Source: Euborellia annulipes (taxonomy: Eukaryota > Arthropoda > Insecta > Dermaptera > Anisolabididae). Taken from it: DNA of 64,000 nucleotides. The translations under genes and the position numbers were made by a program. This document shows, one piece after another, positions 1 through 64,000 of this stretch. The stretch is taken from contig JAKCPI010026338.1 in NCBI GenBank assembly GCA_023213315.1, positions 51,836 to 115,835 on the forward strand. Direction: 5' to 3'. A model generated the notes under the pieces. The model did not search any database, had not been told where the DNA came from, and worked only from the letters and a program-made list of their open reading frames with translations. Within the stretch, counting starts at the first letter, position 1, and every line of letters starts with the position of its first letter.

Positions 1-610
1 TTGTAATTTTTTTATTCCATATACCCTCATAACGTATATTTCCATTAAAATTTCAACATGGAAAGCAATACTTGAATGAATGTTTCAACTAAATTCAATC
101 ATTTTAAACTTTCATTTATTTTCTTCTTATATTGCCAAAGAAAGAATAATGGGGTGATTAAAAGAGAGCCCGCTTCCCCCCCCCCCTCTCTTCCGCCCTA
201 TTTTAAAATTGATCTCGCTTCTAAAACTGGATTCGGGAGCTAATTATAACTGATTACACAATTAAAAGTTTTTATCCAAATTAGAGAACGAATTTATTTC
301 GTATTTATTTTGGACAGTGAAGGAGCGTAGCAGATTAATTACTAATTTCTTTCATCTTTGTTTAATTGTTCAATATTATAATACTTACCTTTGTAAGAAA
401 GTAGGCCTATTTGAGATCCGTTTAATTCTCTTCGCCCTTTAAACCTTCCGTTAACTAAATTTATGGTTGCACTAACGGTCTTTAAAGTCAGTTCATTAAA
501 ATAATCTTTAAACTAAAGGTGAAAAATTTGAAGAAACTTTACGATTAGTTGTTTAATTTTTCGTAATGAATTAATTTAATATCTATATCATCATGAGAGA
601 CAAATAAACA
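1..610. other. AT-rich DNA, no recognisable feature
   Basis: No open frame, splice pattern or repeat end is recognisable here. There is a short C-run near 180 and ordinary AT-rich sequence up to the poly-T that starts the SINE. Confidence 0.5.
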
Positions 611-873
611 TTTTTTTTTTTTTTTTTTTGAAAAAAACATTCACACTTTTTCTCATTCGCACTCACACTCACACACACATTCACACAGTCTTTTCGGCAA
701 CTTAGGCCATTTAAGACTTTAGACGATAACCGTTGTAATATATATATTGGGGGTTCAGGCATTTCTATTTAAGCCATCTGGTATCCAAATGGCTTAAATA
801 AAATCATCGGACTGCCTGGGTCCAAACCCGCGACGTTTGGTATAGGAGGTAGGCACGCTACCTACTACGGGCA
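611..873 (-). mobile_element. tRNA-derived SINE (family S)
   Basis: Reads on the minus strand. The plus strand shows the poly-T (the SINE tail), a TCACAC-rich stretch, TCTTTTCGGCAACTTAGGCC, the conserved palindrome around GGTATCC, and then the tRNA-like head with a B-box-like block (complement of AACCCGCGAC). The extreme 5' end is diverged (TACTACGGGC instead of the usual CCCCGAGGGC). At least a dozen copies of this family lie in the window. Confidence 0.75.
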
Positions 874-938
874 ACTAAACATAAAAATGTATAAATTTAA
901 TTGTGTTTCTTTTAATTTTCTATACGTTTTAAGCAGTA

Positions 939-1565
939 CAGGGTGATTATAAAAGGACTTTACAACTTTGAAAGCACATACATATTTATTGAAATTACTT
1001 ACAGAATTGAGAAAGGTGTCATTTTGTCATAAAACACTTCAAATTTAACATATGAGTGTCATTTTGGTTCGATGTGACTGCCGTTGGTAATGCAACATAC
1101 ATCCCATCGATAATCGATTTCTTGCCACACTCGTTTCAGCATATCAGTTGTAACTTGTGCAACTGCAGCGTTGATAAAAGTAATCGGTTTCAACGTAAGT
1201 GGATTGGCCGTGCATGGCCACCTCGCTCACCGGATTTAACACCTTTGGATTTCTTCCTGTGGGGTTTCATTAAGGATAAAGTTTATGTTCAGCCTCTACC
1301 AGACAATCTTAATGACCTCCGAAATCGGATCAACCCTGCAGTTGCACAAGTTACAACTGATATGCTGAAACGAGTGTGGCAAGAAATCGAATATCGGTGG
1401 GATGTATGTCGCATTACCAACGGCAGTCACATCGAACCAAAATGACACTCATATGTTAAACTTGAAGTGTTTTGTGGCAAAATGACACCTTTTTCAATTC
1501 TGTAAGTAATTTCAATAAATATGTATGTGCTTTCAAAGTTGTAAAGTCCTTTTATAATCACCCTG
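939..1565. mobile_element. Foldback Tc1/mariner-type element with TA duplication
   Basis: A 627 bp element flanked by TA (937-938 and 1566-1567), starting CAGGGTGATTATAAAAGGAC and ending with its complement. The arms are about 237 bp each (939-1175 and 1329-1565) and nearly identical. The right arm plus the loop carry the 3' end of a DDE transposase gene, so the left arm is an inverted copy of that transposase 3' end plus terminal repeat. TA duplication and the transposase type fit the IS630/Tc1/mariner superfamily. It cannot encode a working enzyme. Confidence 0.85.
1190..1443 (+). pseudogene. C-terminal fragment of IS630/Tc1/mariner DDE transposase
   Basis: The reading frame 1056-1445 includes a segment typical of the last third of arthropod mariner-like transposases: WPPRSPDLTPLDFFLWGFIK (the PDLxPxDFxLWG block with the third catalytic acidic residue), followed by about 60 C-terminal residues. 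The N-terminal DNA-binding part and the first two catalytic acids are absent. The upstream part of the frame is antisense to the inverted copy of the same gene, so only 1190-1443 is meaningful. Dead fragment; it serves as the loop and right arm of the foldback element. Confidence 0.75.
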
Positions 1566-1578
1566 TATTATTATTTAT

Positions 1579-1910
1579 TAGGGTCCGACCGAAACAAGAT
1601 TTTCAGCCGAAACCGAAACCGAATATTCGGCCTCAATCTTAGTTTCGGCCGAAACGAACCGAAACTTGTATTTCCTATAAAAAATTCATACCATTTTACC
1701 ATTTTTTTTTTTTTTTTTTGAAATTTTTTTCCCCTCTCGTGAAAATCATTTTACCTTTTTTTTAGGGAGACTAATTTTTTTCTCCTTTAAGTGCAAATCA
1801 TTTGACCTTTTTTTTTGCATGCGAGTCTCTCATCCTATCTTTTCAGAATCAGGTTTCGGCCGGCCGAAACCAGGATTTTTGTCCGAAACCGAATATTCGG
1901 TCGGTTCCTA
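1579..1910. mobile_element. hAT-like miniature element with 8-bp duplication
   Basis: Starts TAGGGTCCGACCGAAAC and ends with the related inverted TTCGGTCGGTTCCTA. The interior has repeated CCGAAACCGAA blocks. It is flanked by TTATTTAT on both sides (1571-1578, 1911-1918), an 8-bp target duplication typical of hAT elements; the duplicated sequence is low-complexity, so chance is not fully excluded. A fragment of the same family lies at 23974-24085. Confidence 0.6.
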
Positions 1911-2362
1911 TTATTTATTAATGTAGATATTCATCTGAGGAAGTGAGGTTATGTTATAACTTATAAATTCTAAAATATTCAGTCTGCTTTCGGGAGTCAT
2001 ATAGTCATATATTCCACGCTATGGCTACTGTTACGGAAGCTGAAAAATTTGAATAAGGAGTGGGCTCTTTGGCAAAAAGATTTTCTTTTTTCTTCAAATT
2101 TTATTCTCTTATCAATACAGTTATATTAAAAAAAAAAAAAAAAAAAAATTAACACAACTGATTGAAAGTTGGTCTGACAAAGATAAAAAAAAGTGATAGT
2201 ACGTCAGTGTTGTTTATTTCTAAAAGAACTGTAAAAAATAATTAGATTTTAAAATTTTAATTCTTATATGCTACGTTTTTACTTGCTAGAAAGGTGGCAA
2301 CTCAAATGACCGACTCACTTATGAATTTTTAGATTAATTGGTCAAGAGGTCCTCTAGATTAA

Positions 2363-3866
2363 TAGTAGGGGAGCCCAAGAGGGGATTTCGTAAGTGACTC
2401 GAGCTCGGCAGATTAATATTAGGGGAAAATCTTTGTACTATTTTAAGTACTTTTACCAAGTATGGTCCCTCAATATAGTGACCTACGTCTAGGGCAGTCG
2501 ATCAGATTAGTAAAAAAAAATCGATCCCCAAAAAAACTCGAGCGCGTCAGATTTAAATAAAATAAGTTAATTACATCCAGAAAACATAATCCCTTCTATA
2601 ATCTGACGATTTGAGCGTGACCTAAAAATTTGAGCGAATCACCAATCTGCAAAAAAAAATCGATACCTTGAAATGTTCGAGCGCAAATGTAGTTTTTTTT
2701 TTATTTCAAAGAAAATAGTTTAAAATTTATAGAAATAGCATAATCTGCCGATTTTCGTAAGCCGAAGCATCAAAAACTATCCCAAGAGTGTAGTAGGCCT
2801 ATGTACAACTATTGAGAATAATGAATTTTCCGCTCGACGCCTCTCTTCCTTTGCTTTTTCTCACTCTTCCTCTACGTCTTAAGGTAGACTTTGGGTTGGC
2901 GGAGGGCGGACGCGGGCACCCGCGACAATGACGTCATGCCACAACTTCTCGTCCGTTGAGGGTCTTTCGCTATGGCGGTCAGAATTGCGCGCCTATATAA
3001 ATATATTTATTTATTTATAAGTTTCGCGTCAATGATTGTCAGTTATAATCTTTTTATAATTCATTGTATTACATTTTGAATATATTGTTGTTAAATTGGT
3101 CTATAATCTAAAAAATTGTTTTCATTTTTTTTTAATTAGGTATTTATTTAAGGCTTTTTTAGGCATTTAGTTTTTTAAATAAAATTCTATAATGAAGAGT
3201 TTTCTGTAAATATTTTGCATTATCTTACCAATATTTCATGATTATAAATGAAATAAATTCTGTTTCCCGCCCGCGGACGATGTCTGACTGAGAATATCTC
3301 AGTAGAAGAGCGATTAATTGTCAGATTAAAAAAGTTCCTTTACGAAATCATCAGATTAAGAGTTCACACCACTAAAACATCGAGCTGAACCTCCCTGTAT
3401 AAAATTCTGACGCGCTCGAGCATTTCGATGTCACGATTTTTTTTTGACATGTTTAAATATCGATATAAACTTTTCGACACGTCCAAATCGTCAGTCTTTA
3501 TTATAGGAGACTTTTTATAGTTAAATTAACCCCCCCTTATGAATTTCTGACAAGCCCGAGGAAAAACATTTTTTCCCCAATTTCTATCTCGAATTACAGC
3601 TAACTTCCACTAGCGATTCGTCAGATTAATATCTCTCTGTAAACAGGAGTTGGTAGACACTACACGGTATCAAACACTGACGCGCTCGAGGATTTCGATG
3701 TAACGATTTTTTTTTACATTTTTAGAAATTTATACACCCTAGCCCCACCACTAAACAGCTTTACATCACATAAACTTTTTGTTTATTAGCATATAATCTT
3801 CGTGATCCAATAGGTCTTCAAAGCGCTCGAGCAAAAACACATTTAGCACTCTGGGCTCCCCTACTA
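2363..3866. mobile_element. DNA element with ordered CTCGAG subterminal motifs
   Basis: A 15-bp perfect terminal inverted repeat, TAGTAGGGGAGCCCA at 2363-2377 and its complement at 3852-3866. CTCGAG occurs at 2398 and 2537 on the left and at 3415, 3685 and 3826 on the right. The extended motif CTCGAGCGCGTCAG at 2537 is exactly inverted at 3407 and 3677. No coding frame is seen. The core (2880-3020) is GC-richer, with a TGACGTCA and a TATATAA box. Superfamily unknown; the flanks allow a TA or TAA duplication. Confidence 0.65.
2929..3000 (+). promoter_or_regulatory. Possible promoter inside the CTCGAG element
   Basis: A perfect CRE palindrome TGACGTCA (2929-2936) sits about 58 bp before a TATATAA box (2994-3000) in a locally GC-rich patch (GGGCACCCGCG, GAATTGCGCGC). 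This spacing suits a promoter, but no open frame follows it, so the function is inferred. Confidence 0.3.
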
Positions 3867-4291
3867 TAAGGATTATTATGCATTACCCGATTTAGGCATT
3901 AAGTGCAAGCCAATCGGACTAGAGAGAACCAATGAAACCAATATATAAAGTCCGGATTATTAATAGTTATTTATGCGAGAAGATTATATCCCGAACATAT
4001 TAAAATAAAATGATAGTTTAGTATTAATAATAAAACACCGGAAATCAGTTTTTTTCCTCGGCTGTTGAGGTCATTTAGGTCATACCCGGAAGTCAGTTAA
4101 TTAAATATTAGCTACCTATTGTATAGTCTCAATCAGTGATGGCGAACCTATGACAGTGGGTCAGACACTGACCCACGCAAGCTTTTTAACTGACCCACGA
4201 GGCCCACGGTCTGTGCAAAATAATCGATTATTCACCGATTATTTTCTTAAAAAATAATCGATTAATAAAAAAAAATCGATTAGATCGATTA

Positions 4292-5477
4292 CACTAGTCG
4301 ACAAGGTTTTTTTCACAAGATATCTGATTAGTGAACCTAGTGCATTTTTTCATTCTGAATTCAGATATGTAGTTAGAATTTTTCCATCAGGCACAGTTTT
4401 AGAGACATAGAGCAAAATAGATTTTAGTCAAAAATGGGCTCTAAAACGGCTTTTATTTAGAATGTTCAAATTATTTTTAACGCCGCACTCCGTCAAAATA
4501 TGCAGATAGTTAGAATACATATAAATTTTAAGTTTCATCCCAATCGGAGGTCATTTAGATGTGCCGCAAACGGCTTAAAGTTTAGAAAAAGCGAAATTTT
4601 CAAGATTTTTTTTGCTTTGGTCACCCCTAATACAATTTTAGATATCCCTGAATGCAAAAAACATATATGTACGATATTCTATAGTTCTATGGCTTTCTAA
4701 AAATCATTCATTCATAAAAATCTGCTAATTATTAACGAAATTATTAACAAAAACGTCAGCAAAGAAAAAACACAAGTACACTCACTGGTCGAAAAAAATG
4801 GACTTCAATTGAATTAAAAAGCGAACTCTATTCACGAGAATCTAATGTATCCTCTCTGAGCATCGGGTCACGGGCCCTAACTTTATTATATATTATTAAA
4901 AAAAAATATTTTTTGAATCTCATATCTTTCTTTATACTTCTAAAAGAACAAGAGGTCCATTTTTTTCGTCCAGTGAGTGTACTTGTGTTTTTTCTTTGCT
5001 GACGTTTTTGTTAATAATTTCGTTAATAATTAGCAGATTTTTATGAATGAATGATTTTTAGAAAGCCATAGAACTATAGAATATCGTACATATATGTTTT
5101 TTGCATTCAGGGATATCTAAAATTGTATTAGGGGTGACCAAAGCAAAAAAAATCTTGAAAATTTCGCTTTTTCTAAACTTTAAGCCGTTTGCGGCACATC
5201 TAAATGACCTCCGATTGGGATGAAACTTAAAATTTATATGTATTCTAACTATCTGCATATTTTGACGGAGTGCGGCGTTAAAAATAATTTGAACATTCTA
5301 AATAAAAGCCGTTTTAGAGCCCATTTTTGACTAAAATCTATTTTGCTCTATGTCTCTAAAACTGTGCCTGATGGAAAAATTCTAACTACATATCTGAATT
5401 CAGAATGGAAAATACTTCTAGAATTTCATATCTTCATTCCTGTGAAAGAAAAAAAAGTTCATTTTTGTCGACTAGTG
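4292..5477. mobile_element. CACTA-like giant palindrome with TTA duplication
   Basis: Ends CACTAGTCGAC / GTCGACTAGTG, flanked by TTA on both sides (4289-4291, 5478-5480). The arms (about 4334-4803 and 4951-5406) are so alike that both encode the same 66-residue frame in opposite orientation (4500-4700 plus, 5058-5258 minus). The loop is about 150 bp. CACT termini with a 3-bp duplication fit the CACTA/CMC group, but no transposase is present. The 66-residue frames are by-products of the palindrome. A one-armed relative lies at 46932-47230. Confidence 0.8.
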
Positions 5478-5858
5478 TTATTTATGTGTTTGAAAAGATG
5501 GTATGAGACTCGTATAGGCCTAAAAAAAAGGTCAAATGATTTTTGCGGGAGGGAAAAATGGAAATTTTACTAGAGAAAAAAAAGGTATAATCGATTCTTT
5601 TTTTTTCAAAATCGATTGTTTTATTTTTCATAATCAAACACCCCTACCTACGATTGCTACTTTACAGAAACTCACCTAAAAAAATTGAACCTGAATGAAA
5701 AATTTCTAAATCGTCAAACCACGCCCATTTTTACCCGTTAACCCAATTGAATTTTAACGATGTTTAGTTATTTAAAAATTTTTAAACTTAACTCGGGTAC
5801 AAATGGACATTAGTGACTCACGAGCTAATACTAAAAAAAATATGAACAAAGTTTCTAA

Positions 5859-7820
5859 GGGAGCGTACAAGTATTACCTAACGTAATTTTTGAAGATTTT
5901 TTACCCCCCCCTCCCCCATGAAGAAGTAAGAGTGGCCTATTGTTGTATGATGAAATGGAAATTTCCGATAGATTTAACCAATTTCTTGTGGACTTATCTG
6001 GTGGGATTGTTGGGGAAGGTGACGATATTTTGGCGACAAATATGAGATATAATGGGGATTTTTTTAACACTCGATCAATTTTTCTCGATCCTACGAATAG
6101 TAATGAAATTTTAAAAATATTAATTGAACTAAAAAAATACTAAGTCTTGTGGCCCCGATGGCATTAATAATTATATTGTGAAAAAATGCGCATATAGTAT
6201 TTGTGAACCGCTGTCTATCCTCATTAATGAATCCTTGGCGAGTGGCTGTTTTCCCAAGATCTTTAAAAGCTCAAAAATTTTCCCTCTTTATAAAGGAAAG
6301 GGAAATAGACAACTTGTGGAGAATTATAGACCAATATCTCTACAATCTACCTTTTCTAAAATTCTAGAAAAAGCTATGGCTAAAAGGGTGATTGCATTTT
6401 TAGAAAGATTTAACTTGATTAATCCCAACCAACATGGTTTTTTAAAAAACAAAAATACATCGTCAGCACTTTTTTCTCTTGTAAATGAAATTTATAAGGG
6501 TTTGGATTGTGGAGAGCACACTATGCTTGCGTCATTAGATATCAGCAAAGCGTTTGACTGTGTCAGACATGACTCGTTGTTATATTGTCTTGATAGACTG
6601 GGATTTCGAGGTAAAGCGTTAGACTGGTTTAAAAGTTACCTTTCTGATCGCACACAATTTGTTACTTTAAATGATACACAGTCAAGAGTGCTAGACGTTA
6701 AGGTTGGGGTGCTCCAAGGCAGTGTCTTGGGCCCACTACTATATATTTTATATGTAAATGACATAACCCTTGATAGCGGAAGACTAACGTCATATGCAGA
6801 TGATACTACACTGGTCTTGGGAAGAAGGTCATATGAGCGTGCCTGTCAACTTACAACTGTTGCCATAAATGACATTGAAATTTTTTTTAACAAGAAAGGC
6901 CTTAAATTAAATAAGGATAAAACAGCAATTTTACATTTTCATTTGAACAAGGGGAGGGAAATTATATCTGATGGATTGCCTGGGGGATATGATACCATTC
7001 AAACAACTAAGATTCTGGGGCTGCATTTTGATGCCAACATGAGATGGGACACCCATGTGGATGCTCTATGCAGGAGGCTTAATCCCATATGTTATGGAAT
7101 GTTAAAGTTAAAAAACCTTACAACTAATGACGTATGTCTTACCTATTATTATGCTAATTTTCACTCAATCATGACATGGGATAGTATTTTGGGGCGGGTC
7201 GTCGCATGCCATCAGAGTCTTTAGGGCCCAGAAGCGGGTTGTAAGAGTCCTTGTGGGTGCATCATGGGATGCACATTGTAGAGATATCTTTGTCTCCCTT
7301 GGCGTGTTGCCCCTGCCTTGCGTCCATATCATGGAAACAATATTGTATATTAGAAGGCATCCGGATCTTGTTACAATTGGAAATGAACATGCGCGGTCCA
7401 ATAGAAGATTCGATTTAAGGGTACCGGGACTTAGAACAGAGACTTGTAAAAAGAATCCTCTTTACCGGGCCGTTACTTTTTATAATCGTCTCCCCGTAGA
7501 GATTAAGAAAATCGGCAATTTTTCAAATTTTAAAAACGAACTAAAAAATTACTTAATTAAAAAATGTTATTATAGTGTAAGTGAATTTATCCAATGTTAA
7601 TTCAATTAATTATTGTATACAATTATGTTATTTGCTTTGTAATTTTTATTGTGCATACTGTATTTGACAATTCCAATATTCTTCGGAATCCAATGGAAAA
7701 TAAATAAATGAAATGAAATGTAACGCGCCGTAACATTTTTCTGGACCCCAAATACCAGTTACGTAACTCGTTGTTCCCCACTCCCCCCAAATTGCGTTAC
7801 GTAATACTTGTACGCTCCCT
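5859..7820. mobile_element. Foldback element interrupted by the LINE
   Basis: GGGAGCGTACAAGTATTAC at 5860 is inverted as GTAATACTTGTACGCTCCC at 7801-7819. The inner edges (TAACGTAA, C-run; G-run, TTACGTAA) are also related. The LINE at 5922-7724 lies between the two ends, so this is probably a short MITE split by the LINE. Superfamily unknown. Confidence 0.5.
5922..7724 (+). pseudogene. 5'-truncated LINE reverse transcriptase (Jockey/CR1-like)
   Basis: Encodes the reverse transcriptase half of ORF2 of a non-LTR retrotransposon. Frames: 5940-6143, then 6139-7224, then about 7194-7600, so two frameshifts (near 6140 and 7193) break it. Visible motifs in order: an N-terminal region ending in SCGPDGINN; YRPISLQSTFSKILEKAM; LDISKAFDCV (first catalytic Asp); GVLQGSVLGPLLYILYVNDI; SYADDTTLVL (catalytic Asp pair); LNKDKTAILHF; and a C-terminal tail with YNRLPVEIKK and CYYSVSEF. 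The 5' endonuclease is missing. It ends in an AATAAATAAATGAAATG tail near 7700-7724, as in target-primed insertions. Few defects suggest moderately recent insertion. The motifs fit the Jockey/CR1 group; the exact clade is not resolved. Confidence 0.85.
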
Positions 7821-7962
7821 AAAAGGTTCGCCATCCCTGGTCTAAATGATCTCTAAAAGACTCTAGAGGTGTTCTGGTGTCAGATGGTCATTTAGGTTGC
7901 CTGAAAATAAGACAAAATTTATATATCTACATCATGCACCTTATTTTAAGAGAAATTCCTTA

Positions 7963-10009
7963 TTATCCAAATTTATAAACCATTTCACGATTAATTCTAA
8001 TTTCGAGATATCCTTCAAATGATTTTTTATTCTCATTATAAATAAGTATTTCAAATTTATAAAAATCTGAAGTAAGCATCGCCGGAGGCAACACACTCAA
8101 ATCAATTGTAAAAGGTTCCTTTGTCCCATAATAACCCTAAAAAAAAAAAAAAATAGATGAATTACTATACTGTGATTATATACCGTATAAAAGAAATAGC
8201 TAAATGATTTTTGATCAATCAGAGATGATATCAACGCGTAGTTTTGATGTTTCCTCCAAAAAAAAAATCGATGGCAGCAAAAAAAGAGACAAACTCAGAA
8301 GAATTCAAAACGTTTATTACTATTCTCGAAATTTCATTTTTGATGCCATTGTAATACTTTCCTGAAGAGACTCCTTCAAAAGGGTGCAAAAATATAATTT
8401 CGTTCCATAAATCACAGCAGTACCCCACTCTGTGCGGCTATCTAAAAACACTTGCCCACTTTTCTTAGGCCATATAAAGAAGACGATACACAAATCATTT
8501 TTAAATACGATATATGAGAGTCCAAGCATACTTATTTATACCATTTGGTATCCAAATGATTTAAATAAATATTCACCTGACTACCTGGGATCAGAACCAG
8601 GGGCGCCGGAACGAATTTGAATCAGGAGGGGGGGGGGGCAAAAAAATTTTTTTTAGAAAATTAAAATAATTTAATATGTTCAAATAGTATAAAACAAAAA
8701 CAAATCTACTATAAAACTTTTTTAAAAGTAAAAATATATCATTTTTAAAAATAAATGAAATAAAAGAAGACATTTTGCCACCCCCTAGAGGATGCCAGGG
8801 GGGCAATGTACCCTTGCTCCCCCCCCCCAGTTCCGGCGCCTATGATCCGAACCCACGCTCCGTGGCTTTAAGACTAACATTTGACATCATCTTTAGTCTC
8901 TCAGCCTTTGAGGGAAAGCGGGGGGGGGGGGGGGGCAAATACAGTTAATAATGACTTTTGAATTTTAATCAAAATTGTTGGAGGGAATTTGGAGAAAATC
9001 AAAAAAAAAAAACTTAAAAAGTATCAGTAAAGTACTAGTACTTTGTGGCTAATTTTGTTCAAAAACTTCGTGTTCTGTGCCAGGGGGGTGCCTAACTTAA
9101 ATATAACATTTCAACCTCCTAGCTCTTTTCATTCTTGAGATATTTTGTTCACAGACAGACACATAGATAGACAATGTTGCAATCCACTTTTTTGAACCCA
9201 GGGGATCTCAAAACAGGGGCGTATATAAGGGGGGGGGGGCGAGGGCCCCCCAAAAAAAAAAAAAAATTTTTCCCAAACACATATACATATATACGGATAT
9301 ACAGACATCAGCGCAACAAATTTTTCTGCAGGGTGGAAAACTTTGATTCCGCAAAAGAAAAAATGTTCCGCAAAAAATTAATAATTTTCCTTTAATTTTT
9401 AAAACATATATCTCCATTTCGAAATTCTATGGAGATATGGAGAGTGGAGAGACAGACAGAGAAAGTGTGGTTGGTATAATCACAATATGTAAAATAATAT
9501 ACCTCTTTAACTGGACACTTTTCCGGGTAGCCCACGGCTTTCATAAAACTTGGGAGAAATAGCTTCTCTTTTTCGAAAATTTTACAACAATTACCCCTTT
9601 TTACTTTATACATAGTAGATAGCCATCTACCAGCCTTCTTCTCTTTAAGCACGCCTTCACACTGGAATTATAAATATTATTACTTTTATTGTTTTCTAGA
9701 AAAAATTCTTGATGCAAAATTTTACCTCGATAGAATTCTCTCTAGTCAATTCGGTCAGAAGAGTGTAATTAAAAACAAGATCTTTTTTGCCTTGAGCATT
9801 CACTAAAAATTCTAGTTTATTTATCTCTATGGTACTATGGTCATTTGATGCGATAAAGAATTTACCAAATTCAATATCAAAAAACTTTTGCTGAAATTTA
9901 GTCATAAATAAATAAATAATTTTTATTATTTTTATCAATATTATTTATTCACCGAGAAGACTTGAAGACTTTCGAATATAACAAAAAGAACTATTAAAAA
10001 TAACTTCAT
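7963..10009 (-). CDS. Secreted ML/DUF1091-like protein, paralogue 1 (most diverged)
   Basis: Four exons on the minus strand: 9953-10009, 9726-9890, 9503-9661 and 7963-8136, all GT-AG and all phase 0, giving 184 residues. Exon 1 is a signal peptide (MKLFLIVLFVIFESLQVFS). Exon 2 (55 aa) has an N-glycosylation sequon (NYT). Exon 3 (53 aa) has the family block with Cys at its first position, NCC, KNEK-like spacing and KCP. Exon 4 (57 aa) starts GYY and ends YKFG then stop. It lacks both the exon-2 Cys and the exon-4 Cys present in the other four copies. Introns 1 and 2 are only 62 and 64 bp; intron 3 holds a SINE, a hAT element and other repeats. The start was chosen because it gives a good signal peptide in phase with the donor. 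Likely extracellular and lipid- or ligand-binding if the ML/DUF1091 likeness is real; that assignment is from memory of the CP...GYY...LPP pattern. It is the downstream-most copy of the array. Confidence 0.75.
8518..8886 (-). mobile_element. Decayed family S SINE split by a hAT element
   Basis: The left part (TTTATACCATTTGGTATCC) carries the SINE palindrome. After the inserted element at 8598-8844 the SINE resumes with GATCCGAACCCACGCTCCGT, the B-box side of the tRNA-like head. The copy is diverged at both ends. Confidence 0.6.
8598..8844. mobile_element. hAT-like miniature element (CAGGGGCGCCGGAAC ends)
   Basis: 247 bp, starting CAGGGGCGCCGGAAC and ending GTTCCGGCGCCTATG, with long G-runs and C-runs just inside the ends. 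Flanked by ATCAGAAC and ATCCGAAC (8590-8597, 8845-8852), a 7-of-8 match. It sits within a SINE in intron 3 of paralogue 1. The left end of a second copy is at 32476. Confidence 0.75.
8945..9331 (+). mobile_element. Fragment of the (GACA)n family H, cut by another hAT-like end
   Basis: 8945-9213 matches the middle and 3' part of the abundant (GACA)n family: AAAGTACTAGTAC, CTAACTTAAATATAACATTT, ACAGACAGACAC, CACTTTTTTGAACCCAGGGG. It is cut at 9214, where CAGGGGCGTATATAAGG begins a hAT-like end. The sequence TACAGACATCAGCGCAAC (9299-9316) recurs at 62390. Confidence 0.6.
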
Positions 10010-10245
10010 TTTATATTATTTGCATTTACAATAAAATACTAAATTAAAATTCACTTTGGTAAAGTATATATTGTCCTAATAACAATTAGTTTCCGGGAAA
10101 TGATATTTATTCTAAATAATAAGGCTTTTTATTAAAATATTTTTAAAACTTATGATTATTGTTATTAAGTTATTATTTCATAACGCCTAAAAGCTATTAT
10201 ATAATAATTTTTTTTAAGAGGCGAGAGGGCTGCAATTGTGCAAAA

Positions 10246-10842
10246 TTTGTCCATTTTTTGTGTCGACATATACAGTATTTAGTTCCCGACAGTACGGAAC
10301 ATATGAATTCACATGTAAAATTTATAAGTATGGGAAAATATTTATATTTTGTTACCATGGCAACCATTTCTACTATCTTTCCTATGAAATACAAGAGTAA
10401 AGTGGTCTTCAGAAGATTTCAATCACAAAATGAGAATATACATTTTAAAGAGCATCTAAAAAATAATTGATCTTTTAATTTAAAAAAAAAATCGGACCAA
10501 ATTTTGAGAAAAACGAAAAAAACTAAAAAAGTACATCAGTAAAGTACTAGTACTTTTTGGCCGATTTTGATTAAAAGCTTATTTTTCCGGTCGCGAGGGG
10601 TGTTTAACTTAAATATAAAATTTCAACCTCATAGCTCAATTCCTTCATGCTTAAAATTGAACACAGACACACACACAGACAGACAGACAGACCATGTCGC
10701 GAAAACCACTTTTTTGGATTCAGGGGACCTCAAAACGTGAAGATCCATCAAAATCTCGACATCGAATTTTTGACATGAATCCAATACTTTCTATATATAT
10801 ATTACATATACGTATACATAGGTAAGAGAAAGTAAAAAAAAA
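10246..10842 (+). mobile_element. Family H element ((GACA)n, HINE/DINE-like), 5' truncated
   Basis: Shares the whole consensus from GTGTCGACATAT to GGTAAGAGAAAGTA: GTTACCATGGCAACCATTTC, AGTAAAGTGGTCTTCAGAAG, AGTAAAGTACTAGTAC, the (GACA)n run, GTCGCGAAAACCACTTTTTT, TCAGGGGACCTCAAAACG and CTCGACATCGAATTTTTGAC. It has no coding capacity and lies upstream of paralogue 1. Confidence 0.8.
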
Positions 10843-10854
10843 AAAAAAAAAAAC

Positions 10855-11131
10855 AGTATTTATTTATTTTTTTTTTTTTTTACAAAAACATTCACATTTT
10901 TTTCTCATTCACACAGTCTTTTCGGCAACTTTTAAGACCATTAAGGCCATTTAAGACTTTGACGATAACCGTTGTATAAATAATTATATTTATTTGGGGT
11001 CCAGGCATTCTTATTTAAGCCATTTGGTATCCAAGTGGCTTAAATAAAATCATCGGACTGCCTGGGGTCCGAACCCGCGACGTTTGGTATATGAGGTTAG
11101 CACGCTAACCTCTACGCCATGCCCCGAGGGC
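10855..11131 (-). mobile_element. Family S SINE, nearly full length
   Basis: Poly-T start, TCTTTTCGGCAACTT, CCGTTGTATAA, the palindrome TAAGCCATTTGGTATCCA, and the tRNA-like head ending CTACGCCATGCCCCGAGGGC. On the minus strand the head reads GGCATGGCGTAGAGGTTAGC (A-box) and CGGGTTCGGACCCC (B-box). Confidence 0.85.
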
Positions 11132-11900
11132 GTTTTTATTTATTAAATGAAAACATTTTGTTTACTAAATTTTTTTGATAATTTTTTCATTTTTATGGCT
11201 TCCACGACTGAGTGTTTGTAAAGATAAAGAAAGTTAGACGGTTTAAATCGAGATGGTTGTTGAAATTTACTCGAAGTTTCGGTTCTCTTTTAGGAGTCTT
11301 TTTCAAAATTATGGGGTAATGGTAGATGAACGGTCGTATATAGAATTTTTTCAGAGTAGGGGGCCGAACTCATGTTTTTAAAGATCCCCCCACCCATACA
11401 CAAAAATATTTTTAAAATACTATATATACCTGAGCTCCGAGGGGCCAGTGCCCCCTTAAAGCTAATTTTTCTAAATATTTCCTTATTCATCCTCGACAAA
11501 AATTTTATTAAATAAATGATTATATATCTAGAGGGCCCGAACACACTCGTCCCTCCCCCTCCTATATAAGTCCTTAGCTAGAGGTGGTGACTTATTCCTG
11601 AAAACTTTAAATCCAAAAGAGAAAAAAATTTTTTTCCAAAAAAATTGTACATTTTTTAATAAAGAGGGAAGTTGGTCAAACAGAGATTAACAGACAGACA
11701 GATAAGATAAATCACACCTAACAAAACGAAACGAAAATCCCCGAAAAAACCCAAAACAAAAAAAAAAAAAAAATAACGACGGGTTGGGCTTTTTTCCAAC
11801 CCTGGTCTAATGTACCATCAAGAGAAAAGATATTGGACAACCCCCTCACGTCTACCTGAATTTAGAGTGTTTTGAGGTATGTAGGGCAGTAACAGTGGTA

Positions 11901-11957
11901 CAGGGCCGTAACTAGGCAGATGCAACAGGTGCACCGTGCACGGTAGTTACGGCCCTG
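11901..11957. repeat. 57-bp hAT-end palindrome
   Basis: CAGGGCCGTAACTA at 11901 is inverted as TAGTTACGGCCCTG at 11944-11957 with only about 29 bp between: two abutting hAT-like ends with almost no interior. The homologous right end of the host transposon lacks it, so it is a true insertion. Confidence 0.6.
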
Positions 11958-12384
11958 TATACATTACGGGTATGACTTTTCGACTTTTTTTTTTAAAGAT
12001 TTCCTGTATCAGGACTCAATGAACTTTTACCTATTAATGACTAAAATGACGTTTATTCTATGAAAATAAAAAAAAAGGTCACGCACAAGCCACTTTGAAA
12101 TTTTAGGTTGATTAGACGCAGTCTTGTACAGTATAAGCCGGTATATAAGGGAGGTGTACAAAGCGGTTAGTTAAGTTTTAATTAGCTTAATTTGCTTAAT
12201 TTGGTGTTAATTTTAACTTTCATAACACTCTAGAAAACCCCGAGGAGGGGGGGGGGTAAGGTACCCTCTTGGAAGGGTTAAGCCAAAATCAAAAATATAT
12301 ATTTTGTTTTTTCTCATAAAGATTTAATGATAAACTATATAAATTCTATTTAAAAAAGCAAATTGTAGTATTTTTTTATTATTC

Positions 12385-13095
12385 TAAATAAGACTGGCGT
12401 TGATCGACTGCAGCAAATGTTCGAAGAAAAGGCACCCCAAACCCAAGTATTTTAGTTGCCAGCTCCATGTGCTGGATCGCCTTCTACGTGTTGTCATGGG
12501 CGATGAGCTCCATGTGTTGTCTAAATCATCAAAAATCCACTACTTCTTTGTGCAGGCTCTGATTAGCAATTATAATAAATTAAAAGGTGCCCTCAGCAAC
12601 ATTAAAACTAAAATTAAGGAAACAGGCGGCTGAAGAGACGACATGAAGTTTCTCTACCACCTCACTCGTGTCTTCGGTCCCTTCGCTGAGAGTAATGAAA
12701 TCTCTGCGTGAGATTTCAACAAATTCCAAATAGCAGCAATGCACAATAGACCTATCGTGCCATTCTAGCCCTTCTTGCGTTTATTCTGATGCCTGAAATC
12801 CGTAAAAGGTTACGCAAAATTTGTCCATTCATTTCTTACTAATGGGCTGATCATTAAATCAGCAGCCAATTGTTTCGCGTTGAAGATTTTGATGAACTAT
12901 CTGCAGCTCTGAATCTGCAGGGCTCAATTGATTGAAAACCCACTGGAAAATAGATGAATTTTCAACAAACATTGCCCGAAGCAACCAATGTTGTGAGCGT
13001 GCGGTGCAATCAAAGATATGGAAGAAGTCTACTAAGACTCCTCCCTCAACAAGGAGAACCCCCCACTGAGATTCATTCTCAACAATGACCTTATT
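12385..13095 (+). pseudogene. Decayed transposase-like gene of the GTAC element
   Basis: The open frame 12400-12633 encodes HPKPKYFSCQLHVLDRLLRV and about 50 more residues. Homology-like reading continues downstream across stops and frameshifts: DDMKFLYHLTRVF near 12637, then RAILALLAFILMPEIRKRLR near 12755-12810, FRVEDFDELSAALNLQG near 12875, and ARSNQCCERAV near 12975. I recognise this as an uncharacterised protein type widespread in arthropod and cnidarian genomes that behaves like a transposon gene, but I cannot name its superfamily. At least three stops and several frameshifts make it dead. Confidence 0.6.
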
Positions 13096-13607
13096 TAGAA
13101 TATTTAACTTCCTTGCGTCTTTAATGACCCTAAATAAGTGAGTCTAAAGCTTGTGTACAAATTTGTATCTATTTAGAGTGACTTCAAAAAATTGGCAAAA
13201 AATCTGATATAGAAAATTTTCAAATCATTTTGTGCGTGACGTTTTTTTATCAAATCACCTTGAAAGTAAGATTTTATTCAACCTTTAGTAAAAGTTCATC
13301 AAGTTATGATACAGGAAAAAAGTCATACCCCTAGTATACATACCTCAAAAGGCTCTAAATTCAGGTAGACGTGAGGGGATTGTCCAATATCTTTTCTCTT
13401 GATGGTACCTATCCATGTACTGTATATACAAGTATACAAATGTATAATAGGTACAATAATAACAACAAGTATAAACCTTTATGATATTTTATTGTAAAAT
13501 TACTTACAATACAATGTTACACAGCAATGAGAAATATAGGTAAGAGAAGGTAAAAAATAGGCATAGAGATAAACTTCAAAGAAAAGTAAAGTGACAAGAA
13601 CGTCAGA

Positions 13608-14160
13608 TTTTTGTGTCGATATATATTTAGTTTCCTTCGATATATTAATTAAAAATATAAAATTTATAAACATGGGAAAATATTTATATTTTGTGTTACC
13701 ATGCAATCATTTCTCCTATCTTCCGAGAATACAAGAGTAAAGTGGTCTTCAAACAATTTTGAGAGCAAAATGAGAATATACATTTTAAAGAACATCTAAA
13801 AAATAATTGATTTTTGAATTTTAATCAAAATCGTTTGAGCGAAATTTCAAAACTTTGAGGTAAAAATTCTCATAGAAGATATTGCCCGATTTGAAAAAAA
13901 AAAAAAATTATATCTGTAATGTCCCAAGTGAGTGGGTCACTTTTGCCGGGTATTACATTTCGCTCGGAAAAAAAGTGGCAAAACGACCAACCAAAATTTC
14001 AACCTCCTAGCTCAATTCCTTCATGCTTGAAATTGAACACAGACAGACACACACAGAGATAGACAGACCATTTTGCAAAAACCTCTTTTTTTGATTCAGG
14101 GGACCTCAAAACGTGTATATCCATCAAAAATCTCGTGGCTAATCGGATAAGCTGGGGATT
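13608..14160 (+). mobile_element. Diverged family H copy, followed by SINE fragment
   Basis: Contains GATTTTTGTGTCGATATATA, the TTACCATG...CAATCATTTC block, AGTAAAGTGGTCTTCAAA, the ACAGACAGACACACACAGAG run and TTGATTCAGGGGACCTCAAA. It has an extra internal segment (13900-13990). At 14133, GCTCGTGGCTAATCGGATAA starts a short fragment of the SINE also found at 41473. Confidence 0.6.
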
Positions 14161-14246
14161 ACACATATATAGATAAGAGAAAGTAATTAAGCTTATACAT
14201 GTTTGATGTCCAAGGTTCAAAAAATGAAAAATTTTCGTCACAGGCC

Positions 14247-14521
14247 CATGGGCGTCCGCAGGGGGGGCAACCAGGCACTTGCCCCCCCCCCCCTGGAAAA
14301 TTAAAATGATACAAAAAAATGTATAAAACAAAAAAAAAATACAAAAAAACCTTTCACAGTATACATCCACCTTGCCGCGGTGAGAAAGCTTTAAATACTA
14401 AGAGACGTATAACATTATTAATATCAAAATACGTTTTTTTTAACTTATCTGGAAGTGACTTGCCCCCCCCCCTGCAAAAAATCCTTGCCCCCCCCTGCAA
14501 AAAATCCTGTGGACGCCCTTG
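14247..14521. mobile_element. hAT-like miniature element beside the paralogue 2 stop codon
   Basis: 275 bp, CATGGGCGTCCGCAGG to CCTGTGGACGCCCTTG, with C/G runs inside. Flanked by perfect CACAGGCC duplications (14239-14246, 14522-14529). The paralogous 3' flank of gene 3 (near 23480) carries the uninterrupted sequence GTCACAGGCCTCTATA, that is, the empty site. It lies about 20 bp beyond the stop codon of paralogue 2 and so probably falls in its 3' UTR. Confidence 0.85.
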
Positions 14522-14540
14522 CACAGGCCTCTATAGACTA

Positions 14541-15627
14541 TTATCCAAGTCTATACATTCTCGAAGGATTAATGATAATATCTACATATCCTTGAGCTGA
14601 TTTTTTGTTATTTTTATAAAGAAAGAACTCAAATTTATATGTTTTTGCAGGAACAGTTAGTGGAGGTAAATTTTCTTCATTAATACACTCATATCCTTTT
14701 GTTTGATAATAACCCTAAAAAAAAGAAATATTTTTATTTTTTTATTTTTTACATCAAAAAATAGTTATTGTCTTACATCCCATTAGAGTTTGAAATAACT
14801 TGTCTTTTTTATCTAAAAAATATTTTAAAAAAATCTGGTGTGACTGGCGCACAGCACACAACTTTCTCTTACCTTCGGCAATCGAAAGTTTTATTCTGTG
14901 CTGTCACACCAGATTTTTGTGTCGACATGTATTTAGTTTCTGACAGTACGGTACATTCGATTTTCAAGATGTAAATTTTTTTTTTTTTTTTTTTTAAACA
15001 CTCACACTTTTTTCTCATTCACAATCACACTCACACACACATTCACACTGTCTTTTCGGCAACTCAGGCCATATAAGACATTTACGATATCCGTTATTAA
15101 TTAATATACACATATTGGGGGTCCAGGCATTCGTATTTAAGCCATTTGGTATCCAAATGGCTTAAATAAAATCATCGGACTGCCTGGGGTCCGAACCCGC
15201 GACTTTTGGTATACGAGGTTAGCACGCTAACCTCTACACCAAGCCCCGAGGGCGATGTAATGTTTATAAGTATGGGACAATATTTATTTATATATTTTGT
15301 TACCATGGAAACCATTTCTCCTATCTTTCCTATGAAGTACAAGAGTAAAGTGGTCTTCAGAAGGTTTCAATGGCAAAGTGGCAAGTGAGAATATACATTT
15401 TAAAGAGAAAATAATTGATTTTTGAATAAAAAAAAAATCGTTGGAGCGAATTTAGAGAAAATCGAAAAAATACTGAAAAAGTGCATCAGTAACGAACTAG
15501 TACTCTTTGTTCAAAAGGTTCGTGTCACAACCCTTGGGGGTGCCTAACAAATATAAAATTTCAACTTCCTAGCTCTTTTCGTTCTTGAGATATTTTATTC
15601 ACAGATACACAGACAGACAGACAGACA

Positions 15628-15670
<43 letters not shown>

Positions 15671-18456
15671 CATGTCGCGAAAACCACTTTTTTTTATTCA
15701 GGGGACCTCAAAACGTGTATATCCGTCAAAATTTTCTGTTGCTCATTGGATGTTTGTAAGAGGGGATTCAAGAGAGTTTTTTTCTTTTGAGGTTTTAAAC
15801 ATCTCAATAATGTACCGATATACAGGGCCGTAACGAGGGCGTGGCAAAACAGGCCCCCGCCATGGGCGCAACTGGGCTGAGGGCGCAAAACAAAGGGGAC
15901 CGACCTAGTTGTGAGCTGCACGAGGTTTTTATTTACCAACATTTTAATTAGCGAGGCGCTACGGGGGAGAGGGCAAATGCCCTCCGACGATTATATCAGC
16001 CCCCCTCTCCCGAAGGGCCTCACTGATTATGTTGGTGGTAAATAAAAACCTCGATTTTGTTTAAAAGCTTATTTTAACTGCCCGGGAGGCTACCTAACTT
16101 ATATTTAAAATTTCAATCTAGTAGCTCTGTTCCTTCATGCCTTAAGCCTGTGATGACAGACAGACCTTTTTTGGATTTAGGGGACCTCGAAACTCATAAA
16201 AATCTCGACTTCAAATTTTTGAAATGTAATTCTCGGGAACAAATAAGGTCTTATGAAAATGCTATTAAATTTCCCGGGAATCTTTTGGAATGTAAAATTA
16301 TATGTATTACAGGCGTAAGATGAGAAAAACATGTCAATTAAAAAAAAGTAAATAGAAAAATGTCAACATTAAGTAGACCTACCTTATTAATCGGGCACTT
16401 TAGTGGAAATCCTATGGCCTTTGCGAAAATTGGATAGGCTAACTTTTCATTTTTAATTGTATTACAACAGTTCATTCTCTTAAATTTAGCAAATGATGGT
16501 ATCCATTTGCCATTTTTTTTTTCTTTAACCAACATTTCACACTGGAATTAAAGAAATTATTTATTTACAAATAATGTAGACATACATTCAGACCTGCTTA
16601 TAGAGAGGGGCAGGGGGCTATCTATATACCCGGCGCGCGGGCTCTTTGAATTCAAATCTTAAAACCCGTATTATTATGTAATCCCGGGACCCGTCAAGTC
16701 TGTCTGCAGTCCTGCATACATGTAACTCTTACTGGCTCTTATATTTATTTATTTATTTTATTTATTTATTCAAACATGTACATAGGGCAGGTTGCCCCTC
16801 ATAGTGTACACAGTAAATTTATCATACATTTATTAAGAACCCACTTATATCCATCGATCATTCGACTCGCGACAGTGTTGGGCAGGAATCAGGTGACCAA
16901 GTTTCCGATCAAAAACGGCGCCATATATGTCTCTCAAAATCTCCCGGTATCTCTCACCCCCAGATGGACGGATAGCAGTAAACGGAAGGTTCTGAAATTG
17001 GAAGCTCCACAGACATGCAGGGGGAGGGCATTCCAAACTCTGCTGCTAGTAACAGCGAAAGATCGTGACATAAGGCCCGATGTATGCCTCGGGCAATCCA
17101 AACCCCGCGCCCTGGTGGAAGTGCCGGGATACAGAATATGGTAAATATAGGGTGGGAGGCTCGTACAGATAACATGGCAGATGAAGGTCGCATATCTAAA
17201 TCTCCTGTAAGAATCCCAATCACCAATCCCAAATCTCCCAAGGAAGTCTAGTTTGGGAAAAAAAAACCCCACAAATTTAAAACCCCCCCCCGCAGATAAG
17301 CTGTCAATATTATAGAAAACCACGTCCCCATACAGAAAATGGGGGAGCACCAGGGCAATCACCAGCCTACGCCTCAGCCATTGGGGGGTCACACTCATCA
17401 GCCTTCTTAGTGGATGGAAAGTGCAATACACTCTCCGACAGACCAAAGTGGCATGGTCACCCCATGTCAGATTATTATTTATAATGATCCCCAGATCCCT
17501 GACCGTGTCCGAATAAGGGACCACTGAACCACCCACGATGACGGAGGGCAAAGAAATTTGAGAACGTCTTGTTGCAATCCAAATAACCTGCGATTTCACA
17601 GGGTTAAGCTCAAGCCCGTTAGCTATAGTCCATATTTCGATGCGTTTTATATCATCATTAATCTTCCCCACCGCTGTCCCCGGATCAGATCTATCAGCCC
17701 CATATAATTAGTAATCATTGTGTTAAAAAATAATTAATTTTCTACCCTTAATTAATTAGCTGGAATCTTTCAAATGAAATGGAATAAATCCCTTGTATTC
17801 CTATTGGAAAAACTAACGCCATCTCTTGCCGCCTCGAGTAACTCCGTAGTGAATCGTCTTCTAACGGCTTTTCGAGACGCGCACCTTAAGCTCAATGCAG
17901 ATGCGCTCTCGACAACTGCAGATCAACTCGATTTTTTAATGCATTTATGTCCATCGACTAAACTATCGCTCGACTAGGCTAAATTGGAAAATAAAATCTC
18001 TATCTATTTGGTTGATATCATACCGGATTTTTGTATATTTCCCATTTGTAATTAATTATCCGGACTTTAATAATTCAACCTCGTAATTTACAAATCCCGT
18101 CTGATTTTTACATTACAAATACAAACTTAAATAGTTAAATGTTCCTAATTCTCACCTCAATTTAGCTTAATTATTTTACCTCATAATTGTCCGCTTCGTT
18201 TATATCATTATGCACAGTGAAATTTCCGCCAAAACATTTTTTTCCATCTTTATCCACCTCGATGTCTATCAAATGCAAATCAAATATACTGCCATCATTA
18301 TACATCAACTGATAATTTCCCACTTCTACCTCATAAAGCCTTTGCTGAAATTCATTCAAATTTTAAAAACAAAATTTTACGTTAAATAATATTCATATTT
18401 ACCGGTGTAACAAAATTTAAGAAGAGAGAAGAACTAAGTAAAAATATAAATTTCAT
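14541..18456 (-). CDS. Secreted ML/DUF1091-like protein, paralogue 2
   Basis: Minus-strand exons 18403-18456, 18180-18344, 16383-16541 and 14541-14714 give 183 residues; all junctions are GT-AG and phase 0. Exon 1 encodes an 18-residue signal peptide (MKFIFLLSSSLFLNFVTP). Exon 2 carries GKKCFGGNFTVHND with one Cys and the sequon NFT. Exon 3 starts with Cys and contains KKNGKW, FKRMNCC, KNEK and FPLKCP. Exon 4 begins GYYQTKGYEC, has LPPLTVPAKTYKF, and ends MYRLG before the stop. Intron 1 is 58 bp; introns 2 and 3 exceed 1.6 kb because of a LINE fragment, family H and SINE copies. No frameshift or stop interrupts the exons. Function unknown beyond a likely secreted, disulphide-bonded, glycosylated protein. 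Confidence 0.8.
14975..15253 (-). mobile_element. Family S SINE with GATGTAA duplication
   Basis: Full-length copy inserted in a family H element. GATGTAA flanks both sides (14968-14974, 15254-15260). Tail (poly-T on plus), CTCATTCACAATCACACTCA, palindrome TAAGCCATTTGGTATCCA, and head ending CACCAAGCCCCGAGGGC. Confidence 0.85.
15603..15667. repeat. (GACA)n-(CA)n microsatellite
   Basis: Five or six GACA units followed by about 20 CA units, an expanded version of the (GACA)n core that sits at the same position in every family H copy. Confidence 0.9.
15833..16235. mobile_element. hAT-like remnant and family H fragment
   Basis: CAGGGCCGTAACGAGGG at 15833 is a hAT-like end. Inside, CGAGGTTTTTATTTACCAAC (15920) is inverted near 16030-16055, making a small foldback. 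From 16055 to 16235 a diverged family H 3' half follows (AAAAGCTTATTTTAAC, GGACCTCGAAAC). Confidence 0.5.
16741..17708 (-). pseudogene. 3' fragment of a Jockey/R1-like LINE reverse transcriptase
   Basis: The minus-strand frame starts just after the catalytic YxDD region (near 17700, altered) and reads GKINDDIKRIEIWTIANGLE, LNPVKSQVIWI, DLGIIINNNLTW, PHFLYGDVVFYN, then a frame-disturbed G/C-rich stretch (17240-17300), then SRVWNALPLHV and FRTFRLLLSVHLG at the C-terminus. These are the thumb and tail regions of non-LTR reverse transcriptases. It ends in a (TTTA)n run on the plus strand at 16741-16770, the LINE tail. 5'-truncated and in intron 2 of paralogue 2. It is absent from the paralogous intron of gene 3, where the flanking sequence GGCTCTTATAT is near 25436. 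Confidence 0.8.
17706..17893 (+). repeat. ~188-bp repeat shared with 57445-57630
   Basis: AGTAATCATTGTGTTAAAAA through TTTCGAGACGCGCACCTTAA is about 90 per cent identical to 57448-57630. The segment CTAACGCCATCTCTTGCCGC is perfect in both. The two are 40 kb apart, in an intron and in intergenic DNA. The start overlaps the LINE edge by a few bases. Nature unknown. Confidence 0.7.
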
Positions 18457-19478
18457 TTTAGTTAAAATGACAAATAAATACAAACAAAATAACAAAATTT
18501 TCGGATTATTTATACCATTTTCTAAAAATGTATATCCGGGATATGATAATTATAGGATAATTATTTTGAATAATAACAATTATCAATCTATTAGAATGCC
18601 AATTTCATACAATAGTTATGATCTAAAAGAATTAATAATAAAATCTGTAAAAAAAGTAATTCATGAATAGTCAGACATGAAATTTTAATTTAAATAATAT
18701 TTATAAACATATTTATAGATGTAAGCCCTAATAAAATTTAAGAATAGAGAACTAAGTAAAAATATCATTTAGATTTTAGTTAAAGTGACAAACAAAATAA
18801 CCAAATTTTCGGGTTATTTATTTATACCTTCCAAAAATGTATATCCGAAATATTATGATTATTTTGAATAATAGCAATTATTAATCTATTAGGGTGCGTA
18901 CACACCTGCGCTCTGCTCCGCTCGCGAGCACCATGTTCGTTAGATGTGTACGGGTTTTGAGATGCTCGCGAGCTGCTCGAGAGTCGCTCGCGAGCTGCTC
19001 GCCGCGATCCATCTCTTGTCGGCTTTTTCGACAAACCCTTTGATGGTTCGCGGCTCAGATTTGGACGGCGCGCTGCGGTGCCGCGAGCGGCTCGCGAGCA
19101 AAATATAAAATAGACCTACTTTTAGCCTTTATAAGTCTTCTCTAAATCATTATTTAAATATTTTTTTTAATATTATCATCTTCTATGTACCTCAGAGACC
19201 AGGGAGGTTAATTATATGTATATTATTTCCTTAAAATATAGGCCTATGATGATTTTATATAGTATTTTTTAAGTAAATTTCAATATCAGTTTTCAATAAA
19301 TGAAGAATTAATCAAATATTTTCAAAGGATCGGGTTTAATAAAAAAAAAAATTATATAAAATATAAATTGATATTAAAATTTATTATTTTAAATAGAAGA
19401 ATTTCGATGGCTGAGTGGCAATATATAAGGATCAGGAAGATGTATGGCAGCCAGCAAATGATAAAAAATCCATTTGAT

Positions 19479-19525
19479 TATCGTCGACGTTTCGGGATCA
19501 CGTCGATCCCATCTTCAGGACCTAC
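19479..19525 (-). ncRNA. Hammerhead-like ribozyme, all core bases present
   Basis: Minus strand: CTGAAGA, stem II TGGGATC/GATCCC around loop GACGT, GAAAC, then GTC (H17 = C). Stem I pairs GTC with GAC immediately outside the core. Stem III is the minimal A-C/G-U pair with no loop, so cleavage would need a dimer, as for minimal type I hammerheads. Confidence 0.65.
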
Positions 19526-19699
19526 GGTCATCAAGACATTTTTATTTGGTGTTAATTCGGCAAAATACACACAATTCTTACAAACATTTTTTATAAAAAA
19601 CAAAATCGTATCGTAAGTGTTTTGTTTTTTATAAAAAATGTTTGTAAGAATTGTTTGTATTTGCCGAATTAACACCAAATAAAATGTCTTGATGACCGT

Positions 19700-19745
19700 A
19701 GGTCCTGAAGATGGGATCGACGTGATCCCGAAACGTGACGATAAT
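19700..19745 (+). ncRNA. Hammerhead-like motif with G at the cleavage position
   Basis: Same sequence as its inverted partner, but GAAACGTG replaces GAAACGTC. G at position 17 is not permitted in hammerheads, so this copy should be inactive. Confidence 0.6.
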
Positions 19746-20571
19746 CAAATAGATTTTTTATCATTTGCTGGCTGCCATACATCTTCCTGATCCTTAAATT
19801 TATTATTTTTATATTAAATAGACTTGACAAATAATCTCTGACATTCGAGTAAAATTCTTATATTGACCCCTTATTTGTTGCGACCTCAAGTCCATCACAA
19901 GTTCACTACCATTCTGTTTTTTAAATAGATTAGTATACCACCAACGTCGTCGTCTCCTTTTCTTTTTTGACAAACTTGCCATTAGCAAAAAAGCACCACT
20001 CATAACCGAAACGGCAAGAGCGTTTTCTCTATCTCGCCTCAGAGACATTATTATCTACACCAAATAATTTAAATGTTTTTTATTAGTAATTAGGCGCGCT
20101 CAGCAACACAATCTATTTGCGATTAATAATTATAAATAATTAATAATAAAAATTCCAAATTAATTAAAATGTTCGTGGCTTTTCTTTGGATCGCGGCAGG
20201 TTCGTCAAAATGAATAATTTCAATGAAAATGGAACGAGCAACGAACACGAGCCGCGAACTGCTCGCGAGCGGAGCAGAGCGCAGGTGTGTACGCACCCTT
20301 AGAATGCTAATTTCACGCATGAGTTTTTTTTATTTTTATTTATTTATTATGCCTCTAGTCAGGACACAATAGTTGTGATCCAAAAAAATTTATATTTTTG
20401 GTAATTAACCTGTAAAAAAAAATGAATAGCCGTCCATGAATTTAAAATAATATCCGCCACATGTCAGGAACTTTAAATGTCAAGATTAATTAATAACCTT
20501 TAAAATAAGAGATATGAATCTGGATCCCCTGTCCTTCAAAAATTACTATCCCTAAATAAACAAAAAAAAAA

Positions 20572-21226
20572 AAATCTGGTGTGATGGTCGCACAGCAGAC
20601 AACTTTCTCTTACCCTTCGGCAAGAGAAAGTTCTGCACTGTGCTTGTCACACCAGATTTTTTGTGTCGACATATATTTAGTTCCCGACAATACGGTACAT
20701 TTGAATTCAAATGTAAAATTTATAAGTATGTGAAAATATTTATATTTTGTTACCATGGCAACCATTTCTCCTCTTTTCTATGGAGTACAAGAGTAAAGTG
20801 GTCTTCAGAAGATTTCAATGACAAAATCAGAATATACATTTTAAAGATCATCTAAAAAAATAATTGATTTTTGAATTTAAAAATAAATCGTTGGAGCGAA
20901 TTTTGAGAAAATCGAAAAAACTGAAAAAGTGCATCAGTAAAGTACTAGTACTCTTTGGCCGATTTTGATTAACAGCTTATTTTCACCTCCTAGGGGAGTG
21001 ATTAACTTAAATATAAAATTTCAACATCCTAGCTCAATTCCTTCATGCTGTAAATTGAACACACAGACAGACAGACCATGTCGCGAAAATCGCTTTTTTG
21101 GACTCAGTGGACCTCAAAACGTTTATATCCATTAAAATCTCGACATCGAATTTTTGACATGAATCCAATACTTTCTCTCTATATATGTATTCAATATATG
21201 CAAATACATATAGGTAAGAGAAAGTA
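20572..21226 (+). mobile_element. Family H element, complete
   Basis: Runs from the terminal palindrome (AATCTGGTGTGATGGTCGCA, arms meeting at CTTACCCTTCGGCAAG) through GTTACCATGGCAACCATTTC and (GACA)n to TAGGTAAGAGAAAGTAA. Non-coding. Confidence 0.85.
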
Positions 21227-21784
21227 ATAACCATACTTTATTGTTCAAAAGCTTCGTGTCACGTCCCAGGGAGGTGCCTAACTTAAATATAAAATTTCAA
21301 CCTCCTAGCTCTTTTCGTCTTGAGATGTTTTGTTCACAGTCACACAGACAGACCATGTCGCGTAAACCACTTTTTTTTTGGATTCAGGGGACCTCAAAAC
21401 GTGTAGGGTGAGTAGGGATGAAACGATACCACTGAGGTATCGATACTTTTACTCGATACTGGTATCGGTCGCAAAGTATCGAGTACCTACTCGTTATCGA
21501 TTGAAAAATATCGATACTTACTCGTATCGGTCAATTTTTTCGTACAATTAAAGATAAGCAAGCCTGGACCCCAAATTTCTATTCTTATTCTTAAATAAAT
21601 ATATATTATTAAATAACGGTTATCGTAAAAGTCTTAAATGGCCCAAGTTGCCGAAAGGACTGTGTGAATGCGAGAGTGAATGAGAAAAAAGTGTGAGTGT
21701 ATAAAAAAAAAAAAAGATAAGCAAAAACTTTCAAAAACTTTGCAGCCAGGAGATTAAAGGAAAAATCTTTTAATAAATTTCTAT

Positions 21785-21832
21785 TTGCTGACGTTTCGGT
21801 CGCCAATCGCGGCCTTCATCATCAGAGACCTC
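21785..21832 (-). ncRNA. Hammerhead-like motif with three extra bases
   Basis: Minus strand: CTGATGA followed by an extra TGA, stem II GGCCGC/GCGACC with one mismatch, GAAAC, GTC. The additional trinucleotide next to the core probably impairs folding. Confidence 0.5.
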
Positions 21833-21944
21833 CGAGTAGCAAGTATAAGATAATATTTTTGTACATATCAAAGTAAAAATAAATTGTATATTTTTAATTG
21901 CAATGAATATTAAAATACCTAAGATCTTGTATAATTGACAATAC

Positions 21945-21988
21945 TTGCCCTGATAAAGGTCGTGATTGGAGACCGAAACGTCGGCAAA
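21945..21988 (+). ncRNA. Hammerhead-like motif with core G8 changed
   Basis: TTGCC, CTGATAA (G8 to A), stem II GGTC/GACC, GAAAC, GTC, GGCAA. Stem I TTGCC/GGCAA is perfect. The change is at the catalytic G8, so activity is unlikely. Confidence 0.6.
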
Positions 21989-22781
21989 TAGTAAATTAAA
22001 TAAAATTTTTTATTTAATCTCCTGGCTGCAAAGTTGCTGCGAATATTGATTAAATCTCCACAACCATAAAACATCAAGTTCTTGGAGAAAAAAAAAAAAA
22101 AAAAAAAAAACAACGACGACTAAGAAAAAATTTCAGTTTTAGAGGTGCTACCCAAAATAATAATTTTTCAAGATGTTTCCCTGTTGAACACGCAAATAAT
22201 AAAGATTAAAATACAGTAAGTAGTACAAACCATTCCACTTATTTCTATTGTAAATAAGAACAAATGTACGTAAATGTTCTTCCTATACCTAATTAATTAT
22301 CGCATACGTGGACCGAGTATCGATACGAGTATTTTTGACCGATACTTACTTGGTACTCGATTCCAAAGTATCGTAGTAAGTATTTACTCGTATCGTTTCA
22401 TCCCTATCTATCAAAATCTCGACATCGAATTTTTGACATGAATCCAATACTTTCTCTATATATTAACATATATATAGAGGTAAGAGAAAGTAAAAAATGT
22501 TATTAACTTCTATGACTGAAATATGTTTCAATAGTTGCTTGTGTGAAATATGTTCCTTTTAACTTTTAAACATCTAGGCCCAGCCCTAAGAAACAAACAG
22601 CTTCGATGATTACTGCTTCTTTTTATCAGGGAGCCCTAGCCAAAGCGCTAGCAAGGGGCAGTATAAATGGAAGACAGTGGGAATGAAGGAGTTAAAAGAA
22701 TGGTTGAATAAAAAGTTTGAGAAACGCTGTTTATAATTATTCAATACATTTAATTCTTGTTTTGTTTATATTCTTAACTTT

Positions 22782-23126
22782 TTTTTTTAACAAGACATGT
22801 GAGTGTTTTTTATTGGTGAGGCCAAACATCCCATGACCCCCGGGAATTGAACCCAGGATCACCGCCTTTCCGGGGCATAGGCGTGCTATCCAATGCACCA
22901 GGCCACCGGATCCTCGACCTGCACCAATAAAACTCACTTCCACTTCGGCACGACTAACTGCATATAAAGGGAAGTGAGTTTTATTGGTGCAGGTCGAGGG
23001 TCCGGTGGTCTGGGGCAATGGATAGCACGCCTATGCTCCAGAAAGGCGGAGATCCTGGGTTCGATTCCCGAGGGTCATGGGATGTTTGGCCTCACCAATA
23101 AAAAACACTCACAGTCTTGTTAAATA
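22782..23126. mobile_element. Head-to-head pair of tRNA-like SINEs
   Basis: Two inverted copies (minus 22789-22946, plus 22970-23118) around a 23-bp spacer. The plus copy has GTGGTCTGGGGCAATGGATA (A-box side) and CTGGGTTCGATTCCCGAGGG (B-box), then GATGTTTGGCCTCACCAATA and an AACACTCAC end. Flanked by short ACAAGAC/GTCTTGT inversions. Its head is too diverged and its body too long for an active tRNA gene. Confidence 0.6.
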
Positions 23127-23493
23127 TATCTATGACTCGTTAAGTCCTAATCGAGGTGTTTTGAATACTATTATCTTATTCAAATATATAGATCTCGAAA
23201 AATATTTAGCCTTATTCTTAACATTGATATTATAATTAATTTATTCTAAAATTGGAACAATAAATTATGACGCTATTTCAAAATTTTTTATCACAAAAAA
23301 AAAAAAAAAAATTAAACTCTAAAAGTAGGATATTAAAAATATTTTTGTTGGCGTTTTGAAGCCCCTCAATAGTGAGTTTGATATCAGTGGCAAGTGGAAT
23401 TAATCTATGTTGAGAAATTGAAGAAAATAAAAATAATATTTATGATAAAAAAAATAAGACTTCTAATTGTAGTTATCGTCACAGGCCTCTATA

Positions 23494-26400
23494 TTATCCA
23501 AGTCTATACATTCTCGAAGGATTGATGACAACATCTACATATGCTTCAAGTGATTTTTTGTTATTTTTATAAAGAAAGTACTCAATTTTATAAGTCTTTG
23601 CAGGAATAGTTAGTGGAGGTAAATATTCTTCTTTAAGACACTCATATCCATTTGTTTGATAATAACCCTAAAAAAAAGAAATATTTTTATTTTTTAGTTT
23701 CCGGGGGCGTTCTAATAATTGAAAGTGAATAGAAACGAGAAGATTTGAGGAATTAAACAGAATTGACAGTGAGGAGAACAAAGAGAGGGTTTCAAACCCT
23801 CCTCCATCCCCCGAAATCCCTAAAAATAAATAAAAATAAATATCTCGAAACATTAGACGCATAAAAGGGCGCCTCTCATTACTTTTGCCCGTCGTGGGGA
23901 AATCAAAAAATTCTGGTGTGTTTAACGCACAGCACACAACTTTCTCCTCATTTTCTTCTTTGATAATTAAAAGTAGGGTCCGACCGAAACAAGATTTTCA
24001 GCCGAAACCGAAACCGAATTTCGGCCTCAATCTTAGTTTCGGTCGCAACCGTAACCGAAAACAAAACTTGTTATTTCCTATACAATTCATATTATTTTAC
24101 CTTTTCAACTTTGCCCATCAACCGAAGGTTGGGCAAGTAAAGTTAATGTAATCGTAAAAAAATCGAAATTGATCTGAAGCTGACAAAAGGAGGTCGCGAG
24201 AATCCATTTAAGTAGTTTTTGGAATGATATATTGGTCCCCCCCTAGAGCCCCCCCCCCCCAAATGTTCCGATGTTTACCAAAAGCTTTTCAGTTCTTGGC
24301 CTCTACCCCTAGTTGATGTGTGCAAAATTTCAAAACAAACAATCTACGGTTGATGGGCAAAGTTAAAAAGTGTACTTCAACGTGTATGTTTTACGAAAAA
24401 AAATTTATTAATATACTTTTTAAATAATTTTTAATTAAAAGTGTTCCAGTTAATTTTTTGAAATTCGAAAAAACTGAAAAAGTAAAGCTAAATTTAGTAC
24501 TTTTTGGCCGATTTTGTTTAAAAGCTTATTTTAACTGCCCTAGAGGGCACCTAACTTAAATATAAAATTTCAATCTCGTAGCTCAGTTCCTTCATGCCAC
24601 AGACAGACAGACAGACAGACTTTTTTGGGATTAAGAGGACCTTGAAACGTCCATCAAAATCTCGACATCAAATTTTTGAAATATAATTTTCGGGAACAAG
24701 TAAGGTCTTATGAAAATAAGATAGCTATTATGTTTCGATCCGGGAATTTATTGGAATGTAAAATTATATGTAATACAGGCGTAAGATGAGAAAAACAAAA
24801 GAAAGTAAAAAGAAAAATGTCAACATTAAGTAGACCTACCTTATTAATTGGACACTTTAGTGGAAATCCTATGCCCTTTGCAAAATATGGATAGGCAATC
24901 TTTTCATTTTTAACTATATCACAACAATTCATCCTCTTAAATTTAGCAAATGATGATACCCATTTGCCATTTTTTTTTTCTTTAATCAACATTTCACACT
25001 GGAATTAAAGAAATTATTTATTTACAAATAATGTAGACATACATGCAGGCCTGCTTATAGAGAGGACTATACCCCCAGGAAGCGGGCCCTTTAAGCTCAA
25101 ATCTTAAAACCCTTAAGATTATGTAGCCCCGGGGCCCGTCAAGTCTGACTGCAGTCCTGCATATATCGTCACCTGAATTGCGTAGTGGCGTATCTCAATT
25201 TCTATCATTTTTCAGGAGAGCTGTTTATAGTTCGTGTTGTTATATTAAATGTATAGATATGCAAAACCAAAAAACCTAAATAATACGAAAAAACATGGAA
25301 ATAGATTCGTCACTTTGTGATAATGTAAAGAACGCCAGGACACGGCCATACCCGTTGTATCTCAATTTTTGATTTTTTTGCGATACGTCACTACGTGTTC
25401 CAAGCGACGATATGTAACTCTTACATGTGTATTCTGGCTCTTATATTCATGGTATTGGTTATAGCAGTCTTAGCAAAACTGATCTCTTGGGTCGCCATGA
25501 AAATATATTATATTAATATGTATATTAATTTTTCGCTATTAGTCGAAAAATTAAAGTTAGGAGTTTTAATTACACTGACAAACAGCCACAGACATTTTCT
25601 AATGCCGTTTTTCATGCTGATTACAAATCTGAAAACCATTTTTCTCTATCACATCAGGTTTTCAAGATATACACAAAAACATATGAATGTGTGTCTGGAA
25701 GAAGGGCATATGTTACATTTTTCAAATATTGTGTTTTTTTACGGATGAAGGTAAAATGGGACTTGGCTCAACAGGTGGAAGTGGCTTTAGTAATTTTTTT
25801 AGTCAAAAATGGAAGAAGGTCATGTGAACTTTAGCAATTAATTAGTTCCTTAACATGAGCAACTTCAGTTTTTCGCTTGTCCTGTAAAACTTTAAAATTG
25901 TAACTTATGCCCTTCTTCCAGACACCCATTCATATATTTTTTAATCCCAATCTAAAATCGATTTTGAGCATCGATTTTCGATTCAAACTCGAATCGATTC
26001 AGGATTTTGAAAAAATCGATTTTTGACCGTCGATTTTCGATTTTACTTATGAAAAAAACACCCCTTTTTTGCGAATATTTTAGCATGATTTTAGGGGTCG
26101 CTACCGTCCTTTAAAGTTTAGGTCTATTCAAATACATTGAGGAATTAGCCTTAATAGTCCAGTCGATATAACTTTTTACCTGGAAAGGAAAGTATTCCGA
26201 AGTTAATGAAATTTTCACAGGTTATTTGAGGGTACTCTAGGATGCCTATCGTAAGTCCTCGACCTTGAGGGCCCTGTGCTAACTTAGAAGGGGAGAGGGG
26301 TGCAAAAACTTTTTTGGACTTTTTTTATGTACCAAATTTTAGCAAATTTAATGCTCTACAACGTTGCATGGGACTATAGTGGACAAAATATGCCCAGATT

Positions 26401-26954
26401 ACGAAATGTAATATGACCATCGACTAAACTATCGCTCGACTAAAAATCGCAAGCGCTTAGCCTAAATTGGAAAATAAAATCTCTATCTATATGGTTGTTA
26501 TCATACCGGATTTTTTTAATATTTCCCATTTGTAATTAATAAATCGGACTTTAATTCAACCTTGTAATTTACAAATTCAGGCCTGACTTTATGATTTTTA
26601 TATTACAAATACAAACTTAAATAAAAGTTAGTTAAAATTTTACTAGGTTTCATCTCAATTTAGCTTAATTATTTTACCTCATAATTGTCCGCTTCATTTA
26701 TATCATTAACCATAGTGAAATTTGCTCCAAAACATTTTTTTCCATCTTTATCCACCTGAATGTCTATCAAATGCAATTCAAATACACTTTGATCATTGTA
26801 CACTACCTGATAATGTCCCACTTCAATCTCATAAAGCCTTTGCTGAAATTCATTCAAATTTTAAAAGCAAAATTTTACGTTAAATAATATTCATATTTAC
26901 CGGTGTAACAAAATTTAAGAAGAGAGAAGAACTAAGTAAAAATATAAATTTCAT
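23494..26954 (-). CDS. Secreted ML/DUF1091-like protein, paralogue 3
   Basis: Minus-strand exons 26901-26954, 26678-26842, 24840-24998 and 23494-23667; 183 residues, all phase 0. The signal peptide is identical at the protein level to that of paralogue 2. Exon 2 has GKKCFGANFTMVND (Cys and sequon). Exon 3 has an initial Cys, KKNGKW, FKRMNCC, KNEK and FPLKCP. Exon 4 begins GYYQTNGYEC and ends MYRLG. It is the closest relative of paralogue 2: flanking DNA upstream (26412-27090 versus 17950-18620) and downstream is also shared, so the duplicated unit is larger than the gene. Intron 2 lacks the LINE found in paralogue 2. All exons are intact. Confidence 0.8.
23974..24085 (+). mobile_element. One-ended copy of the TAGGGTCCGACC hAT-like family
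   Basis: TAGGGTCCGACCGAAACAAG and about 110 bp more match the left half of the element at 1579-1910; the right end is absent. It sits in intron 3 of paralogue 3. Confidence 0.6.
24107..24364. mobile_element. MITE with AACTTTGCCCATCAACCG ends
   Basis: AACTTTGCCCATCAACCG at 24107 is exactly inverted at 24347-24364 (CGGTTGATGGGCAAAGTT), 258 bp in all. No coding content; no clear duplication; superfamily unknown. A family H fragment follows at 24430-24690. Confidence 0.6.
25676..25940. repeat. Inverted repeat, ~45-bp arms
   Basis: CATATGAATGTGTGTCTGGA and GAAGAAGGGCATATGTTAC (25680-25718) are inverted around 25895-25935 (GTAACTTATGCCCTTCTTCC). The 170-bp interior is unique. It lies in intron 2 of paralogue 3. 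Possibly a solo MITE. Confidence 0.5.
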
Positions 26955-27269
26955 TTTTGTTAAAATAACAAGTAAATACAAACAAAATAAACAATTTTCT
27001 GATTATTTATACCTTCCAAAAATGTATTATATCCGGGATATGATAATTATAGGATAATTATTTTGAAGAATAGCCTTTTATCAATCTATGTGAATGCCAA
27101 TTTCATACAATACTTGTAAACTAAAAGAATTAATAATAAAATTTGAATAAAAAAAATAATTCAGTCTGCCATGAAATGAGTCTTCCATTTCAAAAAGTGC
27201 CTAATTGACAATAAATGAAAAGTTGAGATTTTAATTGCATGTTGTTCGCACAACTGAAATATACATTTA

Positions 27270-28573
27270 AAAATCTGGTGTGACTGGTCGCACAGCACAA
27301 ACTTTCTCTTACCCTTTGGCAAGAGAAAGTTGTGTTCTGTGCTTGTCACCCCAGATTTTTTGTGTCGCGATATATTTAGTTTCCGACAGTTCGGCACATT
27401 CGAATTTCAAGATGTAAAATTTATAAGTATGGAAAAATATTTATATTTTGTTACCATGGCAACCATTTCTCCTAACTTTTCTATGGAGTACAGGAGTAAA
27501 GTGGTATTCAGAAGATTTCAATGACAAAATGAGAATATACATTTGAAAGAGCATCTAAAAAATAATTGATTTATGAATTAAAAAAAAAAATCGTTGGAGC
27601 CAATTTTGAGAAAATCGAAAAAAACTGAAAAAGTACATCAGTAAAGTACTAGTACCTTTGGTCGATTTTGATCAAAAGCTTCGTGTCACGCCTCAGGTGG
27701 GTGCCTAACTTAAATCAAAAATTTCATCCTCCTAGCTCAATTCCTTCATGCTTTAAATTGAACCCCAGACAGACAGACCATGTCGCGAAAACCACTTTTT
27801 TACTTTCTCTTACCTATGTATATATGTAATATATATATAGAGAGAAAGTATTGGATTCATGTCAAAAATTCGATGTCGAGATTTTGATGGATCTTCACGT
27901 TTTGAGGTCCCCTGAATCCAAAAAAGTGGTTTTCGCGACATGGTCTGTCTGTGTGTCTGTGTGTGTGTGTATGTGTTCAATTTTAAGCATGAAGGAATTG
28001 AGCTACGAGGATGAAATTCTATATTTAACTTAAACACCCCCAGGGACCGGAAAAATAAGCTTTTAATCAAAATCGGCCAAAGAGTACTAGTACTTTACTG
28101 ATGTATTTTTTCAGTTTTTTTCGATTTTCTCAAAATTTGCTCCAACGATTTTTTTTAAAAATTCAAAAATCAATTAATTTTTCGATTCTCTTTAAAATGT
28201 ATATTCTCATTTTGCAATTGAAATCTTCTGAAGACCACTTTACTCTTGTATTTCATAGGGAAGATAGGAGAAATGGTTGCTATGGCAACAAAATATAAAT
28301 ATTTTGCCATACTTATAAATTTTACATCTGAATGTTCCGTACTGTCGGGAACTAAATATATGTCGACACAAAAAATCTGGTGTGACAAGCACAGAACAGA
28401 ACTTTCGATTACCGAAGGTAAGAGAAAGTTGTGTGCTGTGCGCCAGTCACACCAGATTCTTGGATTTAGGGGACCTCAAAACGAGTATATACATCAAAAT
28501 CTCGACATCTAATTTTTGACATGAATCCAATCACTCTATATATTAACATATATATAGAGGTAAGAGAAAGTAA
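27270..28573. mobile_element. Inverted pair of family H elements plus a third fragment
   Basis: A plus-strand copy (27270-27799) stops at CGAAAACCACTTTTTT and is joined to a complete minus-strand copy (27800-28459) beginning TACTTTCTCTTACC and ending with the terminal palindrome. A plus-strand 3' fragment follows (28460-28573, GGATTTAGGGGACCTCAAAA to GGTAAGAGAAAGTA). It lies between paralogues 3 and 4. Confidence 0.8.
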
Positions 28574-28647
28574 AAATAGTTTTTCAGTGAAAAGAGTTGA
28601 TAAATCCTATTTAAAACAAATACTGAAAATCTAGTATAAATTCAAAT

Positions 28648-28906
28648 CAAGGGCGGATCCAGAGGTGTTTCTCAGGGGAGAAGGTAATCTGGTGTGACTC
28701 GTAGCACGTCACACAATTTTTTTCTTAATTTCGTAATTTAAAGGCGCATTCTGTCTGTACTTGTTTGCCAGAATATAAATACAAATCATTTTCAAGTATT
28801 AATTTTTAAAATTTTACATTCAAAATAAATTTTTTGGCGAAATTTTTTTTTTAATCTCGGGGGGGGGGGTAATTACCCCCTTAGCCCCCCTTTGTATCCG
28901 CCCTTG
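28648..28906. mobile_element. hAT-like family B element (GGGCGGATCC ends)
   Basis: CAAGGGCGGATCC ... ATCCGCCCTTG, 259 bp, flanked by ATTCAAAT and ATTCAAAC (28640-28647, 28907-28914). Just inside the left end lies TAATCTGGTGTGACTCGTAG, a piece of the family H hairpin. A G/C run precedes the right end. Confidence 0.8.
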
Positions 28907-29145
28907 ATTCAAACCGGGCCTAGTTACATTTCATTCCATCTCCAAAACTATTTTGTTTCAAACAAAAATATTGTTCCAAAACTACTTGCTTGCTAACATA
29001 AAGATGGCGACTTTGATGAAGTCAATTCCAAAACTTGCTCATTGCAATGAATAATATTAGCTTCCACAAAAGTGTATATTTTGGTATACTGTAGGACACT
29101 TTTATAGTGAAGACCTATAATTCTAGTCTTTTTAATAATTATTAT

Positions 29146-29288
29146 TGCCCTCGGGGTTTGGTGTAGAGGTTAGCGTGCTAACCAAAAGTCGCGGGTTCGG
29201 ACCCCAGGCAGTCCGATGATTTTATTTAAGTCATTTGGATACCAAATTTGGCTGTGTGTATGTGTGTGTGAGTATGAGTGTGAATGAA
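29146..29288 (+). mobile_element. Family S SINE with internal deletion
   Basis: GCCCTCGGGGTTTGGTGTAG, TTAGCGTGCTAACC, CGGGTTCGGACCCCAGGCAG, then the body jumps from the palindrome to the TGTGTGTGAGTATGAGTGTG tail. The middle (about 100 bp) is missing. A 5' hairpin fragment of family H abuts at 29290-29334. Confidence 0.75.
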
Positions 29289-29334
29289 AAAAATCTGGTG
29301 TGACTGGCGCACAGCACACAACTTTCTCTTACCT

Positions 29335-29664
29335 TACATCAGGGGAGCACGCATTAAAATCACAATTTAGATCACCAAGAATTATAAAATTTTGATAATG
29401 GGAGACGAAATCATAATATATTTTCCAAGGCAGTGAAGAAGCCAACCTTAGGGGGCCGATACACCACACAATCAAGTAACTTAATTTTAGGCGTAGATAC
29501 CTCAAGCACCAGGATTTTAACAAGTGAAGTCCTGTTGGCATATTGTTCAGAACTATAATACATAGAGGACGGCAGGTAAGGGATTTTGATACATAGGCAG
29601 CAACGCCACCACCCCTCTTTATAGTTCGATCGCATCTAAACACATTAAAATCATCATCGGGGTT
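29335..29664 (-). pseudogene. LINE endonuclease-domain fragment
   Basis: Minus-strand frames read FRCDRTIKRGGGVAAYVSKS, then (frame change) KLLDCVVYRPPKVGFFTALE, then FIILGDLNCDFNACSPDV. These are the GGGVAxYV, YRPP and GDLNxD blocks of the apurinic-type endonuclease of Jockey-like LINEs; GDLN is a catalytic motif. At least two frameshifts. The 3' parts are absent. Confidence 0.8.
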
Positions 29665-30128
29665 TAAAAGGCCTTTGATGTCAAAAAGGACCTTAAATTT
29701 AAAAAAAGGACATAGGAAGGTGATGAGGGAGACAGAAGACTTGAATAAAAAGTTTGAGAAACGCTGTTTTTCAAATTATTCAATACATTTAATTCTTGTT
29801 TTGTTTATATTCTTTACATTGATATTATAATTAATTTATCCTAAAATTGTAATAATAAATTATGACGCTATTTCAAAATTTGTTTAGCCAATATCACAAA
29901 AAAAATTAAACTCTAAAAGTAGGAAATTAAAAATATTTTTGTTGAGTTTTGAAGTCACTTAGTGAGTGAAAAATCAGCATGTTTGATATCATTGGGAAAA
30001 AAAATTTTAAGACCGACAACGCAAAACAATCTATAGCTAAGCCATTAGGCAACATAGTGAAAAGTGAAAGCAGTAAATAAAAATAATAAAATTTCTGATA
30101 CTCTCTAGCTATCGTCATTTACAATATA

Positions 30129-31940
30129 TTATCCATGTCTATATGTTCTCGAACGATTAATCGAAATAACTAAAAATCCTTGAGCTAATGTTTTGTTACC
30201 TTTATAAAGAAAGAACTCAAGTTTATAAGTTCTTTGAGGAACAGGTACTGGAGGTAAATATTCATCTTTAATACACTCAAATCCACTTGTTTGATAATAA
30301 CCCTGAAAAAAATGAAATATTTTTATCTCTCTTGTCTTGACTGAGACAATTCTCTAAAGCAATGAAAGAATTTAATAAAATATTGTTTATTCCTCTAAAT
30401 CTAAAATGTATAGAAAAGACCAGAGCCTGTTAATCTACCATATACACTATTTATTTACAAATATTTCTGGTTGCACAATGCCACCCATCGTCAGTGCTTC
30501 TGTTGATAATTTACAAATTTAACAACAAATTAATTTGAAAATGGCAAACATTTATATGATCGGAGTGAAAAAATTCCGCTACCAAAACTATTTTCTGCAC
30601 TGACGATGTGTGATCTTTCATCGGTATTTGAAAGAACCTGTGGTCGACCTCTTCTGCGTGCATTTTTTACTGTTGGCGTGTACGAAATCGATGAATAATA
30701 GTTAAAATCGTTGAAAGGGATTGACCAACAATTGGAGGGTCCAGAATACAAGTGAACCAAGTCCACTTTATTTACTTTTGAGCTACAGAGGTTTAAAGTT
30801 AAAGCTTCATAACAAAATTACCTGTTAACATTTTTTAAAAGTCAAGCCAAGCCGATATTTTCAGAACTAGGACTTGGTTCATTATTACACAGAAATTGTA
30901 CATAGTTAGTGCATGTTATAGCGTTGCTAACTCTAAAATGACAAAAAGTGGACTTGGTTCACTTGTATTCTGAGCCCTCCAATTGTTGAAATTTTTGTGT
31001 GACTTTATATTGATTATTAAGTCTACACCCCTGAGTAAAGCAGTATTTATTTTTTGACCCGGGATTATAAAAAAGAAAGAAGTACCTTTTTAATCGGACA
31101 CATTAGTGGAAATCCAATTAGTTTAGCAAAATGTGGGTAAGCATACTTTTCATTTTTAACCGGAATACAACAATTGATTCTATTAAATTTAACAAACACT
31201 GGCACCCATTTCCCATTTTTTTTTGCTTTAGCCGTCATTTGACACTGAAAAAAAAGAAATTATTCATTTATAAAATATCTGGACATACATGTAAATAATA
31301 TTTATTTCGGAGGTGAAACCTGGTTGTTTCCAAAGAATGGGACAACTCTGGTTTTTCGTTTCCCAAGGTTTGAGCCAACCTTGTTTTTTTTTGTTTCTTG
31401 AGCCTGGGTACATTGTTACCATCCCAAGGCTAGGGACGATTGGTCCAAGCCTGGTCCAAGCCTTACCCAATTGTGTATTCCTACCAAGGTATAGACACAT
31501 GATTTGTAAGACGTCAGGTCAAAAAAAATAATTAAAATAAACATTGCATGATGTGTTATTATTATCAGACCAACAAGTCGCGACCTAATCTTAAAACATT
31601 TATTCAGAAGTTAGTTAAAATTTTACTAGGTTTCACCTCAATTTAGCTGAATTATTATTTTACCTCATAATTGTCCGCTTCGTTTATATCTTTAAAAAGA
31701 GTGAAATTTCCCCCATAACATTGTTTTCCATCCTTATTCACCTCGACGTCTATCAAATGTACATCAAATACACTGCGATCATTATACACTTCCTGATAAT
31801 TTACAACTTCTATCTCATAAAGACTTTCCTGAAATTGATTCAATAATTAAAAACAAAATTTTACTTTAAATAATATTTATATTTACCGATGTAACAAAAT
31901 TTAAGAAAATAGAAGTGGTAATTAAAAATATCAATATCAT
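30129..31940 (-). CDS. Secreted ML/DUF1091-like protein, paralogue 4
   Basis: The most compact copy. Minus-strand exons 31887-31940, 31664-31828, 31086-31244 and 30129-30302; 183 residues, all phase 0. The signal peptide is MILIFLITTSIFLNFVTS. Exon 2 begins ESLYEIEV and has GKQCYGGNFTLFKD (Cys and sequon). Exon 3 is CQMTAKAKKNGKWVPVF with FNRINCC, KNEK, FPLMCP. Exon 4 begins GYYQTSGFEC, has LPPVPVPQRTYKLEF, and ends TYRHG. Introns are 58, 419 and 783 bp with little transposon load. No defects are seen. It shares exon 2 and exon 1 changes with paralogue 5, forming a second subgroup distinct from paralogues 2 and 3. Confidence 0.8.
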
Positions 31941-32307
31941 TTTTGTTAAAATGACAAAAAAAAAAGATTTTCGGGTTCTTTATACCTTCCAAAAATGTAT
32001 ATCCGGGATATGATAATTATTTGGAATAATAGCTTTTTATCGAGCTATTAGAATACTAATTACACACAAATGTTTTTTTATTTATTTATTGTGCCTTTTA
32101 TCAGTCCAACACACAAAAGTTGTGATTCAAAAAATTCATATTTTTGATAATTAACCTGTGAAAAAAATAAATCATGAATAGCCAGCCACAAAATTAAAAT
32201 AATAACCGCCACATGCCAGGAACTTTAAAGGACAAGATTAATAACCTTAAAACCAACAGATATGATCTCGGTCCCCTGTCACCAAGGACAGAAACAGGTA
32301 ATTACTC

Positions 32308-32600
32308 CAGTGGCGTAACGTTTTTTATCTGGGCCCCCGCGCAACATTTTTTTGGGGGCCCATTATTAAAGAAAATATTTTACATGTAAAAACCATGAAA
32401 TTTGTTTTCTAAAGCCCGTCGTACAGGAGGACATTTTTCAAGCCACTTCTGGCTCCGTAAAAATGTCTTCGTGTACAGGGGCGCCGGAACGAATTTGAAT
32501 CAGGGGGGGGGGCAAAAACATTTGTTTTAGTAAATTAAAATTATTTAATATGTTCAAATAGTATAAAACAAAAACAAATCTACTATAAAGCTTTAAAAAT
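32308..32600. mobile_element. Two hAT-like left ends, truncated
   Basis: CAGTGGCGTAACG at 32308 and CAGGGGCGCCGGAACG at 32476 are left ends of the families complete at 61711-62038 and 8598-8844. The second matches that copy for about 110 bp (TATAAAACAAAAACAAATC). Neither right end is recognisable. Confidence 0.55.
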
Positions 32601-33189
32601 TTTAAATAAAATCACAATTTTAATAAAATTAAAATTTTAAAAAATTTACTAGTGATTTTATCAAAAATTTTGGAAAAAATTTGGAAAAAAATTAATTTCT
32701 TTTTGAGACATTTCTTTGTCAAGAAAAATGTCTCCCTGTATGACGAAAAGTTTTCGGATCTTGCCAGAAAAATAGCCCGTGTTCTATTTTCTTGGGCCAA
32801 TTCGACGCAAAGAGGGTGCGCAGTAAATCGACCATATCTGGCAACTCCGCTTTTTGGAAATATTTTGGCCTCATAACTAGGGCTCGGATTTATAGGCACT
32901 ATTAATTAATCTTTAAAATAGACAGACAACTAAGCACTAAGAATTATTAAAATAGGCACTTAAAAAGGCATTATTTAAGAAATAATATAAAAAAATTTAA
33001 AAAATTGATGTCTTATTTTTGGAAACAAAGATAAAACATTTACCTCTTTTGCACAGAGTTGGCTGAATATGATTTTGCCATCCGTTGTAAAATTAGATTC
33101 ACCTTTTATCCACTGCCGGAATAAGGCTTCTGTGGTTGATTTTGGTTTCGGCATGGCTTGTCTCTTACAAATTTGACTTAATGGTTCCA

Positions 33190-33466
33190 AGAGCGGATTC
33201 AGAGGTGTTTCTCGGGGGGGGGGGGGGGGTAATCTGGTGTGACTGGTCACATAGCACACAATTTTTTCTTCATTTCGGTAATTTAAAGGCGCATTCTGTA
33301 CTTGTTTGCCAAAATATAAATACAAATCAAATTTTTAAGTACTAATTTTTAAAATTTTGTATTAAAAATAATTTTTTTCGAAAAAAAGTATTTTTTTTTA
33401 AATCTCGGGGGGGAGGGGTAATTACCCCCCCCTTTACCCCCCCCTCCCCTTGTATCCGCCTTTGAC
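33190..33466. mobile_element. hAT-like family B element with perfect TGGTTCCA duplication
   Basis: 277 bp, left end AGAGCGGATTCAGAGGTG, right end ATCCGCCTTTGAC. TGGTTCCA is repeated at 33182-33189 and 33467-33474. It contains AATCTGGTGTGACTGGTCAC (a family H hairpin piece) and long G and C runs near the ends. Confidence 0.85.
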
Positions 33467-33729
33467 TGGTTCCAATGAGAATAGTTAAGGAGAACTCCCC
33501 GAAATAGGCTTTAATTTGTTCATCAAGCCGCTAGGTGGAAACGAGGCGACCCTAGCCGCAGTCTAGCGTTTTTTTGAATTATTAAAAATATATTTCGAGA
33601 TAATCATTTATCTAGCCGCTAGGTGGCGACGGGGTCGTATTTTTGGATGTCCTGGTCATGATCTAAATTTTATTTGATCATGTCGCCAACTAGAGGTGCG
33701 ACAAATGATTATTTCAAAATATTTTCTTG

Positions 33730-34008
33730 CCCTCGGGGCATGGCGTAGAGGTTAGCGTGCTAACCTCATATACCAAACGTCGCGGGTTCGGACCCCAGGC
33801 AGTCCGATGATTTTATTTAAGCCAATTGGATACCAAATGGCTTAAATAAGAATGCCTGGACCCCAAATAAATATATATTATACAAATACGAGTATCGTTT
33901 AAAGTCTTAAATGGCCTAAGTTGCCGAAAAGACTGTGTGTATGTATGTGTGAATGTGAGTGTGAATGGGAAAAAAGTGTGTGTTTAAAAAAAAAAAAAAA
34001 AAAAAAAA
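33730..34008 (+). mobile_element. Full-length family S SINE with 12-bp duplication
   Basis: CCCTCGGGGCATGGCGTAGA (A-box), CGGGTTCGGACCCCAGGCAG (B-box), the palindrome with TTGGATACCAA, TTAAATGGCCTAAGTTGCCG, a (TGTG/GAGTGTGA) tail and poly-A. AATATTTTCTTG flanks both ends (33718-33729, 34009-34020), as expected for LINE-driven insertion. The best reference copy. Confidence 0.9.
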
Positions 34009-34049
34009 AATATTTTCTTGATAATTCAAAAAAATTTTAAATTTAGGTT

Positions 34050-34281
34050 TTTTTTTTTTTTTTTTTAATAACAAAAACATTCACTCTTTTTTTCTCATTC
34101 ACACTCACACTCACACACACATTCACACAGTCTTTTCGGCAACTTAGGCCATATAAGACTTTGACGATAACCGTTGTAATATATATTATCTATTAGGGGT
34201 TCAGGCATTTCTATTTAAGCCATCTGGTATCCAAATGGCTTAAATAAAATCATCGGACTGCCTGGGTCCGAACCCGCGACG
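34050..34281 (-). mobile_element. 5'-truncated family S SINE with 13-bp duplication
   Basis: Opposite orientation to its neighbour 40 bp away. Poly-T start; ends inside the B-box side (GAACCCGCGACG). TTAAATTTAGGTT lies on both sides. The 5' truncation shows it was reverse-transcribed. Confidence 0.85.
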
Positions 34282-34460
34282 TTAAATTTAGGTTATAGAC
34301 CTATATAGCTCGTAAAAAATTTAAATTGGCTATTTGAACTTAAAATAGTCACTAAAAGGGCATTTATAGATGAAATAGTCACCAAAACCCATTTTATTTT
34401 TAAAATAAAATTTTTAAAATTTACATGTAGGCCTTGCGTATTTTGTATAAGTGTATATTT

Positions 34461-34650
34461 TTACTTTGTCTTACCTCTATATGTAATATTGCGATTGTGT
34501 CAAAAATTCGATGTCGAGGATGGTGGTGGAAATACTCGTTTTGAGGGTCCCTAATTTCAGCAAAGTGGGTCCCTCAAAATGGTCTGACGGGATGTGTGTT
34601 CAAATCAATTTGGATATAAAAAAAAAACAGTACAGAATTCAACTTTAAAT
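34461..34650 (-). mobile_element. Diverged family H 3' fragment
   Basis: TTTACTTTGTCTTACCTC, TCAAAAATTCGATGTCGAGG and CGTTTTGAGGGTCCC are recognisable with many changes; the rest is lost. Confidence 0.6.
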
Positions 34651-34718
34651 TACCGAGGTAAATTACCCCCTGGACCCCCCGCCAGCTGACTCGGGCCCGC
34701 CTACAACGGACCCTCGCC

Positions 34719-34725
<7 letters not shown>

Positions 34726-34749
<24 letters not shown>

Positions 34750-34910
34750 TTTAAGGTCTTTTTCGGCATCTAAGGCCATTTAGACCCCATCCCTATTTAT
34801 TTCAAATGATTTGTAGCCAAATCAAATGAAATAAATTTTTCTCGCTTGGGACGGGAAGCGAACCCGGGACTCCGGTGCGAGAAGCTGATGTCTTCCCACT
34901 GAGGCCTTTT
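34726..34910 (-). mobile_element. Second tRNA-derived SINE family
   Basis: On the plus strand: poly-T, TCTTTTTCGGCATCTAAGGC, TCAAATGATTTGTAGCC, then GAACCCGGGACTCCGGTGCG and CTTCCCACTGAGGCC. The minus strand head has CAGTGGGAAGACATCAGC (A-box-like) and CGGGTTCGCTTCCCG (B-box). Its tail region resembles family S, suggesting a shared LINE partner. A fragment of a related SINE lies at about 35280-35385. Confidence 0.65.
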
Positions 34911-35605
34911 CTTCTTAATTATGAAAAGAAAATTATTATTATTCCATTCCAATTCAGTGCCTGCTTGAGGATTTGTTTACATTCATGGAATACACAAATA
35001 AAAAGAATACATAAATATTTCTCAATACATTTCCTATGGGAGAAATCGTAACTTTAAAAATTAATCACTCAAAAAGTTATAGGAATTTCGGGATGAAAAT
35101 AATTTTCCTGTAGTCCCGAGAAGGTCCTCTTTATGCATATAAAATTTCATTTCAAATTCCAACGGGAAGTTACCTAAATAGAGCTTGACAGACAGACGGA
35201 CATTAGCGAATTATATATATAGATGTTAATGACGTTATATATGATGCAATATCATAGGAAGCCCCTGGATCAGAGTACCGTGATAGAATTTTTGCCTCTG
35301 TACCAGGTCAGGGGTTCACATCCAGTCTGCATCATGCGACAAAAATTTATTTCAATTGAAGTGGCTACAAATTAACAGAATGAAATAGAGACGTAAATGG
35401 CTTCTGATGCCAAAAAAAACACATAGGAAAGTGGAGGGGGAGATATAATAGACTTGAATAAAAAGTTGAGAAACGCTGTTTTTAATTATTCATTACATTT
35501 AATTCTTGTTTTGTTTGTATTCTTAAAATTTATAATTTATTATAATTAATTTATCCTAAAATTTGAACATTAAAGTATAACGCTATTTCAAAATTTCTTT
35601 AAGGA

Positions 35606-36170
35606 GGGCCGACCCGACTGCCCTTCCTTTTAAGTTGGACCCGACGGGTCTGGTCAAGGCCTGCCTCTACACGCACCATCCGGTCAGGCCAACTACGAGC
35701 ACCACCAACCAGATCAGTCTCGGATAAGTGCTTGAAGTCTGAAGTGGTCTTTTAGGGGAAATGGCTCCTTATCTCTCTCAAATGTCAAAAAACAAGTGTA
35801 GCTATGATTCCCATAATAATTCATTAAAACATTCATTTCTCCTGTCCCTGTTACAATAGTGCGTGTACTCTATGCCCCAAAGACATCGGCACTCTCTCCA
35901 AAAATCCACAATTACAGATTGTTCAGCTTCCTGAACAGTAGCCATAGCGTCGAATATATAACTGATAAATGCAGTCTGAAAGGGAAGTCAGGCCAATCGT
36001 GCTAGACACGTCCTGAATATCAGGGAAGGAAGTTGAGCGGTTTGACCGTTGGATTGTTCGCCCGACCCGACTTCCAACTTCACAAGCCCGACAGATTGGG
36101 TGATCCAACCGGCCTATACACGTCCCAACCGTAGGGGCCTAACAAGTTTGCCCTGGCTGGCCTTTCTCAA
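35606..36170. other. GC-richer insertion, unidentified
   Basis: This block (GGGCCGACCCGACTGCCC ... GCCCTGGCTGGCC) interrupts a 3'-flank sequence that is continuous near 29880 (CAAAATTTGTTTAGCC ... TTAAACTCTAAAAGTAGG), so it is an insertion. The ends are only loosely inverted. Open frames are under 65 codons and match nothing I recognise. Confidence 0.4.
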
Positions 36171-36931
36171 AAAAATGTTAAACTCTAAAAGTAGGAAATT
36201 AAAATTATGTTTGTTGAAGTTTTGAGTCACTCATCAATGAGTTAAAAAATCAGCAGCCATATTTAATATAATTGGGAGAAAATTTTTAAGACAGACAACG
36301 CAAAACAATCTAGAGCTAAGCTATTGGGCAATATAGTGAAACAGTGACGTCATTTCAGTTTTGCTTGGGGGGAGGCAAAATTTTTTTTTACTTCCTGTGC
36401 TAAGCTTACTTAATTTATATCATATAACCATATATGGACCCTGTTATGCAATGGTGTGTCAAAGACCAAACATCGAGTTTTGAGAAAATCAACAATAAAG
36501 TTTTTTGTTTACATTGGATTCTATATAATTTTTCTTGTCAATTGTGCAAGTAACATTTAATATAAATTTTTTTAGGACATATTTCATAAAAAATACTATT
36601 AATTAAAGCATTTGAAACAATATACCGTGCTTAACTCAATTTTGAATTTTTTGGTCTTTGACACACCATTGCATAACAGGGTCCATATATACTTCTACAT
36701 TTTTATCTATACCGTCTTCTATACTTATTTATAAAGAAAAGGTGTGAGTTTGTTTGTATTTTGGGACAAGCTGATTGTGAGTATTAAGTATTTTCTTCCA
36801 AAACCTTAGGGAGGGGGAAAATGCCTCCTCCTCTTCTCAAATGACGTCCCTGTAGTGAAAAGCTAGAGCACTAAATAAAAATAATAAAATTTCAGATATT
36901 CTCTACCTATCGTCATAAGCCTCTATTTATA

Positions 36932-39900
36932 TTATCCAAGTCTATACAGTCTCGAACGATTAATTGTAATAACTAAAAATCCTTCAGCTAATGTTTTATT
37001 ATCTTTATAAAGAAAAAACTCAAATTTATAAGTTCTTGCAAGAACAGGTACTTGAGGTAAATATTCATCTTTCATACAATCAAATCCACTTGATTGATAA
37101 TAACCCTGAAAAAAATGAAATATTTTTATTCACTTGTCTTAATAAGATTTACAATTTTAAAACATTTGTTAATCATTTAACAAATAACACTGTGCTACAA
37201 GAAAAAAAGCCCCAAGAAAATTCCTTCAGATTCTTAAGTAAAATGAACTCCTGAATCCAAATATGACCTTCGTTTTCCCCCAGCACGTACCGTTTTCGGG
37301 GGTAGCCCCCTACTTATTTCCACCCCTTTTCGTTAATTATAGGGCCAGGAAAAAAATTTGGAGAGATGAAAAGGAATATTTTAGCCTTAAAATTTCTTCA
37401 GAAGGTCTAGAGAAGTGAAAAGTTAAAAAACATTAACATTTGTATCCAAGGGGGGATGTGGGGGGAGGGTTTTGTCGCTTAAAATGCAAAAAAATCATTA
37501 AAAATGATCGATTTTTTCCGATTTTTCCCAATTTTTTCACTGATTTTCTACATATTCCAGCTGACAGACCCACCTCACCCTTCCTTAAACATCCTTCAAC
37601 TAAAAAAAAAATATATAGGACAAAGCGGGTGGGGTGTGAGCGATTCCGAAGCCCTTGCAAGAAGAATTTTTTTCAATTATTGACAAGAAATAATTTCGAC
37701 CCCTTTAGATAAAATATGGAAATATTGAAAGACATAGAAGAATCCGTATATTTAAGTTTAAATTTGTAAAGATCAGCCCAAAAAAAATGAAAGTTAGCCG
37801 CATATTTGCCAATTTGACCAACTGAGCTGTGAATCTTCCATCTTCTTGCAAGGGCTTCGGAATCGCCCCCACCCCACCCGCTTTATCCTATATATTGTTT
37901 TTTAATTGAGAGATGTTTAAGGAAGGGTGAGGTGGGTCTGTCCGCCTGAATATGTAGAAAATCAGTGAAAAAATTGTGAAAAATCAGAAAAAATCGATCA
38001 TTTTTAATGATTTTTTTGCATTTTAAGGGACAAAATCCTCCCCCCACATCCCCCCCTTGGAACCAAATGCTTTGGTTTTTAACTTTTCCCTTCTCTAGAC
38101 CTTCTGTTGAAATGTTAAGGCTAAAATATTCCTTTTCATCCCTCCAAATTTTTTTCGTGGCCCTATAATTAACGAAAAGGGGTGGAAATAAGTAGGGGGC
38201 TCCCCCCCCGAAAACGGTACGTGGTGGGGGAAAACGAAGGTCATATTTGGATTCAGGAGGTCATTTTACTTAAGAATCTGAAGGAATTTTCTCGGGGCCA
38301 GAAAAATAGTTTCATTTTGTAGCACAGTGTAATTAAAAATAAAGAATGTGGATTTGGTGATGTGATGTTCTCTATAGTGCGTGGGTACCTGGATACCAAA
38401 TGGCTTAAATAGAAATGCCTGGGCCCCCAATAGATAGTATACTGTATATAGTAACGGTTATCGTCAAAGTCTTAAATGGCCTGAGTTGCGGAAAAGACTA
38501 TGTGCATGTGTGTGAGTGTAAGTGTGAATACAGAAAAAATTATTGTATAAAAATATTTTGTAACAATGTTCAAATCCACTTTTAGGTCAAAGTCGTTGTA
38601 GATAAGTATGTCAATTGTTTGTTTTTTTTAATTACTCAGTAAGATATGAATATTAAGAATATGAAAGAAAAACTGTTTTTTTGAGCAATTCCATATTATT
38701 ATTAGCCAAAACTATATTAATTTATAAAATTTAAACAAAGTAAATCCATTGTAAAAGCATTAAAAGAACATAAATGGTCATTTTATGTTTCTCCAGATCC
38801 AACAGATCCTTAATTAATACTGTGTTTTTGGTAGCCAGTGGCGTAGCTAGGGGGAGAGGTTCTCCCGAAAAACTAGCAGGTTGAAATTTGATATTTAAGT
38901 TAGGTACCCCCCCCCCCCCCGGCATTTAACACGAAGCTTTTGAACAAAATCGACCAAATAGTACTTTAGTACTTTACTGATGCACTTTTTCAGTTTTTTT
39001 TCGATTTTCTCTAAATTTGCTCCAACGATTGCGATTGAATTTCAAAAATCAATTATTTTTTAGATTCTCTTTAAAATGTATATTCTCATTTTGTGATTGA
39101 AATCTTCTGAAGACCACTTTTAATTAATATATTATATTAATATACATATATGGGGTCCAGGCATTCTTATTTAAGCCATTTGGTATCCAATTGGCTTAAA
39201 TAAAATCATCGGACTACCTGGGGTCCGAACCCGCGACGTTTGGTATACGAAGTTAGCTCGCTAACCTCTACACCAAGCCCCGAGGGCTTGTCATACTTAT
39301 AAATTTTACATCTTGAAAATCGAATGTACTGTACTGTCGGAAACTAAATACATGTCGACACAAAAAATCTGGTGTGACAAGCACAGTACACTACTTTCGA
39401 TTACCGAAGATAAGAGAAAGTTGTGTGCTGTGCGCCAGTCACACCATATTTTTTACTAATGGCTTCCTAAGAAATATTGAATAGAAGTGTCTTTCAAACA
39501 ACTTTTAGAGCAAAATAAGAATATACATTATAAAGATCATCTAAAAAATAGTTGATTTATGAATTTTAAACAAAATTGTCAGAGCTAATTTTGAGAAACT
39601 CGATAAAGGCTAAAAAAGTACTAGTACTCTTTGGCCGATTTTGTTCAAAAGCTTCGTGTCAAATGCCAGAGAGGTTCCTAACTTAAATATCAAATTTCAA
39701 CTTGCTAGTTTTTCCGGAGCACCTCCCCACCGCCCTCCCCCTAGCTACGCCATTGGCTACCACAAACACAGTATAATTAAGGATCTGTTGGATCTGGAGA
39801 AACATAAAATGACCATTTATGTTCTTTTAATGCTTTTACAATGTATTTCATTGACATACTTTTCTACAACGACTTTGACCTAAAAGTGGATTTGAACATT

Positions 39901-42900
39901 GTTGCAATAATTTTCATAAAAACTTATTTCGGGTAGTTTTTTGAGGGGGTCAATATAGAAATTTATGATTAATTTATTTTTTTTCTAAATCTGCATCTCT
40001 TTTGGAATATTTGAATGCACATTTCAGCTTGATATGTTGAAAACAAAGGTAGTTATGATTTATTTTCTAAAAAATATCACTTCAACTAGGACTCTTGGAA
40101 AGGATTCCCAAGCTCATTTTTTCAATCTCTAAGATTTTTTTTCCCAAAGTATTAGGAATATTGTAATATAATTTTGGATTCTTACTAAAGATGGTTAAAG
40201 CAACAAATAAAAAAAAATTTCGTCCAAATCTGAGACGGTGGGTTAAATGGCTGGATGATTTGACATGGAATGACCCTGGAGTGAGACATGTCAATTAAAA
40301 AAGAAAGAAGTACCTTTTTAACCGGACACATTAGTGGAAGTCCAATTACTTTTGCAAAATGTGGGTAGACATACTTTTCATTTTTAATCATATTACAACA
40401 ATTCATTCTTTTAAATTTAATAAATATTGGCGCCCATTTGCCCTTTCTTTTTACTTTAGACTTCATTTCACACTAGAAATAAAGAAATTATTCATTCATA
40501 AAATATCTAGATATAGGCCTACATGTAAATTAAGGATGGTCCTTAGCAATAAGTATGGCTCTCCCAAAGTTAAAAATTACCTGCTCCCAATTCCGAATCC
40601 TGTTCCAATCAACAAATAAAAGGGGTGAGAGAAATTTCAACTCAATCGGACAATTTATTGGGGTCCCTCAAACGCCTTGAATTTAGACTATACTGTAGTA
40701 TACACCAAGGATGGCCACACTTGGTGATACTTATTGTTAGAGCCGTATTGAAAAATCATAACTACCTAGGCATTTTATTTTTTCCTATTTACAGAAATAG
40801 ATGTGGATCGGACAGGTAACCTCTGTAATTGTTTGAAAACATTTTGAACCAAATTTCTTCAAGGTAATTCAAACAATTTATGAAATACACAGTGCGGAAA
40901 AAGTTCATGGATTATTTTTGAACGTTTGTTAATAAAATTAAATTTTTCTAAATGTACTGATATTTATATTATTTGATTCGTTATTTAATTCTCTTTTGAA
41001 TGGCATAAAACATGTTTGAAAAAGTTTTGTTTTCATATGTCCAGAGATCGCCAAAAACATTTGTGCAGCAATTATTTCCTTACATACCCGTCAGTTTGAG
41101 ATTGTTCGTTTTCTCGGTGTGCCAAAACAAACGGGGTCTGATGTGATCTTATGTTTTAAGGAGTCTGGCAACACCAAGAACCGTTCTCGGAGCACACCGT
41201 CAACAGTACATGCAACCGAAAATTGATCCCTGATTAGATTAGGCTAAATTCTCGTCGTTCCAGCTATCTTCTGGGTTCTCAAAAGCCAACCAAAAAGAAC
41301 AGATCGACTCACACACCCAGAAACCAACAGGATTCATCGTATGGGCCGGGTGGGGGTGTCCTCCAAAGGCAAAATCGGCCTGATTTTTGTCAAAAAAGGA
41401 ATGGAAGTTAAGGCGAACAATTTCCTTGATGACATTTTGGAGGTCGACTGACTCCTTGGGCCAAACAAGGAAGCTCGTGGCTAATCGGATAAGCTGCGGA
41501 TTACGAATCTAGAGTTGCTATACAACCCGGGTTCAAATCCCACTTGCCGTGAAAATTCTCAAATGTCAATGTCTCCTCCGTCTCTCTGTAATTGGAGTTA
41601 ATCCCTGTTGAGAGATGGGAAAAAAATAACTACCCGGATCATCAGTGGATTTCATCAGCCTTTCCACAGGATTCAGCATCGACCCATCGAGTAAAAACAA
41701 CACAGAACTTTTGCAAAGCTCATTTTCTTGACTTAATTAGCGCTCAGAAAAGGCCATGCTACTCACCCGATTTGAACCCGTTGGACTTTACCATCTTGGA
41801 AAAGGAGTGGGACGAAATCAACGAAATTGCGGTGCGCACCGCGTTTGACTATTTTCACGACTCAAGCCCTGTATCAGTGTAAATGGAGGTATTTTTAAAA
41901 CAACCCTTTCTAAATAAAATTTTATGATTTTTCCTTTATTATTTATGCAATTTGTTTTTTTTTTTTTTTTAATTTTTATAAAAAAAACATTCACACTTTT
42001 TTCTCATTCACACAGTCTTTTCGGCAACTTAAGCCATTTAAGACTTTTAACGATACTCGTATATGTTTAATATGTCTATTGGGTGTCCAGGTATTTCTAT
42101 TTAAGCCATTTGGTATCCAAATGTCTTAAATAAAATCATCGGACTGCCTGGGGTCCGAACCTGCGACGTTCGGTATAGGAGGTAGGCACGATATCTACTA
42201 CGCCAAGCTCCGAGGGCATGCAATTTGTTGTTTGTGTTGAAGAAAATTTATGGTAATAATTTTGCTTTTAAAAGTCCTGGAACTTTTTCCGCACCCTGTT
42301 TTCATTTCGTGTTTTTTTGAGGCCATGAGGAAGGTGTAGACTTTCTGCTATCGGACAAATGATAATTAAATTAATTAAAGCTTACTTTAATTTTCATTAC
42401 TATTGTCAACAAGAATTATATAAATAAAACCAGTGGCAAAGCCCGACAAAGGCTGCGCCCTCTGGAGCCCCTTGCTCGCCTTCGACGAAAAAATGCATCA
42501 AATTTATTCTTGCTCACTGTTTGGAAATGTTACAATTGCTTGCCCTCTGACTCCACTTCCTCTGACTCTGGCAAAACAGCGAGAGAGGTTTCATACACCG
42601 GAGTTGAATGGTTAGCGCTTTATATATAGTAATGATGATAAGTAGAAAAAAATATAATTTTTCTGAAAATCGAATATTTTAAAACTCCAAGGTGGAATCG
42701 GGGCCCCCTCGCAGTTGTTCGATGGAGCTAAAATTTTCAACTTTTTTTTTCTATTGAAACAAGATAAGAGGTAGGGAGTTTAATTTTTATAAACTAAGGA
42801 CCACCCCAATGTAAATATTATTTATTTCGGAGGTGTAAAATGGTTGTTATAATCATGTTATTGTATATTACTTTAAAAACATGCGGCAATAACAACATTA

Positions 42901-43387
42901 CAAATTATTACATTATTTAAATTATCTCACTTATAAATAATCTGGAAATCAAATCTCCATCTATAAGGTTGAAAAAAAGTGCCTGATGTGTTGTTAGTAT
43001 TATACCAACAAGTCGCGGCCTAATTTTATGATTTTTATATTACAAAAACAAAGTTAAATAGACGTTAAAATTTTAGTAATTGGGGCCATAATTTGGCTTA
43101 ATTATTTTACCTCATAATTGTCAGCTTCATTTATATCTTTAAAGAGAGTGAAATTTCCACCAAAACATTGTTTTCCATCCTTATTTACTTCGACGTCTAT
43201 CAAATGCACCTCTAATACACTGGGATCATTATATACTCCCTGATAACTTACTACTTCTACATCATAAAGACTTTCCTGAAATTGATTCAAAAATTAAAAA
43301 CAAAATTTTACTTTAAATAATATTTATATTTACCGACGTAACAAAATTTAAGAAGAGAGAAAAACTAAGTAAAAATATCAATATCAT
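36932..43387 (-). CDS. Secreted ML/DUF1091-like protein, paralogue 5
   Basis: Minus-strand exons 43334-43387, 43111-43275, 40314-40472 and 36932-37105; 183 residues, all phase 0. The signal peptide is MILIFLLSFSLFLNFVTS. Exon 2 begins ESLYDVEV and has GKQCFGGNFTLFKD (Cys and sequon). Exon 3 is CEMKSKVKRKGKWAPIF with FKRMNCC, KNEK, LPLMCP. Exon 4 begins GYYQSSGFDC and ends LYRLG. Introns 2 and 3 are 2.6 and 3.2 kb, swollen by a hAT element with a nested mariner, a giant palindrome and other repeats. The splice acceptor of exon 3 is TTTCTAG rather than TTCCAG. It is the upstream-most copy of the array. Confidence 0.8.
37188..38329. mobile_element. Large foldback element (CACTGTGCTAC ends, TAA duplication)
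   Basis: Arms of about 480 bp (37188-37665, 37845-38329) are inverted with few differences. The termini are CACTGTGCTACAAG and the inverse; TAA flanks both ends. Arms include CTTCGTTTTCCCCC, TTTCGGGGG and GGGGGGATGTGGGGGGAGG-like runs. No transposase. CACT ends with a 3-bp duplication recall the palindrome at 4292, but the sequences are unrelated. It lies in intron 3 of paralogue 5. Confidence 0.75.
38386..38558 (+). mobile_element. 3' part of a family S SINE
   Basis: TACCAAATGGCTTAAATAGA, GGTTATCGTCAAAGTCTTAA and TGTGTGTGAGTGTAAGTGTG are the palindrome, body and tail; the tRNA-like head is missing. Confidence 0.75.
38565..39905. mobile_element. Composite palindrome: hAT-like ends around two family H pieces
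   Basis: ATGTTCAAATCCACTTTTAG (38568) is inverted near 39880. Inside, CAGTGGCGTAGCTAGGGGG (38837) and CCCCCTAGCTACGCCATTG (39739) are hAT-like ends. Further in are a minus family H copy (38885-39450, interrupted by a SINE at 39137-39289) and a plus fragment (39480-39710). The sequence outside the hAT-like ends is itself inverted, so the palindrome is larger than the element. Confidence 0.7.
41044..41880 (+). pseudogene. Broken mariner-like (maT/DD37-type) transposase
   Basis: Pieces in order: TRQFEIVRFLGVPKQTG, a helix-turn-helix-like stretch, TNRIHRMGRVGVSSKGKIGL (the VMVWxGVSSxGK block), KGMEVKANNFLDDILE, a SINE insertion at 41473, then FPQDSASTHRVKTTQNFCKA (QDxAPxH block), YSPDLNPLDFTILEKEWDE and a C-terminal tail ending at 41880. 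Several in-frame stops and frameshifts; inactive. Confidence 0.8.
41473..41600 (+). mobile_element. tRNA-like SINE inserted in the transposase
   Basis: GCTCGTGGCTAATCGGATAA (A-box side), then ACCCGGGTTCAAATCCCACT (B-box), then a TCTCCTCCGTCTCTCTG body. The first 30 bp also appear at 14133. It separates two parts of the mariner frame. Confidence 0.6.
41955..42222 (-). mobile_element. Family S SINE in the mariner 3' region
   Basis: Poly-T, TCTCATTCACACAGTC, TCTTTTCGGCAACTTAAGCC, palindrome TAAGCCATTTGGTATCCA, head ending CGCCAAGCTCCGAGGGC. GCAATTTG on the left (41948) recurs on the right (42221). Confidence 0.85.
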
Positions 43388-43655
43388 TTTTGTTAAAATT
43401 TTGTATAAAATACCTTCCAAAAATGTATATCCGGGATATGATAATTATTTTGAATAATAGCTTTTTATCGAGCTATTAGAATACTAATTACACACAAACG
43501 TTTTTTTATTTATTTAGTTTTTTCAAAAAATTTATTTTTTTAATAATTAACCTATAAAAAAAAAATCATAAATAGCCAGCCATGAAATTAAAATAATAAC
43601 CGCCACATGCCAGGAACTTCAAAACTAACAGATTTGAATCTCAGTTACCTGTCAC

Positions 43656-43775
43656 CAAGGGCAGATTCAAGGAGAGGGGAAAGGTGGTAATTACCCCCCC
43701 CCCCCCCGAGATTTTAGAAAAATATTTTTCTTGGAAATTAAATTTTATTTATTTTTAATTAAAAATTAATACTTA
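43656..43775 (+). mobile_element. One-ended hAT-like family B fragment
   Basis: CAAGGGCAGATTCAAGGAG starts it; a C-run and GAGATTTTAGAAAAATATTT follow, as in the family B copy at 48758. The right end is missing. Confidence 0.6.
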
Positions 43776-44097
43776 AATTATACGCCAACATGGATTTTGT
43801 ATATATATTTTTACTTTCTCTTAGCTATATATTTATGTAATATTGTGATCGTGTCAAAAATTCCAGACCACCACCAGCCGCCACCCTTAACTGCCATTCG
43901 TCATCTTGAAAACATCAAAACGATAAGTACACCTTCAATAAACATTAAATTAAAATTGATTTTTAATAATTTCAATGACTTTATAAAATCTCAACTGGAC
44001 ATTTAAACTTACGAATCTCATAAAACAAAAAATAAATAAATAATAATTAATAATAAAAAAAAAAACATTTCTTAAACTTTATATTTTTATACAATAC

Positions 44098-44600
44098 ATT
44101 TTTACTTTCTCGTACCCTATATATGAAATATATAGAGAGAGAAAGTATTGCGATCATGTCAAAAATTCGATGTCCAGATTTTGATGGATATACATGTTTT
44201 GAGGTCCCCTGAGTCCAAAAAAGTGGGTCCCGCAAATTGGTCTGTGTGTGTGTGTGTGTGTGTGTGTCTGTGTGTCTGTGTGTGTGGACCCATTTTTTTA
44301 GCATGAAGGAATTGAGCTACCGGATTGAAATTTTATATTTAACTTAGGTACCTTTGAAGAATCTCAAAATAAGCTTTTGAACAAAATCGGCCAAAAAGTA
44401 CTAGTACTTTACTGATGTACTTTTTCAGTTTTTTTTGATTTTCTCAAAATTCCCTCCAAGGATTTTTTTAAAATTCATAAATCAACTATTTTTTAGATGC
44501 TCTTTAAAATGTATATTCTCATTTTGCCGTTGAAATCTTCTGAAGACCACTTTACTCTTGTTCTTCATAGGAAAGATAGAAATGGTTGCCATGGTAACCG
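44098..44600 (-). mobile_element. Family H element with (TG)n core
   Basis: TTTACTTTCTCGTACC, TATAGAGAGAGAAAGTATTG, GATTTTGATGGATATACATG and TTTTGAGGTCCCCTGAGTCC; (TG)n at 44245-44284 replaces most of the (GTCT)n core; AGTACTAGTACTTTACTGA; ends near GGTTGCCATGGTAAC. A short fragment lies at 43806-43865. The far end of another copy (45020-45133) carries the hairpin. Confidence 0.75.
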
Positions 44601-45019
44601 AATTTAAATCTTTTCTTTTTATTAGATTAAAAATCAATTATTATTTAAATTCCCATTTTTTTAAATTTATTTGTGTCTTTAATTGTTTCAAAGAAAACAT
44701 ATATGTATTCTCTCACTTGCAAACATTATCGTCTCTCTCTACTCTTTTTAAATTCCCTTTCCACCTTATCTTCGCAAGGAACAATGTAAATTTCCTATAG
44801 GGATTTGTATGTTAATTTCGATTCAAAAGGGGGTCCCCTTTGGAACTTTTTAGGCATTTAAAATTTTTTTTTTCCAATTCTTATGAAATTTTGTATTTAT
44901 TTACGAATCTATATTGTGTATAAAATGTCCAAATATGAGATTAAAATTTTGAAAAATAACCATAGTTTATTTGAAGCAGTCAACATTTAAAATGCAAGTT
45001 TGAAACTAAGGTGCTATCG

Positions 45020-45133
45020 GAAACTAAATATATCTCGACACAAAAAATCTGGTGTGACCAGCACGGTGCGCAACTTTCTCTTACCGAAGGGTAAGAGAAA
45101 GTTGTGTGCTGTGCGCCAATCACACCAGATTCA
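45020..45133 (-). mobile_element. Terminal hairpin of a family H element
   Basis: AAAAAATCTGGTGTGACCAG ... CTTTCTCTTACCGAAGGGTA ... CAATCACACCAGATT: arms of about 42 bp with a tiny loop, preceded by GAAACTAAATATATCTCGAC. Confidence 0.8.
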
Positions 45134-45160
45134 GCCTAATAAAAAAAAGCCTCTCGACTC

Positions 45161-45200
45161 CGGAGACGTTTCGAGTTATATTTAATATCTCATCAGTCCG
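45161..45200 (-). ncRNA. Hammerhead-like ribozyme with perfect stem I, weak stem II
   Basis: Minus strand: CGGA, CTGATGA, an AT-rich stem-loop (GATATTAAATATAACTC), GAAAC, GTC, TCCG. All catalytic bases match the consensus. Stem I is 4 perfect pairs; stem II has only two standard pairs next to the core plus an inner AT hairpin. Unlike the other units, its flanks lack the CAGCCAG block. GAAACGTCTCCGAG near 52617 is a 3'-half relative. Confidence 0.55.
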
Positions 45201-45204
45201 TTTA

Positions 45205-46931
45205 CAAAATGTACATATAAAAATAATTAATTTTCGATATTTTATAAAAAATCCGCGAACCCGCGACGAGTGTCTCATTAGGCCTAAGGTCAAAATAAGT
45301 ATTGGGATCTAATTGGCACTATAAGGTGTGCAGAAAGCACAAACAATGTGTGTCCATATGAAGAAGGCGCTGTGACCGAGGAAAAAGATGAGAAGTCATT
45401 TCAAATTTTTATTTGTCCCCTGGAAGAAATCGATCGCCAAAAGAATAAATTAAAGATATTTTTCTGCACTCTCTTGTTTTATTCACTATTCAATATATTT
45501 ATTATTTATTAACAATAGCACACTTCTTTTCCACAAGATGACGAATTTAAGGCTGATGTATTTTCGTACGGATTGACTATAAATTAAAGGTTATTTCAGG
45601 GCAAAACTCCGGCCCTGAGCTGTGATCATTTATGATTATCTCTGTTTCGGTTGAACTGTTGCGGCTCAACAGATCTAATTATTTTATTGGCCAGTTGGTA
45701 TTTACCCTGGGATTATTTTCTATTTCATAATAAACGGCGTTGTTTGCCCATCTGGCCATCCACGTGTCAATATACTCATTTCCAGCCAATAGCCCATTCA
45801 CCAAACGCTTATTTATTCTCTATCATCGGCAAATCATTTTATCATCTCGTTTTGTTGCGACGCTTTCCGGGCCTTAATTAAATTTTTATATAAATATCAT
45901 TCAATTAAACTATTCCATATGTCCAATCGAAATTATTATTATATTTTTTCTATAAAGATACTCTTAAAAATCAAAATTAAATAAATAAATAAAAAAAGAA
46001 ACGTAAATCAGGAATGCGATTTCAAATCAATACGGATAATTATCAAATGTGTTAATTAATCATAGGATTATACATTAATGGCGTCATTATAAACATAAAT
46101 ATTCATTAGTCCAAGGAATAATAAATACAATTTGGATGTGCAAATGAAATTAACGCAAAATAACGGGATGTGTTTTAATTTGGAGAAGTTACACCGTAAG
46201 CGCAAATGTTTAACTTTAGATTAAATATGGTGTGTGATTTGACCGAGCTTTTTAAAAATCAATTTAAATACTACCCATACTTCTCATTATTATTATTTCA
46301 CTTTTAAAAACATTTTGTAATATAATCCATTTTAATTAGGATATTGTTTTTAATTAGGATTTGTAAATTAACAAAAATAAAAACAATATAATAAACCAGT
46401 CATGGGGGTGGGGATCGGCCTCCACCACCTCTGGTTCAGAGGGGAGGCGGGGAGAAGAAATCACCGAGCTCGGCAGCTAGTCTAGTAATGGCATACATTT
46501 TTAATTTCTTTATAAATTTTCTAGTTCTAATTAACGAATTAACATTATGAAGAAAGAATCATCTCGATGGGGAAAACCAATTTTTTTGGAAATAAATGTG
46601 CGAATTACAGCATGAACCAAAGAAAAGGTACAGGGCGAGGGTGTTGGACGATAACTCCCTCCCTCCCCCAAATGAATAAATCTTAAAGAATATAAAATAT
46701 ATTAATTTCTATCAGCATTTAATATTTTACCACTAAGTTTGTCTTTATATACTGTAATTTTATTAATTTTTTAGAATTTCTGAAGGAGGGGGGGGGATGG
46801 ATCTCAATACATGGACACCGAGGGAGAATTTTTTTTATTATTGTTTAATAACACTAGTTTTAAATAAGTTTTTAATAAATAATTAATACAAAAATGTGGT
46901 CTATAATTAAAAATTCTCCTAATAATAATAC
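45205..46931. other. AT-rich intergenic DNA without recognisable genes
   Basis: No splice-supported frame, repeat end or transposase motif is visible. Short GC-richer patches occur near 45640-45870 and 46400-46470. The frame 45651-45881 has no recognisable features. Confidence 0.5.
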
Positions 46932-47230
46932 CACTAGTCGACAAGGTTTTCTTCACAAGAAATCTGATTAGTGAACCTAGTGCATTTTTTCATTCTGAAT
47001 TCAGATATGTAGCTAAAATTTTTCCATCAGGCACAGTTTTAGAGTTATAGAGAAAAATATATTTTAATAGAAAATGTGCTCTAAAACGGCTCTATTGTAA
47101 AATGTTCAAAAATTTTTAACGTCACACCCCGTAAAAATATGCGGATAGTTATAATACATTTAAGTTTCAGCCCAATCAGAGGTCATTTAGACGTGCCGCG
47201 AACGACTAAAAGTTTTGAAAAAAAAAAATG
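46932..47230 (+). mobile_element. One-armed relative of the 4292 palindrome
   Basis: CACTAGTCGACAAGG to AATCAGAGGTCATTTAGACG matches the left arm of the CACTA-like palindrome with about 10 per cent change (CATCAGGCACAGTTTTAGAG, AAAACGGCT). The opposite arm is absent. It shows what a single arm looks like before or after palindrome formation. Confidence 0.75.
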
Positions 47231-47584
47231 GACACCTAAATTCAGAGTGTTTCGAAATACATTTTTAGAGCATTATTTAAAAAATAAATAAAAATTTAAA
47301 TTATAAAAATATTTTATAGCCTATTATTTAAGGGGAATGTTTAATTATAGACCACATTTTTGTATTAATTATTTATTAAAAATATATAAATAAGATTACT
47401 GTATATTCGGCGTAACCAGAAATTTTTGATGGGGGGAGGGTTTCAAGAAAATTTTTTCAAATATTTGAAAAATTTCCCTATATGAATAGGCCTAAGGATT
47501 AATTTTTGGATTGTCGATGATTTTCAATTAGAGTCTCCAAAAATAGCAGCCAGATTAATGAAAAGAAAAAAAACATTGTATTTT

Positions 47585-47630
47585 TTGCCCTGAGGATGAG
47601 AGTGACGGACGCTCGAAACGTCGCCTTCAA
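47585..47630 (+). ncRNA. Single hammerhead-like motif (CTGAGGA)
   Basis: CTGAGGA fits CUGANGA with N = G. Stem II pairs GAGAGT with ACGCTC with one A-G mismatch. GAAAC and GTC follow. Stem I is poor (one pair). The outer AGCAGCCAG block at 47547 is the one seen beside other units. No inverted partner nearby. Confidence 0.5.
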
Positions 47631-47940
47631 AATATAAATATATTTATTGATTGCTCTTTCCTGCAAATCACGTCTATCAATAAATAGCAATGATTTTTCT
47701 TTAGCCACCTGATAAAAGATATTTACCGAATAGAATATCTCTCTGCGCCACTCAATAATAGAAGGTACAGTGGATATTAAGCGGATGTCTGTGTGTGTGT
47801 ATAAAGGGATTATACCAAGGGTGGTGAAGGGGTGGTTATTGGGCTGCAACGTAGAGGGGATGGGTCGCCAGTCTCTCCTGAGGTTCGCTGACAAATTGTT
47901 TAATTAACACAGCTCGTTAAAACTAATTACTCCCAACGGC

Positions 47941-48060
47941 TGCGAATGTACGGGCGGGGGCGGCCGTGACGTCACACACGTGACGTCACATGTGCCGATG
48001 GGCGCTCCGGATTGGCGGCGCTCCCCAATTCGAGGAGGCGCAAAAGGAAGGAAAGTCACC
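47941..48060. promoter_or_regulatory. Double CRE, E-box and CCAAT-type cluster
   Basis: Two perfect TGACGTCA palindromes (47967-47974 and 47981-47988) are 14 bp apart centre to centre. A CACGTG E-box (47977-47982) overlaps the second, and a reverse CCAAT (ATTGG, 48011-48015) lies 23 bp on. The patch is GC- and CpG-rich in AT-rich surroundings (GGGCGGGGGCGGCCG, GGCGGCGC). It looks like a promoter or enhancer; no transcript can be assigned. Confidence 0.5.
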
Positions 48061-48660
48061 CCCAAACCCCCACCCTCAAGTCCCGAAAAAGGAGGGGGGG
48101 GGCGAAAACAGACATGGCGGATGTCCTCACAATCAAGCCACGATTGTCCCCTGTTGTTTGCACAAACATTTAGATCCACCACTTTAGGCCGTTTATTAGC
48201 CACGTAAGGAATCGAGGAGATTATTGCTAACGTACCAACTTTTTTTTCCTTCTCTTCCCCTCCCCTTTCTTTTTCTCTTCTAATTCTACTTATTTCCCTC
48301 TCCCTATCGTTAAATTTTCCGCTTCTTACCTATAATAATAAAAATAAAATAAATATAATTTTGTCATCATTTCAATAAAATTTTTTAATTTATTTTATAT
48401 TAATGAAATTTATATTATATCATCATTTAAGTATGAAAACTCTAATTTTTTTCGATTTTTAATTATCTTACCTACTTGACAAAATATTCCAATAAAACAC
48501 CCAAATACTTGTTGAAATTAGTCTAAAAAAATCTGGTGTGACTGGTCGCACAACACATTACCTTCGGTAATCGAAAGTTGTGCTCTGTGCTTGTCACACC
48601 AGATTTTTTGTAACGTCATATATTTAGTTTCCACCGATATATTAAAATTCAAAATGTAAT

Positions 48661-49150
48661 TTTTTTTTTAACACTCACTTTTTTCTCATTCACACTCACA
48701 CTCACACACGCATTCATACTGACTTTTCGGCATCTCAGGCCATATAAGACTTTGACACAAGGGCCGATACAAGGGGGGAAAGGGGGTAATTACCCCCTGA
48801 GATTTGAAAAAAATACTTTTTTTCGAAATTTTTTTAATGTAAAATTTTAAAAATTAATACTTAAAAATTTGATTTGTATTTATTTTCTGGCAAACAAGTA
48901 CTGAATGCGCCTTTAAATTACCGAAATTAAGAAAAAAAATGTGTGCTGTGCGACCAGTCACTCCAGATTACCTCCCCCCCCGAAAAACACCTCTGGATCC
49001 GCCATTGCTTTGACAATAACCGTTATTTGAATATATATGTATTTGGTGTCCAGACGTTTGGATACCAAATGACTTAAATCTTTGAACTACCTGGAGTTCA
49101 AACCACGACCCTTGGTATACAATGCAGGCGCGCTACCAACTACACCAAGC
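48661..49150 (-). mobile_element. Family S SINE split by a hAT-like element
   Basis: Poly-T, ACTCACACTCACACACGC, TCAGGCCATATAAGACTTTG, then the hAT-like insertion at 48758-49007, then AATAACCGTTATTTG, a diverged palindrome and a head ending ACACCAAGCCC. Confidence 0.75.
48758..49007. mobile_element. hAT-like family B element with perfect CTTTGACA duplication
   Basis: CAAGGGCCGATACAAGG to CTGGATCCGCCATTG, 250 bp, with CTTTGACA on both sides (48750-48757, 49008-49015). Removing it restores the SINE body. It contains the inverted family H hairpin piece (CGACCAGTCACTCCAGATTA). Confidence 0.85.
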
Positions 49151-49735
49151 CCAAGTTATAGGAGAATATTTATATATTGTTACCATGGCAACCATTTCTC
49201 TGGCGGGGAGGGGATGAATTTAAATAAAAATGGAGTGTAATTTATGTTTTGTGATTTCTTCTGATTCCACCCGCATATGTAACTAGATTCTGCGTTGTTC
49301 AAGTACATTGTTCACTTATTTGCTGATTGTAGATTTTACTTTTTCCTTAAACACGATAGCATCCATTATCATTAAAGTGAGTGATTCATTTACTATCAAG
49401 CAGCAAATTGATTCAATTAATAATAGAGTTATAGGTTTAATGGATGATAAGCCCTTATCTTTTAACTATACGCCTAACTAATTTAATACTTAATTTTTTT
49501 TTCTCTAGAAATAGCAATTTGGTAATCGCTTTGTCATTAACCAACTATGGCTATTCCGTTAAAAAAATTTTCTTTTTTGGGATGAATATTTTTACCCTGT
49601 ATATGAGTGTGTCAAACAATTACTAATTATGCCCCTACAAGGCGCTCATTTGCTGCAAGAGTGGCTTAATTTAAAATTTCTGTTTTCTCAAGAGATCAAT
49701 AAAATCGTAACACTCGAATTAAAAATGGTAGCAAT

Positions 49736-50031
49736 CAAGGGCGTATACAAGAGGGGGGGGGGTAAAAGAATAATTACCCCCCCCCACACCCCGAGATTTG
49801 AAAAAAAAAAATACTTTTTTCGCAAAAACATTTATTTTTAATGTAAAATTTTAAATATTAATACTTGAAAATTTGATTTGTATTTATATTCTGGCAAACA
49901 AGTACAGAATGCGCCTTTAAATTACTGAAATTAAGAAAAAATTGTGTGCTGTACGACCAGTCAGTCCCACCAGATTACCCCCCCCCTCCCCCCCCCCCCC
50001 CCCCCGAGAAACACCTCTGGATCCGCCCTTG
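49736..50031. mobile_element. hAT-like family B element
   Basis: CAAGGGCGTATACAAGAGGG to CTGGATCCGCCCTTG with long C runs. It shares its interior with the copies at 28648, 33190 and 48758 (ACTTGAAAATTTGATTTGTA). No target duplication is visible, so one edge may have decayed. Confidence 0.7.
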
Positions 50032-51550
50032 CAAGGAAATAATCAATCTCACAATGTAAAGTTATTATTACGGTATATTAAACCCAGAGAAAAATGGGAT
50101 TCGAGGAGAAAGGGAGCTCGACTACTGGATTTTTCTACTTTATAGATTGCTTTGAAGATATCTTTGCATACAAAATTATCGGAATTCTTTTAAGAAAATC
50201 CTGAAAAATGCTCTCTATCCAGACAATTCTCGAAGACTTGATAACTAAGTTTGTGTTTCAAAGTCTTTACAATATTTGAAATTTGATTTCCTATTTTCCA
50301 ACTCTTCAAGGATTTAGTTTGAATGCCATTTTCGGGACAATTGTTTGGCTCATTCAGCAAATTGTCGAAGCAATTTGGGGGAGAAACTTGTTTTTGTCTG
50401 TTTTGGGGATGAGTGAACATTCGACCTCAATTCCAGGCCGCGATCTCCAATCAAGTCAAGTAGCTTTGCGCTAAGTTATATTTCAAATTTGGGAAATTTT
50501 TTAGGAAGGAAGGCATCGCGCCAGCTTAACAACCCTCGCAGATCGGCTCTTAAATAAATCGGCTCATTTCATAAATGTTCTATCCAAGGAGAGAAAGAAA
50601 AGAGAATGGGAGAATTCCAACTAAAGTGACAAATTGACAAAATTCTTTCTACTCTTTTTTTTTTTCTTTAAGCTCAAATGGTGTTTACCTAAAAAAAAGT
50701 AGCTGGAAAATAATCAAAAGTGTAATTTAAGATAACAATTTTTAAAGGACATACAGTGATTAAGAACTTTACAATTGTTGTAATTATATTTAAGTGAAGA
50801 AGTTACTCACCTTTCCACAGTTCTCTGCGAAGGAGGAAGTGTAAGAAGGGTCAGGCATCTGCAATAAAAAAGAAACATTAGAAAAAAAAAGAAAATTTTT
50901 GTTCTAGGATTGTGGTTAAATTATTTGATGTATTGCCTTTACTTAGAATGGACCTTATAAATATACAAGACCGAGACTACGGCGGCAAGCAACTGGGACT
51001 AGGACCCCAAAGTCATGTTTTTTGAGAGTAACGAATAGAGATCTCACCTCCCAGGACTGACACAAAGGGCCCACCCATTTTGAAATAGTCAGGTGCCTTA
51101 AATGGGGGATGAATCCGGCCAGGCTAACCCATAACCCGCCGAGATGTGGACAGGGTGCCTGAGAAATCGCGGTTCCTTATGACTCGCCTAATATTAATAA
51201 TTGGTCTTTAACAAAATTGTTCTTAAAACAATTTATTGCCAACCGCGAGAAGAGCTCTAATAAAAAGAAATTTGTCTATTTTTGGCAAGGAATAATTTTA
51301 TTTATATAAGTAAGGTAGCCTTTATTAAAGTTTGTGTACTTAAAAATAAATCTTCCATAACTTATTCAATAAAATTTTAATCCAAAATTTCAGACTGCTT
51401 AGAAATGGTTTATGTCTTTATGAGACTATTTCCATAAAAAGTTTGCGAATATTCACTTTATATAATATTTTCATGTTTGTCGTTTTAAGTTATTTTAGTT
51501 TCAAGCGTTACATTCAAATAAAATTAATTAGATTAAAGCTCTAATCAGTG
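50032..51550. other. Repeat-poor segment
   Basis: Apart from the short exon candidate at 50811-50858, no gene or repeat end is recognised. A GC-richer stretch at 50960-51180 has no open frame. This is one of the few stretches over 1 kb free of the common repeats. Confidence 0.5.
50811..50858 (-). CDS. Candidate 48-nt internal exon of an unknown gene
   Basis: Minus strand: a pyrimidine tract and ATTGCAG acceptor, 48 nt reading MPDPSYTSSFAENCGK without a stop, then the strong donor GTGAGTAAC. The exon is in phase 0 and begins with ATG, so it may be a first coding exon or a small internal exon. No neighbouring exon was found. Function unknown; supported only by splice-site quality. Confidence 0.35.
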
Positions 51551-51560
51551 TCTTTGTAAA

Positions 51561-52492
51561 AAAATCTGGTGTGACTGGCCGCACAGCACACAACTTTCTC
51601 TTACCTTCGGTAATCGAAAGTTGTGTACTGTGCTTGTCACACCAGATTTTTTGTGTCGACATATATTTAGTTCCCGACAGTACGGAACATATGAATTCAG
51701 ATGTAAAATTTTTTTTTTTATAAAAAAACATTCACACTTTTTTCTCATTCACACTCACACTCACACACACATTCACACTGTCTTTTCGGCAACTCAGGCC
51801 ATATAAGACATTTACGATAACCGTTATGAATATATATTATTTAGGGTCCAGGCATTCTTATTTAAGCCATTTGGTATCCAATTGTCTTAAATAAAATCAT
51901 CGGACTGTCTGGGGTCCGAACCCGCGACGTTTGGTATATGAGGTTAGCACGCCAACCTCTACACCAAGCCCCGAGGGAGATGTAAAATTTATAAGTATGG
52001 GAAAATATTTATATTTTGTTACCATGGCAACCATTTCTCCTATCTTCCCTATGAAATACAAGAGTAAAGTGGTCTTCAGAAGATTTCAATTGCAAAATGA
52101 GAATATACATTTGAAAGAGCATCTAAAAAATAATTGATTTTTGAATTTAAAAAAAAAAATCGTTGGAGCAAATTTTGAGAAAATCGAAAAAAACTGAAAA
52201 AGTACATCAGTAAAGTACTAGTAATCTTTGGCCGATTTTGATTAAAAGCTTATTTTTCCGGTCGGGGGGGTGTTTAACTTAAATATAAAATTTCAGCCTC
52301 ATAGCTCAATTCCTTCATGCTTAAAATTGAACACACACACACAGACAGACCATGTCGCGAAAACCACTTTTTTGGATTCAGGGGACCTCAAAACGTGAAG
52401 ATCCATCAAAATCTCGACATCGAATTTTTGACATGAATCCAATACTTTCTCTCTATATATATATTACATATATACATAGGTAAGAGAAAGTA
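51561..52492 (+). mobile_element. Family H element, best complete copy, with nested SINE
   Basis: The terminal palindrome AATCTGGTGTGACTGGCCGC ... CACACCAGATT (51563-51646) has arms of about 40 bp that include ACTTTCTCTTACC. The element ends GGTAAGAGAAAGTA (52479-52492), the complement of that arm. Between them are TGTCGACATATATTTAGTTC, GTTACCATGGCAACCATTTC, AGTAAAGTACTAGTA, (GACA)n, GTCGCGAAAACCACTTTTTT and CTCGACATCGAATTTTTGAC. No coding capacity. The hairpin, microsatellite core and palindromic 3' end recall DINE-1/HINE non-autonomous Helentrons; this is inference. Confidence 0.8.
51721..51978 (-). mobile_element. Family S SINE with GATGTAAAATT duplication
   Basis: GATGTAAAATT is present on both sides (51710-51720, 51979-51989). 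Full head (ACACCAAGCCCCGAGGG), palindrome with TTGGTATCCAA, and ACACTCACACTCACACACAC tail. It is inserted at the same base of family H as the copy at 14975. Confidence 0.9.
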
Positions 52493-54160
52493 AAAAATTA
52501 AGTCTATTTTCTTTTATTAAATTACTAAATTAATCAGTCCTTGCGTAAAGGAATGACATCTTTATTATTATATAAACACATGAGATTGTTGGTCGATTTG
52601 GGCGCTAGAGTTTCTTTGAAACGTCTCCGAGATTAGAACCAGCATGCAGAGTCTTTTTTATTGACTGCTCCTGCCCATAATTATTCATAAAATTGAATAT
52701 ATTATTTCACTTTTATTGATCTAAATACAAGAAACAAATGGAAATTGTATTCAAGTTCGGCCGAATAGACCAGACAAATCCCAATCAAATGGGATCGGTC
52801 CATTGTACGGCCGTGCACTGCCGAATACAGCCGGCGATCGTTCGGCTCTGTTCGGCCCGTACACGGCCGTTCTTCATTCGGTCGAAAACGGCTCCAGTGG
52901 ACGGCCAGCCAAAGAAAAAAAAAAAACTTTTTGCTCCCCTCACCTTGGAAAGCTTTTTGCTGGAGACCATATTTATAATGGATTTATTTTGTCTTTTGAT
53001 TTTTTTTATTAACTTTTTAAGGACATTTTGAGACCAAACTTTTATGGTTATATATTGTACTTTTTTGCATAATATTATTATTCTTTTCCACCTCTTGCAC
53101 ATTTTATTTTTTAAGTTTTAATTTAAAAATCATTTAAATAAGAAAGAAAAGATGATTTCGAGTTGTTTTGTTCTTGATTTATGTAACAATTAGTTAGCTA
53201 ATTGGGGTGTGGTTTTCCCTTGTCTTAAGACTTGAGATGAAAAGGAACTCCTGGAAGGAACTCTCTGCTAGGAAATGGCCAACGGCGCCTTCTTCTCGCT
53301 TGCCATTACAACAGCTAAACGATTCTGTGGCCGTGGCGTAACTTTGATGCCTGGGATCCTATGGGCGTTGAAATGTACTCGAGTGTGTGTGTGTGTGTGC
53401 TCGTTGGCAAGCCCGTTCTCCCCTCGGGAACCCCCTTCTCTGCCCCTGGAACGGCTCATGCATACATTCATGATACGGCCGCGCTAAAGATCCCCAAATA
53501 TCACAGACACTCGAATTAGATTTTATCATTTCATTCCTTTCGTTTTGCCATGACTGTTTGTTCAACGGGGGCCCGGCCATTTGTTACGCCCCTTATATCG
53601 TGCCATTTTTTGAAATTTACATGACAAAATCGCTGCATTTCTCTCTCCAGTATTGGACTAAAACGAGAATATACTTTTATTAAAACTGCAAACAATTCAA
53701 AAAATGGATAAGCTAAAGTAATTGAGTGAATTTTTTATTCTATTTACAATGATCGCTAGGGAAGGGAATTCAAAAGGGATAGATGGAAATTAAGAAAACA
53801 ATTGAATACTAGAATCTTGTATGAATTAAATTATAATAAAAAAAGGCGTAGCATTCATTATTAAAATTTTTTATTTATTTCTAAGATAAAGTGTTCAAAG
53901 CCGTGGAGCTCCCAGCTTGGTTTAAGGTTTAACCCCCCCCCCCCTCTAGGCTCTAGGGCATTAACGTATGGTCTTTTCACTTAAATAACATTTTTGAATT
54001 ATTAACCATTAAATCTTATTTTCAAGAGCCAATTTAGGTTTCTCTCAAGGCGGAAAATTTTATAAAAAAATTTTTTAAAGATGAGTGATTTAGGTTTGGA
54101 GCTCAAAAAGCCGGGTCATCCCAGAAAATTTAATCGATGCAGGTACGTTTATAGCTGAAT
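52493..54160. other. Mixed unique DNA, no supported gene
   Basis: 52740-52910 is GC-rich with repeated TTCGGCCG/CGGCCGT words in both orientations (GTACGGCCGTGCAC, CCGTACACGGCC). 53228-53480 is near-average GC with a (GT)n run. Open frames of 60-105 codons occur on both strands at the same place, as expected from GC-rich words, and none has recognisable domains. Confidence 0.45.
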
Positions 54161-54214
54161 GTTCGTATTTAAATTTGGTAGAAAAAAAAATGAGCAACGC
54201 AGATAATATTAAAA

Positions 54215-54262
54215 CCAGGACCATCGTTTCGGTCAAATAATGGGACCATCTTCAGGACCAGG
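54215..54262 (-). ncRNA. Hammerhead-like motif, position 16.1 altered
   Basis: Minus strand: CTGAAGA, stem II GGTC/GACC, GAAAC, then GAT instead of GTH. The lost U16.1 breaks the A15.1-U16.1 pair, so activity is unlikely. Confidence 0.5.
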
Positions 54263-54346
54263 TTAATGTCTGAAATAAATATACCAGGAAACCGAAGGAA
54301 CTTTGCAGTTGGAGATTAAATAAAAAAATCTTTTATTTAATTTTTA

Positions 54347-54391
54347 CTTGCCGACGTTTCGGTCCTCTGTCACGACCTTCATCAGGGCAAA
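54347..54391 (-). ncRNA. Hammerhead-like ribozyme, fully consensus
   Basis: Minus strand: TTGCC, CTGATGA, stem II AGGTC/GACC around a GTGACAGAG loop, GAAAC, GTC, GGCAA. Stem I TTGCC/GGCAA gives 5 perfect pairs. Every conserved core base is present. Stem III is the minimal AC/GU, so a dimeric fold is expected. The best candidate in the window. Confidence 0.75.
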
Positions 54392-54578
54392 TAATTGTCA
54401 ACAATACACGATGTTAGGTATTTTGATATATACTGTAATCATATAGTATAACATTGAATCCAAGACCCCAATCAAGTAAATGATAATTTATATATATATA
54501 TAAAAATAAAAAAAAAAATGAAATTGTATATTACAGTATATATCAAAATACCTAAAATCGTGTATTGTTGACAATTAT

Positions 54579-54621
54579 TTGCCCTGATGAAGGTCGTGAC
54601 AGACGACCGAAACGGCGGCAT
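54579..54621 (+). ncRNA. Hammerhead-like motif, U16.1 changed to G
   Basis: TTGCC, CTGATGA, stem II GGTCGT/ACGACC (6 perfect pairs around GACAG), GAAAC, GGC, GGCA. Compared with its inverted partner, stem II is longer because of a compensating-looking G to C change, but GTC has become GGC. Confidence 0.65.
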
Positions 54622-55013
54622 GTAAAAATTAAATAAAAGATTTTTTTATTTAATCTCCTGGCTGCAAAGTTCCTTCGGTTTCCTGATTAAATCTCCACAG
54701 CCATAACACATTAAATTAATTAAGATTAAAAATAGAAATGTCATATCACATAATATGGGAATTAATTTTTATGCAATATATTCATGGGGAAATATAAAAA
54801 ACAAAATAAATTAATAATTAAAATAAATAATTTTTATCATAGATAGGGAACAGCATCTCCAATAAAATCCATTTGAAAAATAAAATTTAAATAAAATTAT
54901 TTTAACTTTAAAATATTGTAGGTAAGAATTTTTTAAAATTAATTTTGTTTTTAATATAAAAAAAAAAACCGTCACCTGTCAAAAATACCCGTTCGTGTAT
55001 GGCCGGCTATTAA

Positions 55014-55060
55014 CCTGGCCCTGAAGATGGTCCCATATGTGACCGAAACGTAAGCCCTGG
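55014..55060 (+). ncRNA. Hammerhead-like motif, cleavage triplet GTA
   Basis: CTGAAGA (55021), stem II GGTC/GACC with loop CCATATGT, GAAAC, GTA. H17 = A is permitted. Stem I pairs GGC with GCC after a single C-A mismatch next to the core. Confidence 0.55.
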
Positions 55061-55482
55061 TTTTAATAATAAAATGAAATAGAACTAGCTGCGTTGCTCA
55101 TTTTTTTCTATCAAATTTAAAACAGAAATTTGAATAAAAATAATTTAAATTTTTTTTTCATTAGGCTTTTAAGGTTCAAATTCAAAGAACCCGAACCCCG
55201 TCCACTCGGGAGCTCTCTCGAAATCTTTCTGATCTCTTTTTTTCATTAATTTGTTTACATATAAGCCTATTGGGATCTTTAGCATTTCAATACGCTACCT
55301 GGTGGCTTAAAGTCGAACTAGCCATTGTAGGATAAACCTTCATATGTTTAACGTGATATAAGGGACAAGACCATTTAAACATCTGATATAATTGTATTAT
55401 TTAAAAAAAAGTTATAACCCACGAGTAAACATTATTGTTAGATTAATAAATAATACATACATACACTAATATATTCACAAAT

Positions 55483-55623
55483 ATGAAATTTTCTCCTTAT
55501 AAAAATAAATGTAATGTGTATCTATTTTGTGTTTATGGGTGTAAAAGTCATGCATCTAAGCATGAAACAGTTCGATTTCATTCTTTTCCAAAAAAAAGAC
55601 ACTATAGTGAAAATTATAAATAA
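55483..55623 (+). pseudogene. THAP-type zinc-finger fragment
   Basis: 46 codons from ATG: CVYGCKSHASKHETVRFHSF followed by PKK fits the THAP start (Cys-x4-Cys, then a basic stretch and FHxFP). The second half of the THAP domain (W, C-x2-H) does not follow; a stop comes at 55621. THAP domains bind DNA and are common in P and MULE-like transposases. A second start reading MPSCVIGTCI lies at 56479 outside the inverted ends, too broken to call. Confidence 0.5.
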
Positions 55624-55971
55624 TTTTATTGTAGAAGAATCAATCTATCAGATTTAGAAGCCTTCTTTTTAATTTTTGCCTCTATCTTTTTCTTGTTTTT
55701 CTCCAAAACAATTGTGCTCGAGCAAAGGCCTCTCATATCGTATTTTTTTAAGAGCTGATTTATGTGGTGCACTCCAAACACATTCACGTGATATTTTTTA
55801 AATCTTCTAAATTATTTTTGTAAGCACAAAAAAAAAATTATTAATTTTATATTTAATTACCGGTATTAATTTTTTAGTTAATTTATCATTTAATTATCTT
55901 GTATTTATTATTACAATAAAATATTTCCAACACTTTTTGGCTAACATCATATCAGATATCATAAATAGCGG

Positions 55972-56272
55972 TTACAGAATAAAAGTGCAGCCCCAAATGT
56001 GCTTGCAGGTACTTCCTAATCCAGCCTTATACGAGCATCCATCCCAATTGTTATTATTATTATGAAATTTGATCATTTATTTCATGAAATTCTTCTCGTA
56101 AACTTGTTGTTTGTAAACAGAAAGCAAGAATTTGGTCTGTCATTGAAACTGTCATTACTATTACTCACTTTAAAACATGACCAGGATCAATAATATTGTC
56201 TCCACAAATAAAATTTCTATTAGTAAGTGTGGCAGAAGAAAACCTACAAATTTCCTGTATCGTCACACCCAT
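55972..56272 (-). pseudogene. SWIM-like zinc-finger gene remnant
   Basis: Minus strand: MGVTIQEICRFSSATLTNRN and FICGDNIIDPGHVL (56169-56272) followed by a GTGAGT donor; then, at 55972-56048, NWDGCSYKAGLGSTCKHIWG before a stop. The latter matches the SWIM pattern CxCxnCxH with the second Cys changed to Tyr. SWIM fingers occur in MULE transposases and in related arthropod proteins. Broken and non-functional. Confidence 0.45.
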
Positions 56273-56408
56273 TTTTTATTTTTAATTAAACTTTTTGTCT
56301 CATAAAACACGTGTACTTGCGTATCAGCTCAGCCATTCAATCCTACAATCGCTAGTTCATTTTTTGCCACCAGGTGAAGCCACGCCTCTCCCATAGATCC
56401 CAATAGCT

Positions 56409-56973
56409 TTATTAAAATTGTTTTTTCATTGATTTTACAAATTTTTTGATTATATTCTTGCAAGTTATAGCACCAAAATGCCTAGTTGTGTTATTGGCAC
56501 ATGCATCCAAGAGGCAGGTTTTTAAAAATCATTTCACAATAATAGGAAATATTTAAAAAATCCGGCTTGGAAAGAGACCTTCCCCAAAGACTCCTATATC
56601 AACATGAGTGGATTTCTTAGCCACCCTAACGCTGCTTCATCCCGGTAAAAGCTTTAAGCCGTATCATGCATCTATGGATGAGAAAAAAACTCTCGATCAG
56701 CTTTCCAATCTGTTTCTAATAAGTAAACAGTCAAGCTGATAACAACAGAAAATGTGATTTAGAGAAGTTTTTTTCCTTCCAATCAATGCGTCAAATTGTC
56801 ACGCCTTTTACTTTTTTTTTTAATTCTATTTTAAAATTTTACTTTAATTTTAGTTAAATATCCTTATTAGATTTCGATATCTTGGGGGTCCTGGTTCGAC
56901 TCCAGGGCCTCAAATATTTTTTAAATTAAAGCTATTTAATGAAGAGTAGAAGAATGGCTGTGGTGATGATTGA
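56409..56973. other. Intergenic DNA with tRNA-like fragment
   Basis: Broken frame from 56479 as noted. At 56886-56912, GTCCTGGTTCGACTCCAGGG is a B-box-like stem, likely a SINE scrap rather than a tRNA gene because no matching 5' half precedes it. Confidence 0.4.
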
Positions 56974-57028
56974 AGAAAGGAACTCTATGAGTAGGGCAGC
57001 CAGCGAAAATAAAAAACCTTTATATTAT

Positions 57029-57075
57029 TTCGTCTACGTTTCGGGAACGCATCGCTCCCATCTTCAGGAGCTGTG
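57029..57075 (-). ncRNA. Hammerhead-like ribozyme (GTA cleavage triplet)
   Basis: Minus strand: CTGAAGA, stem II GGGA(G)C/G(T)TCCC closing GCGATGCG-type loop, GAAAC, GTA, GACG. All core bases are allowed. Stem I next to the core is two pairs. Confidence 0.6.
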
Positions 57076-57221
57076 GCCGTCAAATATTTATTAATTTAGT
57101 ACAAATATCATTACAATTATATTATTTACAAAAAGTAGTTAAAAAATGCTTACGAATTAATTGTTGAATGATATCATGATATTTGTACTAAATTAATAAA
57201 TATTTGACGGCCACAGGTCCT

Positions 57222-57260
57222 GAAGATGGGAGCGATGCGTTCCCGAAACGTAGACGAAAT
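57222..57260 (+). ncRNA. Hammerhead-like ribozyme (GTA cleavage triplet)
   Basis: Same as its partner except GGTC instead of GCTC before CTGAAGA, which gives a 3-pair stem I (GTC/GAC). All core bases are consensus; H17 = A is permitted. Confidence 0.65.
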
Positions 57261-57444
57261 AATATAAAGGTTTTTTATTTTCGCTGGCTGCCCTACTCAT
57301 AGAGTTCCTTTCTTAAAGCTATTTAAAATATCTACAACTTATAGAAGCCCTTTTTTTGATTTTCGAAAAAAAGAATTTTTTTTTTGATTATTCACATTAA
57401 ATAAAAGATGTTTAAAAAAAATTCGGTCTATATCTTATCGATAA

Positions 57445-57630
57445 TTAAATTAGTAATCATTGTGTTAAAAAATAATTAATTTTCTACCCATAATTAATTA
57501 GCTGGAACCTTTCAAATGAAATGGAATAAAACCCTTGTTTCCCTATGGGCAAAACTAACGCCATCTCTTGCCGCCTAGAGTAACCAGCTTCTGAATTGGC
57601 CTCTAACGGTTTTTCGAGACGCGCACCTTA
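57445..57630 (+). repeat. Second copy of the 17706-17893 repeat
   Basis: TTAGTAATCATTGTGTTAAA to TTCGAGACGCGCACCTTAAA. Differences are mostly single bases. It is flanked by sequence unrelated to the other copy. Confidence 0.7.
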
Positions 57631-58780
57631 AACGATATATTGACTGGCTTATTACAATTTATTGATCGTTGAGTTGATTGAAGAAAAATTCCATCTTTTT
57701 TTAAAACAAAGCTCTATCTAGTTAATATACCTTTTACTTTCGGTTTCCCATCATCTTCTTAAGCCTAATAATATTAATATTTTGTTGTAATTTGGAATAT
57801 AGATTATAAAGTATTGCAATGGTAAAAAAAAATTCGACGTCAACATTTTAATGATTTTCGGAGTTTTAGATCTGACAAAAAAATAATTTTGGAATTGGGT
57901 TATATATTTTTGTGTTAACTTGAAAACGTAACGAGTTAGATTGATGAAATTTGATATTTTCTTAATCTAAAATTTGTATTAACTTTTGGAACAAATCTGT
58001 CAACCGGAAGTGGTATTTGACAGAACCTATTTTGCAAAAAAGATCTAGAATTTTTGACGAAGATCCGCAGGCAGAGTTGTTTTTGATTAGAAATAATAAT
58101 TTAACGAATTATCATACAAAGATTGTTTTGAATAAGAGATAAATTTTGCAAATTTACTAACTCCTTTGGGGATGGGTTTGTTACATTAGATGTGCGGTTT
58201 CCCTCCACCTCCTCTTTCTGATGGTGATTTAGATGGAAAACAATTAAAGCTCTAAATACAATCGATAGAATTAATCAAATAGACCACCCACTCTCGTTTT
58301 GGCAAACGGGCTGGATTTTATTGGTCTCACTGCGCGAATGACCAACCAAGTTGTCCCAAGTTTCATTTGGAAATTAGTGCTTCACTACCATTATGATCCT
58401 CAATAAAATAAATATTTTTCTAAGTAATAAAAATCCCCCATTTTTTTATTTTTTTTTATAAAATTTCCATTTTGTTTTTCATTACACATTTATTTGAAAA
58501 TAAATTTCGGAGAGAAAACCATTTTATTAACAATTAGAGTGCTGCGGCGTAACGGCGGAGGGGGCGAAGTTTTAATATTGATTTTAAAGAAAACTATCAA
58601 TTTTTTTGGACAATCTATGGAAAGAATATGATATTTGTTATATTTTATATCGCTCTCTAAATTCGCCTCTCCTCCATCCTGATTCCAGTTCATTCATTCT
58701 ACCTTCCAAATGTCCCATGCCCAGATTTTATTTTCTATTTAGTATTTGTGTTAAAAGTGTAAAATGGGTATTATATGATA
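57631..58780. other. AT-rich intergenic DNA
   Basis: No recognisable gene, repeat end or splice-supported frame. The frames at 58490-58797 lie on both strands and show no domain. Confidence 0.5.
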
Positions 58781-58815
58781 TGCAGCCAGGAGAATAAAAA
58801 ATTATTTAAATCCTT

Positions 58816-58862
58816 TTGGTCAACGTTTCGGACGCCAATCGCGTCCTTCTTCGGGACTTGAA
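58816..58862 (-). ncRNA. Solo hammerhead-like motif with U4 changed
   Basis: Minus strand: GTC, CCGAAGA (U4 to C), stem II AGGACGC/GCGTCC around GATTG, GAAAC, GTT, GACC. Stems I and II are good, but the core U4 is lost. The outer block TGCAGCCAGGAG is at 58781-58792; no inverted partner follows. Confidence 0.55.
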
Positions 58863-58934
58863 GTCAACAAACATTTATTGAATTAAAAATGCTTTACTTT
58901 TATAACGTTTTTTTCAAACATTATTTCTTATCCC

Positions 58935-60142
58935 CAGTGGCGTAGTGAGCTTAACTCGCGCCCGGGGCACAATACCTTTTTAGCGCCCCCCCCATTTGAA
59001 AATCATATAATATTATTTGTAAAATATACAAAATTATTATATTACACTGGGACTAAATTTAAAATATATTTTCCAGAAATCAATTATAATAAAAATAAAA
59101 ATTATCCAGCAATTTTTGACGTGACAACGTCTTACAAATCATGTGTCTATAGAGGCAGGTTAGAGGGGTATGCACGAAAAAGTTTATCGGCTTTAATAAC
59201 TCTTCTGTCTTAAGAGATATAATTATGGGAAATATACGGTTAGAAAGAATGAGTTTTCAGCTAAAGATTTCACCATTTATTTTTTCCTACCATTTTATTT
59301 TACCGTGCTGCGGTAAATTCTAATTTGAAAGTTTAAACCCCTGTAGATTCCGAACGGCTAATCAGATCAGACTAAATGAGATGTCATTTGGTGCAGAGAG
59401 AAAACCTCTAATAGAATAAATAAAAAAAATCCCGAGTAATTAACTCCAAAATTAGTTTTTTTCTCGAAAAACCTCATTTTTTAGGCAAAAAAATATCGAA
59501 AAATAGCCCTATTTATGTAACGCCTAGCTAATTGCCCATAAAAGCTACATTAAATCTAAATATAGTTTTAGAAAGAGTGGTCCAATGCCCAGAGGTAATT
59601 TTTTCATTTTTTTGATATGACGTCATTTTACCGCATGAGAGCACTCGGCGGGATTTCGTTTTTCGAAATTTTAAACCCCTGTAGATTCCGAACGGCTAAT
59701 CAGATCTGACTAAATGAGATGTCATTTGGTGCAGAAAGATAACCTCTAATAGAATAAATAAAAAAAATCCCCAGTAATTAACGCTAAAATTAGTTTTTTT
59801 CTCGAAAAACCTCATTTTTTAAGCATAAGTCGCCTTTAATGGATAAAAAAAAGCCACCTCTGTCATATATTGTTTCAATGAAAATGTTTGAACATGTTTA
59901 TTTATGAAAACAAACTACTAGTAAAAAAAACAATACTTTCTCTCTTTATATTTCAATATAGGTAAGAGAAAAAAATTTTTTTTTGAAGTCAAGCAAAAGA
60001 CGTTGTCACGTTAAAAAGCCACCGGCTGTGTAGAAGACACAGCCAACACCTAATTTTTGTTTTGCGGACCATTTGGCGCCCCTTTGTGAGTCGCGCCCGG
60101 GGCATGATGACCCCCCTTGCTCCCCCCCTCGCTACGCCACTG
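58935..60142. mobile_element. hAT non-autonomous element with perfect CTTATCCC duplication
   Basis: CAGTGGCGTAGTGAG to CTCGCTACGCCACTG, 1208 bp, flanked by CTTATCCC (58927-58934, 60143-60150). It contains a direct repeat of about 148 bp (59338-59487 and 59680-59826, both with CTGTAGATTCCGAACGGCTA) and a family H scrap near 59932-59973. No transposase. Confidence 0.85.
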
Positions 60143-60148
60143 CTTATC

Positions 60149-60750
60149 CCACTAAATGTATTTTGAAGTTTACTTATATCTGGATTCAGATGGATTGAAT
60201 GAATTACAATAAACAAATTTTCAAAATTTTTTTTATTTTTCAGGAATTCTAAGCATGACTGTCGTCATGACTGGTTTGCGCAAATTTCTGTTTCGGTCAC
60301 CACTTTGTGACCTTCATCAAGCCTAAAAATTTAAGATACGTACATTTTAAAAAACTTAAGGCTTAAATTACAATCTTACAATCTGTTTTATTAATTCTTT
60401 TATCTTATGCCTAAATTATTTTGAATACTTTTTTTACTTTTTCAAAAAACAAACTAACAAATAAAAACAAAAGAAAAAATAAAATAATTTAAGATAAAAG
60501 AATTAAATGTAAGTGTGTACGATTGTAATCTAAGATCAGATTGATTTTGTTTAAGCCTTAAGTTGTTTAAAATGTATGTATCTTAATTTTTAGGCTTGAT
60601 GAAGGTCACAAATGGTGACCGAAACTGAGAAATTTGCGCAAACCAGTCGTCATGGTTAGAATTCCTGAAAAATAAAAAAATATTTTTATTGTAATTCATT
60701 CAATACATCTGAATCCAGATACAAGTAAACTTCAAAATACATTTAGTGAG
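60149..60750. mobile_element. Palindromic unit with decayed hammerhead-like motifs (pair f)
   Basis: CTAAATGTATTTTGAAGTTT (60152) is inverted near 60730-60748. Arms of about 250 bp share CAGGAATTCTAA, GACTGGTTTGCGCAAATTTC and the hammerhead-like core. It begins directly at the right duplication of the hAT element, which landed in its edge. Confidence 0.7.
60281..60326 (-). ncRNA. Degenerate hammerhead-like motif
   Basis: Minus strand: TTGATGA (C3 to U), stem II AGGTCAC/GTGACC, GAAAC, but AG instead of GTH follows. The mirror copy at 60590-60632 (plus) has the same C3 change and GAAACTG. Both look inactive, with stem II preserved. Confidence 0.45.
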
Positions 60751-61702
60751 TTATATAATCTTGTAGCCTACATCCTCAAAGTCAAATTATTTCTTATGAT
60801 CATTCCTTATCGACCCTGCTTGATTGCCCATGTGATTCCACCTCATAATATTTAATTTTATAATGGTTTCTTTTTCTTTTTTATTTTCTCTCTTTTCAGA
60901 CGCGAAATAAACATTTCTAATAAGCCTAATCGGATTTTTTTACTCCTTCATTTTGAGTTCAATTAGACAATTGCATTAAAAAGATGTCATTCATTTATTT
61001 AAAAGCACTATATTATTAGCTCCTAATGCTAAATCCTCAACAACACAAAGACTGGTTTTTTCAATTATTTAATAGAATTAATCGTACGTGAAATGGTGTC
61101 GAGATGTTTTCCTCTCGCCCCAGACTAATCTAGCAATGGACTTCTCTCTCACTTTGCCACCAAATTGGTAGGGCGGAAGCATTCCCCCCACCACCAGCCC
61201 TATACTCTTCTTTTTTTCCAATACCGCCCTTTTTTTTTCTTTCTCTCTTTCTTTTCACCGTTTCATTGCCTCTTATCGAATTCTGCTGAGCAAGTATCGG
61301 TTTTTTTCGCGGGGGAACCAATAACAAGAACAATATTAACAATACTATTTATTTTACATTAAAACGAGATCACCCTAATATATTCTATCTTGAGGAAAAA
61401 AGAAAAGAAATCCAGAGATTTTTACTTTCTCTTATCTATCTATATGAAATCATTATATCCCAAAAATACGAATCAACATATTAGAGGCCCTAAGAAAAAA
61501 GTCTTTTCGTAATCAATTTGTTACAAAAATTTAGTTAAGCTTCTCATTCCCAACTTGGTTTAAATCAGCCAACAGATATTAAGATTTGATTTTGAAAATT
61601 CCAACTAGGTTACTATCGATGTTCATCTAGTCATTAGATCAGGGATCTTTTATAGAGAGCGGATCAAAATAAATTAAAATTGGCCACTTAAGAATATTAT
61701 CA
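60751..61702. other. AT-rich intergenic DNA
   Basis: No gene is supported. The segment 61190-61260 is a pyrimidine-rich tract that generates spurious frames. A family H terminal scrap (TTTACTTTCTCTTATC) lies at 61421-61445. Confidence 0.5.
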
Positions 61703-61710
61703 CTCCGATT

Positions 61711-62038
61711 CAGTGGCGTAACGTACGCCCCCGCAGACCCCGCGATGCGGGGGCCCGGACCTTGGGGGGCCCACGGGCCGGGCCCGGCTAAAAATATGTG
61801 GGTAGCTCCGATAAAAACGGAAAAATTTAGATAAAAAAAAAATAATGAAAATTTCTCTCCCTCCTATAAAAACGGTAAAAAATTTAATGAAAATTTCTCT
61901 TTGAGAGGGCCCGGGGCCCTCAGGGGCTCCGATAAAAACGGGAAAAAAACAATGAAAATTTCTCTTTTTGATTGGTCTATTAATGGGGCCTGAAATAAAG
62001 GTTTGCGGGGGGGGCAGCTAAAAAACGTTACGCTAGTG
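61711..62038. mobile_element. hAT miniature element with perfect CTCCGATT duplication
   Basis: CAGTGGCGTAACGTACG to AACGTTACGCTAGTG, 328 bp, flanked by CTCCGATT (61703-61710, 62039-62046). The interior has three repeats of AAAACGG...AATGAAAATTTCTC and GC-rich GGGGCCC runs. Confidence 0.9.
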
Positions 62039-62135
62039 CTCCGATTCACATTAAATTTATATGGAAAAAATATTACAATATTTTTCATCATTGCTGAGGT
62101 TTTTTTCAAAAGTCAGGTGTAACTAATTAGACTGC

Positions 62136-62420
62136 ATCACAGTTTCTCTTAACTCTATATATGTTAATATATAAAGAAAGAAAGTACCATATTGAATTCA
62201 TGTCAAAAATTCGATGTCAAGATTTTGATAGATATACACGTTTTGGGAGGGCGTGATCAAAAGGGGTCTATTTGGGGGGGGGGGCAGGGGAGGGGCAGGG
62301 GGGCCCCCGAGAACCCCTAACACATGGCGCAGGGAGGCTCCCCCCCAAACTTCCCAAGCGCACAAATTTTTCTGCAGTAGGGGAAATATACAGACATCAG
62401 CGCAACAAATTTTTCTGCAC
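62136..62420. mobile_element. Family H fragment (minus) and hAT-like fragment
   Basis: 62140-62250: TTTCTCTTAACTCTATATAT, ATGTCAAAAATTCGATGTCA, GATATACACGTTTTGGGAGG. 62265-62420 is G/C-run-rich and ends with TACAGACATCAGCGCAACAA, shared with 9299; it is a scrap of that hAT-like family. Confidence 0.55.
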
Positions 62421-62583
62421 AGAACCCCGAAAACTGGTTCCCAATCACCTCTCAGCACACACAACTAGGGATCATGCTGGTGTAGCGCAACAGTTGTGCT
62501 GCAGGGGGGGCTTGTCGCTCCGGACGAAAACACACAAATCTCCTCTTTAGACGGCTCGGTACTCGAACGTACGTGCTCTTCTG

Positions 62584-63222
62584 CCACCTTCGGTAATCTC
62601 GACACCAGATTTGTGAGAATGCTGCCCACCTCAAAATTCGTGTCGAAATATATATATTTTCCCAGTCGAACGGTACATTTGGAATTCAGATGTAAAATTT
62701 ATAAGTATGGGAAAATATTTATATTTTGTTACCATGGCAACCATTTTTCCTATCTTTCCTATGAAACACAAGAGTAAAGTGGTCTTCAGAAGATTTCAAT
62801 CGCAAAATGAGAATGTACATTTTAAAGAGCATCTAAAAAAATAATTGATTTTTGAATTTAAAAAAAAATCGTTGGAGCAAATTTTGAGAAAATCGAAAAA
62901 AACTGAAAAAGTACATCAGTAAAGTACTAGTACTCTTGGCCGATTTTGATTAAAAGCTTATTTTCCGGTCCCGGGGGTGTTTAACTTAAATATAAAATTT
63001 CAACCTCGTAGCTCAATTCCTTCATGCTTAAAATTGAACACACACCCACCCCCCACCCACCCACCCACCCACAGACAGACCATGTCGCGAAAACCACTTT
63101 TTTGGATTCAGGGGACCTCAAAACGTGAAGATCCATCAAAATCTCGACATCGAATTTTTGACATGAATCCAATACTTTCTCTCTATATATATATTACATA
63201 TATACATAGGTAAGAGAAAGTA
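62584..63222 (+). mobile_element. Family H element, near complete, (CACC)n core
   Basis: A degenerate hairpin half, then TTTATAAGTATGGGAAAATA, GTTACCATGGCAACCATTTT, AGTAAAGTACTAGTACTC, a (CACC)n run at 63040-63071 in front of ACAGACAGAC, and the standard 3' end GGTAAGAGAAAGTA. Confidence 0.85.
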
Positions 63223-63893
63223 AAATTGAAATAGAATTCTAAAAGAAAATGGAAGGAATCGACTTTTTTTTATACGTATTAACAATATATTCAAATCTGT
63301 TTCTTAATTAGAAGAATTAAAAGTTTTCCATTATTATTTTTCTTTGAAGTCGTTGACTTTTGATACGTACTGTACCAGATAAGCTAGGCCATCAAGACTT
63401 TGGCACCCCGCCGCAATTTAAGTCCACCCCCTGGGCGTGTCTGTACATTCATGGATGGTAAAATAACGAAATGGTAATTAGCCCAAAATGGCTCCGGTTC
63501 TTCGTCTGTCTCCCTTTTCCATCCCCCCCCTCCCACGACCTTCTCTCAAACCATGTTCCGCGATTCTGCGCTCTTTGCGGGTCGTTGGAATCACAAACAC
63601 TCTTCTTTTATCTCTTCTCACCATCCCCCAAACTCTTATCAGACATTACGACAATTCCGTTCTTCTAGGAGAGATTTTCTCAATTCAAATGAAAAAATAA
63701 AGATTGTTCCGAAAAGTCAGTTATAAGGGCTGTTAGTTATCTTAAATTCTTATTTATTGATTAAAAAAATAAATTTAGATTATAATTTTAAATATTTGAA
63801 TCATTTTGAGAAAACCTAATTATTACATATTAAATATTTAATATCCCATAAATATTTTCTAATCATGTTTGTACTTAATTAAACAAAAAATAC
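63223..63893. other. Intergenic DNA
   Basis: No supported gene. 63470-63670 is GC-richer and pyrimidine-rich, giving overlapping frames in several phases without domains. Confidence 0.45.
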
Positions 63894-64000
63894 CTTAGAG
63901 ATTATAAGAACGTAGATGATGAACGGGCGCGAGATGGCTCCGTAGCCAAAAAATTTTTTGGGAAGATGAGTTCGAGAGGAAACCCCAGAACTGGGCTCTC
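63894..64000 (-). CDS. Possible coding exon cut by the window edge
   Basis: Minus strand from the edge: a stop-free frame of 35 codons, EPSSGVSSRTHLPKKFFGYG then AISRPFIIYVLIISK, ending at AAG followed by a GTATTTTTTG donor. The last 15 residues look like the start of a membrane segment. Its GC content is above its surroundings and no repeat matches it. The gene cannot be identified, and chance is not excluded for such a short frame. Confidence 0.3.

Follow-up and report, generated by a model that had tools for sequence, protein, structure and literature searches.

What kind of element would place four hammerhead-like ribozyme motifs as inverted pairs in two palindromes, one inside the other? 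The locus lies in a stretch of 64,000 nucleotides from Euborellia annulipes (the window), and the original prediction of nested palindromes was confirmed by arm alignments and motif searches: an inner palindrome (54285-54685) is nested in an outer one (54168-55121), each with a minus/plus pair of hammerhead-like motifs. The coordinates first proposed cover the palindromes and omit the left tail of the outer element (54134-54167). We conclude that the locus very probably consists of two nested non-autonomous insertions of Penelope-like elements (PLEs), each in the most 5'-truncated form, with head-to-head pLTRs and no coding region. Their parts are as follows.

54285-54443, minus strand: left arm of element C (inner), an inverted pLTR copy without tail, from the arm alignment
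54527-54685, plus strand: right arm of element C, a direct pLTR copy, from the arm alignment
54686-54720, plus strand: 3' tail of element C, present on the right arm alone and carrying the CACAGCCAT motif; approximate end, with no duplication found
54134-54167, minus strand: tail of element D, about 34 nt, with a CAGCTAT motif, on the left arm only; end set by the weak duplication
54168-54268, minus strand: left arm of element D (outer), from the arm alignment
55009-55121, plus strand: right arm of element D, no tail, from the arm alignment
54126-54133, right copy 55113-55120, no strand: possible, weak 8-bp target-site duplication of element D, AAATTTAA

Since C lies between the arms of D, we take it to have inserted into an older D. 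The C arms are identical in 152/160 aligned columns (95%) and the D arms in 89/117 (76%), a difference that is not a clock, as arms may stem from different templates.

The four motifs at the locus belong to the two subfamilies that had been distinguished from the sequence (CTGATGA and CTGAAGA), and our motif and arm searches likewise supported the presence of minimal hammerhead-like motifs in inverted pairs.

54343-54394, minus strand: motif C_L (core copy 54347-54391, pattern match 54356-54385), full core CTGATGA...GAAACGTC
54575-54626, plus strand: motif C_R (pattern match 54584-54613), GGC in place of GUC at the cleavage site
54221-54257, minus strand: motif D_L (pattern match 54226-54255), GAT at the cleavage site
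55012-55063, plus strand: motif D_R (pattern match 55021-55049), full core with GUA, stem I poor

Compared with the hammerhead core (C3 U4 G5 A6 N7 G8 A9 / G12 A13 A14 A15.1 / U16.1 H17), C_L and D_R comply while C_R and D_L deviate, and C_L is the only motif of the locus that joins the core to both stem I (5 bp, TTGCC/GGCAA) and stem II (4 bp, GGTC/GACC), with one extra A after A9. All core bases are kept in seven of 15 copies (A_L, C_L, D_R, E_L, E_R, G, and H45). In 14 of these 15, C_L among them, CUGANGA is separated from stem II by one additional base (A or T), so that stem II does not stack immediately on the core (pair 10.1-11.1 beside A9); a published hammerhead search discarded matches with mispairs adjoining the core (PMC3088659). 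Stem III is absent from elements A to E, in which the cleavage triplet, or an altered form of it, directly follows GAAAC. The copy at 54347-54391 (minus strand), singled out at the outset as fully consensus, thus keeps all core bases and complementary stems I and II, with the qualifications that an extra base precedes stem II and that some core bases are paired in its predicted fold.

A match to the Rfam hammerhead models had been proposed as the check, and its absence as a refutation; formally the latter is what we found, since no family reaches its gathering cut-off anywhere in the window. The best hammerhead match of C_L, to Hammerhead_3 at E 0.86 (14.4 bits, cut-off 48.5), is not significant alone, the snoRNA model snoR101 scoring nearly as high on it (13.1 bits). 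At E 10 there was no match for E_R or for a copy at 45.2 kb, and six matches over 53900-55400, all far under cut-off: microRNA precursors account for four (three models, 28.2-48 bits, cut-offs 139.7-144), and gCoV-5UTR and snoU36a for one each. We rejected a microRNA-precursor identity, as these are generic long-hairpin matches far under cut-off. As a yardstick we used five of 21 viral-contig loci with a hammerhead pattern, whose status as ribozymes is unproven; none of the five (L002, L005, L010, L019, and L020) reached the Rfam gathering score, which weakly hints that the sensitivity of Rfam is limited where stem II is preceded by an extra base.

Predicted folds were mixed. Folded alone, the C_L RNA reaches -15.5 kcal/mol (5/200 shuffles as low), and its minimum-energy fold contains stems I and II but pairs the core GAUG with CGUC, so that the hammerhead core does not stay open. 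In C_R, stem II is present and stem I is altered. In E_R, both stems are present and the CUGAAGA strand is open, with the extra U paired to the G of GAAA, and this copy comes nearest to stems I and II with an open core among the five folded alone; A_L and G47 fold otherwise, and z falls below -2 only in C_L and C_R. As predictions, these folds tell against stable activity of the isolated motifs. The inner palindrome RNA is predicted to form a long and very stable hairpin, as had been foreseen for a transcript across the locus, with a folding energy of -249.4 kcal/mol where the motif by itself reaches -15.5, and a read-through transcript should therefore hide the ribozyme in duplex.

Across the window, CTGANGA...GAAAC was matched 11 times where 0.70 matches would be expected, a number reached by none of 100 shuffles. 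A covariance model (R1) was built from seven copies belonging to A, B, E, and G, excluding the C and D copies. R1 retrieves D_R (E 3.7e-5) and D_L (E 0.018), as well as C_L (E 2.4e-15) and C_R (E 3.9e-15), whose values are not fully independent tests because B and C are closely related (82-83%, blastn). Its 15 matches at E<=1 in the window are the seven training copies, the four at C and D, copy I, two F copies, and a further one at 48722-48747 (minus strand, E 0.53). Single matches to looser patterns (559, 3021, 3472, 16151, 17635, 23770, 56964-57008, 11306, and 23960) were treated as background, since all are absent from the R1 matches at E<=1. Applied to the 21 viral loci, R1 matched the pattern site in 20 at E<0.3 and in L014 at 0.49 (15/21 part-length, with two further matches elsewhere); these loci had been preselected by sequence, so the matches say nothing on kinship. 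Eight of the viral contigs (L002, L005, L006, L010, L011, L017, L019, and L020) show by eye an extra T before stem II and plausible stems I and III.

Covariation was assessed in 14 copies (copy I excluded), mostly pairs of near-copies, so that about six subfamilies supply the independent evidence. For stem II, 88.1% of cells are paired and 5/6 pairs have changed on both sides; for stem I, only 60.0% of cells are paired. For the whole structure the covariation score was 0.432, compared to 0.199 in shuffles (0/500 as high) and at most 0.202 when the structure was slid along the alignment. Three of five measures (cells paired, cells changed on both sides, and the covariation score) lay above all 500 shuffles; the other two did not exceed them, with 8 pairs changed on both sides against a shuffle mean of 6.6 (84/500 as high) and 15 further pair types against 15.1 (312/500 as high). 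All five exceeded the slid controls. Stems that do not covary among genomic copies had been named as a second possible refutation, and the outcome goes mostly against it, three measures counting for covariation and two not. From these alignments, we read stem II as having been kept in the ancestors of these repeats. Taken together, the sequence evidence supports the identity of the motif as a hammerhead, with the caveats of the extra core-adjacent base, the lack of an Rfam gathering match, and the mixed folds.

The motif is not confined to this locus. The window holds six inverted pairs, at 19.4 kb (A), 21.7 kb (B), the present locus (C and D), 57.0 kb (E), and 60.3 kb (F, uncertain), and three single copies, at 45.2 kb, 47.6 kb (G), and 58.8 kb (I). 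Those outside the locus that entered the comparison are listed here.

19377-19809, no strand: element A, head-to-head, with a 14-bp duplication AAATTTATTATTTT on both sides and a 36-nt tail on the left arm
21736-22087, no strand: element B, head-to-head, of the C subfamily, with a tail on the right arm; end approximate
56926-57326, no strand: element E, head-to-head, with a 12-14-bp duplication (TT)AAAGCTATTTAA and a 33-35-nt tail on the left arm
60150-60748, no strand: element F, a decayed head-to-head pair with TGATGA...CGAAAC motifs and no tail; assignment uncertain
47546-47640, plus strand: element G, a single hammerhead-like copy; immediately upstream, the opposite strand holds a short inverted remnant of CTGGCTGC
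58781-58885, minus strand: copy I, a single hammerhead-bearing arm; no partner found

In all six pairs, F included, the left motif lies on the minus strand and the right one on the plus strand, that is, head to head, and none shows the tandem direct hammerhead copies that bound a retrozyme-type unit. The A arms are identical in 177/183 columns and separated by 14 nt, while the left arm of B can be aligned only from the hammerhead core outward. F, a longer inverted pair with symmetric ends (CACTAAATG/CATTTAGTG) and no GUC, could be a different element class with the same motif. The copy at 45168-45196 (minus strand) has a canonical core with no extra base, and by eye a 4-bp stem I and a long hairpin downstream; it was not found by R1, is perhaps unrelated to the PLE set, and was left out of that set and of the tail scan. 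Element A is itself enclosed by perfect 40-nt terminal inverted repeats (18891-20299) with TTA on both sides, which we take to be a PIF/Harbinger-like duplication; this is probably a DNA transposon with a PLE insert inside. A stretch of 29 nt at 20056-20084 that matches the AT-rich part of E was dropped, the neighbouring motifs being absent. Because copies were located by searching with ribozymes and arms, the counts fall short for insertions whose truncation lies downstream of the ribozyme.

Elements A to E share an anatomy beyond the ribozyme. From the centre outward, their arms follow one order: hammerhead, AT-rich stretch, GCTGC-type motif, end. The GCTGC-type motif begins 40-51 nt past GAAAC in nine of the ten arms, with an altered form nearer in D_L. 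The octamer CTGGCTGC occurs nine times in the window, eight of them shortly after a hammerhead-like motif that shares their strand and the ninth inverted beside G; its carriers are seven of the ten A to E arms, copy I, and G (inverted), and it is found nowhere else in the window. The outer ends differ between the arms: in each of the five pairs A to E, a 3' extension with the motif CARCYAT is present on exactly one arm (A_L, B_R, C_R, D_L, and E_L), and the tails of C and B have sequence in common. A scan of 14 copies found CARCYAT in these five and none in F, G, or I, with 0.037 expected per 70 nt by chance. If arms were independent at 50%, one tail per pair in five of five would have p ~0.03, which is weak.

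Where duplications are present, they fix the ends of the elements. Those of A (14 bp) and E (TTAAAGCTATTTAA, 14 bp, or 12 if the initial TT belongs to the element) are firm: among 5000 random flank pairs of the window, a shared word of at least 14 occurs in 0.08% and of at least 12 in 0.36%. Tail lengths are thus firm at A (36 nt) and E (33-35 nt), while that of D (34 nt) rests on its weak 8-bp duplication, a shared word of at least 8 occurring in 16% of random 70-nt flank pairs. At D we passed over a 9-bp shared flank word that lies inside the left arm, and preferred the 8-bp word at the tail end. The flanks of B share only A runs, those of C no word of at least 8 bp, and those of F none of at least 7 bp.

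These features match the published signature of PLEs, and we therefore read the loci as PLE insertions. Head-to-head inverted pLTRs with palindromes at their junctions are described as the abundant form of Penelope inserts, with a 31-bp tail on one pLTR and duplications of 8-10 bp or none (PMC3846280), so that the first view of the inverted placement as unusual is not supported. Minimal hammerheads lacking helix III occur in PLE pLTRs (PMC7761336; PMC6155905), in tandem copies that may cleave as dimers (PMC7761336). In an anole PLE, two reverse-transcription start sites are preceded by a hammerhead that has stems I and II, the 30-40-bp tail was matched to the segment between these sites, and the protein cut and extended both target strands with a preference for AT-rich DNA (PMC11167929). 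On this reading the ribozyme motif belongs to the pLTR, and the arrangement looks like one typical of PLEs and not like a new kind of system. What the alignments themselves bear out are the head-to-head layout, the shared anatomy, the one-arm tail of A to E, the duplications at A and E, and the paired changes in stem II.

The family is assigned from structure, the PLE protein (a telomerase-like reverse transcriptase with GIY-YIG) not being found in the window. A Pfam scan of 10 of the 11 listed ORFs gave no GIY-YIG and a single match, RVT_1 at 6133-7221. The original statement that the element contains no reverse transcriptase holds, as no stop-to-stop ORF of at least 120 aa is listed after 48329; with no PLE ORF found, we regard the copies as non-autonomous. 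Reverse-transcriptase ORF fragments (RVT_1) extend over 6133-7600 on the plus strand. The ORF at 6133-7221 has 120 listed relatives, the six named by organism all being from arthropods, namely a beetle, three leafhoppers, a moth, and a sea spider (35-39% identity), and we read it as a LINE.

How would a PLE leave a pair with a single tail? We infer a route in which the PLE reverse transcriptase and endonuclease would open both strands of an AT-rich target, and each target strand would prime cDNA synthesis on PLE RNA from either of two neighbouring internal start sites located downstream of the ribozyme. Two 5'-truncated cDNAs would then grow toward each other and meet in the middle, giving a minus-strand copy on the left and a plus-strand copy on the right, with 3' ends outside and 5' ends inside, and a target duplication; differing start sites on the two strands would leave the tail of ~35 nt on one arm. 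One tail per insertion would fit such priming on both target strands. That the rule might extend genome-wide, with each PLE insertion using both start sites, one per strand, and head-to-head pLTRs being footprints of coupled priming, is a tentative idea that we put forward with clear reservation. The start-site mechanism of the anole element was shown in vitro, and the available account of it gives two start sites with no strand difference between them (PMC11167929), and a strict rule of one site per strand would thus claim more than that work showed; we saw no such rule in the PLE literature searched, a set that does not include key PLE papers.

The main rival for the mechanism keeps the PLE identity and derives the pair from self-priming: the end of an antisense template would fold back and be extended, and the resulting palindrome would then be inserted. 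Such self-priming has been proposed for rotifer palindromes at inverted junctions (PMC3846280), and the 14 nt between the near-identical arms of A (177/183) are what a snap-back would give. A snap-back, however, draws both arms from one molecule, so that extra 3' sequence is expected on neither, yet a one-arm tail is present in 5/5 of A to E; the arms of B, alignable only from the ribozyme core outward, also sit badly with it. Self-priming does not easily yield the one-arm tail, and we consider it a possible but somewhat unlikely origin of the pairs.

Departing from PLEs altogether, the pairs could be foldback or MITE-like DNA transposons, palindromic units moved by a transposase with the ribozyme motifs carried along. 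Their inverted arms, short length, and lack of an ORF would suit this, as would the symmetric ends of F (CACTAAATG/CATTTAGTG), but the outer ends of A to E are made asymmetric by the tail, duplication lengths vary (14, 12-14, and perhaps 8 bp), and subfamilies with differing arms keep the order of ribozyme, AT-rich stretch, GCTGC motif, and tail. Symmetric ends with a duplication of fixed length, as expected of TIR elements and MITEs, are thus not seen in A to E, and we hold this origin to be improbable; for F, symmetric at its ends and with no shared flank word, it may apply. Still less probable is a retrozyme-like locus that makes self-cleaved or circular RNA today, with a regulatory role for the inverted layout. 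Metazoan retrozymes with type I hammerheads do exist (PMC7229834) and 7/15 copies keep all core bases, but each pair offers one sense copy per strand instead of the tandem copies described for PLE hammerheads (PMC7761336), C_L alone at the locus has the core and both stems, and the inner palindrome is predicted to form a long hairpin (-249.4 against -15.5 kcal/mol). Chance palindromes with chance motif resemblance, for which the AT-rich sequence and the lack of an Rfam gathering match might speak, are scarcely credible given 11 pattern matches against 0.70 expected, the held-out matches of R1, and the paired changes in stem II.

As PLE insertions, the solo pairs are expected to be inert now, because sense and antisense ribozymes would pair together and no tandem partner is available to form a dimer; perhaps they are a source of small RNAs. 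The find itself is ordinary, ribozyme-bearing PLE ends being what it amounts to. Its value lies in the evidence it brings to the open question of PLE integration and of the reason for head-to-head pLTRs: in short pairs that lack coding sequence and have legible duplications and tails, both ends of an integration can be seen side by side, and a genome-wide count of tails per pair could therefore test priming on both strands against self-priming. A possible rule of one tail per insertion is the part worth such a test.

Minimal type I hammerheads of PLEs were reportedly treated by Cervera and de la Pena in 2014 and by Lunse et al. in 2017, and the present motifs are like them in the absence of stem III (GAAACGUC), the short stem II, and the location in pLTRs. 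The closest likeness in layout is to Penelope elements of Adineta vaga (Pen2a_Av and others; PMC3846280), which share head-to-head pLTRs, junction palindromes, variable duplications, and a tail on one inverted pLTR (31 bp there), and for which solo pLTRs are mentioned; between their pLTRs lies an ORF or captured DNA, whereas here nothing recognisable lies between the arms. Poseidon PAc of Anolis carolinensis (PMC11167929) is alike in hammerhead stems I and II, a 30-40-bp tail, and AT-rich targets, a likeness of description and not of sequence, and differs in being full-length with a protein, upon whose addition alone its hammerhead cut. Metazoan retrozymes (PMC7229834), finally, are likewise non-autonomous and carry a type I hammerhead, but their ribozyme copies stand in tandem, whereas those described here are inverted.
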